Part shown: positions 1 through 64,000 of the stretch, piece after piece | Numbering within the stretch: position 1 is the first letter of the stretch | Layout of the letters: each line of letters starts with the position of its first letter | NCBI RefSeq assembly: GCF_018283645.1 | Contig: NZ_JAGSXH010000016.1 | Location: 1-64,000 of the forward strand | DNA: 64,000 nt | From: Actinocrinis puniceicyclus | GTDB lineage: Bacteria; Actinomycetota; Actinomycetes; Streptomycetales; Catenulisporaceae | Direction: 5' to 3' | Program-made: the position numbers and the translations under genes | The notes under the pieces: generated by a model | The model's input: only the letters and a program-made list of their open reading frames with translations | Database searches by the model: none | Told to the model about the DNA's origin: nothing

Positions 1-2
1 CC

Positions 3-64
3 CACGGCCACCCGACCTTTCTTCGATTCCTTAGAACAGATCCGAAGAATGCCAGGTGGCCGTG
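3..64. repeat. nested inverted repeat (possible element-end hairpin or terminator)
   Basis: Perfect outer arms CACGGCCACC (3-12) and GGTGGCCGTG (55-64) enclose inner arms TTCTTCG (19-25) and CGAAGAA (43-49). The surrounding 150 bases are clearly richer in A and T than the rest of the window. It could be the terminator of a gene lying to the left or an end structure of an integrated element. No gene is visible in 1-230. Confidence 0.5.
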
Positions 65-241
65 CCCGTTGTCAGGCGATCACACCACCACGCCACAAAA
101 GATCTTGTAGACCTCAAATCTCAAGCTCAGTTCGGGCCGGTTCACAGCGTTGCGTGAGCTGCATGAGCGGCGGCTAGGATGCTCCGGTCGTATGTGGTGC
201 AGCTCCAGCCGAGGGCCGGGGCCGTACGATGCGGGCGCGAG

Positions 242-283
242 TTTGGGAGCGGAAGGCCGTCGGTTCGAATCCGGCCACCCCGA
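242..283 (+). other. detached 3' half of a tRNA-Pro(TGG) gene; candidate attachment-site remnant
   Basis: From 242 the sequence reads exactly as the 3' half of a tRNA: a seven-base anticodon loop TTTGGGA (U33, anticodon TGG, G37), five bases of anticodon stem, a five-base variable region, a T-arm with loop TTCGAAT closed by GTCGG/CCGGC (one T-G pair), the acceptor strand CACCCCG and discriminator A283. CACCCCG-A is the usual 3' acceptor end of tRNA-Pro. The upstream DNA provides no matching anticodon stem, D-arm or 7-bp acceptor strand, so this is not a working tRNA. Such half genes are left at one end of elements that integrate into the 3' part of a tRNA gene. tRNA-Pro is a known target, for example of the Streptomyces element pSAM2. 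Confidence 0.6.
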
Positions 284-519
284 CGACGCCGGCTACGGAC
301 GGTTGGCGCGACGCCGGCCCGCGGCGCCATGTCGTGACCGGCCGCGATCTGCGCTTTTATCACCCCGTAGGGGTGCGCAAGGTACGATACCCAGCGCAAG
401 CGCGATGCGGCGTGCGTCCCGGTGCACCTACCGCCGCCGCAACGCTTCCGACACGGCGTGACCACACCCCGAGCGAGCGCTTGTTACCGATAAGTAGTCC
501 CAGCGAGGAGATCACAGCT
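284..519. other. tig upstream region
   Basis: No convincing gene. It holds a small perfect hairpin (CACCCC-GTA-GGGGTG, 361-375) and a TACGAT hexamer (383-388) that could be a -10 element for tig. The tig reading frame is open upstream through this stretch, but its composition and the ribosome-binding site at 506-511 argue that this part is not translated. Confidence 0.4.
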
Positions 520-1908
520 GTGAAGAGCGCCGTCGAGACCCTCGACCCCACGCGGGTCCGGCTCACCGTCGAGGTTCCCTTCGCCGAGCTCAAGCCCAGC
601 CTCGACACGGCGTACAAGAGGATCGCCGAGCAGGTGACCGTTCCGGGCTTCCGCAAGGGCAAGGTGCCGCCGCGCATCATCGACCAGCGCCTCGGGCGCG
701 GCGCGGTGCTGGAGGAGGCGATCAACTCCGCGCTGCCGGACCTGTACGGCCAGGCGGTGCAGGAGAACAGGCTGGAGGTCGTCGGCCGCCCCGAGGTCGA
801 GGTGACCGAGTTCGTCGACGGCGACCAGCTGAAGTTCACCGCCGAGGTGGACGTGCGCCCCGAGTTCGAGCTGCCCGACTACAAGGGCGTCGAGGTCCAG
901 GTGGACGACGTGGAGGTCTCCGACGCCGACGTGGACGAGCAGGTGCAGGCCCTGCGCAAGCGTTTCGGCACGCTCACCGGGGTCGAGCGCGCCGTGCAGG
1001 ACGGCGACTACGTGACCATCGACCTGCTCGCCACCATCGACGGCGAGGAGCTTGAGGACGGCACCGCCAGCGCGGTCTCCTACGAGGTCGGCTCCGAGAG
1101 CATGGTCGACGGCCTGGACGAGGCGATCATCGGCAAGAGCGCCGGGGAGAGCGCCGAGTTCGTCTCCACGCTGGTCGGCGGCGCGCACGCGGGCGAGCAG
1201 GCCGACATCAAGGTCACCGTCGGCGCGGTCAAGGCGCGCGAGCTGCCTGAACTGGACGACGAGTTCGCCCAGATGGCCAGCGAATTCGACACCCTGGAGG
1301 AGCTGCGCTCCGACGTGCGCTCGCGGCTGGAACGGGCCAGGAAGTTCGAGCAGGGCGCGCAGGCCCGTGACAAGGTGCTCGAGTCGGTGCTCACCCAGGT
1401 CGAGGTGCCGCTGCCGGCCAAGACCGTCGAGGCGGAGATCGCCTGGCGCAACGAGCAGCTCGACGAGCAGATCCAGCGGGCCGGGATGACCCGCGAGGGC
1501 TTCTTCAAGCTGCAGGACCAGGAACCCGAGGCGTTCGCCGCCGACCTGGACAAGCAGGTGCGCGACGGCATGAAGGCGCAGTTCGTCCTCGACCGGCTGG
1601 CCGACAAGGAGGAGCTGAGCGTCAACCAGGCCGAGCTGACCCAGCACCTGATCGAGCGCGCTTCCGGCTCGGGCCTGAGCCCGGACCAGTTCGCCAAGCA
1701 GGTGGTCGACTCCGGCCAGGTGCCGGCGCTGGTCGGCGAGGTGCGCCGCGGCAAGGCGCTGCGGCTGATCCTGGAGAACGCGCAGGTCAAGGACGCCTCC
1801 GGCAACACCGTCGACCTCTCCGAGCTGGACACCCCGACGTTGGGTGAGGGCCCGGACGCGTTCGGCCGCGAGCTCGGCGACGAGCACTACGGCCATGACC
1901 ACGCGTAA
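520..1908 (+). CDS. tig: trigger factor, ribosome-associated chaperone and prolyl isomerase
   Basis: 462 aa. Trigger factor docks on the large ribosomal subunit next to the exit tunnel and shields nascent chains. The N-terminal ribosome-binding domain carries the signature GFRKGKVPPRII near residue 45, followed by an FKBP-type isomerase domain (about 150-240) and a helical C-terminal chaperone domain ending in an acidic, His-rich tail. The GTG at 520 was chosen because a GAGGAG sits 8 bases upstream and translation from there begins directly with the family N-terminus. The gene lies just ahead of clpP1P2-clpX, a common chaperone/protease arrangement in actinobacteria. Confidence 0.95.
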   Translation: MKSAVETLDPTRVRLTVEVPFAELKPSLDTAYKRIAEQVTVPGFRKGKVPPRIIDQRLGRGAVLEEAINSALPDLYGQAVQENRLEVVGRPEVEVTEFVDGDQLKFTAEVDVRPEFELPDYKGVEVQVDDVEVSDADVDEQVQALRKRFGTLTGVERAVQDGDYVTIDLLATIDGEELEDGTASAVSYEVGSESMVDGLDEAIIGKSAGESAEFVSTLVGGAHAGEQADIKVTVGAVKARELPELDDEFAQMASEFDTLEELRSDVRSRLERARKFEQGAQARDKVLESVLTQVEVPLPAKTVEAEIAWRNEQLDEQIQRAGMTREGFFKLQDQEPEAFAADLDKQVRDGMKAQFVLDRLADKEELSVNQAELTQHLIERASGSGLSPDQFAKQVVDSGQVPALVGEVRRGKALRLILENAQVKDASGNTVDLSELDTPTLGEGPDAFGRELGDEHYGHDHA

Positions 1909-1953
1909 CCGTCGGTTCCGGGTGCAGTGACCATTGCGCGTACCGCGCGGCAT

Positions 1954-1971
1954 AGAACGCCTAGAGCGAAC
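1954..1971. promoter_or_regulatory. ClgR-type operator upstream of clpP1P2
   Basis: The 18 bases AGAACGCCTAGAGCGAAC fit the published ClgR box WNNWCGCYNANRGCGWWS at every position and lie about 90 bases before the clpP1 start. ClgR activates clp genes in streptomycetes, corynebacteria and mycobacteria. No clgR gene is present in the window. Confidence 0.7.
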
Positions 1972-2059
1972 AAGCGGCCCTGATCCGTCCCCACCTCGGT
2001 GGCACGGGTTAGGGTCGCTTTCAGTGGAACGGGTTTTCCGAAGCAGACAGGTGGATGAC

Positions 2060-2692
2060 GTGACGAATCCGTACTCGGACAGGGCTCCGCGGATGGCGGG
2101 TCTCGACGGCCCTGGCGGGCTCAACGACCAGATCTTCAACCGGCTGCTGCGCAACCGGATCGTCTTCCTCGGCGCGCCCGTGGACGACGACATCGCCAAC
2201 ACACTGTGCGCTCAGCTGCTGCTGCTCAATGCGGAGGACCCGGAAAAGGACATCTGGTTCTACATCAACTCCCCGGGCGGCTCCGTCACCGCCGGCCTGG
2301 CGATCTACGACACGATGCAGCTGATCTCGAACGACGTGGCCACGGTCGCGCTGGGCATGGCCGCTTCGATGGGCCAGTTCCTGCTGACCGCGGGCGCCCA
2401 GGGCAAGCGCTTCGCGCTGCCGAACGCCGAGATCCTGCTACACCAGGGCTCGGCCGGACTCGGCGGCTCCGCCTCGGACATCAAGATCCAGGCCGAGCGG
2501 CTGCTGCGCAGCAAGCGCCGGATGATCGAGCTGACCGCGCTGCACACCGGCCAGAGCGAGCAGAAGATCGAGAAGGACTCGGACCGCGACCACTGGTTCT
2601 CCGCGCAGGAGGCCAAGGAGTACGGCCTGATCGACGACATCTTCACCGCGGCCGCGCACGGCCCGACCAACAATCCCGTGACCACTGCCTGA
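2060..2692 (+). CDS. clpP1: ATP-dependent Clp protease proteolytic subunit 1
   Basis: 210 aa. A serine peptidase that forms one ring of the mixed ClpP1/ClpP2 tetradecamer fed by ClpX or ClpC. The catalytic triad is visible: Ser103 in GMAASMGQF, His128 in LLHQGSAG and Asp177 in RDHWFSA. GTG 2060 is preceded by AGGTGG at 2049-2054; GTG 2051 is an in-frame alternative but overlaps that site. It is followed after 34 bases by clpP2, so the two rings are probably co-transcribed. The ClgR-like box at 1954-1971 suggests activation under protein-quality stress. Confidence 0.95.
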   Translation: MTNPYSDRAPRMAGLDGPGGLNDQIFNRLLRNRIVFLGAPVDDDIANTLCAQLLLLNAEDPEKDIWFYINSPGGSVTAGLAIYDTMQLISNDVATVALGMAASMGQFLLTAGAQGKRFALPNAEILLHQGSAGLGGSASDIKIQAERLLRSKRRMIELTALHTGQSEQKIEKDSDRDHWFSAQEAKEYGLIDDIFTAAAHGPTNNPVTTA

Positions 2693-2726
2693 GCGCCGCC
2701 GACGAAACGAGTGAGGAACCGAAGCC

Positions 2727-3377
2727 ATGTCTGAAAGCCCGTCGGCCGCGTTGAGGCACGAGGCCCGATATGTCCTGCCGCACTTCATCGAGCGCACCAG
2801 CCAAGGCGTACGCGAATACGACCCGTACGCCAAGCTTTTCGAGGAGCGCATCATCTTCCTCGGCGTGCAGGTCGACGACGCGTCCGCCAACGACGTGATG
2901 GCGCAACTGCTGACCCTGGAGTCGATGGACCCGGACCGGGACATCACCATCTACATCAACTCCCCGGGCGGCTCGTTCACCGCGCTGACCGCGATCTACG
3001 ACACGATGCAGTTCGTCAAACCGGACATCGTGACCGTCTGCATCGGTCAGGCCGCTTCCGCCGCGGCGGTGATCCTCGCCGCCGGCACGAAGGGCAAGCG
3101 GCTCGCACTGCCCAATGCACGGATCCTGATTCACCAGCCCTACACCGAGACCGGCCGCGCGGACCTCAACGACCTGGAGATCCAGGCCAACGAGATCCTG
3201 CGGATGCGCGCGCTGCTGGAGCAGTTGCTGTCCAAGCACAGTGGCCGCACCGAGGAACAGGTACGCGAGGACATCGAGCGGGACAAGATCCTGACGGCGC
3301 CTCAGGCCGTGGAGTACGGCCTGGTCGACCAGGTCGTCACGAGCCGGGTCGAGGGCATGGCACGCCCGTCCCTGTGA
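2727..3377 (+). CDS. clpP2: ATP-dependent Clp protease proteolytic subunit 2
   Basis: 216 aa, paralogue of the upstream ClpP1. The triad is Ser111 in GQAASAAAV, His136 in LIHQPY and Asp186 in ERDKILTA. The N-terminus (about 25 residues before [16 protein letters not shown]) is a probable propeptide. Actinobacterial ClpP2 pairs with ClpP1 and usually provides the docking face for the AAA+ partner. ATG 2727 follows GAGG by about a dozen bases. The next gene is its unfoldase ClpX, 164 bases downstream. Confidence 0.95.
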
Positions 3378-3541
3378 GGCGCTCGGCGACGCGCCGGAGC
3401 GGAGCGGCAGGGGGCGCCCGGAAGCTTCCCGGCGTTTACCTGCCCCCGTTCCGGCCGTGAACGCGGTAACGTCTTCCATTGAGGGCTTTTTCGGCCCCGC
3501 CGGGCCGGGCGTCCGGCGTCGAGGCGAAGGAGATCCACCCC

Positions 3542-4834
3542 GTGGCACGCATCGGTGAGGGCGACCTGCTCAAGTGCTCCTTCTGCGGAAAGAGCCAGAA
3601 GCAGGTCAAGAAGCTGATCGCCGGACCCGGCGTGTACATCTGCGACGAGTGCATCGACCTGTGCAACGAGATCATCGAGGAGGAGCTGGCCGGCTCCGCC
3701 GAGCACCGCTGGTCGGAGCTGCCCAAGCCGCGGGAGATCTACGACTTCCTGGACCAGTACGTGATCGGCCAGGACGCCGCCAAGAAGGCGCTGTCCGTGG
3801 CCGTGTACAACCACTACAAGCGGGTGCAGGCGGGCGACACCGGCCGCAGCGCCCGGGACGAGGCCGTCGAGCTGGCCAAGTCGAACATCCTGCTGCTCGG
3901 CCCGACCGGCTCCGGCAAGACCTTCCTCGCGCAGACCCTGGCGCGGATGCTCGACGTGCCCTTCGCGATCGCGGACGCGACCGCGCTGACGGAGGCCGGC
4001 TACGTCGGCGAAGACGTGGAGAACATCCTGCTGCGGCTGATCCAGTCCGCCGACTTCGACGTGAAGAAGGCCGAGACCGGGATCATCTACATCGACGAGG
4101 TCGACAAGATCGCGCGCAAGAGCGAGAACCCGTCGATCACCCGGGACGTCTCCGGCGAGGGCGTGCAACAGGCGCTGCTCAAGATACTGGAAGGCACGAT
4201 CGCCGCGGTGCCTCCGCAGGGCGGGCGCAAGCACCCGCACCAGGAGTTCATCCAGATCGACACGACGAACGTGCTGTTCATCGTCGGCGGGGCCTTCGCG
4301 GGCCTGGAGAAGATAATCCAGAGCCGGATCGGCAAGCAGGGCATCGGTTTCGGCGCGCAACTGCGCAGCCGCGCCGAACTCGAGTCGCAGGACGTCTTCA
4401 ACGAGGTCATGCCGGACGATCTGATCAAGTTCGGGATGATCCCGGAGTTCATCGGCCGGCTGCCGGTGATCACCAGCGTGCGCAGCCCGGACCGCCATGC
4501 GCTGCGCCGCATCCTGATCGAGCCGAAGAACGCGCTGCTGCGCCAGTACCAGCACCTGATGTCGCTGGACGGGGTCGAGCTGGAGTTCTCCGACGACGCC
4601 ATCGAGGCGATCGCGGATCTGGCCGTCCTGCGCGGCACCGGGGCGCGCGGACTGCGCGCGATCATGGAGGAAGTGCTGCTCTCGGTGATGTACGAGGTGC
4701 CTTCCCGCCGCGACGTGGCCCAGGTGCTGATCACCGCGGAGTCGGTGAAGGAGCACGCGAACCCGACGCTGGTGCCGCGTGACTCGCCGCACCGCTCCGC
4801 GCAGAACCGGGCTCCGCGCGAGAAGTCCGCGTAG
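3542..4834 (+). CDS. clpX: ATP-dependent Clp protease ATP-binding subunit ClpX
   Basis: 430 aa. AAA+ unfoldase that recognises tagged substrates and threads them into ClpP. The N-terminal zinc-binding domain has Cys12, Cys15, Cys34 and Cys37. Walker A is GPTGSGKT (120-127); Walker B is YIDEVDKI near residue 184. The pore loop GYVGEDV and the ClpP-binding IGF-type loop (GIGFGAQ) are present. GTG 3542 was chosen because GGAG lies upstream and translation starts with [14 protein letters not shown]. It ends 37 bases from the convergent gene at 4872. Confidence 0.96.
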
Positions 4835-4871
4835 CGCGCCGCGCCGGGTGGCGCGACCTCGCGCGCTTGTG

Positions 4872-5816
4872 TCAGTGTTCTGCGGCTGAGCGCAGATCGA
4901 GCGTGTAGGACAGGATCTTGCTGTCCTTCACGCTGGACAGGAAGTACACCCAGCCGAAGGAGCTGCGGTCCACCCAGGTGCACGAACGTATCCGGGTTCC
5001 GCCGACGCTCAGCTTGCCGCAGTCCAGCGCGCCGCCGAGCGGCCCGGGATCCTCTGTGGTCACGTCGGTCATCGAGGCGCCCGCGATGATCTGCTTCATC
5101 ACACCCGTCACACCCGAGTAGCCCAGCGCTTTCTGGAAGTCGGCGTTGCCGCTCATGTTCTGCGCCAGCAGCCACACGCTGTACGACCCTGTCGGGCCGA
5201 CGCGGTAGAAGCCGACCTGCGGGTCCGGGTAGGCCACGTTCCCGGCGAGGTTCTTCTTCAGATCACTGATGCGTTCAGCGGTGTCCGCGTCGGCCACCAG
5301 ATGGAGCGGACCGGCGGCCAGCGGGATGCCGAGCGAGCGTGACGGCGTGTTCGCGGATGCGGTCGGCGGCGGCGAGGCGCCGTTCGCGCCGTCGCCGAGC
5401 ACGCCCCCGCCCGAAGCGGCGGTCGCCGAGGCAGTGCCGGTGCCCTGTGCCACGGATGTACCGCTCCCGCCGGACGTGGTCGTCGCGACGACCACGGCGA
5501 TCACGCCGGCCACGACCGCCGCGGCGGCACCGACCCCCACGTAAAGACGCACACGTTTCCGCGTGGATTGAGGCGGCGCCTCGAACAAGGGCTGCGCAGG
5601 CCCATACGGCGACTGCGCCCACTGCTGCGTTACGTCCGGTTGCGTGAAGTACCCACCCGGTTGGCCGGTCGGCGGGGCCATCGGCTGCCCATACTGGTCA
5701 TAGGCGATTGGCATAGTCGGCTGAGCGCCGAATGGCTGCTGTGGCTGTGGCTCTGGCTCTGGCTGTGAGGGGCTGGGCGCCGGCGAGTCGGGTGGCGGCT
5801 GCGCGTCCCATGACAT
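4872..5816 (-). CDS. membrane-anchored protein with extracytoplasmic domain, function unknown
   Basis: 314 aa. About 105 N-terminal residues are very rich in Pro and Gln, with a short [10 protein letters not shown] stretch encoded by near-repetitive DNA. One transmembrane segment follows (about 118-140, [16 protein letters not shown]), then a Ser/Ala/Gly linker and a secreted C-terminal domain with two cysteines (ALDCGK and RSCTWV) that may form a disulphide. The topology is a cytoplasmic Pro-rich tail with the folded domain outside. ATG 5816 was chosen because GGAGG precedes it by about 11 bases. This resembles uncharacterised actinobacterial membrane proteins; I do not recognise a named family. 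It is convergent with clpX and divergent from valS. Confidence 0.8.
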
Positions 5817-5977
5817 CTCGTCACTTCCCTCCTTTGCCGCGCCACGGCGGCGAAGCGGGGCACACACTATCCGCACGGTCAGCTCAAAGACGGACCGGCG
5901 TTGCGCGCCGCCTCCGCTCATACACGCCGCAGCTACTCGCGCGCCGGAATTCGGACCGGGGCGCCGCGCGCGATCCG

Positions 5978-5989
5978 TACAATCAGAGC
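5978..5989 (+). promoter_or_regulatory. -10 element of a probable leaderless valS promoter
   Basis: TACAAT (5978-5983) is followed by exactly six bases and then GTG 5990. Transcription from this -10 would start at the first base of the start codon, and no Shine-Dalgarno sequence precedes it. No strong -35 match is visible. Confidence 0.5.
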
Positions 5990-8686
5990 GTGACCGGTAG
6001 AACATCCCCTCAGAGCCAGGGCGCCCCCGCCGACGCCGCCGCCAGCTTGCCGACGCACTACGCGCCCGCGCAGGTAGAGGGGAAGCTCTATGAGCGCTGG
6101 GTACGGGCCGGCTACTTCGAGGCCGACGCGAAGAGCGACCGCCCCGCGCACACGATCGTGATCCCGCCGCCCAATGTGAACGGCTCGCTGCACATCGGGC
6201 ACGCCCTCGACATGACGCTCCAGGACGCGATCACGCGCCGCAAGCGGATGCAGGGCTTCGAGACGCTGTGGTTGCCCGGCATGGACCACGCCGGCATCGC
6301 CACCCAGAACGCGGTGGAGCGGGAACTGGCCAAGGAAGGCCTCTCGCGACACGACCTCGGCCGCGAGGCGTTCGTGCAGAAGGTATGGGAGTGGAAGGCC
6401 GAGTACGGCGGGCGCATCCTCAACCAGATGCGCCGGCTGGGCGCGTCGGTGGACTGGAGCCGCGAGCGCTTCACCTTCGACGCCGGTCTCTCGCGCGCGG
6501 TGCAGACCATCTTCAAGCGCCTCTATGACGACGGCCTGATCTACCGCGCCGAGCGGATCATCAACTGGTGCCCGCGCTGCATGACCGCGCTGTCGGACAT
6601 CGAGGTGGAGCACCAGGAGGACGAGGGCGAGCTGGTGTCGATCCGCTACGGCGACGGCACACACTCGATCGTGGTGGCCACCACCCGGGCGGAGACCATG
6701 CTCGGCGACACCGCGGTGGCCGTGCACCCCGACGACGAGCGCTACCGGCACCTGGTGGGGGTGGAGATCGAGCTGCCGCTCACCGGGCGCCGGGTGCCGA
6801 TCGTGGCGGACCGGCACGTCGACCCGGAGTTCGGCACCGGCGCGGTGAAGGTGACTCCCGCGCACGACCCGAACGACTTCGAGATCGGCCAGCGGCACTC
6901 GCTGCCCTCGCTGCTGATCATGGACGAGCGTGGCGCGATCACCGTGCACGGCCCGTTCCAGGGCCTCGACCGCTTCGAGGCGCGCCCCGCGGTGGTGGCC
7001 GCGCTGCGGGCCGAGGGCCGGATCGTGGCGGAGAAACGGCCGTACGTCCACGCGGTCGGCCACTGCTCTCGCTGCGACACCGTGGTGGAGCCGCGGCTTT
7101 CGCTCCAGTGGTGGGTGAAGGTGGGCCCGCTGGCCGCCGAAGCCTCCGCGGCGGTGCGCGAGGGCCGGGTGAAGATCCACCCGAAGGAACTGGAGCCGCG
7201 GTACTTCTCCTGGACCGACAACCTGCTGGACTGGTGCATCTCCCGGCAGCTGTGGTGGGGCCACCGCATCCCGGTGTGGTACGGCCCGGACGGCCAGACG
7301 GTGTGCGTGGGACCGGACGAGGAGCCGCCCGGCGCGGGCTGGACGCAGGACCCGGACGTGCTCGACACCTGGTTCTCCTCGGGGCTGTGGCCCTTCTCCA
7401 CCTTGGGCTGGCCGGACGACACCGAGGACCTGCGTAAGTTCTATCCGACCAGCGTGCTGGTGACCGGGTACGACATCCTGTTCTTCTGGGTCGTGCGGAT
7501 GATGCTCTTCGGCCTTTACGCGATGAAGGACCGCGGTCCGGTCGAGTCGGTGCCGTTCCGGACGGTCTCGCTGCACGGCCTGGTCCGGGACAAGTTCGGC
7601 CGCAAGATGTCCAAGTCCCGGGGCAACGGCGTGGACCCGTTGGAGTGGATGGACGCCTACGGCTCCGACGCGGTGCGCTTCACGCTGGCCCGCGGCGCGA
7701 ACCCGGGCGCCGACCTGGCCACCAGCGAGGAGTGGGCACAGGGCTCGCGCAACTTCTGCAACAAGGTCTGGAACGCGACCCGCTTCGCGTTGATGAACGG
7801 TGTGACGCCGGCCGCTCTGCCCGTCCGCGAGCGGCTGGGCGCGCCCGACCGGTGGATCCTCTCCAGGTTGTCCGCCGTCACCGCCGAGGTGGATGCGTAC
7901 ATGGAGGACTACCAGCACGCCAAGGCATGTGAGGCGCTCTATCACTTCGCCTGGGACGAGGTGTTCGACTGGTACGTGGAGCTCGCGAAGGCCCCGCTCG
8001 CACGCGGCGGTGAGGAGGCCGACACCACGCGGGCCGTGCTCGGACACGTGTTGGACGTGACGCTGCGGCTGCTGCACCCGTACATCCCGTACGTGACGGA
8101 GGAGCTGTGGCTCGCGCTGCACGACATCTCGCCGGACGCCGGGGACGAGACCGGCGCCCTGGGTGCAGGCGAGCAGCCGCGCTCGATCGTCGTGGCCGCC
8201 TGGCCGACCGCCGACGGCTCACTGCGTGATCCCGCGGCCGAGGCGGAGATCGCCGCGCTGCAGCAGGCGGTGACCGAGGTGCGTCGTTTCCGCGCCGACC
8301 AGGGGCTGAAGGAGGGACAGAAGGTGGCCGCGCGGCTGAGCCTGTCCGGACCGCTGGCCGCGCACGAGGCCGAGATCCGCAAGCTGGCCCGGCTGACCGA
8401 TCCGGAGCCGGGCTTCTCGGCCACCGCCACGCTCCAGACCCCGCAGGCGACGGTGCAACTCGATCTGTCCGGCGCGATCGACGTGGCGGCGGAGCGGGCC
8501 CGCCTGTCCAAGGACCTGGCCGCCGCGCAGAAGGAGATCGCCGGGGCGGAGGCGAAACTGGGCAACCCGGGATTCCTGAGCAAGGCCCCGGAGGCGGTGG
8601 TGACGAAGATTCGCACCCGTTTGGCCGATGCGCAGGCCGACGTCGCGCGGATCACGTCCCAGCTCGGTGCGCTGCCGCTGAGCTGA
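5990..8686 (+). CDS. valS: valyl-tRNA synthetase
   Basis: 898 aa, class I synthetase that charges tRNA-Val. The HIGH motif is HIGH at 68-71 (in [11 protein letters not shown]) and the KMSKS motif is at 539-543. The editing domain lies between them, with the tRNA-binding domain and a C-terminal coiled coil (about 835-898) after them. The reading frame is open further upstream, but GTG 5990 is the first start giving the normal N-terminus and coincides with the predicted transcription start of a leaderless message. In Streptomyces folC usually follows; here the gene ends at a hairpin and then insertion-sequence DNA. Confidence 0.95.
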
Positions 8687-8705
8687 ACCGTGCCGTGCCG
8701 AGTGC

Positions 8706-8749
8706 GCCGGGCGGGACGAGTCTCCCTCTGCGTGAGCCGTCCGCCCGGC
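8706..8749 (+). terminator. hairpin terminator after valS
   Basis: GCCGGGCGGGACG pairs with CGTCCGCCCGGC (12 pairs with one bulged G) across a 19-base loop. It lies 20 bases past the valS stop. There is no U-tract, as is common in actinobacteria. Confidence 0.6.
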
Positions 8750-8798
8750 CGTGATTCGGCGCGGTAGTCGAGTCCACGTCGGAATGGTCCCGGCCGCC

Positions 8799-9722
8799 TT
8801 GAATCTCGGCTTTCGCGGTTTTCACAGGCCTGATGTGGTTACGTGGTTATGCGGCGTGGTCGAGTCCTGCTTGGGCCCAGGCCTGTTGGACGGCGCGGAT
8901 TTCGGCGTCGGTGGGCTTGAGCGGGGCGTTGGCTGTAAATCGGGCCGCGATGGTCGTGCGGCGGAGTTCGGCGGCCATGTCGGCGAACGCGGGCTCGGCC
9001 TTGGACGTGTACCAGGGCTGGCGCTCGCGCCGTTCGGCGGCATCGGCCGGGTGGTGTCCGTGCAGTGTGTACCAGATGACGACGATCGTGTGGCAGTACA
9101 GGGCGAACGGGGTGGTGCGCTCGACGGCGAGCTGGATGCGGTTGCGGGCCTGGCCGGCTCCGAGTTCTTGGCGTGCCTCGGCGAACGTCACCTCGGTGGA
9201 CCATCTCCAGGCGTATCTCGACACCAGCGTTGCCGGGGTGCTGTGCAGGTCGGTGGTGCCAGGGCCAGGTAGCGTGTCGTCCACCGCCACGGTCAGAGCC
9301 GCTCCGGCTGGCAGCAGGGTTCTGACGATCAGCCGCGACAGGTACAGGCCCAGGGTGTCGCTGCTCCAGGCCGCGCGGGCGAAGAACGCGTGCGCCCGGT
9401 CGTGCGGCCAGGTGCGGGCCAGCCCCGCGCCGGTCAGCATCCCGGTCACCGTCCCGGCCCCCGTGTTCGCGATCAGCCCGGTCGCCAGCGCGGCGAACGT
9501 GGCGAAGCCCGGCGCGGTGAACACGTAACGAAGGTTCCCCAGCAAGGCCAGCAGCGAGGCGGGTAAGGTCGCATCCGGAAGCATCGGCGGGCTCCTCTTC
9601 GGAGATGGCATCTCACCGTCGATGCTTCTGTGGCGCTCCAGGCGATCAGCCCGCAACCACTGCAAACCCCCCGATCAGGCGCATCAGGTCGCCTCTGCCA
9701 AGACAGCGACAGCCGACTCTCT
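8799..9722 (-). mobile_element. IS701-like insertion sequence with internal deletion
   Basis: Left terminal repeat (8799-8829, with CTCGGCTTTCGCGGTTTT) and right terminal repeat (9690-9722, with AAGACAGCGACAGCCGA) are imperfect inverted copies. Between them lies one transposase frame that keeps both ends of the protein but lacks the middle. At about 0.92 kb it is shorter than intact relatives (about 1.3 kb or more). It sits directly behind the valS terminator. Confidence 0.7.
8847..9584 (-). pseudogene. IS701-family DDE transposase with in-frame internal deletion
   Basis: 245 aa remain. The N-terminus is typical (LLALLGNLRYVFTAPGFATF), the first catalytic Asp is in TVAVDDTL (102-103), and the C-terminal part carries the glutamate region (TLVSRYAWRWSTEVTFAEA) and the family tail WYTSKAEPAFADM. 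The sequence jumps from DDTLPGP straight to TTDLHSTPATLVSRY, so the central part of the RNase H-like fold, including the second catalytic Asp, is missing. The frame is preserved across the junction. ATG 9584 has GGAG seven bases upstream. Almost certainly inactive by itself. Confidence 0.8.
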
Positions 9723-9800
9723 GACAACGAGGGGATCGTCGACGTCCGGCTCGCGTACTCGTACGGTCGGGTGGTTGTCTCGCCCGCGGTCCCTGGGTGG

Positions 9801-10682
9801 TCACGTGAAGTAGTGGCCCTGTTCGATGTCTTCGATGAGGCCGGGGTGGGTGGGCTTCCAGCTCAGGAGATCCTGGGTGATGGTGCTGGAGGCGGGCATG
9901 TCGGTGCTGAGCAGGCGCACCAACATTCCCTCGAATTCTTCGGCGGGCATCGACCGGGCGGGTAGGTTCAGGTGTCGGCCGATGGTCTCGACGATATCCC
10001 GGGTGGGCACCCCCTCGTCGCCGACGGCGTTGAGGACTGCGCCGGCGGGAGCGTGCTCGATGGCCAGCCGGTAAAGACGCGCGGCATCCTTCACGTGGAC
10101 GGCAGGCCAGCGGCTGGCCCCGTCGCCGATGTAGCCGCAGACGCCTTTGGCCCGGGCTGCGGTGATGAGCTGGGGAATGAAACCGTGGCGTTCTCCCTGG
10201 CCGTGCACCGAGCGGGGCAGCATGACCAGGCAGGTGCGCACGCCGGAGTCTGCGGCCGCGAGCGCTGCCCGCATGTTGGTGATGCGGGCAGCGATAGGCC
10301 CGGCAGGGACGAGTTCGTCGCGTTCGGTCGCGGGTCGGCCGGGTGTGACGAGCGTCGCACCGGAGATGACCAGGGGCTTGCCGGAGCCGGCGAGGCTGGT
10401 GGCGAACGTCTGGATGGCCGTGGCGTCGGTCCGCGTCGCGGCCTCGGTCACGCTGGGCACGACGAAGGCAAGATGGATGACGCCGTCACTGTCCAGAGCG
10501 CCGGCGCGCAGCACGTCGGTGTCGTCCAAATCGCCGCGGAGCACCTCGGCGCCCAGGTCGGCGACTGCTTGGGCGGAGGCGTCCGAGCGGGCCAGTCCGA
10601 GGACCTGGTGGCCAGCACTGATGAGTTCGGGCACGACGGCCGAGCCGATCCAGCCGGAAGCGCCGGTGACGAAGATACGCAT
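9801..10682 (-). CDS. NAD(P)-dependent atypical SDR / epimerase-like oxidoreductase
   Basis: 293 aa. The N-terminal Rossmann motif TGASGWIG (Gly7, Gly10, Gly13) is followed by a dinucleotide-binding fold and the conserved DLDD near residue 50. No clear YxxxK catalytic pair is visible in the usual place, so it fits the atypical extended SDR group; the substrate is unknown. ATG 10682 has AAGGAGA about six bases upstream. It is divergently transcribed from the TetR gene at 10851 across a 168-base region with three palindromic operators, so it is probably that repressor's target. The pair lies between two insertion-sequence remnants, suggesting acquisition as a module. Confidence 0.88.
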   Translation of the reverse strand: MRIFVTGASGWIGSAVVPELISAGHQVLGLARSDASAQAVADLGAEVLRGDLDDTDVLRAGALDSDGVIHLAFVVPSVTEAATRTDATAIQTFATSLAGSGKPLVISGATLVTPGRPATERDELVPAGPIAARITNMRAALAAADSGVRTCLVMLPRSVHGQGERHGFIPQLITAARAKGVCGYIGDGASRWPAVHVKDAARLYRLAIEHAPAGAVLNAVGDEGVPTRDIVETIGRHLNLPARSMPAEEFEGMLVRLLSTDMPASSTITQDLLSWKPTHPGLIEDIEQGHYFT

Positions 10683-10749
10683 GGAGATTCTCCTTGGTCG
10701 TGCTTCGGGTGATGAAGTTGCGCGGCGTGGAGGCCGCGGCCGGAGTGCC

Positions 10750-10768
10750 GATGCGATCCGGTCGCATC
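10750..10768. promoter_or_regulatory. TetR-type operator copy 1
   Basis: GATGCGATCCGGTCGCATC is a perfect 7-5-7 palindrome, 68 bases before the SDR start codon. The same motif recurs at 10784 and 10817. Confidence 0.65.
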
Positions 10769-10783
10769 AACTCTAACACCAGC

Positions 10784-10800
10784 ATGCGACGCCGTCGCAT
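10784..10800. promoter_or_regulatory. TetR-type operator copy 2
   Basis: ATGCGACGCCGTCGCAT is a perfect palindrome (17 bases), sharing the TGCGA-N5-TCGCA core with copies 1 and 3; its centre is 33 bases from copy 1 and 34 from copy 3. Confidence 0.65.
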
Positions 10801-10816
10801 CATTGCCTGCCCGGGT

Positions 10817-10835
10817 GATGCGATCCGGTCGCCTC
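10817..10835. promoter_or_regulatory. TetR-type operator copy 3, overlapping the tetR promoter
   Basis: GATGCGATCCGGTCGCCTC matches copy 1 except for one base in the right arm. It occupies the -35 region of the promoter whose -10 is at 10839-10844, so binding here would repress the regulator itself. Confidence 0.6.
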
Positions 10836-10838
10836 GCT

Positions 10839-10850
10839 TATGCTGTGAGG
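10839..10850 (+). promoter_or_regulatory. -10 element of a probable leaderless tetR promoter
   Basis: TATGCT (10839-10844), then six bases, then GTG 10851. The predicted transcript starts at the start codon; operator copy 3 lies immediately upstream. Confidence 0.5.
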
Positions 10851-11444
10851 GTGAGCAGATGGGCGCCGGACGCGCGGGAGCGCCTGGAGACCGCCGCACT
10901 GGACCTGTTCGCGGAGAACGGGTACGAGGAAACGACCGTCGCGCAGATCGCGGACCGCGCTGGCTTGAACCGGGCCACGTTCTTCCGGCACTTCGCCGAT
11001 AAGCGGGAGGTCCTGTTCAGCGGTGAAGACCGGCTGGCCGGGCTATTCGCCGACGGCATCCGCGCCGCCGCACCGGATGCCACGCTCACCGAGTGCCTAC
11101 AGGCAGCGTTCACGGCCGCCGAGGCCGCGATGACCCCGCAACAGCGGGCCAAGGCTGCCCAGCGCGTCCTGGTGGTCGCGGCGAACAGCGAAGTGCAGGA
11201 GCGGGGACTGCTCAAGCACGCCCGGATCGCCCGGACGATCAGCGCCGCCCTGCGCGAACGGGGCACAGAGGAGCTGACGGCCCGGCTGGCGGCGGAGGTG
11301 GGGATGCTCGCGTTCTCCATCGCCGTCGAGCGCTGGATGCGGTCGGACAATGACGAACCGTTCCCGGTCCATGCCGCAGCGGCCTTGAGCGACCTGCAGG
11401 TGCGCGCGGCTGAGCTTGACTCCCAGCCCCGCCTGTCAGCCTGA
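10851..11444 (+). CDS. TetR family transcriptional repressor
   Basis: 197 aa. The N-terminal helix-turn-helix (about 26-52: TVAQIADRAGLNRATFFRHF, then ADKREVLF) is typical of TetR proteins. The remaining helices form a ligand-binding and dimer domain with no recognisable ligand. GTG 10851 was chosen because it sits six bases after TATGCT, consistent with a leaderless message. Three operator palindromes between it and the divergent SDR gene indicate that it controls both genes; the inducer may be a substrate or product of the SDR enzyme. Confidence 0.88.
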   Translation: MSRWAPDARERLETAALDLFAENGYEETTVAQIADRAGLNRATFFRHFADKREVLFSGEDRLAGLFADGIRAAAPDATLTECLQAAFTAAEAAMTPQQRAKAAQRVLVVAANSEVQERGLLKHARIARTISAALRERGTEELTARLAAEVGMLAFSIAVERWMRSDNDEPFPVHAAAALSDLQVRAAELDSQPRLSA

Positions 11445-11559
11445 CCTGAGTTCAGCCGAACGCACCCACGCGTGCCCGGAGGACCTCGTCGACGGCGACC
11501 TTCCGGGAATTGGCATACGACCGACGTCGATCGGCACGGCAGGCCGCAGTCACCAGCTT

Positions 11560-11702
11560 GTGTTCACCCGAACCCAACGCCCCGCTCAAGCCCACCGACG
11601 CCGATATCCGCGCGGTCCAGCTCGCCTGGGCCCAAGCCGGACTGGACCTGACAGCCTGACTGCATCACCTCTGCGAAAACAGCGAAAGCCGAGCTTGAAT
11701 GA
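11560..11702 (+). mobile_element. 3' remnant of a second IS701-like element, inverted
   Basis: From 11576 the plus strand encodes NAPLKPTDADIRAVQLAW and then AQAGLDLTA-stop, nearly identical to the C-terminus of the transposase at 8847 (NAPLKPTDAEIRAVQQAW, AQAGLD). Right after it, GCGAAAACAGCGAAAGCC (11673-11690) matches the terminal repeat of that element. Only the last 30 or so codons and one end remain. It is oriented opposite to the first element. Confidence 0.75.
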
Positions 11703-12324
11703 ACAGCAGCGAATATTCCGGCTATGTCCCGGAGAATTCCTCCACCCGTTCACGGCCTCTTGCCCGCAGTGGCCCCCGGTGACGTTCTGCGCCACCGGTA
11801 CGGCGTATCCGGCGTTTCGCGTCCGGGTTCGGGCGGGGCTTGCGCGCGCAGCGGATTCTGGTGAAATGCAAGGGGAGCGGAAGCATCAGCGCCCGCGCCG
11901 GCCGCCGGTCCGGCGCCCGTCGCAAGCCGCGCTCGGCACCATCGCCCGGCGCCGAATGACTTTCGTCGATCATCAGGCGACGCTAATCCGCCCGAACGGC
12001 GCAACATGGTGCCCACGCCGAACCAGACCCAAACCTCCGAACGGGTGGCAACTGCTCTGTCGGATTTGACCCACGGCGGGGTTGGTGAGACGCTAGAAGC
12101 CCGCGCACCTGTCGTTTTGCGTCGTAGAACGCCAGTGGGCTGTCGCGCCTGTGGGGTGCACTTGAGTCGGCGAATGCAGGTTCTTCAGGCCGATTCAGCG
12201 CCGCCTTGGGCCGCTCCCACAGCCCGCCGGGCACCGACCCCGCACGACGGCACGGCGCGATATGACCTCACGTGACGCGGCAGAAAAGACGCCGCGTCGG
12301 TCACTCAGCGTGGAGGACCCTGGA
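11703..12324. other. gene-free stretch behind the IS remnant
   Basis: Small reading frames exist on both strands, but none has a convincing start, codon pattern or recognisable protein. It is probably degraded accessory DNA at the seam between the two conserved gene blocks. Confidence 0.5.
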
Positions 12325-12537
12325 ATGGCTAAGGCGCTACTCGGACACATCGGGGGGACGGACCCGCGAATGGCCGCCGAGATGCGGAGGCTTCAGCAGC
12401 GCGTGCGTGACCTCGAAGACCAGCTGGTACGAGTACAGGCTGAGAACGATTCACTCGCCGCGGCAGTGCAGACCGCCTCTCTGGACCACGAGCTGTTCGC
12501 CACCACGGTCGCCGAGCGGGAGCCCGCGCTGACCTGA
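12325..12537 (+). CDS. small coiled-coil protein, actinobacterial, function unknown
   Basis: 70 aa. It starts MAKALLGHIGGTDPRMAAEM and continues with a heptad-patterned helix (MRRLQQRVRDLEDQLVRVQ, about 20-45), ending in PALT. ATG 12325 has GGAGG eight bases upstream, which favours it over an in-frame ATG at 12262. Small proteins beginning MAKALLG with this coiled coil are, from memory, common in actinobacteria and often lie near smc. It has its own strong terminator, so it is probably a single-gene transcript. Confidence 0.75.
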   Translation: MAKALLGHIGGTDPRMAAEMRRLQQRVRDLEDQLVRVQAENDSLAAAVQTASLDHELFATTVAEREPALT

Positions 12538-12599
12538 CCGGTATCTCCGGTCGACCGGAGGCGCCGGCCGACAGCCGACGGCGGCACCCGAAAAACTGC

Positions 12600-12624
12600 G
12601 AAGGGACGCGCTAAGCGTCCCTTC
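12600..12624 (+). terminator. intrinsic terminator after the small coiled-coil gene
   Basis: GAAGGGACGC and GCGTCCCTTC form a perfect 10-bp stem with loop GCTAA, followed by TCTGCTTCC. A separate 16-base palindrome, CTCCGGTCGACCGGAG, lies at 12545-12560 between the stop codon and this hairpin. Confidence 0.8.
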
Positions 12625-12769
12625 TCTGCTTCCACCGGCGATCAGGGGCCCACACCCGGTACTACTTTCCCCGCATTCCGGACGCCTGGAGCTGCCGCGT
12701 CACCCCGGGCCGGTACGCTCAAGGGATACGTTCCCGCTCGCCCGGCCCGCCGCTAGGACTGTCACCGAC

Positions 12770-15700
12770 GTGTACCTGAAGAGCATGACCCTCCGGGGCT
12801 TCAAGTCGTTCGCCTCGGCGACGACCCTGCGCTTCGAGCCGGGGATCACCTGCGTCGTCGGCCCGAACGGCTCCGGCAAGTCCAACGTCGTCGACGCGCT
12901 GGCCTGGGTCATGGGTGAGCAGGGCGCCAAGTCGCTGCGCGGCGGCAAGATGGAGGACGTGATCTTCGCGGGCACCGCGGGACGCCCGCCGCTCGGCCGC
13001 GCCGAGGTCACCCTCACCATCGACAACACCGACGGCGCCCTGCCGATCGACTACACCGAGGTCACCATCTCGCGGATCATGTTCCGCAACGGCGGCTCGG
13101 AGTACGCGATCAACGGCTCGGCCTGCCGACTGCTCGACATCCAGGAACTGCTCTCCGACTCCGGCATCGGCCGCGAGATGCACGTGATCGTCGGACAGGG
13201 CCAGCTCGACGCGGTACTGCAGGCCGGACCCGAAGAGCGGCGCGCGTTCATCGAGGAGGCCGCCGGCGTCCTCAAGCACCGCAAGCGCAAGGAGAAGGCG
13301 CTGCGCAAGCTGGACGCGATGCAGGCCAACCTCACCCGGATCACCGACCTGACCACCGAGCTGCGCCGCCAGCTCAAGCCGCTGGGCCGGCAGGCCGAGG
13401 TCGCCCGCCGGGCCGCCGTGATCCAGGCCGATCTGCGCGACGCCCGGCTGCGTCTGCTCGCGGACGATCTGACCGAACTGCGTACCGCGTACGAGAAGGA
13501 GACCGCGGACGACACCGCGATCCGCCAGTTGCGCGCCGAGCTGGAACGTGAGTACGCCGAAAGCCAGGCGCGGGAGACCGAACTGGAGCACGAGGTCCAG
13601 GAGCTGGTACCGCACCTGGCCGCGGTGCAGGAGGCGTGGTACCGGCTCTCCTCACTCCGTGAGCGGCTGCGCGGTACGGCGTCGCTGGCGGGGGAGCGCG
13701 TGCGCAACCTCAACCAGTTGGCGCAGGGCGCCGATGCGAACGAGCGTCGCGGCCGCGACCCGGAGGACATGGAGCGCGAGGCCCGGCGCATCCGGGAACA
13801 GGAAGAGGCCATCGCCGAGGAGATCGCCGAGGCTCAGCGGGTGCTGGCAGACGCGGTACGGCGTCGCGGCGAGTCCGAGACCGCGTTGGCCGCCGAGGAG
13901 AAGCGTTTGGCCGCCGCGGTGCGGTCGGCCGCGGACCGCCGCGAGAATCTGGCGAAGCTGGCCGGCCGGGTCGACGCGGTGCGCTCCCGCTCCGGCGCCG
14001 CGCAGGCCGAGATCGACCGGCTGCACGCCGCGCACGACGAGGCCCGGGGCCGGGCCGCCGCGGTGCAGCGCGAGTACGACCTGCTCAAGGCCGAGGTGGA
14101 GGGCATCGACGGCGCGGACGGCCTCGACGCCGAGGTAGAAGCCGCCACCGAGGCCCTGGCCACCGCCGAGGACGCCCTGACCGCGCTGCGCGCCGCCGAA
14201 CGCGACGCCGAGCGGCAGCGCGCCGCGATGGCAGCGCGCAAGGAAGCGCTCGAACTGGGCCTCAACCGCAAGGACGGTGCGGGCGCGCTGCTGGCCGCCA
14301 CCGACCGGCTCTCCGGGCTGCTGGGCTCCGTGGCCGCGATACTGACCGTCGAGCAGGGCGCCGAGGCCGCCGTCGCCGCGGCGCTGGGCCTGGCCGCCGA
14401 CGCCGTCGCGGTCTCTTCCGCCGACGCCGCGGTCAACGCCATCAGGCTGCTCAAGACCGAGGACAAGGGCCGGGCGGCCGTCATCGTCGGCGGCGCCCCG
14501 GCCGACGACCGCTTCGGCCAATGGCCCGTGCTGCCGCACTACGCGAAGTACATCGTCGATCTGGTGACCGTCCCGGACGAGATGCGCGCCTCGCTGCGCC
14601 GCCTGTTGCGCGGCATGGCCATAGTGGACGATCTCTCCGAAGCCTCTTCGCTGATCGCCGCACAGCCCGACCTGGTCGCGGTGACCCGGGACGGCGACGT
14701 GCTCGGCCGTCACATCGCCTATGGCGGTTCGTCCTGCGCGCCCTCGCTGCTCGAAGTGCAGGCCGCGGTGGACGAGGCCGCGGAGAAGCTGCTCGAAGCG
14801 CGTGAGCGTGCCCGCCGGCTGCGCACGGAACTGGAACAGGCCACCGACGGCCAGCGCGGCGCGAAGCAGGCGCTCGACGCGCTGCTCGCCCAGCGCCGGG
14901 CCGCCGACGCGCAGAAGGCCTCGGTCGCCCAGCAGCTGGGCCGGCTGGGCGGCCAGGCCCGCGGCGCGCTCGGCGAGGTGGAGCGGTTCGCCAAGGCCAT
15001 CGAGACCGCCGAGGCCGCCCGGGAGAAGGAACGGCAGACCCTGGCGGATCTGGAACTTCAGCACGAGGAGGCGGTCGCGGCCGCCGAGGCGCTGGAGGAG
15101 GGCTACGACCTGGCCCCCGACGCTCGCGACGAGCTGGCCGCCGAGGCCACCGCCGCCCGGGCCGCCGAGATGGAGGCGCGGCTCGCGGTGCGCACCGGAG
15201 AGGAGCGCGCCCGGTCGCTGGCCGGACGCGCCGACGTCCTGGACCGCGGCGCCCGCCAGGAACGCGAGGCCCGGGCCCGCGCCGCAGCCCGGCAGCAGCA
15301 CGCCTCCCGGCAGGCCGCCGTGGCGCAGGCCGTGGTCTCCGCGGCCCGCCAGACCCTCGCCTGCCTGGAGGTCTCGCTGGGCAGGGCCGGCGCCGAGCGC
15401 GAGGCCGCCGAGCGCGACCGTGCCGAGCGCGAGGCAGCGCTGCAGATCCTGCGCGGGCGGGTGCGCGAGCTGGCCGGCGAGCTGGAGAAGCTGACCGACT
15501 CGGTGCACCGCGACGAGGTGGCGCGCGCCGAGAAACGGATGCGGATCGAACAGCTGGAGGCCCGGGCGCTGGAGGAGTTCGGCGTCACGGTCGAGGCGCT
15601 GCTCGACGAGTACGGTCCCGACAAGCCGGTACCGCCGCCGGCGGCCGCGATCGCGGTGTCCCACCTGGGCGCGGGCGACGACCCGAGCGATCCGCGCAAC

Positions 15701-16381
15701 GCCCCGGTGCCGTTCGTGCGCGCCGAGCAGGAGAAGCGGCTGCGCCAGGCCGAGAAGGACTACGCCGCGCTCGGCAAGGTCAACCCGCTCGCGCTGGAGG
15801 AGTTCGCGGCGCTGGAGGAGCGTTACAAGTTCCTCAACGAGCAGCTGGAGGACCTGAAGAAGACCCGTATCGACCTGCTCCAGGTGGTCAAGGAGGTCGA
15901 CGAGCGGGTCCAGCAGGTCTTCGCCGAGGCGTACGCGGACACCGCGCGCGAGTTCGAGGGCGTATTCTCGCGGCTTTTCCCCGGGGGCGAGGGCAGGCTG
16001 TATCTGACCGACCCGGAGGACATGCTCACCACCGGCATCGAGGTCGAGGCGCGGCCGCCCGGCAAGAAGGTCAAGCGGCTCTCGCTGCTCTCCGGCGGCG
16101 AGCGCTCGCTGACCGCCGTGGCCCTGCTCGTGGCCATCTTCAAAGCCCGTCCGTCGCCGTTCTACGTCATGGACGAGGTCGAGGCGGCGCTCGACGACAC
16201 CAACCTGCAGCGGCTCATCCGCATCTTCGAGGAACTGCGCGAATCCTCGCAGCTGATCGTGATCACGCACCAGAAGCGCACGATGGAGGTAGCCGACGCG
16301 CTATACGGCGTCTCGATGCGTGGTGACGGCATCACGACCGTGATCTCGCAGAAGCTTCGTGACACCGCCGCCGCGGCATGA
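12770..16381 (+). CDS. smc: chromosome segregation protein SMC
   Basis: 1203 aa. SMC dimers with ScpAB condense and organise the chromosome. The N-terminal ATPase half has Walker A GPNGSGKS (31-38). A long coiled coil (about 165-495) leads to a hinge (about 510-640, with DRLSGLLGSVAAIL), then a return coil and the C-terminal ATPase half with signature LLSGGERSL near 1106 and Walker B FYVMDEVEAALDD near 1133. The coils are very rich in Ala, Arg and Glu, as in other high-GC actinobacteria. The GTG start at 12770 gives the normal N-terminus YLKSMTLRGFKSFA. ftsY follows after 94 bases. Confidence 0.97.
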   Translation: MYLKSMTLRGFKSFASATTLRFEPGITCVVGPNGSGKSNVVDALAWVMGEQGAKSLRGGKMEDVIFAGTAGRPPLGRAEVTLTIDNTDGALPIDYTEVTISRIMFRNGGSEYAINGSACRLLDIQELLSDSGIGREMHVIVGQGQLDAVLQAGPEERRAFIEEAAGVLKHRKRKEKALRKLDAMQANLTRITDLTTELRRQLKPLGRQAEVARRAAVIQADLRDARLRLLADDLTELRTAYEKETADDTAIRQLRAELEREYAESQARETELEHEVQELVPHLAAVQEAWYRLSSLRERLRGTASLAGERVRNLNQLAQGADANERRGRDPEDMEREARRIREQEEAIAEEIAEAQRVLADAVRRRGESETALAAEEKRLAAAVRSAADRRENLAKLAGRVDAVRSRSGAAQAEIDRLHAAHDEARGRAAAVQREYDLLKAEVEGIDGADGLDAEVEAATEALATAEDALTALRAAERDAERQRAAMAARKEALELGLNRKDGAGALLAATDRLSGLLGSVAAILTVEQGAEAAVAAALGLAADAVAVSSADAAVNAIRLLKTEDKGRAAVIVGGAPADDRFGQWPVLPHYAKYIVDLVTVPDEMRASLRRLLRGMAIVDDLSEASSLIAAQPDLVAVTRDGDVLGRHIAYGGSSCAPSLLEVQAAVDEAAEKLLEARERARRLRTELEQATDGQRGAKQALDALLAQRRAADAQKASVAQQLGRLGGQARGALGEVERFAKAIETAEAAREKERQTLADLELQHEEAVAAAEALEEGYDLAPDARDELAAEATAARAAEMEARLAVRTGEERARSLAGRADVLDRGARQEREARARAAARQQHASRQAAVAQAVVSAARQTLACLEVSLGRAGAEREAAERDRAEREAALQILRGRVRELAGELEKLTDSVHRDEVARAEKRMRIEQLEARALEEFGVTVEALLDEYGPDKPVPPPAAAIAVSHLGAGDDPSDPRNAPVPFVRAEQEKRLRQAEKDYAALGKVNPLALEEFAALEERYKFLNEQLEDLKKTRIDLLQVVKEVDERVQQVFAEAYADTAREFEGVFSRLFPGGEGRLYLTDPEDMLTTGIEVEARPPGKKVKRLSLLSGGERSLTAVALLVAIFKARPSPFYVMDEVEAALDDTNLQRLIRIFEELRESSQLIVITHQKRTMEVADALYGVSMRGDGITTVISQKLRDTAAAA

Positions 16382-16475
16382 CCGACGCGACGACGACCCG
16401 CCTGACGATCCGACAACTGACTGCAAGCGCAACAAACCGGGCCGCGCCGCCCTGGCGTCTTGAGAGAATGGCACC

Positions 16476-17684
<1,209 letters not shown>

Positions 17685-18026
17685 GCGGCCGGCTGCTGAA
17701 ACCGGTCAACCGATCCTGCCGGCGAGCGTCGCGGGCGCAACCGCGTTCGACCGTCGCAGCGGCCCGAAGGCCCGCCTAGGCCTTTGGCCTAGTGTCCCGC
17801 GCCGGAAATCCGTCGCATGACTCTGCTCGACCTGGCTGCGCACGTCCGGTCATCCGCGCCCTGCTGGCAAGGCGCCGGAACACCCTCGCGGTGCTCAATC
17901 AACGCAGTGGGTCGTCTGTGGGCGTTTCGGCAACGCGGCCAGGCGGGATGCGGGGGCCCGCACCGGCAAGCTGACCAGGCCAGAAAAACTTGCCTCAAAA
18001 TCAAAGAACTCGGACGACAGAGTGGC
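17685..18026. other. ftsY-primpol convergent intergenic region
   Basis: It contains the terminator-like hairpin at 17776-17792. No gene is supported; a plus-strand frame through it has no ribosome-binding site and no recognisable protein. Confidence 0.4.
17776..17792 (+). terminator. hairpin after ftsY
   Basis: CTAGGCC and GGCCTAG form a perfect 7-bp stem around TTT, about 90 bases past the ftsY stop. Confidence 0.5.
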
Positions 18027-18809
18027 CTAGATCGTGGCGAAGGCGCGGTGAGGCGCGAGGGCGAGGGCGCCGAGGACCACGTGGGCGGCGGGGAAGGCGG
18101 GTCGTTCGGGCCCCGGAGCGCGCAGCCAGCGGGGACCGGACGGGATGCCGGCGCGATGAAACCGCTGCTGGTCGAGGACCGCGGGAAGTTCGACGCGGTC
18201 GCCGCTTCCCAGCAGGACAGGGCCCGTACCCGGGTCGATCAGCGCACGGAGAGCGGCCGCGGTGCCCACGCGGACCAGAAAGCCGATCCTCGCGCGCGGA
18301 TCGCTGTCACCGAGGCCGGCCGAAGCGGTCGGCGCGCAGCCGAACGCAGTCCACAGCACCGGGCCGAGTTCGACGCCGAGCCGGTCCAGCCGGATCAGCG
18401 CCGTGCGGCCGAGCGCGGCGTCCGCCTCGACGACGTCGAATGCGATGCCGCACGCCGCCATGATCGGGGCGTCCGGCGTGCGCGACCATGCCGCGAAGAT
18501 CCGCTCCAGGTCGGTCGACGGCGCGCTCGCCCGGTTCGGGGCGATCGGCCAGCCCCAGGCGGCATACCGCAGGGCGGTCGCCCGGATGCTTCCGTTCGAG
18601 GGCGTCGCGCGGTGGGCAATCACGTGCGGGTGCGTGACGAACGCCGCGCCGAGACCCGGGCGCGGGAAACCCGCGCGGTGCCGAGCATCCAGTACACCCG
18701 TATGCGGCGTCGGCTCCAACGCTGACCCGCCGGCCGGCTCGCCTTCCGTGGCCCGGCGCCTGGCGGGCTGGTGTGTCAGCAGAGCGTCCAAGCCCAGTCG
18801 GCCGCGCAT
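18027..18809 (-). CDS. actinobacterial bifunctional DNA primase/polymerase-domain protein
   Basis: 260 aa. The core resembles the Prim-Pol-like proteins that sit next to nsdA in Streptomyces: ALRYAAWGWPIAPN, then CGIAFDVVEADAALGRTALI and RLDRLGVELGPV. The usual Asp-x-Asp metal motif of active Prim-Pol enzymes is only weakly represented (FDVVEAD), so catalysis is uncertain, and there is no helicase or primase C-terminal domain. ATG 18809 is the best start, but GTG 18824 is possible; neither has a strong ribosome-binding site. Divergent from nsdA. Confidence 0.65.
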   Translation of the reverse strand: MRGRLGLDALLTHQPARRRATEGEPAGGSALEPTPHTGVLDARHRAGFPRPGLGAAFVTHPHVIAHRATPSNGSIRATALRYAAWGWPIAPNRASAPSTDLERIFAAWSRTPDAPIMAACGIAFDVVEADAALGRTALIRLDRLGVELGPVLWTAFGCAPTASAGLGDSDPRARIGFLVRVGTAAALRALIDPGTGPVLLGSGDRVELPAVLDQQRFHRAGIPSGPRWLRAPGPERPAFPAAHVVLGALALAPHRAFATI

Positions 18810-19205
18810 TGTCGTCGCCACGCCTTTCTCAACTGTGACGCCCTGATCCGGGTTACCGCCCCGCGCGAGGAACACGACCCGGTATGAGGGTGCTCCGCCG
18901 CCTTGCGATCGCACGCGCCAGACGCCGCGGACATATCCGGCGCGCTTCTCAAACACGGCTCAGCGGCGCTGCATCTCAAACACGGCTCAGCGGCGCTGCA
19001 TCTCGCCGGAAGGAGTGATGCCGACAGGTCTTCCCCGAATAGACCATAGCCGGGCCCAGGTAGCGACGCGCCGATGAATGGGTGGCGAATCCTGGCGCAT
19101 TTGCGGATTGCCTGCGGACGCCGTGGCCGAACGGTTACGTTCGGCTCACCGATGGTCACAAATGGCGACTCTCGCCGGCTCGCCGGCTCGCGAGGCGGCG
19201 CATTC
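18810..19205. other. divergent primpol/nsdA control region
   Basis: No gene is supported in this 396-base stretch. It holds the two-copy 27-base tandem repeat (18948-19001) and GGAAGGAGTG at about 19008-19017. The nsdA frame is open upstream of 19206, but the protein from there does not look like the family. Confidence 0.4.
18948..19001. repeat. 27-base perfect tandem duplication
   Basis: Two identical 27-base units (18948-18974 and 18975-19001), each starting CTCAAACACGGCTCAGCGGC, lie in the region between the divergent primpol and nsdA genes. Confidence 0.9.
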
Positions 19206-20705
19206 ATGGAGGGGGCGCGGCGGGTGCCTGATCGGCTGCCGAACGAACTGTTCGCCTCCTGGTTCCTGCGCAGCGGCTGGTCGAAAGGCGAGGTGGCCCG
19301 GCTGGTCAACCGGCGAGCGCGGGACCTGGGCGCCGCACACGTCGCGACGGACACCTCGCGGGTGCGCCGCTGGCTGGACGGCGAGCAGCCGCGCGATCCG
19401 ATCCCGCGGATCCTGACCGAACTGTTCAGCGAGCGCTTCGGCTGCGTGGTCACGCTCAGCGACCTGGGGCTGCGCGAACCGCCCAGCCCGATCGCCGGGA
19501 CGCTGACGGACCTGCCCTGGTCGCCGGAGCGCACCGCGGAACTGCTCGCCGATTTCTGCCGCAGCGACCTGATCCTCGGGCGGCGCGGCGCGGGCGGCGC
19601 GCCGCCGCTGGCTGCCGGAGCGGCGCTGGTGGAGCCGGTGAAACGATGGCTTCTGCCCGCAACGGCGACGCGTTCCGCGCACCCGCTCGGCGCATCCGGT
19701 GCGGCGCCAAGGCCGCGTGCGGGCCGCGCGGCGCCCCTCGTCGAGCAGTTGGAGGAGGCGGCGCGCACCTTCCGCGCCTGGGACGCGGCTGCGGGCGGTG
19801 GAATCCGCCGTGCCGCCGTGGTCGGCCAGCTCTACGAGGTCGCCGAGGTGCTGCGGCAGGCGCCCGAGTCGGCGGCGCCGCGGCTGTTCCACATCGCCGC
19901 GCAACTGGCCCTGCTCGCCGGCGAGATGGCTCTGGACTCGGGGCTGCAAGCGACGGCGCAGCGTTACCAGATTCTCGCCCTGCACTGCGCCAAGGAATCC
20001 GCGGACCGTTCGCTGGCGGTCGCGATCCTGGCCGTGATGAGCCGTCAGCTGGTCGAACTGAACCGGGCGCAGGACGCGCTGGACCTGCTCGCCGTCGGAC
20101 GGACCGCCGGCCGCGGCGAGCTCGAACCGCTCGTGTGCTCGCTGGTCGACGCGGTCGAGGCGCGGGCCCACGGCGCGCTGGGCCGGGCGGAGCGGTGCCG
20201 GCAGGCCGTCGGGCGTGCCCTGTCCGCCCACCGGGACGCCCAAGCCCACGACGGGACACCCGCGCCGCCGTGGCTCGCCGGATACACGGCCGCCACGCTG
20301 CACACGGAGTTGGGCCAGGCGCAGCGCGATCTGGCCGACCGCGTGCCCGCGGCCGCCGCCGATGCCGTGGCAAGGTTCGAAACCGCCGTGCTTATGTACG
20401 AACGCGAGGGCGCGGCCGCGCTACGTGGCCGGGTGTCCGCGCTGATCGGCGTCGCGGATTGCCGCACGCTGCTCGGGGACGCTCCCGCGGTCGTCGAGGC
20501 GTTGCGCGTTGCCTGTTCGCTCGCCGTGCGGTTGCGGTCACGCCGCTGTGAGGAGCGCCTGCGCGCGGTGCTCAGCCGCGCCCTGGAGCGTTTCCCCGAG
20601 GAAACCGCGCTGGTCGATCTGGCCGAACGGCCGCGGAACGCGACGGCCGGATGCGCCCGGGTTCCGATGCCGGCGCTGCCTCTCCAGGCGTTCACACGCT
20701 CGTAA
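19206..20705 (+). CDS. nsdA: NsdA-type negative regulator of differentiation and antibiotic production
   Basis: 499 aa. The N-terminal part closely matches Streptomyces NsdA (PNELFASWFLRSGWSKGEVA, VNRRARDLGAAHV, DTSRVRRWLDGEQPRDPIPR), a helix-turn-helix-like region that sets this protein family apart. The rest (about 180-480) is Ala/Leu-rich helical repeats of TPR type. In S. coelicolor, loss of nsdA increases sporulation and antibiotic output. The position between a Prim-Pol gene and amtB matches the Streptomyces order. ATG 19206 lies at the start of the conserved part; ATG 19152 is an upstream alternative. Confidence 0.85.
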   Translation: MEGARRVPDRLPNELFASWFLRSGWSKGEVARLVNRRARDLGAAHVATDTSRVRRWLDGEQPRDPIPRILTELFSERFGCVVTLSDLGLREPPSPIAGTLTDLPWSPERTAELLADFCRSDLILGRRGAGGAPPLAAGAALVEPVKRWLLPATATRSAHPLGASGAAPRPRAGRAAPLVEQLEEAARTFRAWDAAAGGGIRRAAVVGQLYEVAEVLRQAPESAAPRLFHIAAQLALLAGEMALDSGLQATAQRYQILALHCAKESADRSLAVAILAVMSRQLVELNRAQDALDLLAVGRTAGRGELEPLVCSLVDAVEARAHGALGRAERCRQAVGRALSAHRDAQAHDGTPAPPWLAGYTAATLHTELGQAQRDLADRVPAAAADAVARFETAVLMYEREGAAALRGRVSALIGVADCRTLLGDAPAVVEALRVACSLAVRLRSRRCEERLRAVLSRALERFPEETALVDLAERPRNATAGCARVPMPALPLQAFTRS

Positions 20706-20721
20706 CCAGCTTGAGCAATCC

Positions 20722-20759
20722 GTCACGTCAGTGAAACATCACGCGCAGTGAGCGGTAAC
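20722..20759. promoter_or_regulatory. GlnR-type binding site upstream of amtB-glnK
   Basis: GTCAC (20722-20726), six bases, GAAAC (20733-20737) matches the actinobacterial GlnR site GTNAC-N6-GAAAC exactly. A second GTAAC lies at 20755-20759, 33 bases from the first, with a poor second half. GlnR activates amtB-glnK-glnD under nitrogen limitation in Streptomyces. The site is about 190 bases before the amtB start. Confidence 0.65.
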
Positions 20760-20925
20760 GGCCCGCGGCGAAGGTTCTGCGCAGGACAACGGCGTCACCC
20801 TCCTGTGAACGGTCGGCCACGTGGTCGGCACCCCTGAGCGCAACCTTTCCACTGACACGACCCTGTTAACCGGTCCGGGCTGCTGCGTCGGACCGCCGGG
20901 CGGCCTCGCGAAGGATACGTGAACG

Positions 20926-22646
<1,721 letters not shown>

Positions 22647-22692
22647 GACGGCGCGAAGAGAGACGGCGCGTCCTCTGAAGCAGTTGCACGAC

Positions 22693-22726
22693 CGCGGGCG
22701 GAGACCTGGCCGGGTCTCCGCCCGCG
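22693..22726 (+). terminator. strong hairpin between glnK and glnD
   Basis: A perfect 14-bp stem, CGCGGGCGGAGACC against GGTCTCCGCCCGCG, with loop TGGCCG. It lies 46 bases after glnK and 70 bases before glnD, and would reduce read-through into glnD. Confidence 0.8.
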
Positions 22727-22795
22727 CATGCGTGCGCTGTGGCCGGCCCGGGACGACGGCCCGGCCGAATCGACGAACCGAGCGGGAGAGCTTCG

Positions 22796-25249
22796 ATGGG
22801 ATACGCCGAGCAGCGCACCGAGCTGATCGACTCCGGTTTGCGCGGCCAGAAGTTGCGCGCGGCTCTCGCGCAGGCGGCCGACGAATGGCTCACCGCACTG
22901 CTGCGCGGCGCCCTCGCGGAGGCCGGCCTGACGGGGACAGTCCAGGGCACGTCCGAGGCACACGTCCCCGGCCTCGCCCTGGTCGCGGTCGGCGGCTACG
23001 GACGCGCGGAACTGTGCCCCGGCAGCGACCTCGACGTCCTGCTCCTGCACGACGGCTCACACCCGGCGGCCCTTATCGCCGCACTCGCTGACGCGGTCTG
23101 GTACCCGGTCTGGGACGCGAAGGTAAAGCTGGACCACTCGGTGCGCACCGTCAACGAGGCGCGCGCGGTCGCCCGCGACGACCTGCCGGTCGCGCTCGGC
23201 CTGCTGACGGCACGTCACGTCGTCGGCGACCCGACCCTGACCGCACAGCTGCGTGCCACGACGCTGGCCGACTGGCGTTCTCGGGCGGACAAGAGGCTGC
23301 CCGAGGTCAGGGCGGCGCGCGCCGAGCGCCTTGAGCTGCACGGTGAGCTTGCCTACCGCCTCGAAGGCGACCTCAAGGAGGCGATCGGTGGACTGCGCGA
23401 CGCGTACGCCCTGACCGCGATCTCGGCTTCCTGGCTCGCCGACATCCCGCACGGCGAACCCGAAGCGGCGCGCGCGCGGCTGCTCGACGTGCGCGCCGCG
23501 CTGCACATCAGTACCGGCCGCGCCGCCGACCGGCTGCTTCTGCAGGAGCAGGACGAGGTGGCGGCGCAACTCGGCCTGGCCGGCGGCGCGGACGGCCTGC
23601 TCGCGGAGGTGGCCGACGCCGCGCGCACGATCGCCTACGCCTGCGACGTGGCGTGGCGGCGCATCGACCAGGTTCTGGCCCAGCGCTCCCGGTCCGGCCG
23701 GCGCGCCGCGGCGCAGCGAACTCCGCTCGCGGACGGTGTAGTCGCCGCGGACGGAGAGGCGACGCTCGCACTGGCCGCCGACCCGGCGCGCGATCCGGTG
23801 CTGCTGCTGCGGGCCGCGGCCGCCGCCGCGGCGGCGGGACTGCCGCTCGCCCCCGCAGCGCTTCGCCGTCTCACCGAGGACGCCGCACCACTGCCGACGC
23901 CTTGGCCGCGTGCCGCACGTGAGGAGTTCGTGCGCCTGCTCGGCGCGGGTCCGGGGCTCGTCCCCGTGTGGGAGGCGCTGGACCGTACCGGGCTGCTCAG
24001 CCGTTTGCTGCCCGAGTGGGAACGCACGCGGTCCCTTCCCCAACGCAACGCTCTGCACATACATACGGTCGATCGGCACTCGGTGCAGACGGCGGTGCAG
24101 GCGGCCAGGCGCACCCGACGCGTCGCCCGACCGGACCTGCTGCTCGTCGCAGCGGTCTGCCACGACCTTGGCAAGGGGCTGCATGACGAACACGGTGCGG
24201 CGCTGGACCACAGCGAGGCCGGAGCCGGACTGGTCGCGCAGCTCGCGCCACGCCTCGGGTTCAACGCGTCCGACAGCGCGGTGCTCGTCGCGCTGGTCCG
24301 CCATCATCTTCTGCTCGCGCAACTCGCGGTCAACCGCGACCCGGACGACCCGGCGACGCTGGACGCACTGCTGGCGGCGGCCGACGTGCCCGGCGGTTCG
24401 GTGGACGCGGCCGAGTTCGTCGCGCTGCTGCACGCGCTGACCGAGGCCGATTCCGAGGCGACCGGACCCGCCGTGTGGAGCCGCTGGCGCGAGGCGCTGC
24501 TGTCCGGTCTGGCCGAGCGGGCGCGTGCGCACCTCGCCGGCCAGGCGCCCGCGACAGCCCCGGGCTTCGACGGCTCCGCGCTCGCCCAGCGCGCGGCCGC
24601 GGCGCCGGACCGGCTCGCGGTGCTGGCCCTGGCCCCGGGCGCGACCGGAGTGGCCCGGCTCGATGTCGCGCTGCCGGACCAGATCGGTGTGCTCGCGACC
24701 GTGGCCGGTGTGCTGAGCCTGCGTCACGTGCGCATCCTCGCGGCTGAGGTCGAGACCGTCGGGTTGAGCGCGGCGGCGGGCCAGGACGGCGGCGCCGCAC
24801 TCGGACCGGAGCCGCGGCCCTGGGCGGTGCAGCGCTGGACGGTCGCGGCCGAATACGGCGAGTTGCCCGACATCGCGCGGCTGCGCACCGATCTGCGGGC
24901 GGCGCTCGGCGGGCGGCTCGATCTGGCCGCGCGGATGGCCTCGCGCGAGGCGGACCATCGGCCCACCGGCCGGGCCCGGCTCGCGCCCCCGCCTTCTGTC
25001 GCGGTGCTCGAAGACGCCTCCGCGGTGGCCACCGTGATCGAGGTCCGCGCGGGCGACACCCCGGGACTGCTGTACCGCGTCGCGGCCGCGATCGCCCAGT
25101 CAGGGGCCGACATCTACACGGCTCGCGTCGCCACCCTCGGCGCGGAGGCGATCGATGTCTTCTACCTCACCGGTCCGGACGGTGCGCGGTTGAGCCCCGA
25201 AGAGGATCAGAAGGTGGCGCGGGAGATCCGGGCGGCATTGGCGTCGTAG
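22796..25249 (+). CDS. glnD: PII nucleotidyltransferase / removing enzyme GlnD
   Basis: 817 aa. It modifies GlnK in response to nitrogen status. The N-terminal nucleotidyltransferase domain has GGYGRAELCPGSDLDVLLL (66-84, with Asp78 and Asp80). A central HD hydrolase domain has CHDLGKG at His456-Asp457. Two C-terminal ACT domains (about 615-690 and 740-815) sense glutamine. In actinobacteria the donor nucleotide is ATP. ATG 22796 follows GGGAG. It is separated from glnK by a strong hairpin, so relative levels are probably set by partial termination or a separate promoter. Confidence 0.94.
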   Translation: MGYAEQRTELIDSGLRGQKLRAALAQAADEWLTALLRGALAEAGLTGTVQGTSEAHVPGLALVAVGGYGRAELCPGSDLDVLLLHDGSHPAALIAALADAVWYPVWDAKVKLDHSVRTVNEARAVARDDLPVALGLLTARHVVGDPTLTAQLRATTLADWRSRADKRLPEVRAARAERLELHGELAYRLEGDLKEAIGGLRDAYALTAISASWLADIPHGEPEAARARLLDVRAALHISTGRAADRLLLQEQDEVAAQLGLAGGADGLLAEVADAARTIAYACDVAWRRIDQVLAQRSRSGRRAAAQRTPLADGVVAADGEATLALAADPARDPVLLLRAAAAAAAAGLPLAPAALRRLTEDAAPLPTPWPRAAREEFVRLLGAGPGLVPVWEALDRTGLLSRLLPEWERTRSLPQRNALHIHTVDRHSVQTAVQAARRTRRVARPDLLLVAAVCHDLGKGLHDEHGAALDHSEAGAGLVAQLAPRLGFNASDSAVLVALVRHHLLLAQLAVNRDPDDPATLDALLAAADVPGGSVDAAEFVALLHALTEADSEATGPAVWSRWREALLSGLAERARAHLAGQAPATAPGFDGSALAQRAAAAPDRLAVLALAPGATGVARLDVALPDQIGVLATVAGVLSLRHVRILAAEVETVGLSAAAGQDGGAALGPEPRPWAVQRWTVAAEYGELPDIARLRTDLRAALGGRLDLAARMASREADHRPTGRARLAPPPSVAVLEDASAVATVIEVRAGDTPGLLYRVAAAIAQSGADIYTARVATLGAEAIDVFYLTGPDGARLSPEEDQKVAREIRAALAS

Positions 25250-25369
25250 CGCAGTTTGGCGGCGCTTCACGCCGCGTTCACGCCGAGAGCCAGAGCGCGG
25301 GATAGCGTCGCGGCGAGTCGAATCGAGCCGGGCACGAACCGGCCCTGTCGTCCCGCCAGGAGGCGTCCC

Positions 25370-27064
25370 GTGGAACGCACGAGTCCTGCTACCGCCGCCG
25401 CACGGACTTCAGTCGCGGAGATCAACGCGCCCGAAAGCGACGCGTCCGGGATCGACGCGTCCGAGCCCGGCACCGGTTTCAGTCGCCGCTCGGCGTTGCG
25501 CGCGGCCGTGGTCGGCGGCGCCCTGGCCGGCACGTCGACGGGACCGGCCGTGTCCGCGAACGCAGCCTCCGAGCCGCCCACGTCCGCAGCCTCCGAGCCG
25601 GTCACCTCCGCGCTGCTGTGGCGCCAGCCCGAGCGGCTCGGCGCGCCGCCGGTCGACGGGCTGCACCTGACCTTCGGGGCGGACCCGTGCCGTGAGATGT
25701 ACGTGTCCTGGTCTACAGTCACGCCGGTTGCCAAGGCCCGGGTGCGGTACGGCACAGCGGACGGCGGCTTCGGTCACGAAGTCAGGGCCGAGACGCGCAC
25801 CTACATCGACGCCGCCAGCACCCGCGAAGTGTATGTGCACCATGCACAGCTGACCGACCTGCGCCCTGACACGACCTACATCTACGCGGCGCTTGCTGAC
25901 GGGGCGCTGCCAGACGCGGGCACCTTCCGTACCGCGCCGACCGGCCGTGCACCGTTTACCTTCACCAGCTTCGGTGACCAGTCGGTGCCTTCCGTCGCCT
26001 GGCTGCCGGGAGCCGGATCGGGCACATACAGCGCCGGCATCAGCGGCCTGGCATCACCCGCCGCGGCCGACATCGTGTACGGCATCGAACAGGTACGGCC
26101 GCTCTTCCACCTGCTCAACGGAGACCTCTGCTACGCCAACCTCTCCGACGACCGTGTACGCACCTGGAACTCGTTCTTCGCGAACAACACCCGCTCGACC
26201 CGCTACCGGCCCTGGATGCCGGCCGCCGGCAACCACGAGAACGAGCGAGGCAACGGCCTGATCGGCTACCAGGCGTATCTCACCCGGTTCGCCCTGCCCG
26301 GCAACGGCTCCGCCGACTGGAACGGCCTGTGGTACGCGTTCACCGTCTGCGGTGTGCGAGTGATCGTGCTACAGAACGACGACGTCGCGCTGCAGGACGC
26401 CGGCGACGCGTATGTCAGCGGCTATAGCGGCGGCGAGCAGCGGGCCTGGCTGGAGCGGCAGTTGAAGGCGGCGCGCTCCTCGCGGCAGATCGACTGGATC
26501 GTGGTCTGCATGCACCAGGTGATGGTCAGCTCCTCGGACGCGAACGGCGCTGACCTGGGCATCCGGCTCAACTGGGGACCGCTGTTCGACCGCTACGAGG
26601 TGGATCTGGTGTTGTGCGGGCACGAGCACGACTACGAGCGCTCGCTCGCGGTGCGCGGCGTGATACCCGGTTCCGAGACGTTGACTCCGGAACCGGTGTC
26701 CGCGAACACCGGCCACATCGACACCGGACAGGGCACCGTGCACATGGTGCTGGGCGGCGGCGGCACGAACTCGCCGTCCAACTCCAAGTTCTTCACGGAC
26801 GGCACCGGCAAGGTCATCACGGCGGTGGGCGCACCAGGCGCCAACGGCAAGAAGACGCCCACCTACGTCTTCGAACAGGCCGTCTGGTCGGCCTTCCGCG
26901 ACCTGACCCACCCCTACGGCTTCGCCGCCTTCGAGGTCGACCCCGGCAACCGGCCCGGCGGGCAGACCTCGATCCGCGTGACCTACTACACGGTCGCGCA
27001 GCCGGACGGCGCAATCGCACCGCTGGAATCCTTCACGCTGCACCGCAGGCGCTCGGACGGCTGA
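25370..27064 (+). CDS. exported purple acid phosphatase-like metallophosphoesterase
   Basis: 564 aa. A twin-arginine signal GFSRRSALRAAVVGGALAG lies unusually far in (about 45-65), followed by a fibronectin-like purple acid phosphatase N-domain (about 100-190). The calcineurin-like core shows FTSFGDQ, LLNGDLCYANLSDDR, AAGNHENERG, VVCMHQVMV and LCGHEHDYERS, which together supply the two-metal ligands. It probably hydrolyses phosphate esters outside the cell. GTG 25370 was chosen because AGGAGG lies about six bases before it. Confidence 0.85.
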   Translation: MERTSPATAAARTSVAEINAPESDASGIDASEPGTGFSRRSALRAAVVGGALAGTSTGPAVSANAASEPPTSAASEPVTSALLWRQPERLGAPPVDGLHLTFGADPCREMYVSWSTVTPVAKARVRYGTADGGFGHEVRAETRTYIDAASTREVYVHHAQLTDLRPDTTYIYAALADGALPDAGTFRTAPTGRAPFTFTSFGDQSVPSVAWLPGAGSGTYSAGISGLASPAAADIVYGIEQVRPLFHLLNGDLCYANLSDDRVRTWNSFFANNTRSTRYRPWMPAAGNHENERGNGLIGYQAYLTRFALPGNGSADWNGLWYAFTVCGVRVIVLQNDDVALQDAGDAYVSGYSGGEQRAWLERQLKAARSSRQIDWIVVCMHQVMVSSSDANGADLGIRLNWGPLFDRYEVDLVLCGHEHDYERSLAVRGVIPGSETLTPEPVSANTGHIDTGQGTVHMVLGGGGTNSPSNSKFFTDGTGKVITAVGAPGANGKKTPTYVFEQAVWSAFRDLTHPYGFAAFEVDPGNRPGGQTSIRVTYYTVAQPDGAIAPLESFTLHRRRSDG

Positions 27065-27086
27065 GCGCTTTCGCCCCGTGACGCGC

Positions 27087-27944
27087 TCACCCGGCGGCGG
27101 AGATCTCCGGACGCAGCATCTGCGGCGCGTGACGGATCCGGATCGGCCAGCCGGGCTCGGGCGTGTGGGGCTCGCCGCGCCGCGCCTTGTACTCGGCGAA
27201 ATCTGCCTCCGCCGCGGCCTTCCACGCCACCTGACGGGCGTGCAGGTCGGACAGCGCGGCCTCGGCCACCTCCGGGTAGCGCACCGCCTGCGCCCGCGCG
27301 ACACCCAGAGCGGCGACCGCGTCCGCGCAGGCGTCGTGGGCGTTCTCGATCACCACCCCGTAGTGCGCGCACTGCGACTCCAGCGTGCGGCTGCCCTTGC
27401 GGTACCGGTCCATCGCCCTGTCGATGATCAGCGGGTCCACGATCGGCGCCACCGCCGGGACGCGATCCCGCAGCGCCCGCAGCCCGTGCCGCGCCAACTC
27501 GGCCTCGAGCAGCGTCAGGTCGTAGGGCGCGTTGAACACCACGAGCGGCGCCCCGGCGGCCAGGTGCCCGGCCAGCAGCGTGGCGATCCGCTCCAGCGCC
27601 GCCGCCGGCGCGGACCCGTGCGCGCGGGCGTGTTCGGTGCTGATGCCGTGTACCGCGGCCGCTTCCGCCGGGATCTCCACCCCCGGGTCCACCAGGAACT
27701 CGTACCGCTCCCCGGTCGAAGTGATGAAGGCCGCTGAGACCAGTCGCGCGGTGAACGGATCGGTGCCGGTCGTCTCGCAGTCATAAGAACCGAGCAGTCC
27801 GGTATGCCAGACGGCAGCGGGAGCCGGCAGGCACGCGGTGTGGTAAACGACCCACGCGCCCGCGTCCTTGCGCAGCTCGCCGCCCTGCTCGGGCACCGTC
27901 TCCCCGCAGGTCTTGCATGCACCGGCGTACCGGTTCGGCGCCAT
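27087..27944 (-). CDS. DEDDh 3'-5' exonuclease, DNA polymerase III epsilon-like
   Basis: 285 aa. A short N-terminal segment with CKTC, possibly half of a small metal-binding knuckle, precedes the exonuclease fold: SYDCETTGTDP (Exo I Asp and Glu), FNAPYDLTLLEAEL (Exo II) and ENAHDACADAVA (Exo III His and Asp). Probably a stand-alone proofreading or repair exonuclease on DNA. Start choice is uncertain: ATG 27944 is used, and ATG 27983 or 27977 would add 11-13 residues. Convergent with the phosphatase (22-base gap) and divergent from ffh. Confidence 0.85.
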   Translation of the reverse strand: MAPNRYAGACKTCGETVPEQGGELRKDAGAWVVYHTACLPAPAAVWHTGLLGSYDCETTGTDPFTARLVSAAFITSTGERYEFLVDPGVEIPAEAAAVHGISTEHARAHGSAPAAALERIATLLAGHLAAGAPLVVFNAPYDLTLLEAELARHGLRALRDRVPAVAPIVDPLIIDRAMDRYRKGSRTLESQCAHYGVVIENAHDACADAVAALGVARAQAVRYPEVAEAALSDLHARQVAWKAAAEADFAEYKARRGEPHTPEPGWPIRIRHAPQMLRPEISAAG

Positions 27945-28228
27945 GGCCGCCACCGACCTCTCTGCTTGACTGACCATCACCATAGGCGAAGGTACCGACA
28001 ACTCCGCGCTCACCCGGATCTCGAAAGCCTCGCGGCTTCGTGGTGCCGCGGGCTCGTCTGGCACGCTGCGCCGGCGCCGATCCGGCGGGCGGTGGCGTTC
28101 GCCTGACCACGGGTATCGGCACGTTGGTCGACTTCGCGCCGCCGACCCGGCGCTTTCGAGAGGCGCCAGCGGATACGCTTGACACACCAGACCCAGTCCC
28201 TTCAACGCAGCGAGGATCTGACTGCGCC

Positions 28229-29797
28229 GTGTTCGACACGCTTTCCGACCGCTTGGCAGCGACGTTCAAGTCCCTGCGTGGCAAGGGCCGCCTGTCCGAA
28301 CAGGACATCGACGCCACCTGCCGCGAGATCCGCATCGCGCTGCTGGAGGCGGACGTCGCGCTGCCCGCGGTGCGCCAGTTCGTCGCCGCGGTCAAGCAGC
28401 GCTCGCTAGGGGCCGAGGTCTCCCAGGCGCTCAACCCGGCCCAGCAGGTCGTCAAGATCGTCAACGAGGAGCTGATCTCGATCCTCGGCGGGCAGACCCG
28501 CCGGATCAGATTCGCCAAGCGGCCGCCTACTGTGATCATGCTCGCGGGCCTGCAGGGCTCCGGCAAGACGACGCTCGCGGGCAAGCTCGGCCACTGGCTC
28601 AAGGGCCAGGGACACAGCCCGCTGCTGGTCGCGGCCGACCTCCAGCGCCCCAACGCGGTCACACAGCTGCAGGTGGTCGGCGAACGGGCCGGGGTCGCGG
28701 TCTTCGCCCCCGAACCGGGCAATGCCACGGGCAGGACGCCCACAGACGGCCACAGTGGGGACCCGATCAAGGTCGCGCGGGACTCGCTCCAGCACGCCCG
28801 CGACAAAATGTACGACGTGGTGGTCGTCGACACGGCCGGCCGCCTCGGCATCGACGCCGAGCTGATGCGGCAGGCGGCCGACATCCGCGACGCGGTCGGC
28901 CCGGACGAGATCCTCTTCGTCGTCGACGCGATGATCGGCCAGGACGCGGTGGCCACCGCACAGGCGTTCCTCGACGGCGTCGGCTTCGACGGCGTGGTGC
29001 TCACCAAGCTGGACGGAGACGCGCGCGGCGGCGCGGCGCTCTCCGTGGCGCAGATGACCGGCCGCCAGGTGATGTTCGCCTCCAACGGCGAGAAGCTCGA
29101 CGACTTCGACGTCTTCCACCCGGACCGGATGGCCTCGCGGATCCTGGGCATGGGCGACGTGCTTTCGCTCATCGAGCAGGCCGAGCGCACCTTCGACGCG
29201 CAGCAGGCCGAGCAGATGGCCCGCAAGATCATGGGCGGGGACCAGTTCACCCTGGACGACTTCCTCTCCCAGATGGAGCAGCTGCGCAAGCTCGGCTCCA
29301 TGCAGAAGATCCTGGGCATGCTGCCCGGCATGGCGGAGATGCGCCAGCAGCTCAACCAGATCGACGAGAAGGAGATCGACCGGGTCAGCGCGATCATCCG
29401 CTCGATGACCCCGGCCGAGCGGCAGGACCCGAAGATCCTCAACGGCTCGCGCCGCGCCCGCATCGCCCGCGGCTCCGGGGTGTCGGTCTCCGCGGTCAAC
29501 AACCTGGTCGAGCGGTTCTTCGAGGCGCAGAAGGCGATGCGCACGATGACCCGAGGCGGCATTCCGGGGATCCCCGGCTTCGGTCCCGGCGGCGGCCGCC
29601 GGATGTCGGCGAAGCAGAAGGCCACCGCACAGGCCGCGCGCAAGAAGGCGCGCAGCCGCTCGGGCAACCCGGTCAAGCGGGCCGCGGAGGAGCAGGCCAA
29701 GGCGCAGCGCGCGGCCGCCGGACCGGTGCTGCCGCAGCTGCCGGAGCCCGGCGGCGACTTCGAACTGCCGGACGAGTTCAAGAAACTGCTCGGCTGA
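28229..29797 (+). CDS. ffh: signal recognition particle protein Ffh (SRP54)
   Basis: 522 aa. It binds 4.5S RNA and signal sequences and docks with FtsY. N domain (1-85), GTPase domain with GLQGSGKT (107-114) and DTAGR near 200, then a Met-rich M domain (about 310-450: [29 protein letters not shown]) and a basic Gly/Ala-rich tail. A short extra loop ([19 protein letters not shown]) lies in the G domain. GTG 28229 gives the normal N-terminus [20 protein letters not shown], with GAGGATC upstream. TTGACA at 28179-28184 is a candidate -35. Confidence 0.95.
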
Positions 29798-29993
29798 GCG
29801 GCGTGTCGGGCGGCCGTCGCGCGGTTTGGTCAAACGCACCCCTCGCGGTCTGGCAGAATGGCAGGTCGAGTACTCGGACCGCGCGGCCCCTCTCTCCGCC
29901 GGCTCCGCGTCCGCCGGGAGGCCGGAAAGCCGCAATCCCCACGCGGCGGCTCGGCCACCCACCCGAATTGAGAATCCAGGAGATCCCGCTCCC

Positions 29994-30458
29994 GTGGCAG
30001 TCAAGATCAAGCTGAAGCGTCTGGGCAAGATCCGCACGCCTCAGTACCGCATCGTCGTCGCCGACGCCCGCACCAAGCGGGACGGCCGTGCGATCGAGGA
30101 GATCGGCAAGTACCACCCGAAGGAGGACCCGTCCTTCATCGCGGTGGATTCGGACCGTGTGCAGTACTGGCTCAGCGTCGGCGCGCAGCCGACCGAGTCC
30201 GTGGCCGCGATCCTGCGCGTGACCGGCGACTGGCAGAAGTTCAAGGGCCTGCCCGCCCCGCCGCCCATGAAGACCGCGAAGCCGAAGGCGGACCGCAAGG
30301 CGCTGTTCGAGGCGGCCGCCAAGGAGGCCGAGAACGAGCCGAAGGCGGCCACCACCGCCTCGCGCAAGCGCTCGGAGAAGCCTGCCGACAAGCCGGCCGA
30401 CAAGCCGGCCGAGGAGCCCGCCAAGTCCGCCGAGGCCCCCGCGGGCGACGAGGCCTGA
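29994..30458 (+). CDS. rpsP: 30S ribosomal protein S16
   Basis: 154 aa. The S16 core covers about residues 1-85 ([20 protein letters not shown]). About 70 further residues form an Ala/Lys/Glu-rich tail that contains a short repeat ([15 protein letters not shown]) encoded by tandem DNA. Actinobacterial S16 is often extended like this. GTG 29994 follows AGGAG by eight bases. First gene of a tight run with khpA, rimM and trmD. Confidence 0.96.
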
Positions 30459-30462
30459 GCCG

Positions 30463-30702
30463 ATGCTGGAAGAGGCGCTGGAGCACCTGGTCAAGGGCAT
30501 CGTCGAGCACCCGGACGAGGTCGTCGTCCGGGATCGCGCGCTGCGCCGCGGCCGGATCCTCGAGGTCCGGGTGCATCCCGACGACCTGGGCAAGGTCATC
30601 GGGCGCCAGGGCCGCACCGCCAGGGCGCTGCGAACCGTGATCGGCGCGATCGAGGGCCGAGCGGTCCGCATCGACCTGGTCGAAGCGCCCGGCTACCGTT
30701 GA
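30463..30702 (+). CDS. khpA: KH-domain RNA-binding protein
   Basis: 79 aa, a single KH domain with the GxxG loop IGRQG at 46-50. Homologues (KhpA, formerly YlqC) bind RNA broadly and partner with KhpB. The four-base gap after rpsP and position before rimM are conserved across Gram-positive bacteria. Confidence 0.93.
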
Positions 30703-30715
30703 GCGCGCGGACCGC

Positions 30716-31315
30716 ATGCCTGCCGAGCACATGACGGCGAACGAACAACCCGGCGACGGGCCGCGCGAGACGCTGCGGCTCGTCGTCGGGCGTATCGGGA
30801 AGGCGCACGGCCTTCGCGGCGAGGTCACCGTCGAGGTGCGCACCGACGACCCCGAGGAGCGCTTCGCCCCGGGCGCCGTGCTGGATACCGATCCGGCCCG
30901 GCGCGGCCCGCTGACGGTCGCCACCGCACGGGTGCAGGGCGGCCGCCTCGTGCTGCGGTTCGAGGGCGTCGAGGACCGCACCGCCGCCGAGGGCCTGCGC
31001 AACACCATGCTCTCCATCGAGGCCGACCCGGACGAGCTGCCGGACGACCCCGACGAGTTCTACGACCATCAGCTCGTCGGCCTGCGCGTGGTCACCGTGG
31101 ACGCCCGCGAGGTCGGCATCGTGGCCGAGATGCTGCATCTGCCCACCCAGGACGTGTTCGCGGTCACCCGGCCGGACGGGCGCGAGGTGCTGATCCCCTT
31201 CGTCGAGGAGATCGTGCCCGAGGTCGATCTGGATGAGGGCACCGTGCTGGTCGACCCGCCGGCCGGCCTGCTCGAACTGGCCGACCCGCCGCGCTCCGCC
31301 GCGGCGGACGCCTGA
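30716..31315 (+). CDS. rimM: ribosome maturation factor RimM
   Basis: 199 aa. It assists assembly of the 30S head around S19. The N-terminal domain starts [20 protein letters not shown] and is followed by a PRC-barrel domain (about 100-175; [31 protein letters not shown]). ATG 30716 is used; ATG 30731 is a close alternative, and neither has a clear Shine-Dalgarno sequence, which fits translation coupled to khpA (13-base gap). Confidence 0.94.
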
Positions 31316-31339
31316 GCCGGCGCGGGACCGGACGGGCGT

Positions 31340-32194
31340 ATGCGCGTCGACGTCATCACGATCTTCCCGGAGTATCTGGCACCGCTGGGCGTCTCGCTCA
31401 TCGGCAAGGCGGCCGACCGCGGGCTGCTCGACATCCGCGCGCACGACCTGCGCGACTGGACTCACGACGTGCACCGCACGGTGGACGACACGCCGTACGG
31501 CGGCGGGCCCGGCATGGTGATGAAGCCCGAACCGTGGGGCGAGGCGCTCGACGCGGTCCTCGCCGACGTCCCCCCGGAATCGCCCGAGCTGCCGCCCACC
31601 CTGGTCGTGCCGACGCCCAGCGGCCGCCCGTTCACCCAGGCCAAAGCGGCGCAGCTTGCCGAGTCGCCGTGGTTGATCTTCGCCTGCGGGCGTTACGAAG
31701 GCATCGACCGGCGCGTCATCGACGCGGCCGCCGAGCGTATGGCGGTGGAGGAGCTCTCCATCGGCGACTACGTGCTGGCAGGCGGAGAGGTGGCGGTCCT
31801 GGTGATGGTCGAGGCGATCGGGCGGCTGCTGCCCGGCGTCCTGGGCAACGCGGAGTCGGCCCGCGACGACTCCTTCGCCGCCGGTGCGATGGAGAGCCTG
31901 CTGGAGGGCCCGGCCTACACCAAGCCGGCCGAGTGGCGCGGGCGCACCGTGCCCGAGATCCTGACCTCCGGCAACCACGGCGCGATCGCGCGCTGGCGGC
32001 GCGAGCAGGCTTTCGCCCGCACCGCGGCGCACCGTCCCGAGTTGCTCGCCCGGCTCGACCCGGCGGCGCTCGACAAGCGGGACCGTCTCGCGCTCGCGGC
32101 GCTCGGCTGGCGGGTCGAAGCGGACCGCGTCGTACCCGACGGCACCGTCCCGGCGGCGGCCGGCGGCGATTTCACCGATCAGCCCCCCGCGTGA
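31340..32194 (+). CDS. trmD: tRNA (guanine37-N1)-methyltransferase
   Basis: 284 aa. It methylates G37 of tRNAs including tRNA-Pro and tRNA-Leu to prevent frameshifting. The trefoil-knot SPOUT fold is marked by [38 protein letters not shown] (about 115-125) and [14 protein letters not shown] (about 139-152). It sits 24 bases after rimM in the standard rpsP-rimM-trmD-rplS order. Confidence 0.96.
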
Positions 32195-32346
32195 GACACT
32201 GACCCGTCGGCTCGACCTGCCGCGCCATGCCGCGGTCCGCGCCACTCCTGCCATGGGGGGAGCGAAGCGCGCACACGGTCGTGACCCGACGATCACGCCG
32301 ACCGACGAAGCCGTGGGTGACCTGTGGCACCCGCGAGGAGACCACG

Positions 32347-32700
32347 ATGCAGAAGCTAGACGCGCTCGACTTGCAGTCGCTGCGCTCCGACCTGCCGGCC
32401 TTCGGGCCCGGCGACACGCTCAACGTGCACGTCCGGGTCGTGGAGGGCAACCGCTCCCGGATCCAGGTGTTCAAGGGCGCGGTGATCCGCCGCCAGGGTG
32501 CCGGCGTGCGTGAGACCTTCACGGTGCGCAAGATCAGCTTCGGCGTCGGCGTGGAGCGGACCTTCCCCGTGCACACCCCGGTGATCGAGAAGATCGAGGT
32601 CGTCACCCGCGGCGATGTGCGCCGGGCCAAGCTGTACTACCTGCGCGACCTGCGCGGCAAGAAGGCGAAGATCAAGGAGAAGGTCGACTACGCCCGGTAG
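32347..32700 (+). CDS. rplS: 50S ribosomal protein L19
   Basis: 117 aa, at the interface of the two ribosomal subunits. Typical sequence: [59 protein letters not shown] 32347 follows GAGGAG. The 152-base gap after trmD leaves room for its own promoter. A hairpin follows the stop. Confidence 0.96.
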
Positions 32701-32707
32701 TGCGGGC

Positions 32708-32723
32708 CCGCCGGAACCGGCGG
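32708..32723 (+). terminator. hairpin after rplS
   Basis: CCGCCGG and CCGGCGG around AA, followed by CCTACTTTTCCC, which supplies a partial T-run. A second imperfect hairpin (CACCCTCGGT...ACCGGGGGTG) follows at about 32740-32769. Confidence 0.65.
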
Positions 32724-32854
32724 CCTACTTTTCCCGTGTCACCCTCGGTACCCTCGGGAACCGGGGGTGTTCGCCTTTCTTCAGGCGGAATCGGTAGTCT
32801 GCGAAACCGGCGACACCTGCGCGCGGCGCGGTGCGAGGCGACTGGAGGACCGGC

Positions 32855-33850
32855 GTGGCGAAGGGGCGGCGACGCCGGCTCAAGCCGATCCGGCTGTGGC
32901 GGGAGATTCCCATCCTGCTCGGTATCGCGCTCCTACTCGCCTTAGGTATCAAGACCTTCATGGTGCAGGCGTTCTTCATCCCGTCCCAGTCGATGCAGAA
33001 CACCATCCTGCCGGGCGACCGGGTGCTGGTGAACAAGTTCTCCCCGTGGTTCGGCGCCCAGCCGCAGCGCGGGCAGATCGTGGTCTTCCACGACCCCGGC
33101 GGCTGGCTGGACGGCACTGCCACGCCGACCAGCGGCAACGCGGTCGTACGCGGTGTGAAGGACGTGTTCACCTTCGTCGGGCTGCTGCCGGCCGGCAACG
33201 AGCACGACCTGATCAAACGGGTGATCGGCGTGCCCGGAGACCGGGTGGTGTGCTGCGACGCCCAGGGGCGCATCACCGTCAACAGCGTACCGTTGGAAGA
33301 GACCGGCTATCTGTTCCCGAGGGCGCAGCCCTCGACGATCCGCTTCGACGTGACCGTGAAACCCGGCCGGATCTGGGTCATGGGCGACAACCGCGGGGAC
33401 TCGGCCGACTCGAGGTACCACATGACCGGCGGATCGGACGGTACTGTGCCAATCAGCGACGTGGTGGGTCACGCGTTCGTGTTGATCTGGCCGCCGAGCC
33501 GGGCCGGAGGGCTGGGTGTTCCGGCTACTTTTCACCAGAAGGCGTTGGCCGGGATTCCGTCGGCTCCGGCGCTGCCTGCCGCCGCGGCGCTCCTCGGGGC
33601 GTTCCCGGTGCGGCTGCTGGGCCGGCGCTGGATGCGGCGGGCGCGGTCGATACTGCTCCTAACAGACACGAGGTTGCGAAGTGGCATTGGACAGACCGGA
33701 CGCACTGGGCGCGCAGGGGCAGCCCGGGACGGTGACCGGTGGGCGCGGAGCCGAGGGGAACGGCTCGGGCGGAAGCGGCGGCGAGGCAGGCTACCCGGCT
33801 CAGGACGGCTACGCCGCCGAGGCGCCGGACCGGGATCTCTCGGCCGCTGA
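32855..33850 (+). CDS. lepB: type I signal peptidase (first of two)
   Basis: 331 aa. Membrane serine protease that removes Sec and Tat signal peptides. N-terminal membrane helix (17-35), catalytic Ser46 in PSQSMQNT, general-base Lys121 in DLIKRVIGVPGD and the box GDNRGDSADSR are all present. A second hydrophobic stretch near 230-245 may anchor the C-terminus. The frame then continues as an Arg-rich tail that overlaps the next lepB by 170 bases. Leu30 is encoded by TTA, very rare here. GTG 32855 follows TGGAGGA. Confidence 0.92.
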   Translation: MAKGRRRRLKPIRLWREIPILLGIALLLALGIKTFMVQAFFIPSQSMQNTILPGDRVLVNKFSPWFGAQPQRGQIVVFHDPGGWLDGTATPTSGNAVVRGVKDVFTFVGLLPAGNEHDLIKRVIGVPGDRVVCCDAQGRITVNSVPLEETGYLFPRAQPSTIRFDVTVKPGRIWVMGDNRGDSADSRYHMTGGSDGTVPISDVVGHAFVLIWPPSRAGGLGVPATFHQKALAGIPSAPALPAAAALLGAFPVRLLGRRWMRRARSILLLTDTRLRSGIGQTGRTGRAGAARDGDRWARSRGERLGRKRRRGRLPGSGRLRRRGAGPGSLGR

Positions 33851-34811
33851 ACAGCAGCCCACACCTGGAGCCGGCGCCCACCCCGAGGCCGAGGGTGCCG
33901 CGGCCGGGGCCGGGGAACCGGATCAGGCGCGGCCGGACTCCGACCAGCAGTCCGCCGCTTGGAAGCCGAGCTCCGCGCTCGGATGGGTGTTCCTGCCGTT
34001 CGTCGTGGTCTGGCGCTTCCTGTTCCCGAAGAAGCCGCGGCCGTTCATCGTGGAACTGCCGTTCCTGGTCGTCTTCGCGCTTTTCCTGGCCTTCCTGATC
34101 AAGACCTTCCTCGTGCAGGCGTTCTTCATTCCGAGCGGTTCGATGCAGAACACCCTCGCGATCGGCGACCGGGTGCTGGTCAACCGGGCCTCGGTCTGGC
34201 TCGGCGGGCAACCCCAGCGCGGCCAGGTGGTCGTCTTCCAGGACCCGGGCGGCTGGCTCCTCCCGGACGAGACCAGCACCAGCGGCAACTGGCTGACCAA
34301 GACGCTCACTTTCGTCGGCGTGCTGCCGCAGGACAACGGCGACCTGATCAAGCGGGTGATCGGGGTCGGCGGGGACCACGTGGTGTGCTGCAACGCGCAA
34401 GGCCAGATCACGGTCAACGGCGCACCTCTGGACGAGACCTACCTGTTCCCGGGCGACCAGGCGCAATCAGGCCCGGACGGCACCTTTGACATCACGGTGC
34501 CGCAGGGGCGGCTGTGGGTCATGGGCGACCACCGTGGCGTCTCCGAGGACTCGCGCGCTCACCAGGGGCTCAACGGCGGCACCATCCCGGTCAGCGCGGT
34601 GGTGGGGCGGGCCGATGTGATCATCTGGCCGATCAGCCATTGGGGCACGCTGCCGGTGCCTAACACGTTCAAGCAGACGGGTCTGTCCGCGTTGTCCGCG
34701 CCCGGTGGCATTCCGGCCGCGGCGACGGTCGGCGCGCTGCCTGTGGCGCTGCTGCGGAGGCGCCGCAAGCTTCGCAAGCTGGCCCGAAAGGTCGACCCGG
34801 CGCACCAGTAG
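33681..34811 (+). CDS. lepB: type I signal peptidase (second of two)
   Basis: 376 aa. A long, Gly/Ala/Glu-rich cytoplasmic N-terminus (about 1-95) precedes two hydrophobic segments (about 98-115 and 124-142). The catalytic domain has Ser154 in PSGSMQNT, Lys224 in DLIKRVIGVGGD and GDHRGVSEDSR. A C-terminal hydrophobic stretch and basic tail follow. GTG 33681 has GAGG upstream and lies inside the 3' end of the preceding lepB in another frame. Tandem signal peptidases at this locus are also known in Streptomyces. Confidence 0.93.
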   Translation: MALDRPDALGAQGQPGTVTGGRGAEGNGSGGSGGEAGYPAQDGYAAEAPDRDLSAAEQQPTPGAGAHPEAEGAAAGAGEPDQARPDSDQQSAAWKPSSALGWVFLPFVVVWRFLFPKKPRPFIVELPFLVVFALFLAFLIKTFLVQAFFIPSGSMQNTLAIGDRVLVNRASVWLGGQPQRGQVVVFQDPGGWLLPDETSTSGNWLTKTLTFVGVLPQDNGDLIKRVIGVGGDHVVCCNAQGQITVNGAPLDETYLFPGDQAQSGPDGTFDITVPQGRLWVMGDHRGVSEDSRAHQGLNGGTIPVSAVVGRADVIIWPISHWGTLPVPNTFKQTGLSALSAPGGIPAAATVGALPVALLRRRRKLRKLARKVDPAHQ

Positions 34812-34812
34812 G

Positions 34813-34824
34813 TAACCTGATTAC
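34813..34824 (+). promoter_or_regulatory. -10 element of a probable leaderless rnhB promoter
   Basis: TAACCT (34813-34818), six bases, then GTG 34825. GTCGAC at 34791-34796 is a plausible -35 with a 16-base spacer. The lepB stop lies immediately upstream. Confidence 0.4.
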
Positions 34825-35640
34825 GTGTCAGCGCTCCAGCAGCCTCTCGATCTGGGCATCCCGCTGCCTCCGATACTCGGCGGCGGGCAGGACCTGTACG
34901 CGTACGAGCAGGCATTGCGCGTCCACGGCATCGCCGCGGTCGCCGGAGCGGACGAGGCCGGGCGCGGCGCCTGCGCGGGCCCGCTGGTCGCCGGAGCGGT
35001 CATCCTTCCGCCGGATCTGCGCCCGGCGGGCCTGAACGACTCGAAGCTGATGACCCCGGCCGCCCGCGATCGCGTCTACGAGCAGCTAGTCGCGGGCGCG
35101 GTGTGGGCCGTGTCGGTCGTTCCGGCCGCGCAGGTGGATCGTGTCGGCGTGCAACAGGCCAACTACGCGGCCTTGCGCGACGCCGTCGCCGGTCTCTCGG
35201 CTCGGCCCGGCTTGGTGCTGTTCGACGGATTCGCGGTGCCCGGCGTCGCTGTGCCCAGCCGGGCGGTGGTCAAGGGCGACCGGCTCGCCGCCTGTATCGC
35301 AGCGGCCTCCGTCATCGCGAAGGTCACCCGGGACCGGATCATGGTGCAACTGCACCAGTGCCACCCGGTCTACGGCTTCGCAGCTCACAAGGGCTATTCG
35401 ACGGCGGCCCACCAGGCCGCGCTCGACGAGCACGGGCCGTGCCCCGAGCATCGGCGCAGTTACGTGAACGTGGCTGCGGCGAGTGTGCGAAAGGCACCTG
35501 AGGGGACGGTCTTGCGGCAGGGCACCGTCGCGGCGATTGTGGGTCAGAATGAGGAGGGGAGCGCCCAGGCCGCCCAGGGCGATCTCCTGGACTTCGGCGT
35601 CGTCGCCGAAGACCGTTCACGGGCTCGACTGGACCTTTAG
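34825..35640 (+). CDS. rnhB: ribonuclease HII
   Basis: 271 aa. It cleaves RNA in RNA-DNA hybrids and single ribonucleotides in DNA. The acidic active site is visible: Asp43 and Glu44 in GADEAGRGACAGPL and Asp134 in LVLFDGFAVPG; NDSKLMTP and SVIAKVTRDRIM are further family motifs. A tail of about 50 residues extends past the catalytic domain. GTG 34825 gives the full domain; the -10 six bases upstream suggests a leaderless transcript. Confidence 0.94.
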   Translation: MSALQQPLDLGIPLPPILGGGQDLYAYEQALRVHGIAAVAGADEAGRGACAGPLVAGAVILPPDLRPAGLNDSKLMTPAARDRVYEQLVAGAVWAVSVVPAAQVDRVGVQQANYAALRDAVAGLSARPGLVLFDGFAVPGVAVPSRAVVKGDRLAACIAAASVIAKVTRDRIMVQLHQCHPVYGFAAHKGYSTAAHQAALDEHGPCPEHRRSYVNVAAASVRKAPEGTVLRQGTVAAIVGQNEEGSAQAAQGDLLDFGVVAEDRSRARLDL

Positions 35641-35652
35641 GGGAGCGCGGCA

Positions 35653-35961
35653 ATGAGCGCCGAGGATCTCGAGAAGTACGAGACCGAGATGGAGCTTCAG
35701 CTCTACCGGGAGTACCGGGACGTAGTCGGGCTCTTCCGTTACGTCGTGGAGACGGAGCGGCGGTTCTACCTCACCAACCACGTCGACCTGGACGTCCGCT
35801 CGGCCGACGGCGAGGTCTATTTCGAGGTCACCATGTCCGACGCGTGGGTCTGGGACATGTACCGCCCGGCCCGCTTCGTGAAGAACGTGAAGGTCGTGAC
35901 GTTCAAGGACGTCAACGTGGAGGAGTTGGCCAAGACGGACCTTGAGGTCCCGACGGACTGA
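35653..35961 (+). CDS. DUF2469 family protein
   Basis: 102 aa, small acidic soluble protein (SAEDLEKYETEMELQLYREY, RFYLTNHVDLDVRS, WVWDMYRPARFVKNVKV). The family is restricted to actinobacteria and almost always follows rnhB, as here (12-base gap, GGGGAG before ATG 35653). Its role is unknown. Confidence 0.93.
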   Translation: MSAEDLEKYETEMELQLYREYRDVVGLFRYVVETERRFYLTNHVDLDVRSADGEVYFEVTMSDAWVWDMYRPARFVKNVKVVTFKDVNVEELAKTDLEVPTD

Positions 35962-36059
35962 CCGGCGGCCGCGCCCGCGCGGGCGGCAGCGAAGCCAGAG
36001 TTCTCCAGCAGCTGCCCGGAGTCGAGTCGGCGCTCGGAGCCGGCGCCCGGGAGCCGGTC

Positions 36060-36096
36060 TTTCGGGGTCGGCTTCGGGGTCGGCTTCGGGGTCGGC
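36060..36096. repeat. 12-base tandem repeat in intergenic DNA
   Basis: Three consecutive copies of a TTCGGGGTCGGC-type unit lie between the DUF2469 gene and yraN. The 298-base gap otherwise holds only the DnaA-box-like site at 36139. Confidence 0.85.
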
Positions 36097-36138
36097 AGGG
36101 CAGCGATGTCTGGCCGACCCGGAGCCGCCCGCGCCGAG

Positions 36139-36147
36139 TTATCCACA
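36139..36147 (+). promoter_or_regulatory. DnaA-box-like sequence
   Basis: TTATCCACA, identical to the strong E. coli DnaA box, in an AT-richer patch upstream of yraN. A second copy occurs at 41354-41362. Isolated boxes outside the origin can titrate DnaA. Confidence 0.4.
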
Positions 36148-36259
36148 ACCTGAGAATTTTCCATCCCTTCGACGTTCCTGATCCCGCATCGTGGATCTTG
36201 CCGGACGGTTCCGGCGCCGGCAGCTGCCGGGTCCACTGGGAGATGCGGAGTCGAGGACG

Positions 36260-36742
36260 ATGAGGACGGACGTTGTATCCGAAGGCCGGCCGCGTGCGGG
36301 CGGCACCGGCGGCGGGCGGCGCGGCGCGGGCGGTCGTGGGACGGGACTGTGGGGCCACTGGCTCGGCCGCTACGGCGAGGAGGCCGCGGCGCAGTATCTG
36401 CTCGGCGCGGGCTATCAGCTGCTCGACCGCAACTGGGTGTGCCGGGATCCGGATCTGCGCGGTGAGCTCGACCTGATTGCGCGCTACCGGCGCACGGTGG
36501 TGGCCTGCGAGGTCAAGACGCGGTCGGGGGACCTGCTGGCGCATCCGGTCCAGGCGGTCACCCGGGAGAAGGCCGCCAGGCTGCGCCTGCTGGCGGCCCG
36601 CTGGCTGCGCGAACACCAGCGCGGCGGGCCGCCGCCGCTTCAGCGCGCCACGGTGTTGCGCATCGACGTGATCGCGATCCGCACCGCCGCGCGTCCGCCG
36701 TATCAGCTGCGCAGCCTCGACCACCTTGTCGGGGTGGCCTGA
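36260..36742 (+). CDS. UPF0102 / YraN family endonuclease-like protein
   Basis: 160 aa. A Gly/Arg-rich N-terminus (about 1-30) is followed by the YraN fold: LGRYGEEAAAQYLLGAGYQL, LDRNWVCRD, GELDLIARYRRTVVACEVKTR. Glu and Lys in the E-x-K element suggest a restriction-endonuclease-like active site. Location before comM-dprA is conserved. ATG 36260 follows GAGG; function in the cell is unclear. Confidence 0.92.
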   Translation: MRTDVVSEGRPRAGGTGGGRRGAGGRGTGLWGHWLGRYGEEAAAQYLLGAGYQLLDRNWVCRDPDLRGELDLIARYRRTVVACEVKTRSGDLLAHPVQAVTREKAARLRLLAARWLREHQRGGPPPLQRATVLRIDVIAIRTAARPPYQLRSLDHLVGVA

Positions 36743-36788
36743 TGTCCCCCGTTCGCTGGTCCCCCTCCCGCGCGCGGGGAGCGCGGCG

Positions 36789-38372
36789 ATGACCGGCTTC
36801 GGCCGCGCCTGGTGCATCGGGCTGCTCGGCCTGCGCGGCACCCCGATCGAGGTCGAGGCGCACGCGGCCGGCGGCCTGCCGAAATTCACCCTGATCGGCC
36901 TGCCCGACTCCGTACTCAACGAGGCGCGCGACCGGGTGCGCGCGGCCGCGCTGAACTCCGGCATCGACTGGCCGCAGGCGGTGCTGACGGTCAGCCTTTC
37001 CCCGGCCTGGATCCGCAAGCAGGGCTCCGGGTTCGATGTCGCGATCGCCTACGCGGTGCTGCGCGCCACCGGGGCGATCAGCCAGTGCGCGCTGGACGAC
37101 GCGGTCTTCCTCGCAGAACTGGGACTGGACGGCCGCGTGCGCCCGATCCGCGGGGTGCTGCCGTGCGTCGTCGCCGCGGCTCGGTCCGGCCTGAACCGCG
37201 TCTTCGTCGCCGACGCGAACGCCGAGGAGGCCGCGCAGGTCGCCGGGATCAAGGTCACCGGCCTGCGTTCCCTGCGGCAGTTGGTGGCGCTGGCCAACGG
37301 GCGGGAGGTGCCGGCCGACCCGCCCGGCCTTCCCGCCGTGGAGCTCGCGACGCTGCCCGCGGACGGGCCGCCGGCGGTTGATCCCGGCTTCGAACCCGAC
37401 CTGTCCGAGGTGGTCGGCCAGTACGAGGCGCGTCGCGCTCTGGAGCTCAGTGCCGCCGGAGGCCACCACCTTTTCCTGTGCGGTACGCCCGGGGCCGGCA
37501 AGACCATGCTCGCCAAGCGGCTGCCGGGCATCCTGCCGCCGCTCGACACGCAGGCCGCGCTCGAAGTCTCGGCGATCCACTCGCTCAGCGGCACCCTCCC
37601 GCCGCACCGCCCGCTGATCACCCGCCCGCCCTTCTGCACGGTCCACCATTCGGCGACGGTCGCCGCGATGGTCGGCGGAGGTTCCGGGCAGCCGCGGCCC
37701 GGCGCCGTGAGCAGAGCGCACCGCGGGGTGCTCTTCCTGGACGAGATGCCTGAGTTCAGCCGCGGCGCGCTGGACGCGCTGCGCGAGCCGATCGAGTGCG
37801 GCGAGGTGGCGATCGCCCGCACCAGCGGAATCGCCCGCTTCCCGGCCCAGTTCCTGCTCGTCGGCGCGGCCAACCCGTGCCCGTGCGGCCGTGCGGGCAG
37901 CGCGCTGGCGTCGTGCACCTGCGCGCCGAGACAGCGCATCGCGTATCTGGCGCGGATCTCGGGTCCGCTGCTCGACCGGATCGACCTGCGGGTCGACGTG
38001 ACGCCGGTCGGGCCGGGCGAACTGCTCGACGCGGCGGCCGGCGGTCAAGGCGGCGAGTGCACCGCAGCGGTCGCGCAGCGGGTCGCGCTGGCGAGGGAAC
38101 GCGCGGTGCGCCGCCTCGCCGACACACCGTGGAACTGCAACGCGCAGGTGCCCGGCCAGGTGCTGCGCAACCAATGGCCGCTGGCCGTGGACGCGCTGGT
38201 TACCGCGGAACGGGCGCTGCGCGCCGGGACACTGAGCGCCCGGGGGCTGGACCGGGTCATCCGTGTCGCCTGGACGGTCGCCGATCTGGCCGGCCTGGAC
38301 CGGCCGGACCGGGCGGCGGTGGACACCGCCCTGGGCTTCCGGCTCGGCTCCGTCAGCCTGGCCTCCGGTTGA
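36789..38372 (+). CDS. Mg-chelatase-like AAA ATPase ComM/YifB
   Basis: 527 aa. An N-terminal Lon-like S5 domain (about 1-180: GLRGTPIEVEAHAAGGLPKF) is followed by an AAA+ domain with Walker A GTPGAGKT near 235 and Walker B VLFLDEMPEF near 318, a zinc-ribbon-like loop (NPCPCGRAGSALASCTC) and a C-terminal Mg-chelatase domain. ComM is a helicase that helps branch migration during natural transformation and recombination. Next to dprA, another DNA-uptake gene. ATG 36789 follows GGGGAG. Confidence 0.93.
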   Translation: MTGFGRAWCIGLLGLRGTPIEVEAHAAGGLPKFTLIGLPDSVLNEARDRVRAAALNSGIDWPQAVLTVSLSPAWIRKQGSGFDVAIAYAVLRATGAISQCALDDAVFLAELGLDGRVRPIRGVLPCVVAAARSGLNRVFVADANAEEAAQVAGIKVTGLRSLRQLVALANGREVPADPPGLPAVELATLPADGPPAVDPGFEPDLSEVVGQYEARRALELSAAGGHHLFLCGTPGAGKTMLAKRLPGILPPLDTQAALEVSAIHSLSGTLPPHRPLITRPPFCTVHHSATVAAMVGGGSGQPRPGAVSRAHRGVLFLDEMPEFSRGALDALREPIECGEVAIARTSGIARFPAQFLLVGAANPCPCGRAGSALASCTCAPRQRIAYLARISGPLLDRIDLRVDVTPVGPGELLDAAAGGQGGECTAAVAQRVALARERAVRRLADTPWNCNAQVPGQVLRNQWPLAVDALVTAERALRAGTLSARGLDRVIRVAWTVADLAGLDRPDRAAVDTALGFRLGSVSLASG

Positions 38373-38390
38373 TGAGGGGCCGCGACCGCC

Positions 38391-39665
38391 ATGCCGTCAC
38401 ATGAACAGCAGACGCAGGCCGACCGGCTCGCCCGGCTCGCGCTCAACCACGCCGTGGAACCGGCCGACCAGCACCTCGGCCGGCTGCTGGAGGCGCACGG
38501 CCCGCGGCGCGTGCTCGCGGCGATCCGCGCGGGCCAGCTGCCCGATCTCGATGCCGACCCGGCGCGCCGCGACCGACTGGCCGACCGCTGTGCCGGGTTG
38601 CGGCTGCGGCTGGAACCCGGCCGGGTGGAGGCGGGGCTGGCCGCCGCGGAGGCAGTCGGGGCCCGGTTCGTCACCCCGCTGGACCGGGACTGGCCCGCGC
38701 GGCTCGACGATCTCGGCCCGCAGCGGCCGATCGGGCTGTGGGTCGCCGGAAACTGGTGCGCCGAGACGACGGCGCGCGGCGACGACGCTGCGCACCCTCA
38801 GCCGCTTTCCATCGTCGGGGCGCGGGCCTGCAGCGGGTACGGCTCCCACGTCGCCGGGCTGCTCGGCGCCGATCTGGCCTCGGCCGGGGCGTGCGTGGTC
38901 TCCGGCGCGGCGATCGGCATCGACGCCGCCGCGCACCGCGGGGCCCTCGCGGTCGGCGGTTCGACCATCGCCGTGCTCGCCTGCGGGATCGACCGGGTCT
39001 ATCCGCGCGTCCATGAGAGTTTGCTGCGCGCGATCGCGCAGCGCGGGGCCGTGCTCTCCGAGCTTCCTCCTGGCGCGGCCCCCACACGGTTCAGGTTCCT
39101 GCACCGCAACCGGCTGATCGCCGCCCTGGGTGTCGGCACGGTGGTAGTGGAGGCGGCCCGGCGCAGCGGCTCGCTGCTCACCGCGCGTCTGGCGGGGGAA
39201 CTCGGCCGGGCCGTGATGGCCGTGCCCGGTCCGGTGACCAGCGAGCAGTCGGTGGGCGCACATGAGTTGATCCGGGACGGGGCGATTCTGGTCGCGACCG
39301 CCGCGCAGGTTCAGGAGGCCTGTGCGAATCTCGCGGACGCGCCGCCGACACCCGCGCGCCCGTCGCGGGCGAGGGCGGCGGACACATCGGATGAGCCGCC
39401 GGCCGTCGGCCGCGCCCGTACTCGCGCCCGTCCCGGGCGTGCCGCCTCCGCCGAGCCGGCCGACCCGGTCGAGGAACTGGTGCTGGAAGCGCTTTTCGGC
39501 GCACAGACGGGTACGGCGAAGACGAGCGCGGGCGCCGACGTCGTCGCGCTCGCTCGGGCCACCGGCCTCGGACCTGACGCCGTGTTCGCCGCGCTCGGGC
39601 GACTGGCTGCCTGCGGGCGTGTCGCGAAATCGGGAGGAGGCTGGGTGTCGGTACGCGGCCACTGA
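38391..39665 (+). CDS. dprA: DNA processing protein DprA/Smf
   Basis: 424 aa. It loads RecA on incoming single-stranded DNA. An N-terminal SAM-like helical domain is followed by the Rossmann core with SIVGARACSGYGSHVA (about 143-158), SGAAIGIDAAAHRGAL and LHRNRLIAALG (about 237-247). A disordered Ala/Arg/Pro-rich linker leads to a C-terminal winged helix (about 355-420). It follows comM after 18 bases and is presumably in the same transcript. Confidence 0.94.
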   Translation: MPSHEQQTQADRLARLALNHAVEPADQHLGRLLEAHGPRRVLAAIRAGQLPDLDADPARRDRLADRCAGLRLRLEPGRVEAGLAAAEAVGARFVTPLDRDWPARLDDLGPQRPIGLWVAGNWCAETTARGDDAAHPQPLSIVGARACSGYGSHVAGLLGADLASAGACVVSGAAIGIDAAAHRGALAVGGSTIAVLACGIDRVYPRVHESLLRAIAQRGAVLSELPPGAAPTRFRFLHRNRLIAALGVGTVVVEAARRSGSLLTARLAGELGRAVMAVPGPVTSEQSVGAHELIRDGAILVATAAQVQEACANLADAPPTPARPSRARAADTSDEPPAVGRARTRARPGRAASAEPADPVEELVLEALFGAQTGTAKTSAGADVVALARATGLGPDAVFAALGRLAACGRVAKSGGGWVSVRGH

Positions 39666-39844
39666 CGATGCACAAAACCAGCCTGTGTACCGCATTCGGC
39701 GCGCCTCACCTGATCGAGCGGGCTCGGAAGTGGTTACCGTAGAGATCGTTGTGGTTACGCTACGCTCGGCTTGCGGCTGAGGCAGTGGGGCGCAGGATCG
39801 CCGGCTTGAGAAAGATCGCGTGGTTGAGTGGATCAAGGCGAGTG

Positions 39845-40666
39845 ATGGCCAAGGAAAGCCAGGTCCATGAGACCGTCTACGACGACGCGGACACCGCCGC
39901 GCGGCCCCGCGCCGCCCTCGACGAGCTGTGGGCCGAGTTCAAGGCCACCGGCGATCAACGGCTGAGGGAACGGCTGATCCTGCATTACTCGCCGCTGGTG
40001 AAATACGTCGCCGGCCGAGTCTCCGTCGGGCTGTCGGGCACCGTGGACCACGCCGATTTCGTCTCCTATGGCATTTTCGGGCTGATCGACGCGATCGAGC
40101 GCTTCGAGCCGGACCGGTCGATCAAGTTCGAGACCTACGCGATCAACCGGATCCGCGGCGCGATCATCGACGAGTTGCGCGCGTTGGACTGGATCCCGCG
40201 CTCGCTGCGGCAGAAGGCCCGGGAGATCGAGCAGGCCTCGGTGCGGTTGGAGCACAAGCTCGGGCGCACCCCGACCGAACGTCAGATCGCCGCCGAGATG
40301 GGCATCACGCTGGGCGAGTTGCACCACATCTTCTCCCGGCTCTCCCTCATCAACGTCCTGGCCCTCGACGAGGTGCTGACCCTGTCCACCGGGGACGGCG
40401 ACCGGCTCAGCCTGGTGGAGACCCTGGAGGACCTGACCGCGGATGACCCGGTCGAGGCATACGAGAGCCGGGAGACCAGGCACCTGCTGGCCCGCGCCGT
40501 CAACACGCTGCCGGATCGGGAGAAGACCGTGGTGACCCTCTACTACTTCGAGGGGATGACGCTCGCCGAGATCGGCGGGGTGCTCGGCGTCACCGAGAGC
40601 CGGGTCTGCCAGATTCACGCGAAAGCGGTGTTGACGCTGCGCACCCGGCTGGCTGAACTGCGCTGA
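39845..40666 (+). CDS. whiG: WhiG-type sporulation sigma factor
   Basis: 273 aa, FliA/WhiG-class sigma factor. Region 2 is [16 protein letters not shown] and [20 protein letters not shown]; region 3 is [18 protein letters not shown]; region 4 is [16 protein letters not shown] and [20 protein letters not shown]. With no flagellar genes around and neighbours as in Streptomyces (dprA before, TetR/M23/rpsB after), it fits WhiG, which commits aerial hyphae to spore formation. ATG 39845 follows AAGGCGAG. Two GTGGTTAC repeats lie about 20 bases apart at 39730-39760 upstream. Confidence 0.93.
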
Positions 40667-40733
40667 CCGGAGCTTCGAACGTCCGACCACTGGCGATTGC
40701 ACGCAACAGGCTCCGGTGCGCGACCGGCTCGAC

Positions 40734-40745
40734 TAGTCTGGAGTG
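40734..40745 (+). promoter_or_regulatory. -10 element of a probable leaderless promoter
   Basis: TAGTCT (40734-40739), six bases, then GTG 40746, start of the TetR gene. Confidence 0.4.
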
Positions 40746-41336
40746 GTGCCCAGGATCAAGGCTCCGACCGTCGCCGAGCATCGCACGATGCAGCGCACGG
40801 CGCTTCTGGATGCGGCCAGGGACCTACTCGCCGACGGCGGGATGGCCGCGCTCACCTTCGCCGCCCTGGCCGAGCGGGCCGGTCTGGCCCGTTCCTCGGT
40901 GTACGAGTATTTCAAGTCCCGCGCCGACGTGGTCGAGGCGCTGGCCGTCGAGGACTTCCCCGCCGCGGTGGCCGACATCAGGGGGGTGATGCTCGCGCAG
41001 CCGACGCCGGAACGGCAGATCGCGGCCTACGTGCGGCGGCAACTGGAGCTGGTGGCTCAGCCCGGCCACCGCGGTCTGCTCTCCCTGTCCGTGCTCGAAC
41101 TCGACGGCCCGGCCCGCGAGCGCATCCGCGCCGCGCACGGCATGCTGGTCGACCTGGTCGTCGGCTCGCTGCGGCGGCTCGGGCACCCGGACCCGCGCGC
41201 TGCCGCGGCGGTGTTGCAGGGAGCGGTGGACGGCGCCGCGAAGCGCATCGACGCCGGAGCGGATCCGGCCGCGCTCATCGAGAGCGCCTTGACGCTGGTG
41301 CTCTTCGGTGTGCGAGGCCAGCGCCGCGTGCGGTAG
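40746..41336 (+). CDS. TetR family transcriptional regulator
   Basis: 196 aa. N-terminal helix-turn-helix at about 34-56 (TFAALAERAGLARSSVYEYF) followed by KSRADVVEAL; the C-terminal ligand domain is Ala/Leu-rich and unassigned. GTG 40746 lies six bases after a TAGTCT -10; GTG 40743 is an alternative one codon earlier. A TetR gene in this place between whiG and the rpsB cluster also occurs in Streptomyces as far as I recall, so it is probably core rather than accessory. Confidence 0.85.
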   Translation: MPRIKAPTVAEHRTMQRTALLDAARDLLADGGMAALTFAALAERAGLARSSVYEYFKSRADVVEALAVEDFPAAVADIRGVMLAQPTPERQIAAYVRRQLELVAQPGHRGLLSLSVLELDGPARERIRAAHGMLVDLVVGSLRRLGHPDPRAAAAVLQGAVDGAAKRIDAGADPAALIESALTLVLFGVRGQRRVR

Positions 41337-41353
41337 GAACCGCCCCGCGGAAG

Positions 41354-41362
41354 TTATCCACA
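41354..41362 (+). promoter_or_regulatory. DnaA-box-like sequence
   Basis: A second perfect TTATCCACA, in the 76-base gap between the TetR and M23 peptidase genes. Confidence 0.4.
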
Positions 41363-41412
41363 GTCTGCGCAAAGCCCGGCGGACCGCCGCAGCGGCGCAC
41401 CACGCTGGTCCC

Positions 41413-41958
41413 ATGAAGATCCTCGTCCTCATCGTGCTGTTGTTCTCCGCGGCGAACGCGCCTTCGATTCCCGCGTCCGGTACCTCGCCGCGATCCGCTG
41501 TGGTCGGATCGCTGTGGCGGTGGCCGCTGGCCGGGCCCGGCGCAGCCGCGCCGCGAGTGGTGCGGCCGTTCTCCCCGCCGGCGTTACGGTGGCTGCGTGG
41601 CCACCGCGGCGTGGATCTTGCCGCCGCTGGTGCGCAGCGGGTGCTCGCAGCCGGGCCCGGGACGGTGGTGTTCGCGGGGACGCTTTCCGGCCGCGGCGTC
41701 GTGGTCGTCTCGCACGGTGCGTTGCGCACCAGCTACGAACCGGTGACGCCGTCGGTTCACGTCGGGGACGTGGTCAGCGCGGGATCTGCGCTCGGCACGC
41801 TGGCCGCGGGACACTGCGCTGCCTCCGCGTGCCTGCACTGGGGCCTGCTCACGGGGCACGGCCACGCGGTCAGGTACTACGATCCGCTGCTGCTCGTCGG
41901 GCTGGTGCGCCTGCGCCTCGAACCCGTCCGAGTGCCGGCCGGCCCGTCCCCTGGATGA
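41413..41958 (+). CDS. secreted M23/LytM family metallopeptidase
   Basis: 181 aa. The signal peptide (1-22, MKILVLIVLLFSAANA) shows it is exported; the LytM fold follows. Zinc ligands are His64 and Asp68 in RGHRGVDLA and His142 in CLHWGLL, with His101 as a likely catalytic residue. Two nearby cysteines (LAAGHCAASACLHWG) may form a disulphide. It probably cuts peptidoglycan cross-bridges or regulates amidases during growth or spore wall formation. Leu58 is a rare TTA codon. ATG 41413 is the only start that gives a signal peptide. Confidence 0.9.
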   Translation: MKILVLIVLLFSAANAPSIPASGTSPRSAVVGSLWRWPLAGPGAAAPRVVRPFSPPALRWLRGHRGVDLAAAGAQRVLAAGPGTVVFAGTLSGRGVVVVSHGALRTSYEPVTPSVHVGDVVSAGSALGTLAAGHCAASACLHWGLLTGHGHAVRYYDPLLLVGLVRLRLEPVRVPAGPSPG

Positions 41959-41985
41959 CTGAGCGGCGGTACCGCGCGGACCGGG

Positions 41986-42018
41986 TAAACTTGCCTCGCG
42001 GCCCGCTGTGGCGGGCCG
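41986..42018 (+). promoter_or_regulatory. rpsB promoter and leader hairpin
   Basis: TAAACT (41986-41991, preceded by GGG) is a candidate -10 for rpsB. An 8-bp hairpin CGGCCCGC/GCGGGCCG (41999-42018, loop TGTG) would be at the very 5' end of the transcript, leaving a leader of about 210 bases. Such leaders often carry autoregulation by the ribosomal protein; none is demonstrable here. Confidence 0.35.
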
Positions 42019-42208
42019 ACTTCGCGTGTCCGGAAACGGGACGTCCGCGTGTTCGCCTTCGAACCCCGCGGTCGCTCCGACACGACAGCCGTCCGGTCCG
42101 CTGCACCCGCCTGCACGGCGCGTGTCCGCGGCGCGGCGGTCCGTCCAGACACCAGGAGCGCGGCCGCCGGCCGCGCGCAAACCGGACGAGATCGAGGAGG
42201 ACACGGCC

Positions 42209-43168
42209 ATGGCCGTCGTCACCATGCGCCAGCTTCTTGAAAGCGGCGTGCACTTCGGGCATCAGACCCGGCGCTGGAACCCGAAGATGAAGCGCTACAT
42301 CTTCACCGAGCGCAACGGCATCTACATCATCGACCTTCAGCAGTCGCTGTCGTACATCGACCGGGCCTACGAATTCATCAAGGCCACGGTCGCGCACGGC
42401 GGCACTGTACTGTTCGTCGGCACCAAGAAGCAGGCCCAGGAGGCCGTGGCCGAGCAGGCGACCCGGGTCGGCATGCCCTACGTCAACCAGCGTTGGCTCG
42501 GCGGCATGCTCACCAACTTCTCCACCGTGCACAAGCGGCTCCAGCGGCTCAAGGAGCTCGAGGAGATCGACTTCGACGACGTGGCCGGCTCCGGCATGAC
42601 CAAGAAGGAACTGCTGGTCCTGCGCCGCGAGAAGGACAAGCTGGAGCGCACCCTCGGCGGCATCCGGGACATGCAGAAGGTCCCGTCCGCGGTGTGGATC
42701 GTGGACACCAAGAAGGAGCACATCGCCGTCGGCGAGGCGCGCAAGCTGCGCATCCCGGTCGTGGCGATCCTGGACACCAACTGCGACCCGGACGAGGTCG
42801 ACTACAAGATCCCCGGCAACGACGACGCCATCCGCTCGGTGGCGCTGCTCACCCGGGTGGTCGCGGACGCCGTGGCCGACGGCCTGATCGCCCGCTCCGG
42901 CGCGGCCGCGGCCGCCACCGAGGGCGCCGCGGCCGGCGAGGTCGGCTCCGGCGAGCCGCTGGCCGCCTGGGAGAAGGAACTGCTGGTCGGCGAGAACGCC
43001 GAAGGTGCGAAGCCCGCCGTCGAGGCGCAGGCCGCGGCTGAGCCCGCCGCTGAGGCGCAGCCCGCCGCCGAGGCCGCATCCGAGCCCGAGCCCGTCGCCG
43101 AAGTGGCTGCCGAGGCCGCCCCGGCCGCCGAGCAGGGCGCTGAGGGCGCGGACGCCACCGAGGCGTGA
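42209..43168 (+). CDS. rpsB: 30S ribosomal protein S2
   Basis: 319 aa. Core S2 sequence up to about residue 230 ([54 protein letters not shown]), then an acidic Ala/Glu/Pro tail of about 85 residues made of degenerate [13 protein letters not shown]-type repeats. The tail is typical of actinobacterial S2 and explains the length. ATG 42209 follows GAGGAGG. Confidence 0.96.
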
Positions 43169-43186
43169 CGCCTACCGGTCCGCGGC

Positions 43187-43217
43187 CGGTCCGGTCGGCG
43201 CAGTGCCGACCGGACCG
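43187..43217 (+). terminator. hairpin between rpsB and tsf
   Basis: A perfect 13-bp stem: GGTCCGGTCGGC (43188-43199) and GCCGACCGGACC (43205-43216) plus one closing C-G pair, with loop GCAGT. It lies 18 bases after rpsB and probably tunes the S2 to EF-Ts ratio. Confidence 0.75.
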
Positions 43218-43324
43218 CGCGGCGCCGCGGTTCTTCCCGCCACCGAGACCACCACACGTAATCCAGCCCGCATCCGGCTGCTGAACGCAGCCGCCGCGCG
43301 GGCGCCAAGCGAGGGACAAGCAGC

Positions 43325-45080
<1,756 letters not shown>

Positions 45081-45128
45081 TTTGTGAGACTGAGACAACC
45101 GGACTGGCGGGACAAAGGGAGCCGTGAA

Positions 45129-45686
45129 GTGATCGACGAGACCCTCCTCGAAGCCGAGGAGAAGATGGACAAGGCCGTGTCGGTGGCCAAGGAGGACTTC
45201 GCAGGCATCCGCACCGGCCGGGCCACCCCGGGCATGTTCAGCAAGATCACGGTGGACTACTACGGCACCGCGACGCCGGTGACCCAGCTCGCCTCCATCC
45301 AGGCGCCGGAGGCGCGGATGGCCGTGATCACGCCCTACGACAAGAGCAGCCTGGCCGCGGTGGAGAAGGCGATCCGGGACTCGGACCTGGGCGTCAATCC
45401 CGGCAACGACGGCAACGTCATCCGGGTCGTCTTCCCGCAGCTGACCGAGGAGCGGCGCAAGGAGTACATCAAGGTGGCCCGCGGCAAGGCCGAGGACGCC
45501 AAGGTCTCCGTGCGCAACATCCGCAGGCACGCCAAGGAGGCCATCGACAAGCTGATCAAGGACGGCGAGGTCGGCGAGGACGAGGGCAAGCGCGCGGAGA
45601 AGGAACTGGACGGATTCACCGCCAAGCACACCGCGCAGATCGACGAGGCGCTCCGGCACAAGGAGAACGAGCTGCTGGAGGTCTGA
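45129..45686 (+). CDS. frr: ribosome recycling factor
   Basis: 185 aa, the standard length. It splits post-termination ribosomes with EF-G. Signatures: [61 protein letters not shown] 45129 has GGGAG upstream and gives the canonical N-terminus [13 protein letters not shown]. Confidence 0.97.
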
Positions 45687-45886
45687 GCCTGAGCCTTTCC
45701 GGCTCGACCACGTCGCCCGGGCTCGTCATCGCTGATGATTGTCTGATCGTCGGATTACGCTCACCATGGGACTGAGCGCGAGAGCGGCGCGTCCCCGCGG
45801 CACGATGGGGCCGCCGCAGCCCGGTCCGCCGAGATCGGGTACCGTCATCGGCTGACAACACGATCCGGCTCGGGGAAAGGCCGCAG

Positions 45887-46750
45887 ATGACCAGCGCCTT
45901 GAAGCGGAGGGAGCAGCCCGTGGCGCCGACCGGCCGGCCGAGCCGGGCCGGGCGGAACCTCCCCGCCGCGATAGGCGTCGGACTGGCCCTCGGCGCGGCG
46001 ATCATCGCCTCACTGCTGCTGTTCAAGCCCGCCTTCCTCGCACTGGTCGCGGCGGCCGCCGTGCTCGGGGTGCGCGAGCTATACATAGCGTTCCAGGAAC
46101 GTGGAATCCGCTTCCCGGTCCTCCCGGTCACGGTCGGCGGGGTCGGGATGCTCGTTTTGGCCTACTACCGCGGCGAAAGCGCCCTGGCCTCGGCGCTCGC
46201 GCTGACCGCGGTGGCCGTCGTGGTGTGGCGGCTGGCCGAACCCGCGGAGGGATACCTGCGCGACACGAGCGCGGGCGTGCTGGCCGCCGTTTACGTCCCC
46301 TTCCTCGCCGGGTTCGCCCTGCTACTCGCGGCCGCCGACCACGGTGCGCAGCGGGTCCTGGTCTTCCTGATCCTGACCGTCTGCAACGACACCGGCGGCT
46401 ACGCGGCCGGCGTGCTGGCCGGCCGGCATCCCATGGCCCCCTCCATCTCGCCCAAGAAGTCCTGGGAGGGCCTGGCCGGCTCGGTGGTCACCGCGGGCGC
46501 CGCGGGCGCGATCAGCATGACTCTCATGCTGCACGCGCAGGCATGGCAGGGCGCGGTCACCGGGGCGGCCGTGGTCGCCAGCGCGACCCTCGGCGACCTG
46601 TGCGAGTCGATGATCAAACGGGACCTGGGCATCAAGGACCTGGGCAACCTGCTGCCCGGCCACGGCGGCATCATGGACCGCCTCGACTCCCTGCTGCCCA
46701 CCGCCCCGGTGGCCTGGCTGCTGATCTCGCTCTTCGTTCCGGTCAGGTAG
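45887..46750 (+). CDS. cdsA: phosphatidate cytidylyltransferase
   Basis: 287 aa. It makes CDP-diacylglycerol, precursor of all phospholipids. Multiple membrane helices; the CDS signature is complete: KRDLGIKDLGNLLPGHGGIM followed by DRLDSL (about 244-269). A basic N-terminal extension of about 25 residues precedes the first helix. The 200 bases upstream contain the inverted repeat TCATCGCTGATGA but no gene. Confidence 0.95.
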   Translation: MTSALKRREQPVAPTGRPSRAGRNLPAAIGVGLALGAAIIASLLLFKPAFLALVAAAAVLGVRELYIAFQERGIRFPVLPVTVGGVGMLVLAYYRGESALASALALTAVAVVVWRLAEPAEGYLRDTSAGVLAAVYVPFLAGFALLLAAADHGAQRVLVFLILTVCNDTGGYAAGVLAGRHPMAPSISPKKSWEGLAGSVVTAGAAGAISMTLMLHAQAWQGAVTGAAVVASATLGDLCESMIKRDLGIKDLGNLLPGHGGIMDRLDSLLPTAPVAWLLISLFVPVR

Positions 46751-46789
46751 TCCGGCGCGATCATCGCTTCATGGGACAATGGGCGGATT

Positions 46790-47938
46790 ATGAGCACGCA
46801 GGATCTGCCCACCCCGTCCGTACCGGTCGGCACGCGCCCCGAACCGGGTCGGCTCGTCTTCGAGGCGCCGCGCCGCGGCAAGCCGCCGCGCCACCTGGCC
46901 GACCTGAACCCGGCCGAGCGCAAGAGCGCGCTCACCGAGGCGGGCCTGCCGGGATTCCGCGCCACGCAGCTGTCCAAGCACTACTTCGGCCGACTGGTCG
47001 ACGACCCCGCGGACTGGACCGACGTGCCCGCGGCGCAACGCGAGAGCCTGCACGCCGCGTTGTTCCCGCGGCTGATGACCGCGGTGCGCGAGATCACCTG
47101 CGACGGCGGCACGACCCGCAAGACGCTGTGGCGGCTGCATGACGGCGCCATGGTCGAGTCGGTGCTGATGCGGTACCCGGATCGGGTGACCATGTGCGTC
47201 TCCTCGCAGGCCGGCTGTGGCATGAACTGCCCGTTCTGCGCCACCGGCCAGGCCGGGCTCACGCGCAACCTGTCCGCCGCGGAAATCGTCGAGCAGGTCG
47301 TCGCCGGCGCGCGCGAGCTGGCCCGCGGCGAGGTGCCAGGCGGTCCGGGACGGGTCTCGAACGTGGTGTTCATGGGCATGGGCGAGCCGCTGGCGAACTA
47401 CAACGCGGTCCTCGGCGCGGTGCGCCGGCTGACCGATCCGGCGCCGGACGGCCTCGGCCTGTCGCAGCGCCACCTGACCGTCTCCACGGTGGGCCTGGTT
47501 CCCGCGATCGAGAAGCTGACCGCGGAACGCCTGAACCTCACCCTGGCCGTCTCGCTGCACGCCCCCGACGACGACCTGCGCGACGAACTGGTCCCGGTGA
47601 ACACCCGCTGGCGGATCGGCGAGGTGCTGGGCGCGGCCTGGGAGTATGCGCGAACCACCAAGCGTCGCGTCTCGATCGAATACGCCCTCATCCGCGACAT
47701 CAACGACCAGGCCTGGCGCGCCGACCTGCTGGGCAAGCGGCTGCGCGGCAAGCTCGCGCACGTGAACCTGATCCCGCTCAACCCGACTCCGGGCTCGAAG
47801 TGGACCGCCTCGCGGCCGCAGGACCAGGACGCCTTCGCGCGCGTTCTGGAAGCGTACGGCGTGCCGGTCACGGTACGTGACACGCGCGGCCGCGAGATCG
47901 ACGGCGCCTGCGGACAACTGGCGGCCGCGACGGCCTGA
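46790..47938 (+). CDS. rlmN: 23S rRNA (adenine2503-C2) / tRNA A37 methyltransferase
   Basis: 382 aa, radical SAM enzyme. The [4Fe-4S] ligands are Cys143, Cys147 and Cys150 in [13 protein letters not shown]. The two catalytic cysteines are Cys136 (TMCVSSQ) and Cys374 (GACGQLA) by comparison with E. coli Rlm[10 protein letters not shown] (SAM binding) and [14 protein letters not shown] are present. GACAAT (46775-46780) nine bases before ATG 46790 suggests a very short leader. Confidence 0.96.
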
Positions 47939-48035
47939 CCCGAGATGGCGTGGCGCGACGGAAAGAGACCGGGCCGCTGTCGGTTCGGGGCGGTATTTTG
48001 TACGGCGTGACGTGGGTGGGGAACGGGCGGGCTGG

Positions 48036-48701
48036 ATGAGCACGGTCAAGCACATCGTGTGGGACTGGAACGGTACGTTGTTCGACGATCAGGACCTGGT
48101 CGTCGCCGCGACGAACGCCTCGCTGGCCGCGATCGGGGTGCGACAACGCATCACGAACGACCAGTACAAGGACCTGTATCAGCGGCCGATGGAGGACTTC
48201 TACGCCGCGCTGATCGGCTTCGCCGTCTCGCCGGCGCAGTGGCCGGTGCTCGACGCGGCCTTCGGCGAGCACTACCTGTCGCACATGCGTGAGTGCGGGC
48301 TGAGCGCGGACGCGCTGGCCGCGATGGACGCCTGGTCGCCGCGCACCCAGTCGCTGCTGTCCATGTTCGGCCACGAAGACCTGCTGCGGCTGACCGGCGA
48401 GATGGAGTTGCACGGCCGCTTCCACCGGATCGACGGGCGTCCCGCGGAGCTCGACTTCGGGCCGAAGGCCAAGTACCTGGTCCAGCATCTGGAGCAGTTG
48501 CGCGCGCACGAGCCCGCACTGACCGCCGATCAGGTCGCGCTGATCGGCGACTGCGCGGACGACGCCTATGCGGCGTTCCATGTCGGTGCGCGGGCCGTGC
48601 TCTACACCGGCGGCTCCTCCAGCCGCACGGTCCTGGAACAGGTCGGAGTCCCGGTGGTGGACTCGCTCAGTGAGGCCGTCGCCCTGCTCGCGCAGCACTG
48701 A
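48036..48701 (+). CDS. HAD superfamily hydrolase, phosphoglycolate phosphatase-like
   Basis: 221 aa. Motif I is HIVWDWNGTLFDD with nucleophile Asp10; the usual second Asp is replaced by Asn12, as in a recognisable actinobacterial subgroup. Motif III Lys is in FGPKAKYLV and motif IV is LIGDCADDAYAAF. The helical cap lies at about 20-90. Substrate unknown. TATTTT upstream (about 47994-47999) is a possible -10. Its 3' end overlaps the convergent membrane-protein gene by 35 bases. Confidence 0.88.
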   Translation: MSTVKHIVWDWNGTLFDDQDLVVAATNASLAAIGVRQRITNDQYKDLYQRPMEDFYAALIGFAVSPAQWPVLDAAFGEHYLSHMRECGLSADALAAMDAWSPRTQSLLSMFGHEDLLRLTGEMELHGRFHRIDGRPAELDFGPKAKYLVQHLEQLRAHEPALTADQVALIGDCADDAYAAFHVGARAVLYTGGSSSRTVLEQVGVPVVDSLSEAVALLAQH

Positions 48702-49329
48702 TCCGGCGGCCGCGGACCACGGCGTGCGGCCGGCGCCGGCCAATGCGCGCCCGGGCTGTCGAGTCGGCTGCCAGCGCGACCGCGACGCACAGCGCAGCGG
48801 TCAGCGCGACCACGAGCAGCCAGGTCACCGCGTCGGCGCCGAACATTCCGTGCAGTGGGGACCGACGCGGCGCGAGCTTCCCTGCGGGGGAGTGCAGTAA
48901 CGCGACGAGCGTCGCGCCCCCGAGCGCGCCCCCGGCGGTGAACAGGCACGGCCTGACGGACGCGATCAGCCGCGCGGTATGGGCCTCGGCCCCAGCCTGC
49001 CGCAGTCCGCGTGCGGTTGCTCGGCGAGTGTCGCCGAGCGTGGCCGCCGCCCACACGACGGCTCCGCAGCCGGGCAGCGCGGCGCACAGGAGACGGGCGA
49101 GCGTTCCCGTGGTCAGCCGCTCGGCCGGGGCGACCAGCAACACTGTCACCGGCGGCGCGAGCAGCGCCGCGGACCAGGTGAGGCGGCAGGCCGCGGCCCA
49201 GGCGGCGCGGTCCGCCGGCGCGGCCAGCCGCAGGGCCAGGCGGGTGTGGAAGCCGGCCCGGCCACCCGGCCGGCGACCGGCGTGCGCGGTGCCGCTCGGC
49301 GCGGAACGGCTTGTCTGGCCGCTGCTCAT
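48667..49329 (-). CDS. small four-helix permease-like membrane protein, partner of the adjacent ATPase
   Basis: 220 aa. Four predicted membrane helices (about 50-70, 78-98, 128-147, 168-190) with basic ends. The stretch RRATARGLRQAGAEAHTARL before helix 3 resembles the coupling region of FtsX/MacB-type permeases (TLRLLGAT-like), but the large extracellular domain of that family is absent. The start codon overlaps the stop of the ATPase gene (ATGA), so translation is coupled. Leu144 uses a rare TTA codon. The 3' end overlaps the HAD gene. Function inferred only from pairing. Confidence 0.65.
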   Translation of the reverse strand: MSSGQTSRSAPSGTAHAGRRPGGRAGFHTRLALRLAAPADRAAWAAACRLTWSAALLAPPVTVLLVAPAERLTTGTLARLLCAALPGCGAVVWAAATLGDTRRATARGLRQAGAEAHTARLIASVRPCLFTAGGALGGATLVALLHSPAGKLAPRRSPLHGMFGADAVTWLLVVALTAALCVAVALAADSTARARIGRRRPHAVVRGRRISAARAGRRPH

Positions 49330-50075
49330 CTGCCGGCCTTCGCCGCCCTGGGCGGCGGCTCGGCCGGTGGGACCGGAGGTGCCGGGGGCGCTGGAACCGG
49401 CTCGGACTGCACGCGGCCGTCCACCAGGTGAACGGTGCGGTCGTGGCTCGCGGCCGTTGTGGCGTCCCGGGTGAATACGATCAACGCCGTGCCGTGTGAA
49501 CGTGCCACCGAGCGCAGGATCCGGAACGTGGTCCGGGCGGCGTCCTCGTCCAGGCCGAGGAACGGCTCGTCGGCGAGCAGAACCAGCGGGTCGTTCACCA
49601 TCGCCCGGACCAGGGCCGCCCGTCGCAGCACCGCCACGGGCAGGCCGGTCGGCCGCTGATCGGCCGCGTCCGCGATCTCGAAACGGCTCAGCCAGGTCAG
49701 TACGCGGCGCGCCGCGGCGCTCTCACCGGTACCGGCGAAGCGCAGCGGAAGCGCGGTGTTCTGCGCCAGCGTCAATTCGGGCAGGAAGACGGCTTCCTGG
49801 TGCACCAGCCCGTAATGCCGCAGTCGGAAGGCACGCCGCTGGTCTGGCGGCAGCAGATGGACCGGCTTGCCGTTGGTCCAGACCGTTCCGGAGGCGGGAA
49901 TCGTCTCGCCGGAAAGACACGTCTTCAACGCCGACTTGCCGGAACCCGGGCCGCCGAGGACCGCGACGGTCTCCCCCTCGCCCACCGCGAGCCCGACCTG
50001 GTTCAGCACCGATCCGTCGGCGGGCAGCACCAGCCCGCGCGCGTCCAGCACCGGGTTGTCAGAAGGAAGGCTCAC
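49326..50075 (-). CDS. ABC transporter ATPase with degenerate signature motif
   Basis: 249 aa, LolD/MacB-like by its Q-loop region (GLVHQEAVFLPELTLAQNTALPLRF). Walker A is GGPGSGKS (42-49) and Walker B LVLLADEP. The ABC signature LSGGQ is replaced by GLPVAVLRR, and the H-loop reads VFTRDATT with Arg where His is expected. ATP binding looks intact, while hydrolysis may be impaired or depend on a partner. A Pro-rich tail (PVPAPPAPPVPPAEPPP) ends the protein. GTG 50075 is the start. Coupled to the membrane gene downstream. Confidence 0.8.
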   Translation of the reverse strand: MSLPSDNPVLDARGLVLPADGSVLNQVGLAVGEGETVAVLGGPGSGKSALKTCLSGETIPASGTVWTNGKPVHLLPPDQRRAFRLRHYGLVHQEAVFLPELTLAQNTALPLRFAGTGESAAARRVLTWLSRFEIADAADQRPTGLPVAVLRRAALVRAMVNDPLVLLADEPFLGLDEDAARTTFRILRSVARSHGTALIVFTRDATTAASHDRTVHLVDGRVQSEPVPAPPAPPVPPAEPPPRAAKAGR

Positions 50076-50212
50076 GCGGATACTCTCCCCGCGCGGCGCG
50101 CCGGTTTCGCGGTGGTTCGCGCCGATTCATCCGAACTGACGAGCCGTCGGGCGACGCTTGGGCCCGGGCGCGGGGCCGTCCGGATGAGGCGATGTTTCAG
50201 ACGGTGCCCGTG

Positions 50213-51592
50213 TCAGTGACCGATGAACGGCGCGAACAGCGCGGCGCGGCGCGAGGGACGCCGGGTGCGCAGCTCCTCCGCGTCCGCGCTGCCCATGACG
50301 CGCAGCCCGGCGTTCGCCCCGAGCCAGCGCAGCGGCTCGACCTCCCAGCGGCGGGAGCGGTGGCCGACCCAGGGCAGCGCGGTCAGCGCGCCGGGATCGT
50401 CCGGGGTGTCGCGCAGGAGCCGGGCGAGGGTGCGCCCGGCGAGATTCGACGCGCCGACACCGTCGCCCACGTAGCCGCCGGCCCATGCCAGTTTCGCCGC
50501 CCGATCCAGGCCCACGGAGGCGAACCAGTCTCGCGGAACTCCCAGTACGCCGCCCCACGTGTGCGTGACCGGTACGTTTCGCAGCACCGGGAACAACTCG
50601 CCGAGCACGCGCCTGAGCTCGGCGTGCACTCGCGGTTCCCGGTCGTATTCGGGCCTTATGGACGAGCCGTAGTGATAAGGCGCGCCGCGGCCGCCGAACG
50701 CGAACCGGCCGTCCGCCGTGCGCTGGCCGTAGATGATCAGGTGCCTGTAGTCGGCGATGGTCTGGCGCCGGGCCAGGCCGATCTGCTGCCAGACCTCGTC
50801 GGACAGCGGCTCGGTCGCCAACATCAGCGAGTACACCGGAGCGAGCGCCCGCTTGAAGCCCCGGATGCTCGGCGTGTAGCCCTCAGTGGCGCGCACCACC
50901 ATGTCCGCTCGCACGGTCCCGTGCCGCGTCGTGACGACCCCGTCCCTGATCGCGGTCACCGGGGTCTGCTCGTAAACGGCGACGCCGAGGCGCTCCACGA
51001 CCCGGGCCAGGCCGCGCGCGAGCCGCGCCGGATGGATCACGGCGCAGTGGGGTGTGTATGTGCCGCCGAGCACGCCGGTCGCGTTGGCGTGCCGCTGCGC
51101 CTCCAGGGCCGTGAGCAGCCGCAGATCCTCTTCGCCGAACCCGAATGCGCGGCTTTCCTCGACGTCCGCGCGCGCCCGCTGCAACTGGACCGCGCTGCGC
51201 GCGAGCACGGCCGTGCCGCCCTTGGCGTAGTGACAGTCGATCCCCTCGGCCTGGGCCACCCGGCCGACCTCGTCGACGGTGTCGTTCAGCGCCCGCTGCA
51301 GGGCGACGGCCGCGCTCTTCGACCCGGCGACCTTCGCCACCTTCGTCAGGCTGGAGGGGAACAGCGCCGAACACCAGCCGCCGTTGCGGCCCGACGCCCC
51401 GAATCCGGCGAAGTTCGCCTCCAGCACGGCGATGCGCGCGGACGGCTCGGCCATTTTCAGGTAGTAAGCCGTCCACAATCCGGTATAGCCCGCACCTACT
51501 ATCGCCACGTCCACGGCAGTGTCGGCGGGCAGCGGCGGGCGTGGCGTGATCGGTTCGGGCAGCGAGTCGTGCCAGAACGACAGTGTGCTCAC
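50213..51592 (-). CDS. FAD-dependent oxidoreductase, gamma-glutamylputrescine oxidase-like
   Basis: 459 aa, DAO/PuuB family. The FAD-binding motif is VAIVGAGYTGLWTAYYL (Gly33, Gly35, Gly38), with FGASGRNGGW (about 65-75) typical of amine and amino-acid oxidases, and the C-terminal FAD contact AGGYVGDGVGASNLAGR. It would oxidise a primary or secondary amine to an aldehyde, ammonia and peroxide. Last gene of the run lrp-aminotransferase-PPOX-oxidase. GTG 51592 starts it. The substrate, putrescine or a derivative, is inferred from context. Confidence 0.85.
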   Translation of the reverse strand: MSTLSFWHDSLPEPITPRPPLPADTAVDVAIVGAGYTGLWTAYYLKMAEPSARIAVLEANFAGFGASGRNGGWCSALFPSSLTKVAKVAGSKSAAVALQRALNDTVDEVGRVAQAEGIDCHYAKGGTAVLARSAVQLQRARADVEESRAFGFGEEDLRLLTALEAQRHANATGVLGGTYTPHCAVIHPARLARGLARVVERLGVAVYEQTPVTAIRDGVVTTRHGTVRADMVVRATEGYTPSIRGFKRALAPVYSLMLATEPLSDEVWQQIGLARRQTIADYRHLIIYGQRTADGRFAFGGRGAPYHYGSSIRPEYDREPRVHAELRRVLGELFPVLRNVPVTHTWGGVLGVPRDWFASVGLDRAAKLAWAGGYVGDGVGASNLAGRTLARLLRDTPDDPGALTALPWVGHRSRRWEVEPLRWLGANAGLRVMGSADAEELRTRRPSRRAALFAPFIGH

Positions 51593-51631
51593 AGCGGGGC
51601 CTTCACGCGGTGCCGCCTTCGGGGTCGGTGT

Positions 51632-52312
51632 TCAACGCCGCCATCGGCGTACGTAGTCGGGGACGGATGAGAATTCGGGCGCGAGGTCGGCAGCCGGGAC
51701 GGGATCGCACCAGGACTCGTTCAGCGGCACGGTTCCGGCCCATACCGGCAGCCCGACATCCGCCGGGTCGTCCTGCGGGCCACCCGCGGAGACCTTCGCC
51801 GAACACTGCGTGAGCGGCAGTTCAAGCACCGCGGTGGCTTGCAGCTCTCGCGCCGACGGGGGCCGGATCTCCTTCCAGCGCCCCGGCATCAGGCGCTCGC
51901 TGATGCGCTCCAGCGCCGCCAGTTTGGTCTGTCCGTGCAGTACGCAGCAGTGGCCGAGCACCAGCACCGAGCGGTAGTCCATCGAGGATTCGAATGCCGA
52001 TCTGGCGAGCACCAAGCCGTCCAGCAGCGTCACGGTGAAGCAGACCGGGGCGCCGGCGGCGCACAAACGAAACAGCCTGCTCGCCGCGGAGCCGTGGAAG
52101 AGCACCGTGTCCTGGTACCGGGCATAGGCGACCGGCAGCACGTACGGCTGACCGGTCTCGTCTGCGACTGAAAGGTGCCCGACGAGCCCGGCGTCGAGGA
52201 TCCCGCACAGCGTCCCCGAATCGGTGACGGCTTTCTCCGGCTGGCGGCGCAGCCGGGTCCTCGCGGAAGAACCCGGCGCCGCTGTGTCAGCGTTCATCGT
52301 CATGGTCGTCAT
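51632..52312 (-). CDS. pyridoxamine 5'-phosphate oxidase family flavin protein
   Basis: 226 aa. The split-barrel FMN fold is seen in GHLSVADETGQPYVLPVAYA, VLFHGSAASRLFRL and MDYRSVLVLGHC. Members bind FMN, F420 or haem; the exact activity is unknown. It lies between a PLP aminotransferase and an FAD oxidase (gaps of 24 and 39 bases), so it probably serves the same amine pathway. Several Met codons near the start (52312, 52303, 52297) make the exact start uncertain. Confidence 0.82.
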   Translation of the reverse strand: MTTMTMNADTAAPGSSARTRLRRQPEKAVTDSGTLCGILDAGLVGHLSVADETGQPYVLPVAYARYQDTVLFHGSAASRLFRLCAAGAPVCFTVTLLDGLVLARSAFESSMDYRSVLVLGHCCVLHGQTKLAALERISERLMPGRWKEIRPPSARELQATAVLELPLTQCSAKVSAGGPQDDPADVGLPVWAGTVPLNESWCDPVPAADLAPEFSSVPDYVRRWRR

Positions 52313-52336
52313 GGCAGGTATTACACGGGGCTCGTG

Positions 52337-53713
52337 TTACAGCCGAGTCCACGCTTCGGTGAGCACTGTGCGAAGGATCTGTTCGATCTCGTCGAAGGTG
52401 CCCTGGTCGGCGATCAGCGGCGGGGAAAGCTGCACCACCGGATCGCCGCGGTCGTCGGCCCGGCAGTAGAGGCCGTTGTCGAACAGCGCCTTCGACAGGT
52501 ACCCGTAGAGCACCCGCTCGCACTCCTCGTCGGAGAGCGTCTCCCTGGTCGCCTTGTCCTTGACCAGTTCGATGCCGTAGAAGAAGCCGTTGCCGCGCAC
52601 GTCGCCGACGATCGGAAGGTCGTGCAGGCGCTGGAGCGTCGCCAGGAACGCGCCCTCGTTGTCGAGCACGTGCTGGTTGAGGCCCTCGCGCTCGAAGATG
52701 TCCAGGTTCGCCAGCGCCACGGCCGCGGAGACGGGGTGCCCGCCGAAGGTGTAGCCGTGCAGGAAGGTGTTGTCGCGCTGGTAGAAGGGTTCGGCCAGCC
52801 GGTCGGAGATGATGCACGCGCCGATCGGCGAATAGCCGGAGGTCATGCCCTTGGCGCAGGTGATCATGTCCGGCACGTAATCGAACTTCTCGCAGCCGAA
52901 CATCGTGCCGAGCCGGCCGAAGGCGCAGATCACCTCGTCCGAAACGAGCAGTACATCGTATTTGTCGCAGATCTCGCGCACCCGCTGGAAATATCCGGGC
53001 GGCGGCGGGAAGCAGCCGCCGGCGTTCTGCACCGGTTCCAGCACGACCGCCGCGACCGTTTCCGGCCCCTCGAACAGGATCTGCTGCTCGATCCGGTCGG
53101 CGGCCCAGCGGCCGTAGGCCTCCGCGTCCCGGCCCAGTTCCTCGATCCCGGAGATCTCGGCGGCGCGGTAGAAGTTGGTGTTCGGCACCTTGTGCGCGCC
53201 CGGCACCAGCGGCTCGAACGGCGCCTTGAGCGCGGGCAGGCCGGTGATCGACAGGGCGCCCTGCGGCGTGCCGTGATACGCCACCGCGCGGGAGATCACC
53301 TTGTACTTGGTCGGCTTGCCGGTCAGCTTGAAGTACTGCTTGGCCAGCTTCCACGCGGTCTCGACCGCCTCGCCGCCGCCGGTGGTGAAGAAGACCTTGT
53401 TCAGCTCGCCCGGCGCGTAGTTCGCCAGCCGCTCGGCCAGTTCGACCGCCTTCGGGTGCGCGTAGGACCAGATCGGGAAGAAGGCCAGCTCCTGCGCCTG
53501 CTTGTACGCGGCCTCGGCGAGTTCGGCGCGGCCGTGTCCGGCCTGCACCACGAACAGGCCGGCGAGGCCGTCGAGGTAGCGGCGGCCCTGCGAGTCGAAG
53601 ATGTGGACGCCTTCGCCGCGCACGATCGTCGGGACGGGCGTGTCCTTGTAGGAGGACATGCGGGTGAAGTGCATCCACAGATGGTCGTAGGCGGCGGACT
53701 GGCTCGTACTCAT
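52337..53713 (-). CDS. class III aminotransferase, putrescine/GABA type
   Basis: 458 aa, PLP fold type I. FFTTGGGEAVETAWKLAKQY (PLP phosphate contact), LVSDEVICAFGRLGTMFG (Asp that binds the PLP nitrogen) and TCAKGMTSGYSPIGA, with the Schiff-base Lys, define the family. It most resembles SpuC/PuuE-type polyamine aminotransferases, which move an amino group from putrescine or GABA to pyruvate or 2-oxoglutarate. ATG 53713 overlaps the TGA of the lrp gene (ATGA). The longer frame upstream runs through lrp and is not used. Confidence 0.9.
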   Translation of the reverse strand: MSTSQSAAYDHLWMHFTRMSSYKDTPVPTIVRGEGVHIFDSQGRRYLDGLAGLFVVQAGHGRAELAEAAYKQAQELAFFPIWSYAHPKAVELAERLANYAPGELNKVFFTTGGGEAVETAWKLAKQYFKLTGKPTKYKVISRAVAYHGTPQGALSITGLPALKAPFEPLVPGAHKVPNTNFYRAAEISGIEELGRDAEAYGRWAADRIEQQILFEGPETVAAVVLEPVQNAGGCFPPPPGYFQRVREICDKYDVLLVSDEVICAFGRLGTMFGCEKFDYVPDMITCAKGMTSGYSPIGACIISDRLAEPFYQRDNTFLHGYTFGGHPVSAAVALANLDIFEREGLNQHVLDNEGAFLATLQRLHDLPIVGDVRGNGFFYGIELVKDKATRETLSDEECERVLYGYLSKALFDNGLYCRADDRGDPVVQLSPPLIADQGTFDEIEQILRTVLTEAWTRL

Positions 53714-54243
53714 CGGGTTCCCCAGGTATATGTCTGTTTGTGCAGCTTCAGGTAGACGAAGCTTTCGGTGCTGCGTACTTGCGGTATGGCGCGGATGCCC
53801 TTGTTGATGGTCTCCAGCAACTGGTCGTCGTCCTCGGCCACCACCTCGACCAGCAGGTCGAAGGAGCCCGCGGTGGCGACCACGTACGAGACCTCCGGCA
53901 TGGCGGTCAGCGCCTCGGCCACCGGCTCGACGTCGCCCTCGCAGCGGATGCCGATCATCGCCTCCCGGTTGAAGCCGACGGTCAGCGGATCGGTCACCGC
54001 GACGATCTGGATGACACCGGACTCCTGGAGCTTCTGGACCCGCTGGCGCACCGCCGCCTCGGACAGGCCCACGGCCTTGCCGATGGTGGCGTACGCCCGG
54101 CGGCCGTCCTGCTGAAGCTGCTCGATGATGGCTTTGGACAGATCGTCGAGTGCTGCCTGCTGCGCGCGGCGCCGGCGCAGTGGTTCGACTCGCGCGGCCG
54201 GCTGGCCGCCTTCCGCGTGTTCGTTCGGCACCTGGTCCATCAT
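53710..54243 (-). CDS. Lrp/AsnC family transcriptional regulator
   Basis: 177 aa. A winged helix-turn-helix (about 32-80: IIEQLQQDGRRAYATIGKAV, LSEAAVRQRVQKLQESGVI) and a C-terminal RAM/AsnC effector domain (VAVTDPLTVGFNREAMIGI, GSFDLLVEVVAEDDDQL). ATG 54243 is used, with 54240 as alternative and a TTG at 54279 possible. It is translationally coupled to the aminotransferase and divergent from the aldehyde dehydrogenase at 54428, so it probably controls both in response to an amino acid or amine. The 184-base region between them is AT-richer than average. Confidence 0.9.
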   Translation of the reverse strand: MMDQVPNEHAEGGQPAARVEPLRRRRAQQAALDDLSKAIIEQLQQDGRRAYATIGKAVGLSEAAVRQRVQKLQESGVIQIVAVTDPLTVGFNREAMIGIRCEGDVEPVAEALTAMPEVSYVVATAGSFDLLVEVVAEDDDQLLETINKGIRAIPQVRSTESFVYLKLHKQTYTWGTR

Positions 54244-54427
54244 GGGTGCAGATCCCGTCGCTTGGCAAGCCTCAACCAATGGAATTCGTGTTTCAAGGCG
54301 CTCCCAGTCACTGATTCCCTCGTTATTTCGTAGTACACGTATCGCTCGGCGGTCCGGTTCGAGCTAGGCTGACGGAAGGTGGGTTCGTCCCCCTCGTGCC
54401 CACAAGGATCATCGAGGAGAGTGCGCA

Positions 54428-55858
54428 ATGGAGCCGCGCGTGCTGCGCAACATCGTCGGCGGAAAGCCCGTCGAGACGGTCGGAGGGCGCACCAGCCCGA
54501 TCATCGACCCGGTGACCGAGGAGGTGATCGCGCACGCGCCGCTGTCCGGCCCCGAGGACGTGGACGCGGCGCTGAAGGTCGCCGCGGAGGCGTTTCGCCA
54601 GTGGCGCCGGGCGACCCCCGGCGAGCGGCAGCGCGCCCTGCTGAAACTCGCCGACGCGGTCGAGGTGCGGGCGGGCGAGTTCGCCGCGGTCGAATCGCGC
54701 AACACCGGCAAACCGCTGGGGCTGACCGAGACCGAGGAACTGGTCCCGATCGTGGACCAGTTGCGTTTCTTCGCGGGCGCGGCGCGGCTGCTGGAGGGCC
54801 GCGCGTCCGGCGAGTACATGGCGAACCACACCTCGATGGTGCGCCGCGAGCCGGTGGGGGTCTGCGCGCAGGTCACGCCCTGGAACTACCCGCTGCTGAT
54901 GGCCGTGTGGAAGATCGCGCCCGCGATCGCCGCCGGCAACGCGGTCGTGCTCAAGCCGTCCGACACCACGCCGATGTCCACGCTGCTGCTCGCCGAGGTC
55001 GCCCAGGAGTTCCTGCCGCCGGGCGTGTTCAACGTGGTGTGCGGCGACCGCGACACCGGCCGCGCGCTGGTGGAGCACCCGATCCCGGCGATGGCGTCGA
55101 TCACCGGCTCCGTGCGAGCGGGCATCGAGGTCGCGCAGACGGCCGCGAAGGACGTCAAGCGGGTGCACCTGGAGCTCGGCGGCAAGGCCCCGGTGCTCGT
55201 GTTCGAGGACGCGGACATCCCGGCGGCCGTCGAGGGCATCTCGGTGGCGGGGTATTTCAACGCCGGCCAGGACTGCACGGCCGCGACGCGGGTCCTGGTG
55301 CACGAATCGATCCACGACGAGTTCGTCCGGGCACTGACCGAGGCGGCACAGGCCACGAAGACCGGCCGCCCCGACGACGAGGACGTGCTTTACGGCCCGC
55401 TCAACAACGCCGGCCAGTTGGCGCGGGTGCACGGCTTCATCGAGCGGCTGCCCGAGCACGCGACCGTCACCACCGGCGGTCACCGGGTGGGCGAGACCGG
55501 GTTCTTCTACGCGCCGACGGTCGTGTCCGGGCTGAGGCAGGACGACGAGATCATCCAGAACGAGGTCTTCGGGCCGGTCATCACGGTACAGAAGTTCGCC
55601 GACGAGCAAGAGGCCGTCGAATACGCCAACGGCACGGTCTACGGCCTGGCGTCCTCGGTGTGGACGAAGGATCACGCGCGCGCGCTGCGCTGTTCCCGCG
55701 ACCTGGACTTCGGCTGCGTGTGGATCAACACGCACATCCCGCTGGTCGCGGAGATGCCGCACGGTGGCTTCGGGCAGTCCGGCTATGGCAAGGACCTGTC
55801 GATGTACGGCCTGGAGGATTACACGCGCGTCAAGCACGTGATGTCGAGCATCGGCTGA
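54428..55858 (+). CDS. aldehyde dehydrogenase, gamma-aminobutyraldehyde type
   Basis: 476 aa, NAD(P)-dependent. Catalytic Cys283 (NAGQDCTAATR) and general-base Glu249 (HLELGGKAP) are present, as is the cofactor segment TPWNYPLLMAVWKIAPA. It resembles PatD/PuuC enzymes that turn 4-aminobutyraldehyde into GABA, the step after the divergent aminotransferase or oxidase. GAGGAGA precedes ATG 54428. It shares about half its residues by eye with the second dehydrogenase at 58190. Confidence 0.92.
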   Translation: MEPRVLRNIVGGKPVETVGGRTSPIIDPVTEEVIAHAPLSGPEDVDAALKVAAEAFRQWRRATPGERQRALLKLADAVEVRAGEFAAVESRNTGKPLGLTETEELVPIVDQLRFFAGAARLLEGRASGEYMANHTSMVRREPVGVCAQVTPWNYPLLMAVWKIAPAIAAGNAVVLKPSDTTPMSTLLLAEVAQEFLPPGVFNVVCGDRDTGRALVEHPIPAMASITGSVRAGIEVAQTAAKDVKRVHLELGGKAPVLVFEDADIPAAVEGISVAGYFNAGQDCTAATRVLVHESIHDEFVRALTEAAQATKTGRPDDEDVLYGPLNNAGQLARVHGFIERLPEHATVTTGGHRVGETGFFYAPTVVSGLRQDDEIIQNEVFGPVITVQKFADEQEAVEYANGTVYGLASSVWTKDHARALRCSRDLDFGCVWINTHIPLVAEMPHGGFGQSGYGKDLSMYGLEDYTRVKHVMSSIG

Positions 55859-56142
55859 CGGTCGCCGTCGGCGCCCGGGGACATCGACGACGTCAAGTCC
55901 GTTTCCCGCCAGCGCGTCGCGGTCGATTCTGCCACGCCGGCGGCATGGACGTGAACATGCCGTGAACATGGGTCGCCACCCACAGGAGAACAAGGACACG
56001 CAGGTCCGCGCCGCGTTCCGGATCCACAGATCCTGACCAAGTGCCGGCGCGGCGCGGACCGCGGTCGTGGAACATCGGGCCAGGCGGTTGCGCGCGTCAC
56101 TGCTTCGGGTGGCGAACCCGTGCGTTGCCGCCCGCGCAGCGC

Positions 56143-57822
56143 TCAGCGGTCGCGCACGGCGTCGAGGGCGAGCAGGGCGACATGCAGGGAGAGGCAGGAC
56201 TCGACCGAATCCAGGTCGACGCCGAGAACCCGTTCGATCCGGTGTAAGCGTTCGTAGAAGCTTGGCCGGGAAAGGTGCGCTGCGTCCGCTGCGGCGCTCT
56301 TGTTCCTGCCCTGATCCAGATAGATGCCGAGCATGGCGACGAGGTTCGTGCCGCGTTCGGTGTCATAGGCCAGCAGCGGGCCGAGTTCGCGCTCGACGTA
56401 GGTCTGGAGTCTGGCGTCGTCCCGCAGCAGGTGTAGCAGGCCCCTGAGTCGCACGTCGACGAGCCGGTGGTACGCGGGACCGCCGACCTGGCGGATCGCC
56501 GCGTCGGCGACCTGGACCGCTTCCAGCAGCGAGCGGCGCGCGTCGCGTACCGCGCCGACGCTGGTACCGACCGCGATGGCGAAGTCCGCGCCCTCCGGCC
56601 CGGCCAGCCGGCGCACCGTCGCCGCGAACGAGCCCAGCGCCGTGTCCTCGCGGTCCTGCGCCCCGAGCGCCAGCAGCAGCCCGACCGAGCTGTCGTCCAC
56701 CGAGCCGATCAGCGCGGACAGCCGCTTCTCCCGCACGGCCGCCGCCGCCTGGTCGGTCAGCTCCCGCAGCCGCGCCTGGTTCTCGATCGTCGCGCCCTGA
56801 ATCGACGCGCCCTGAACCGGCGACGCGTGCGACGAACCGCGCAGGCGCAGCACGATGCCGACCAGACGCCTTCCGTCGAGCCCGACGCCGATGGCGCGGG
56901 CCCGCAACGCCACCTCGGCCGCCGAGTGGTCGTGGTTCAGGATCGCGGTCAGCAGGGTGCGGTGCGTCTGCCGCTCCAGCGATTCGCGGTCGCGCTGCAT
57001 CAGCCGGTTGAGCGCGAGCGTCGCCGCGCCGCGCTCGGCGAGCATGACGAGGCGGGTGGGTGCGGGCGCCGCGACCCCGTCGCACACGATCACCAGCCGG
57101 CCCCAGTCCTGCCCGCGTGCGCCCACCACCGTGGTCAGCCAGCCGGAACGCTCGTCGTACGCGGTGCGCGAGGCGGGGCGAACGGCGCGCGAGCGGCCCT
57201 CCCAGCCGTCGAGCAGCGCCTCGTCCGTGGAACCCGTCGCGTCGTAGACCAGCACCTGGTGCGCCAGGTTCTCCAGCACCACCGGGCGGTCGGCCATCTT
57301 GGCGATCTGCCGCACCACCTCACTCGGCTCGGCGCCCTCGACCGCCAGTTCGGTGAAGGTCTGGTGAACCTCTTCCGAGGCGCGCAGTTCGGCCAGCTGG
57401 GTGTCGATGATGCGCGCGTGCACGGCTTCGGTGATCGTGACGAAACGTGTGTCGCGGCCCAGGGTGATCACCGGCAGCCGGTGCTTCTCGGCGGCCAGCA
57501 GCAGGGGCTTCGGCGGAGCCTGCGGGTAGCGGCGGCCCAGCTCGACCACGAGTCCCGCCGCGCCGAGCCCGGCCAGGTCCGCGATGAACCGCGCCAGCGC
57601 CTCGCGCTCCTCCGGCCACGCGATCGCGGTGGAGAGCACCAGCTCACCGCCGCGCAGGATCTCCTGCACGTCGGTCAGCTCGGTCACGTGCACCCAGCGC
57701 ACCCGCCGGTCCAGCCCCGCGGCGCCCGCGACGACGCGCGGGTTGCCCTGCCGCACCGCGTCGAGCGCGAGCACTTCGGCGACGGTCGGGAATCCGGGGT
57801 GTATGGCGGTGTCGTCGGGCAT
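56143..57822 (-). CDS. PucR family transcriptional regulator
   Basis: 559 aa. N-terminal PucR domain (about 12-125: PTVAEVLALDAVRQGNPRVV, LRGGELVLSTAIAW), a central GGDEF-like CdaR domain (about 285-430) and the C-terminal PucR helix-turn-helix (about 490-550: VAMLGIYLDQGRNKSAAADA, SRPSFYERLHRIERVLG). It sits between two polyamine-type aldehyde dehydrogenases; Streptomyces EpuRI, a PucR-type regulator of polyamine catabolism, has a comparable context. Leu526, inside the DNA-binding helix, is a rare TTA codon (56245-56247). Confidence 0.92.
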   Translation of the reverse strand: MPDDTAIHPGFPTVAEVLALDAVRQGNPRVVAGAAGLDRRVRWVHVTELTDVQEILRGGELVLSTAIAWPEEREALARFIADLAGLGAAGLVVELGRRYPQAPPKPLLLAAEKHRLPVITLGRDTRFVTITEAVHARIIDTQLAELRASEEVHQTFTELAVEGAEPSEVVRQIAKMADRPVVLENLAHQVLVYDATGSTDEALLDGWEGRSRAVRPASRTAYDERSGWLTTVVGARGQDWGRLVIVCDGVAAPAPTRLVMLAERGAATLALNRLMQRDRESLERQTHRTLLTAILNHDHSAAEVALRARAIGVGLDGRRLVGIVLRLRGSSHASPVQGASIQGATIENQARLRELTDQAAAAVREKRLSALIGSVDDSSVGLLLALGAQDREDTALGSFAATVRRLAGPEGADFAIAVGTSVGAVRDARRSLLEAVQVADAAIRQVGGPAYHRLVDVRLRGLLHLLRDDARLQTYVERELGPLLAYDTERGTNLVAMLGIYLDQGRNKSAAADAAHLSRPSFYERLHRIERVLGVDLDSVESCLSLHVALLALDAVRDR

Positions 57823-58189
57823 CGGCGGCCTTCGCGGGCGTGGGAGGAGGTGGGCGCGTGCGAGGTGCCGTTCACGCGCCGGTCATGCGCGGCAGGACAC
57901 AGTGTTCGGTCCCCGCCGCGGTGGGATGCACTCTGACACCTGGACGCGGCGCAGGCAAGTGCCCGAAGGTGGGCGCAGTCGGTTACGGGCTCATCTAGAT
58001 TCCGTTGCCGAAGCGAATTCGCCCTGCGGAATCCCTTGTTCCAGGCGCGACAGTCTGTCACGATCCACGGTTATGAGCCGAATGGCCTACGGAAGATGCC
58101 TCGTGAGGGCGGCCGACAGGTTGTGAACCGCGAGGCGCCCTGACCGGCAGTCCACCACGAAGCGACCACACAGGTCCGGGAGCGTACGC
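57823..58189. other. divergent pucR/aldehyde dehydrogenase control region
   Basis: A 367-base region with no supported gene. It must hold promoters for both flanking genes and probably PucR sites, but I see no clear operator palindrome or -35/-10 pair. Confidence 0.4.
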
Positions 58190-59677
58190 GTGCACCAGTA
58201 CATCGGCGGCGGGCTCAGGAAGGCCCGCGGCGGTGAGTCCCAGGCGGTCGTCGACCCGGCGACGGGCCGGACGCTCGTCCTGGCCGATCGCGCCTCCCCG
58301 GCCGACGTCGAGGACGCGGTCGCCGCGGCCCGCCGCGCGTTCCCGCAGTGGTCGCGCGCCACGCCGGGCGAGCGCTCCGCGGCGCTGCACGAGCTCGCGC
58401 GGATCCTCGGTGAACGGGCGGACGAGTTGGCCCGCACCGAGTCATCGCAGACCGGAAAGCCGATCCGGCTCAGCGCGGGCTTCGACGTGCCGGGCACCGT
58501 GGACAACGCGGCGTTCTTCGCGGGCGCGGCCCGGCATCCCGAAGGCAAGGCGCAGGGGGAGTACTCGGCCGACCACACCTCCGCGATCCGGCGCGAAGCG
58601 GTCGGCGTCGTCGGGTCGATCGCGCCCTGGAACTACCCGCTGCAGATGGCCGCATGGAAGATCCTGCCGGCGATCGCGGCCGGCAACACGATCGTCCTCA
58701 AACCCGCGGAGACAACCCCGCTCACCGCCCTGCTGTTCGCACAGGCGTGCACGCAGGCCGGCATCCCGGACGGCGTGGTGAACGTCGTGACGGGCCGCGG
58801 GCCGGTCGCCGGTGAGGCGCTGGTCTCGCACCCGGACGTCGACATGGTCTCGTTCACCGGCTCGACCCCGGTCGGCAAGCGGGTCGCGCGGCTGGCCGCG
58901 GACACGGTCAAGCGCGTGCACCTTGAGCTCGGCGGAAAGGCGCCGTTCGTCGTGTTCGAGGACGCAGACCTCGAAGCGGCGATCCACGGCGCGGTCGCCG
59001 GCTCGCTGATCAACACCGGGCAGGACTGCACCGCCGCGACCCGCGCATACGTGCACCGGTCGCTGTTCGACGACTTCGTCGACGGCGTCGCCGAACTGTA
59101 CGGCAGGGTGCGGCTCGGCGACCCCTTCGACGAGGCGACCGACCTCGGGCCGCTCGGCTCCGAGCGGCAGCGCGAGCGCGTGCACGGCTTCGTGCAACGA
59201 GCGGTGGGCGAGGGGGCGAAGCTCGTCGCCGGCGGCGAGCCGCCCGCCGAACTGGCGGCGACCCCGTGGGCTTCGGGCGCCTACTACCGGCCGACCCTCA
59301 TCACCGGCGCCCCCCAGGACTCCGAGATCGTCCGACAGGAGATCTTCGGCCCCGTACTCGTCGCGCTGCCCTTCGACGGCGACGACGATGCGATCCGGCT
59401 GGCCAACGACACCCCGTTCGGCCTGGCCGCCTCGGCGTGGACCAAGGACCTGGTCCGCGCGCACCGCGCAAGCCGCGAGATCAGAGCCGGCTGCGTATGG
59501 ATCAACGACCACATCCCGATCATCAGCGAGATGCCGCACGGCGGATTCAAGCAGTCCGGCTATGGTAAGGACTTGTCGGCGTATTCCATGGAGGAGTACA
59601 CGCAGGTCAAGCACGTAATGCATGACCTCACCGGCACATCGCGCAAAGCCTGGCATCGTACGATTTTCGAGTTGTGA
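58190..59677 (+). CDS. aldehyde dehydrogenase (second), aminobutyraldehyde type
   Basis: 495 aa. Catalytic Cys280 (NTGQDCTAATR) and Glu246 (HLELGGKAP). It ends PHGGFKQSGYGKDLSAYSME, as in betaine/aminobutyraldehyde dehydrogenases. GTG 58190 is the start. It precedes the PotDABC-type transporter by 108 bases and may be co-transcribed with it, linking uptake of a polyamine to oxidation of its aldehyde. It differs from the dehydrogenase at 54428 mostly in the N-terminal third. Confidence 0.92.
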   Translation: MHQYIGGGLRKARGGESQAVVDPATGRTLVLADRASPADVEDAVAAARRAFPQWSRATPGERSAALHELARILGERADELARTESSQTGKPIRLSAGFDVPGTVDNAAFFAGAARHPEGKAQGEYSADHTSAIRREAVGVVGSIAPWNYPLQMAAWKILPAIAAGNTIVLKPAETTPLTALLFAQACTQAGIPDGVVNVVTGRGPVAGEALVSHPDVDMVSFTGSTPVGKRVARLAADTVKRVHLELGGKAPFVVFEDADLEAAIHGAVAGSLINTGQDCTAATRAYVHRSLFDDFVDGVAELYGRVRLGDPFDEATDLGPLGSERQRERVHGFVQRAVGEGAKLVAGGEPPAELAATPWASGAYYRPTLITGAPQDSEIVRQEIFGPVLVALPFDGDDDAIRLANDTPFGLAASAWTKDLVRAHRASREIRAGCVWINDHIPIISEMPHGGFKQSGYGKDLSAYSMEEYTQVKHVMHDLTGTSRKAWHRTIFEL

Positions 59678-59785
59678 CCGCCGGGTGGCCGAGCCGCCCT
59701 CTCATCTCTCGACCTCTCCACCGCGCCCAGGGCGCGTGACGGGACTGATATACCCCCACGTCTCCACCAGGAAAGGCCCTCCACG

Positions 59786-61096
59786 ATGTCCGAGGCCGCA
59801 CGCTCCGAAAACACAGGTACGCCGCAGCAGCGGGAGGAGGCGCAGGAGCAGGCTCAGCTCCTCGCCCGCGCCGCCCGCGCAGGCGCGATGCGACGTACCT
59901 CAGCGACCTACGCCCAGTCCGCGGCGACGACCCGGCGCTCCCTGCTGCGCAACGCCGCACTCGGCGGCCTCGCCGTGGCCGGGGCGGGTTCGCTCGCGGC
60001 CTGCGGCACCGCGCCCGCGCACAAGAGCGTCCCGGCCACTGAGGCCACCGGGCACGCCGGCACCGACTTCTCGGCGACGGAGAAGGTGATCAACTTCTCC
60101 AACTGGCCCGCCTACATCGACATCGACTCGAACGACAAGAACAAGCACCCGACGCTGGACCAGTTCAAGGAGCAGACCGGGATCACGGTCAAGTACACCG
60201 AGGACATCAACGACAACAACGAGTTCTACACGACGATCGACCCGATGCTCGCGGCCGGGAAGGACACCGGCCGTGACCTGATCGTCATGTCGGACTACAT
60301 GATTCCGAAGCTGCGCGAGAACAACTACATCCAGAAGCTGGACCTGTCGAACATCCCCAACCACGGCAACATGACGGCGCAGATGGCGAACGTGCCGGTG
60401 GACCCGGGACGCAAGTACACCGTGCCGTGGGCCTCCGGGTTCACCGTCATCGCCTACAACGCCAAGCTGATCTCCACGCCGATCACCTCGATCACGGAGC
60501 TGTTCACCCGCCCGGACCTCAAGGGCAAGGTCTCCCTGATGGCGGAGATGGAGGACACGATCGCGTTCGCGCTGTTCGCCCTCGGCAAGGACCCGGCGAA
60601 GTTCACCGACGACGACTTCAACGCCGCGATCGCCTACATCCAGAAGGCGAAGGACGCCGGCCAGGTGCGCGCCTACTCCGGCAACGACTACCTGTCCGAC
60701 TTCACCCAGGGAAACACGGTCGTGACCATGGCCTACTCCGGTGACGTGGCCGCGCTCGGCGTGGACTACCTCAAGACGGTCTTCCCGAAGGAGGGGTCAC
60801 TGTCCTGGTATGACAACATGTGCATCCCGAACTACGCCCGGCACAAGGCGAACGCCGAGAAGCTGATGAACTACTACCTGCAGCCGAAGGTCGCCGCCGA
60901 GCTGGACGACTACATCGACTACATCCCGGTCGTCGAGGGCGCCGTCGACGCGCTCAAGACCCTGGACGCCTCGGCCGCCTCGAACCCGCTGATCGTGCCG
61001 ACCGCGCAGGAACTGGCCACGGCCAGGCAGTTCATGGCGATCAGCGTCGCGAAGCTCGACGAGTACACCAAGAAGTACCTCCAGGTGACCGGCTGA
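59786..61096 (+). CDS. polyamine ABC transporter substrate-binding lipoprotein (PotD-like)
   Basis: 436 aa. A long N-terminus (about 1-48) precedes a twin-arginine signal TTRRSLLRNAALGGLAVAG with lipobox LAAC (Cys at about 73), so it is probably a Tat-exported lipoprotein. The mature part starts KVINFSNWPAYIDID, a PotD/PotF hallmark; DLIVMSDYMIPKL, YSGDVAAL and YIPVVEGAVDAL follow. GGAAAGG precedes ATG 59786. Its stop overlaps the potA start (TGATG). Confidence 0.93.
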   Translation: MSEAARSENTGTPQQREEAQEQAQLLARAARAGAMRRTSATYAQSAATTRRSLLRNAALGGLAVAGAGSLAACGTAPAHKSVPATEATGHAGTDFSATEKVINFSNWPAYIDIDSNDKNKHPTLDQFKEQTGITVKYTEDINDNNEFYTTIDPMLAAGKDTGRDLIVMSDYMIPKLRENNYIQKLDLSNIPNHGNMTAQMANVPVDPGRKYTVPWASGFTVIAYNAKLISTPITSITELFTRPDLKGKVSLMAEMEDTIAFALFALGKDPAKFTDDDFNAAIAYIQKAKDAGQVRAYSGNDYLSDFTQGNTVVTMAYSGDVAALGVDYLKTVFPKEGSLSWYDNMCIPNYARHKANAEKLMNYYLQPKVAAELDDYIDYIPVVEGAVDALKTLDASAASNPLIVPTAQELATARQFMAISVAKLDEYTKKYLQVTG

Positions 61097-62274
61097 TGGT
61101 TTCGCGCGCGGCAGTGCCCGGTGAGAGCCCAGGCGCGGACGGTGATCTGCGCCTGGAGCGGGTGACCAAGCGGTTCGGCTCCTTCACCGCGGTCGACGAC
61201 ATCAGCCTGAGCATCCCGCAGGGCTCGTTCTTCGCCCTGCTGGGCGCCTCGGGCTGCGGGAAGACGACCACGCTGCGGATGGTCTCCGGGCTCGAAGATC
61301 CCACCCAGGGCCGGATCTACCTGGGGCAGCGCGAGGTGACGGATCTCAAGCCGTACAAGCGGCCGGTCAACACCGTCTTCCAGAACTACGCGCTCTTCCC
61401 GCACCTGGACATCTTCGAGAACGTCGCCTTCGGGCTGCGCCGCCGCGGCGTCAAGGACGTGCGCGGCCAGGTCGAGCAGATGCTGGAGCTGGTCGAGCTC
61501 GGCCACCTGGCGCGGCGCAAGCCGGCGCAGCTTTCCGGCGGCCAGCAGCAGCGGGTCGCGGTGGCGCGGGCGCTGATCAACCAGCCGCAGGTGCTGCTGC
61601 TCGACGAACCGCTCGGCGCGCTGGACCTGAAGCTGCGCCGGCAGATGCAGATCGAGCTCAAACGCATCCAGACCGAGGTCGGCCTCACCTTCGTGCATGT
61701 GACGCACGATCAGGAGGAGGCGATGACCATGGCCGACACCATCGCGGTGATGAACGCCGGGCGGATCGAGCAGCTCGGCTCGCCGGCGCAGCTCTACGAG
61801 AACCCGGCCTCCACCTTCGTGGCCAACTTCCTCGGCCAGTCGAATTTGATCAGCGGCGAGGTCACCGGCAAGGACGGCGACGTCATCACGCTCGACGCGC
61901 AGGGTCGGCGGCTCACCCTCCCGGTGGCCCGGGCCCGGGTCGAGGCCGGCAGGATCATCGCCGGGGTCCGCCCGGAGAAGGTCTCGCTGGCGCTCGACGA
62001 GTCGGCGATCCCGGCCGGGCACAACGTGTTGACCGGCGGCGTGGTCAGCGACGCCTCGTTCATCGGCGTCTCCACGCAGTACCTGGTCAAGATGCCGTGG
62101 GGGCCCGAGGTCGGCTGCGAGGAGATGAGCGTCTTCGAGCAGAACACCGGCCGGGAGATCCACCGCCCGGGCACGCCCGTGCTGTTGCACTGGCACCCGG
62201 CGCAGACCTTCGGCCTGGACGGCTCCCAGGACCTGGACGCCGGCGCGGACCTCGACGACGAGGCCGCGGCATGA
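61096..62274 (+). CDS. polyamine ABC transporter ATPase (PotA-like)
   Basis: 392 aa. Walker A GASGCGKT (50-57), Q-loop FQNYALFPHLDI, signature LSGGQ (146-150), Walker B LLLLDEP with Asp170, and the H-loop VTHDQEEAMTMADT are intact. A C-terminal TOBE domain (about 285-370) follows. ATG 61096 overlaps the stop of the substrate-binding gene, and the gene ends overlapping the start of the next (ATGA). Confidence 0.94.
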   Translation: MVSRAAVPGESPGADGDLRLERVTKRFGSFTAVDDISLSIPQGSFFALLGASGCGKTTTLRMVSGLEDPTQGRIYLGQREVTDLKPYKRPVNTVFQNYALFPHLDIFENVAFGLRRRGVKDVRGQVEQMLELVELGHLARRKPAQLSGGQQQRVAVARALINQPQVLLLDEPLGALDLKLRRQMQIELKRIQTEVGLTFVHVTHDQEEAMTMADTIAVMNAGRIEQLGSPAQLYENPASTFVANFLGQSNLISGEVTGKDGDVITLDAQGRRLTLPVARARVEAGRIIAGVRPEKVSLALDESAIPAGHNVLTGGVVSDASFIGVSTQYLVKMPWGPEVGCEEMSVFEQNTGREIHRPGTPVLLHWHPAQTFGLDGSQDLDAGADLDDEAAA

Positions 62275-63212
62275 GTGCGCAGACGGCGAACCTCGGCGTG
62301 CCGCCCGCGCCCGCCGCGGCCGCCGAATCCGAGCCGCCGCGCCGGCGCCGGCGCAACCACCTGCCGTACCTGCTGCTCGCGCCGACGCTGCTGTGGCTGG
62401 TCGTGTTCTTCGTCGTGCCGATCTTCACCTCGGTCTCCGCCTCGGTGCAGGAAGGCAGCCTGGACCAGGGCTACGCGCTGACCTGGCGCTGGGCGAACTT
62501 CGCGGACGGCTGGAACCAGTACAACGGCCAGTTCGGCCGCTCGCTGCTGTTCGCGTTCCTGTGCACGGTCTTCTGCCTGCTGATGGGCTACCCGCTCGCG
62601 TACTTCATCGCGTTCAAGGGCGGCAGGTGGAAGACGCTGCTGATGGCGCTGGTGATCGTGCCGTCCTTCACCAGCTTCCTGATCCGCACCATCGCGTGGA
62701 AGACGATCCTGTCGGACAACGGCGTGATCGTGCACGCGCTGAGCAGCCTGCACATCCTCGGCTTCACCTCGGCGATCGGCTTCACGGTGGGCAACCACGT
62801 GCTGGCCAGCCCGGCGGCCGTGGTGTGCGGGATGGTGTACAACTTCCTGCCGTTCACGGTGCTGCCCCTGTACACCTCGCTGGAGAAGATCGACCCGCGG
62901 CTGCACGAGGCCGGGGCCGATCTGTACTGCTCGCCGCTGGCGACCTGGCGGCGCGTCACCCTGCCGCTGTCCATGCCGGGCGTCGTCGGCGGAACGCTGC
63001 TGACCTTCATCCCGGCGGTCGGCGACTACGTCAACGCGCAGCTGCTGGGCAATCCGAACACGATCGTCATCGGGCAGAGCATCGAGCACGAGTTCCTCCA
63101 GGACTCCACCGGCTATCCGATCGCCAGCGCCCTTTCGGTGATCCTCATGGCCGCCACCCTCGCGATCGTCCTGGTTTACGTGAAGAAGGCCGGAACGGAG
63201 GACCTGCTCTAG
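62271..63212 (+). CDS. polyamine ABC transporter permease (PotB-like)
   Basis: 313 aa. After a Pro/Ala/Arg-rich cytoplasmic start, six membrane helices follow with the EAA coupling loop HEAGADLYCSPLATWRRVTL (about 220-240). ATG 62271 overlaps the potA stop, and its TAG stop shares a base with the GTG of the next gene. Confidence 0.94.
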   Translation: MSAQTANLGVPPAPAAAAESEPPRRRRRNHLPYLLLAPTLLWLVVFFVVPIFTSVSASVQEGSLDQGYALTWRWANFADGWNQYNGQFGRSLLFAFLCTVFCLLMGYPLAYFIAFKGGRWKTLLMALVIVPSFTSFLIRTIAWKTILSDNGVIVHALSSLHILGFTSAIGFTVGNHVLASPAAVVCGMVYNFLPFTVLPLYTSLEKIDPRLHEAGADLYCSPLATWRRVTLPLSMPGVVGGTLLTFIPAVGDYVNAQLLGNPNTIVIGQSIEHEFLQDSTGYPIASALSVILMAATLAIVLVYVKKAGTEDLL

Positions 63213-64000
63213 TGTCCGCAGCCAGCTCGAGTCCCCTGTCCGGACCCCGCACCGCCGCGGCGCCCGCCGCCGAGCCGCGCACTGCCGCGGGCCGGCGCGG
63301 GCGCGGCCCCGTGGAATGGATCCGCGCGCACGTCCTGGCCACCACCTCGGTGCTGGTCTTCGTCTTCCTGCTGGCGCCGAACGTAGTCATGTTCGTCATG
63401 TCGTTCAACGCGCCCATCGGCAGGTACAACTACATCTGGCACCAGTTCTCCGCGGACGCCTGGCGGCACCCGTGCGCGGTCGGCGACATCTGCCAGCACA
63501 TGGGCCTTTCGCTGGAGATCGGCGTCGTGGCGATGATCGGCTCGACCGTACTCGGCACGATGGCCGCGTTCGCGATGTCGCGCCACCGCTTCCGGGCCCG
63601 GCCGATGGTCAACACGCTGCTGTTCCTGCCCATGGCCGCGCCCGAGATCATCATGGGCGCGACGCTGCTGACCCTGTTCTTCACGACCATCGGCAGCGGT
63701 TCCATGGGTTTCTGGACGATCGTGATCGGCCACATCATGTTCTGCCTGAGCTATGTGGTGGTCACGGTCAAGTCCCGGCTGGCCGGCATGGATCCGACGC
63801 TGGAGAACGCGGCGCAGGACCTTTACGCGACCCCGCTGCAGACCTTCATGAAGGTGACGCTGCCGCTGGTCGCGCCCGGGATCATGGCGGCGGCACTGCT
63901 CTCGTTCGCGCTGTCCGTGGACGACTACATCGTGACCAAGTACACGGCCGGTGACCAGATCACCTTCCCGCTCTACGTCTACGGCGCGGTCCAGCGTTCA
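63212..64000 (+). CDS. polyamine ABC transporter permease (PotC-like), cut by the window edge
   Basis: 263 aa visible, frame open at the end. GTG 63212 overlaps the preceding stop. An Ala/Pro-rich N-terminus (about 1-35), then membrane helices, with the EAA loop ENAAQDLYATPLQTFMKVTL (about 192-211) and DDYIVTKYTAGDQITFPLYV, typical of PotC. It completes a PotDABC set. Confidence 0.92.
   Translation, partial: MSAASSSPLSGPRTAAAPAAEPRTAAGRRGRGPVEWIRAHVLATTSVLVFVFLLAPNVVMFVMSFNAPIGRYNYIWHQFSADAWRHPCAVGDICQHMGLSLEIGVVAMIGSTVLGTMAAFAMSRHRFRARPMVNTLLFLPMAAPEIIMGATLLTLFFTTIGSGSMGFWTIVIGHIMFCLSYVVVTVKSRLAGMDPTLENAAQDLYATPLQTFMKVTLPLVAPGIMAAALLSFALSVDDYIVTKYTAGDQITFPLYVYGAVQRS

Follow-up and report, generated by a model that had tools for sequence, protein, structure and literature searches.

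A probable AICE remnant, with both attachment sites kept, at the tig-adjacent tRNA-Pro(TGG) gene

Why does half of a tRNA gene stand in front of tig, and how did it come to be there? The window analysed here, a stretch of 64,000 nucleotides, comprises bases 1-64000 of contig C77 in a draft genome of 430 contigs (G000), and its base 1 is therefore a contig end. A preliminary description, which came from only 290 bases of raw sequence, had read positions 242-283 as the 3' half of a tRNA-Pro(TGG) preceded by unrelated DNA, had interpreted the place as the end of an integrated pSAM2-type element and had predicted an intact tRNA-Pro at the other end, outside the window. Overall, the analysis bears out the observation and, with changes in the details, supports the substance of the interpretation. 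The left part of the window is now read as follows.

1-125: end "A" of a multi-copy IS with a putative transposase of the NF041680 family; inverted repeat ACCTCAAATCTCAAG at 111-125
3-64, minus strand: strong hairpin within the IS end, the palindrome noticed in the preliminary description (-41.4 kcal/mol, z -7.2)
126-130: CTCAG, the 5-bp IS target duplication, equal to the CTCAG at the C390 IS end
131-241: probable right end (111 bp) of an integrated element remnant, adjoining attR
242-284, plus strand: probable attR, the 3' half of tRNA-Pro(TGG), nonfunctional as a gene
285-519: native tRNA-Pro/tig intergenic region, so assigned from its tig-proximal part, which resembles sister-genus tig upstream regions
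520-1908, plus strand: tig (trigger factor), the native chromosomal neighbour, with 75% identity to a single match in each genome of the sister genus (g2)

The tRNA-like segment (window 242-284, 43 bp) extends from the anticodon loop onward, with the discriminator A at 283 and one extra base, common to both copies, at 284. ARAGORN found no tRNA in the window; on contig C390 it found an intact tRNA-Pro(TGG) (C390:33794-33868), close to the contig end and beside a tRNA-Gly(TCC), and this is the copy whose existence had been predicted. The half matches C390:33826-33868 with two mismatches (blastn E 3e-12), bearing out its assignment as a tRNA-Pro(TGG) 3' half, and both mismatches belong to a compensating C-G/G-C swap in one T-stem pair. 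The border of the identity is sharp: its first bases are those of the anticodon loop (TTTGGGA) and its last is the final base of the tRNA. A 5' half, full or decayed, was sought in the 111 bp before position 242, where the only likeness was a 12-mer with one mismatch. Among 5000 random chromosomal stretches, 728 scored as well, which puts this resemblance at chance level; the DNA before the half is unrelated, as had been claimed. No contig of G000 besides C390 and C77 carries the 43-bp segment. When phages and plasmids were searched for elements with the tRNA half, the matches were all below 95% identity and many lay in annotated tRNA genes; the same search of IMG/VR returned none. The possibility that the half copy is an assembly artefact was ruled out, because it sits 240 bp inside the contig and the assembly explains only the break at the IS.

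The arrangement in relatives indicates what the undisturbed site looked like. The order tRNA-Gly(TCC), tRNA-Pro(TGG), tig is contiguous in the sister-genus genomes G001 and G003, and no second half copy interrupts it in these two genomes or in the Streptomycetaceae loci checked (15/15). The colinearity of C390 with G003 extends to tRNA-Gly and tRNA-Pro and is continued by C77 on the tig side. Because these two flanks are contiguous in the sister genus, tRNA-Pro was parted from tig in G000 by an insertion. The same half gene in element-free relatives would speak against an integrated element, and the relatives checked have an intact tRNA just before tig instead. When the 394 genomes of the order were scanned for the 43-mer with up to three mismatches, two copies were present in G000 only; the other genomes had one copy (380) or none (13). 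Since a second 43-bp copy occurs in 0 of these 393 genomes, elements at the tRNA-Pro(TGG)/tig site appear to be rare. As a separate observation, a Catenulispora-like genus (g3) has its tRNA-Pro 13-39 kb from tig and its tRNA-Gly apart from tRNA-Pro and inverted relative to it (L122, L123, L124-L126); this layout of the three genes is a separate rearrangement.

The AT-rich, palindromic DNA at 1-150 had been taken for the edge of the element, but positions 1-125 proved to be one end of an NF041680-type IS inserted at a later time, and the element's own end lies at 131-241. The contig breaks at window base 1 because of this IS. The same sequence, over 127-130 bp, terminates contigs C127, C24 and C84, and the opposite IS end, with the same 15-bp inverted repeat, is found on C41, C32, C390, C114 and C387; the copy on C387 encodes the C-terminus of the NF041680 transposase (E 5e-35). 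The IS, with its 15-bp inverted repeat and CTNAG-like 5-bp target duplications, was observed at window 1-125, at L082:7225-7746 and on contigs C24, C32, C41, C77, C84, C114, C127, C387 and C390, and its copies explain several of the contig breaks in the draft genome.

The IS ends were paired by their target duplications, which match C24 with C114 (CTAAG) and C84 with C387 (CTTAA). For C127 the partner is C41, as G003 has gcvP contiguous with the genes of C41; an HTH protein on C127 was tried as a synteny marker and is not conserved in the relatives, and gcvP served instead. For the end of C77 (CTCAG), the candidates that remain are C390 and C32, which likewise have CTCAG. Because C390 and C77 are chromosomal neighbours in the relatives and their orientation is right, one IS most likely joins C390 to C77; we infer this join, and the free IS end of C32 has the same CTCAG. 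C32 was considered as the partner of C77, and the argument for excluding it, an interrupted permease-like frame, is weak, as Pfam did not recognise the frame. On the C390 side there is also a MITE-like repeat of 210 bp with terminal inverted repeats and CTCAG flanks. Copies of this repeat, with the ends AGGRCGTTTGGTCTGGTTTTGGGG, were noted at L011:15390-15599 and L009:131-342; it adjoins the IS at both places and has CTNAG flanks, and the repeat and the IS may have a common target preference.

If one IS joins the two contigs, the insert measures about 1.85 kb plus the IS: on C390 there are 1.73 kb from the intact tRNA to the IS, and on C77 the opposite IS end is reached 111 bp back from the half. 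The insert has a lower GC content than the chromosome (63.8% vs ~70%) and carries three small genes on one strand, DUF6941-DUF4258-DUF2283, whose products had zero matches with PADLOC and PHROGs. A tyrosine recombinase gene, which had been expected near one of the tRNA copies, is next to neither att site; none was detected in C390:33869-35598 or in window 131-241, and the stretch from the intact tRNA to the cassette yielded nothing convincing when searched for traces of an integrase. Neither a RepSA-type or other replication gene nor an FtsK-like Tra gene is present in the insert, where the three DUF genes are the only ones. The flanks contain no arm-type integrase-binding repeats like those of pSAM2 or pACPL, and no repeats common to both flanks. 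Because the reconstructed insert has no tyrosine recombinase gene, we regard it as a remnant and not as a complete element.

What kind of element the remnant came from is suggested by the relatives of its cassette. The only close relative in a GTDB-wide scan was in Streptomyces apocyni (L137:8007-9029), where the same three genes in the same order are followed by GntR, RepSA and a tyrosine integrase, the RepSA replication initiator being recognised by PF20199 (E 8e-153). This element is a pSAM2-family AICE; it is bounded by a 13-bp, att-like repeat located at the 3' end of a gene for a CAP protein. The first cassette gene and att are ~243 bp apart in the AICE of S. apocyni and ~245 bp apart here, with the MITE-like repeat and the IS excluded. 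The assignment to a pSAM2-type element is supported by the occurrence of the cassette genes on a pSAM2-family AICE, with the correction that the insert has no integrase of its own. The S. apocyni RepSA/GntR/integrase element as a whole is 7.6 kb long (L137:7751-15316) and lies between mutM and the CAP-protein gene. A distant DUF6941 relative was also found in a genome of the same class (G544), beside a DUF2283 gene and a tyrosine integrase.

We consider it likely that the locus holds a decayed AICE with attL and attR kept, CIME-like in character, which integrated at tRNA-Pro(TGG) and was later hit by the MITE-like repeat and the IS. The target would have been the one tRNA-Pro(TGG) gene, which lies between tRNA-Gly(TCC) and tig; an AICE-like element would have entered the 3' half of this gene by site-specific recombination, presumably catalysed by a tyrosine integrase. 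The integration would have preserved one complete tRNA (C390:33794-33868, attL), with an additional 3' half remaining as attR (window 242-284). The element may then have shed its integrase, replication and transfer genes, the lost part presumably being int-rep-tra, so that the DUF6941-DUF4258-DUF2283 cargo cassette and both att sites would be what remains. The MITE-like repeat and afterwards the NF041680-type IS would have inserted near the right end of the element, the IS breaking the assembly at window base 1. Against this model we count that there is no integrase gene at either att and that the flanks have no arm repeats.

A published case runs directly parallel to the 43-bp segment seen here: in the Actinoplanes AICE pACPL, a 43-nt att identity segment covers the 3' end of a tRNA-Pro gene (PMC3364876). 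The present locus resembles pSAM2-family AICEs in this pACPL segment and in the cargo cassette that the insert shares with the RepSA/integrase element of S. apocyni, and differs from them in that the reconstructed insert is without int, xis, repSA, tra and arm-type repeats. Tests for integrase, Rep, Tra and arm sites all came out negative, and for this reason we did not class the locus as an AICE. A cis-mobilizable element (CIME) keeps attL and attR and has lost the integration and transfer genes (PMC5704250). If a single IS joins C390 and C77, the insert is like a CIME in having both att sites and missing these genes, and CIME is then the better name; its centre differs in being broken by the IS and the assembly gap. 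Element traces at tRNA-Arg have been described in natural Streptomyces populations (PMC9513070), and there, too, a decayed element that lacks traB is flanked by direct repeats at a tRNA gene, whereas here the tRNA is tRNA-Pro beside tig and no accreted functional element was seen.

The small size of the insert depends on the single-IS join, and the alternative is a larger element, in which C390 and C77 end in two IS copies with other contigs between them, possibly carrying an integrase (e.g., C32), so that the site would hold a complete AICE or an accretion. The free IS end of C32 has the same CTCAG duplication and C32 ends in an integrase; the genome has 24 tyrosine-recombinase and 9 RepSA matches elsewhere, the latter all on other contigs; and accretion at tRNA sites is on record in Streptomyces (PMC9513070). 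However, one IS joins the flanks without added assumptions, in agreement with target duplication and orientation, the distance from the cassette to the right att equals that in S. apocyni, and the 43-bp segment is on no other contig. We regard the larger element as unlikely. The half copy might also be a decayed duplicate of the tRNA gene in which no recombinase was involved, as some likeness to a part of the tRNA 5' half is seen over 12 bp at 193-204. This reading is highly improbable, given the chance level of that resemblance, a 3' half intact to the base with its sharp border at the anticodon loop, and the foreign cargo cassette between the two copies. That the IS or the MITE-like repeat made the duplication on insertion is barely credible, although both are situated between the two copies, because their target duplications are only 5 bp (CTCAG), not 43 bp, and both lie at least 111 bp from the half copy.

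For the decayed AICE that we favour, the T-stem difference bears on where the crossover took place. The variant in the C390 copy is the sister-genus type (GGG/CCC), and that of the C77 half is found letter for letter in several Streptomycetaceae. The crossover of pSAM2 lies in the anticodon loop. Were it the same here, the C77 half would be native and the 3' half of the working tRNA would be supplied by the element. If, on the other hand, the host started out with the sister-genus variant, recombination would have taken place within the last 10 bp, close to the tRNA 3' end and outside the anticodon loop. We count the sister-genus variant on C390 as a further point against the model, since, if native, it would move the crossover away from that loop. 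Given sequences of element-free strains, the compensated T-stem difference would allow the crossover to be mapped. One could also imagine that the remnant still functions as a minimal cassette, which the integrase of another AICE in the host excises and moves via attL and attR, and that the only tRNA-Pro(TGG) of the host has an element-supplied 3' half with the compensated T stem; we think this quite doubtful.

A duplicate tRNA half is an ordinary, well-understood genomic scar and the mechanism behind it is textbook; what the locus adds is that tRNA-Pro(TGG), next to tig, probably harbours the remains of an AICE. Separately, a very long RHS-repeat-like frame (~3800 aa) was noticed at L079:1230-12701, with a tyrosine integrase behind it where the contig ends.

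Follow-up and report, generated by a model that had tools for sequence, protein, structure and literature searches.

Within the 64,000-nucleotide stretch of the Actinocrinis puniceicyclus genome analysed here (the window), the divergent genes for an SDR protein and a TetR-family repressor are separated by a region that carries three 19-bp palindromes. Judging from the sequence, they very probably serve as operators for the TetR encoded next to them, whose dimers would repress both divergent promoters by occlusion; a probability of roughly 0.8 is assigned to this reading. The geometry of the predicted promoters would explain the array: two of the palindromes (op1 and op2) flank the predicted -10 hexamer of the SDR gene, and the third (op3) lies just upstream of that of tetR.

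In the proposed mechanism, each palindrome would be bound independently by its own TetR dimer. The SDR promoter would be covered twice, by op1 and op2 straddling its -10, and op3, lying across the upstream portion of the tetR promoter, would make tetR, with its predicted leaderless mRNA, autorepressed. TetR would be released by a small molecule, probably one akin to what the SDR consumes or makes. The layout may have been derived from, or may alternate with, the common two-operator layout of the family, in which the tetR-proximal operator would serve both promoters; in the window, each promoter would have an upstream operator of its own.

The divergent gene pair and its intergenic palindromes

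The features of the region are collected in Table 1. The SDR protein contains the TGxxGxxG cofactor motif (T6, G7, G10 and G13 are shared by at least 95% of 109 homologues). No YxxxK active-site motif occurs in its sequence, for which reason it is termed atypical. Membership of the regulator in the TetR family is indicated by the Pfam TetR_N profile (57.7 bits against a cut-off of 24; 9.6e-16) and by an all-helical fold, seen both in a structure model and in PDB matches. The model (pLDDT 91.9, built with 47 sequences) contains helices at residues 30-36 and 41-47, and places residues 40-42 at the start of the predicted recognition helix, 41-47. Two more specific assignments were rejected, namely the mycofactocin regulator MftR (TIGR03968, 71.9 bits, below the cut-off of 224.9) and a ScbR-type gamma-butyrolactone receptor (NF041196, 31 bits, below the cut-off of 150).

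Table 1. Features of the SDR-tetR region, with positions in the window
Feature	Position	Strand	Remarks
IS701-like transposase fragment	8847-9665	-	adjoins SDR
SDR gene	9801..10682	-	293 aa; NAD(P)-binding, epimerase-like, Rossmann-fold; Pfam Epimerase 9.4e-23
op1, GATGCGATCCGGTCGCATC	10750-10768		seven-base half-sites perfect on both sides; over predicted SDR transcription start, as placed from the predicted -10
Predicted SDR -10, TAGAGT	10770..10775 (reads 10775 to 10770)	-	between op1 and op2
op2, CATGCGACGCCGTCGCATC	10783-10801		over -35/spacer region of predicted SDR promoter
op3, GATGCGATCCGGTCGCCTC	10817-10835		over -35/spacer region of predicted tetR promoter; right half imperfect (TCGCC)
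Predicted tetR -10, TATGCT	10839..10844	+	6 nt before start codon; just downstream of op3
tetR-family repressor gene	10851..11444	+	GTG start codon; product of 197 aa, with N40, R41 and A42 as recognition-helix residues
Second IS701-like C-terminal relic	11501-11647	+	beyond tetR; 57% over 49 columns

The two start codons are 168 bp apart, within the 200 bp that characterize a tetR/tetA-type switch, and, as in such a switch, palindromic operators appear to overlap both promoters, as judged by sequence and conservation. The promoters themselves are predictions, called as matches to TANNNT; a simple sigma-70 promoter scan returned none. With that qualification, the proposal in the first-pass annotation that one site covers the tetR promoter and another is nearest the SDR start is supported by sequence and conservation.

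The palindromes are centred at 10759, 10792 and 10826, giving start-to-start distances of 33 and then 34 bp and gaps of 14-15 bp between site edges. They had been described as three copies of TGCGA-N5-TCGCA; all three are present at that spacing, but the exact core occurs only twice, the right half of op3 being imperfect. Both halves of op3 are perfect in only one of the 15 three-operator loci of the window's clade. Two exact cores in the window compare with a mean of 0.15 in shuffled sequence (2 of 100 shuffles reach two), whereas the core with two mismatches is not enriched (33 in the window versus 58.8 in the shuffles). Across the 6.77-Mb genome the exact core was found in seven places, two of them in the array, versus nine for the reversed control pattern. 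The core alone is thus not enriched, and the case for the array rests on clustering and conservation.

A genome search for further sites, as had been proposed, yielded no place outside the array within one mismatch of the long form GATGCGAYNNNGTCGCATC, and weaker places at two or three mismatches. In total, 68/59 places lie within three mismatches of the 19-bp form, compared with 26/28 for the reversed control. Eight weaker sites among the matches listed were inspected, six with two mismatches and two with three. Three of the eight fall on a long ORF whose third-position GC is high; in two of these three, in contigs C332 and C111, the site is near the 5' end of the ORF and could precede its true start. 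The other five lie outside any ORF that passed the filter. The array looks like a local device, although further targets with weaker sites may exist. In a separate observation, GAGGCGATCCTGCCGCATC, two mismatches from the operator pattern, occurs in contigs C18, C74, C79 and C369 of the same genome, at a contig end in three of them, and is probably a repeated element.

Operator number and predicted promoter geometry among relatives

Loci with TetR relatives were taken from one genome scan (best 80 of 466 relatives) and several genome samples, a collection that leans to close relatives. Window copies and pattern-search matches (L001-L007) had been excluded beforehand, and 136 of 142 loci were usable (L013, L014, L015, L051, L147 and L149 were dropped); L041 and L119, whose aligned proteins are identical, may represent one species. 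Operators were called by GATG...CATC ends, A or T at base 7 and inner symmetry, with lengths of 17 to 22 bp allowed. The 136 loci contained 276 operators of 19 or 20 bp versus 8.35 in shuffled sequence: 230 versus 3.95 at 19 bp, and 46 versus 4.4 at 20 bp. Lengths of 17, 18, 21 and 22 bp showed no such excess, with 2, 1, 1 and 0 sites versus 3.6, 5.55, 4.45 and 4.0, respectively.

A divergent SDR start is present in 111 of the 136 loci, and these SDR-TetR pairs have two operators in 87 cases, three in 22 and one in 2. (A previous scan of 107 loci under stricter settings had found none, one, two and three operators in 7, 14, 72 and 14.) In 95 of the 111 pairs, 23-25.5 bp separate the centre of the operator nearest tetR from the start codon downstream of it. 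The three-site array is found in 15 of the 16 loci, window included, whose TetR carries N40-R41-A42; the exception, L046, has two sites. On a tree calculated without the HTH columns, these 16 loci, together with L052 (T-R-A), fall on one side of a branch with SH-aLRT 92. A different arrangement occurs in L025, L112, L038, L165 and L195, where two operators overlap through a common half-site, their centres 13 bp apart, and a further one lies near tetR.

The positions of the -10 candidates are conserved in parallel. In all 15 three-operator loci of the clade, an SDR-strand TANNNT lies between op1 and op2, 15-17 bp from the centre of op2 (L043 has a second candidate), and a tetR-side TANNNT lies 13 bp from the centre of op3; in none of the 15 does a TANNNT follow op2 at 9-17 bp on the plus (tetR) strand. 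Across the family, 70 of 78 loci have the SDR-side hexamer at 15-17 bp from the second operator, and 71 of 86 have the tetR-side hexamer at 12-13 bp from the centre of the operator. Of the 81 loci with a tetR-side hexamer, 76 have it 6-7 nt ahead of the start codon, from which a leaderless tetR mRNA is predicted.

Within the clade, the distance from op1 to op2 is 33, 32 or 31 bp (in 12, 2 and 1 of the 15 loci, respectively), and the distance from the SDR -10 to op2 shortens in step, from 17 to 16 to 15 bp, while that from op1 to the -10 remains 16 bp in all 15. Op1 thus seems to be locked to the promoter rather than to a neighbouring dimer. The distance between op2 and op3 ranges from 21 to 34 bp in the same loci. 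Given this drift, and the fixed distances of op1 and op3 from their -10 hexamers, the even spacing pointed out in the first-pass annotation is genuine in the window and partly a coincidence.

The same observations bear on the suggestion that the array is a sign of cooperative binding or looping. If dimers on adjacent sites touched cooperatively, or a small loop formed, the switch would be steep; this would be in keeping with three sites at spacings near three helical turns and with the two-operator loci, in 78 of 87 of which the sites are 30-34 bp apart. Those spacings are spread over the range (30, 31, 32, 33 and 34 bp in 15, 20, 12, 17 and 14 loci), which does not amount to strict helical phasing. 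The drift between op2 and op3, the constant 16 bp between op1 and the SDR -10 and the 14-15 bp between the edges of the sites speak against such contact; looping over about 33 bp would in general be implausible. Furthermore, the Tn10 TetR is reported to bind tetO1 and tetO2 non-cooperatively (PMC3037858, PMC11686294). We consider this possibility unlikely: independent dimers would suffice by occlusion, and the array by itself is no argument for looping or cooperativity. A graded series of affinities was also rejected, for op3 is the least perfect site in the window's clade, yet the two sides do not differ in the 87 two-operator loci (p = 0.30).

A somewhat more doubtful proposition is that one or more of the sites was merely left behind when operators recombined, and does little by itself. 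The two sites of L046, in the same clade, are spaced as if op2 and op3 had fused, the similarity of L052 to the window begins at op2, and spaced three-site arrays also appear outside the clade, in L055, L021, L018 and L124. Against this, the three sites have been kept in 15 of the 16 clade loci, down to a TetR identity of 67% (L118), with op1 and op3 each at a fixed distance from a -10.

Recognition-helix residues and operator bases

The value of the array lies in its relatives, which turn it into a testable specificity table; the table was drawn from the 131 of 136 loci having an operator. Arginine or lysine at residue 42 is accompanied by C at base 6 in 72 of 72 loci, and serine or alanine by G in 51 of 51 (123 of 123 together), while threonine occurs with G in six loci and A in two. 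At residue 41, glutamate is accompanied by G at base 8 in 48 of 50 loci and lysine by C in 46 of 46 (94 of 96 together); arginine occurs with C in 25 of 30 and with T in five. At bases 6 and 8 the operator caller considers only symmetry and ignores which letters are present. Phenylalanine at residue 56 is associated with 19-bp operators in 106 of 108 loci, alanine, threonine or valine with 20-bp operators in 20 of 20, and serine with one of each. The 20-bp operators (in L016, L017, L018, L019, L063, L068, L070, L073 and others) have the same half-sites and mostly accompany A, T or V at residue 56. This residue changes twice on the tree, the 20-bp loci are essentially one clade, and two of the three 20-bp calls at F or S (L028 and L032) look spurious; residue 56, just past the recognition helix, might act as a spacing switch, which is put forward as a lead only.

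The rules were fixed before 45 new loci were fetched, 43 of which contained an operator (L158 and L183 had none). The rule for residue 42 and base 6 held in 41 of 41 scored, that for residue 41 and base 8 in 41 of 43 (misses, L188 and L193), that for residue 56 and operator length in 42 of 43 (the miss, L193, has a doubtful second site call) and that for the position of the operator nearest tetR in 34 of 43. Residues 41-42 of the new loci were K-S in 30, E-R in 8, R-S in 5 and K-T in 2, with no NRA or TKR type, and the protein of L192 was already in the first set. Since these loci share clades with the first set, the exercise is a check on over-fitting rather than an independent phylogenetic test.

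On the tree without the HTH columns, residue 42 and base 6 each change three times, and jointly three times, while residue 41 (E versus not-E) changes seven times, base 8 eight times and the two jointly nine times. Well-supported branches provide one independent pair per trait, with agreement always for residue 42 and 0.8 on average for residue 41. With so few independent changes, much of the association could be due to common descent.

Aligned by eye, residues 40-42 correspond to R52-Q53-A54 of AmtR and E37-Q38-P39 of TetR. In the AmtR model these are interface residues, with Q53/Q38 and A54/P39 contacting positions 4 and 6 of the operator (PMC2723105). The associated bases in the present family are 2 and 4 from the centre, nearer to it than the modelled AmtR/TetR contacts. 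The P39K variant of TetR is reported not to recognize its operator (PMC6570905).

That the palindromes are instead bound by another regulator, or form a recombination or RNA element, is highly improbable: IS701-like relics do lie on both sides of the gene pair, and TetR binding here is deduced from sequence, but the letters of the sites track the recognition helix of the TetR encoded beside them, op2 and op3 are located ahead of the start of either predicted transcript, and the only Rfam match, next to the array at 10662-10739, stays below threshold (20.6 bits, where the gathering score is 49) and is attributed to chance.

The balance tilts slightly towards a readable code, in which R or K at residue 42 would specify C at base 6 and S or A would specify G, E at residue 41 would specify G at base 8 and K would specify C, and residue 56 (F, or A/T/V) would accompany the 19- or 20-bp length. 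In this reading, mobile SDR-TetR cassettes with different codes would work side by side in a single genome as insulated switches. Were the association causal, two recognition-helix residues would allow operators to be predicted, and orthogonal repressors could be selected for actinomycete expression systems. The loci would also offer natural data on the ways in which TetR-family proteins shift their target and half-site spacing. Neither this gene pair nor such a code was found published among the matches listed in a search of the open literature.

Probable mobility of the pair and comparison with known systems

The A. puniceicyclus genome itself contains three SDR-TetR pairs with three half-site types, counting that of the window; the other two pairs (L009 and L010) have TKT with GATGTGAC/GACGTTAC and TKR with GATGTCAC/GATGACAC. 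A further paralogue, L011, has a TER helix; no family-type operator was called there, and other inverted repeats occur upstream of its tetR. The TetR of the window is present at an identity of at least 89% in 2 of 14 genomes of the family, and is matched at 1e-55 in 5 of 391 genomes of the order, its own genome included in both counts; with so few genomes containing a close TetR, the clade is sporadic. Nucleotide similarity to close relatives starts and stops near the gene pair, which, from this and the flanking relics, probably moves as a two-gene cassette. For the TetR copy in L052, 79% identical, no SDR was detected; the intact pair (L042) is present in the same genome, and the nucleotide similarity of L052 to the window begins at op2.

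The nearest solved structure to the TetR protein is that of SCO0337 from S. coelicolor (PDB 2dg7; phmmer E 7.4e-32; Foldseek TM 0.85, 38% identity); no paper naming this gene was found in the literature searched. In PMC3511530, five TetR-family regulators located less than 200 bp from a divergent gene are described, all of which repress that gene, and three-operator regions are reported for SCO7222/SCO7223 and ActR. The likeness to SCO7222/SCO7223 of Streptomyces coelicolor is one of layout: a TetR-family gene is divergent to an enzyme gene, with three palindromic operators in the 146 bp between them, three gel-shift complexes, three protected regions and repression of the neighbour (PMC3511530). 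Unlike the window, that system has the operator TGGAACGNCGTTCCA, a monooxygenase as target and two of the sites nearer the regulator gene. The window also resembles Tn10 tetR/tetA, where TetR is reported to control itself and its neighbour from operators over both divergent promoters (PMC3037858, PMC11686294, PMC3511530), the promoters in our case being predicted. Tn10 combines two operators with an efflux pump, whereas the window combines three with an SDR. In view of the published three-operator precedents, the array would represent a variant of a known switch.
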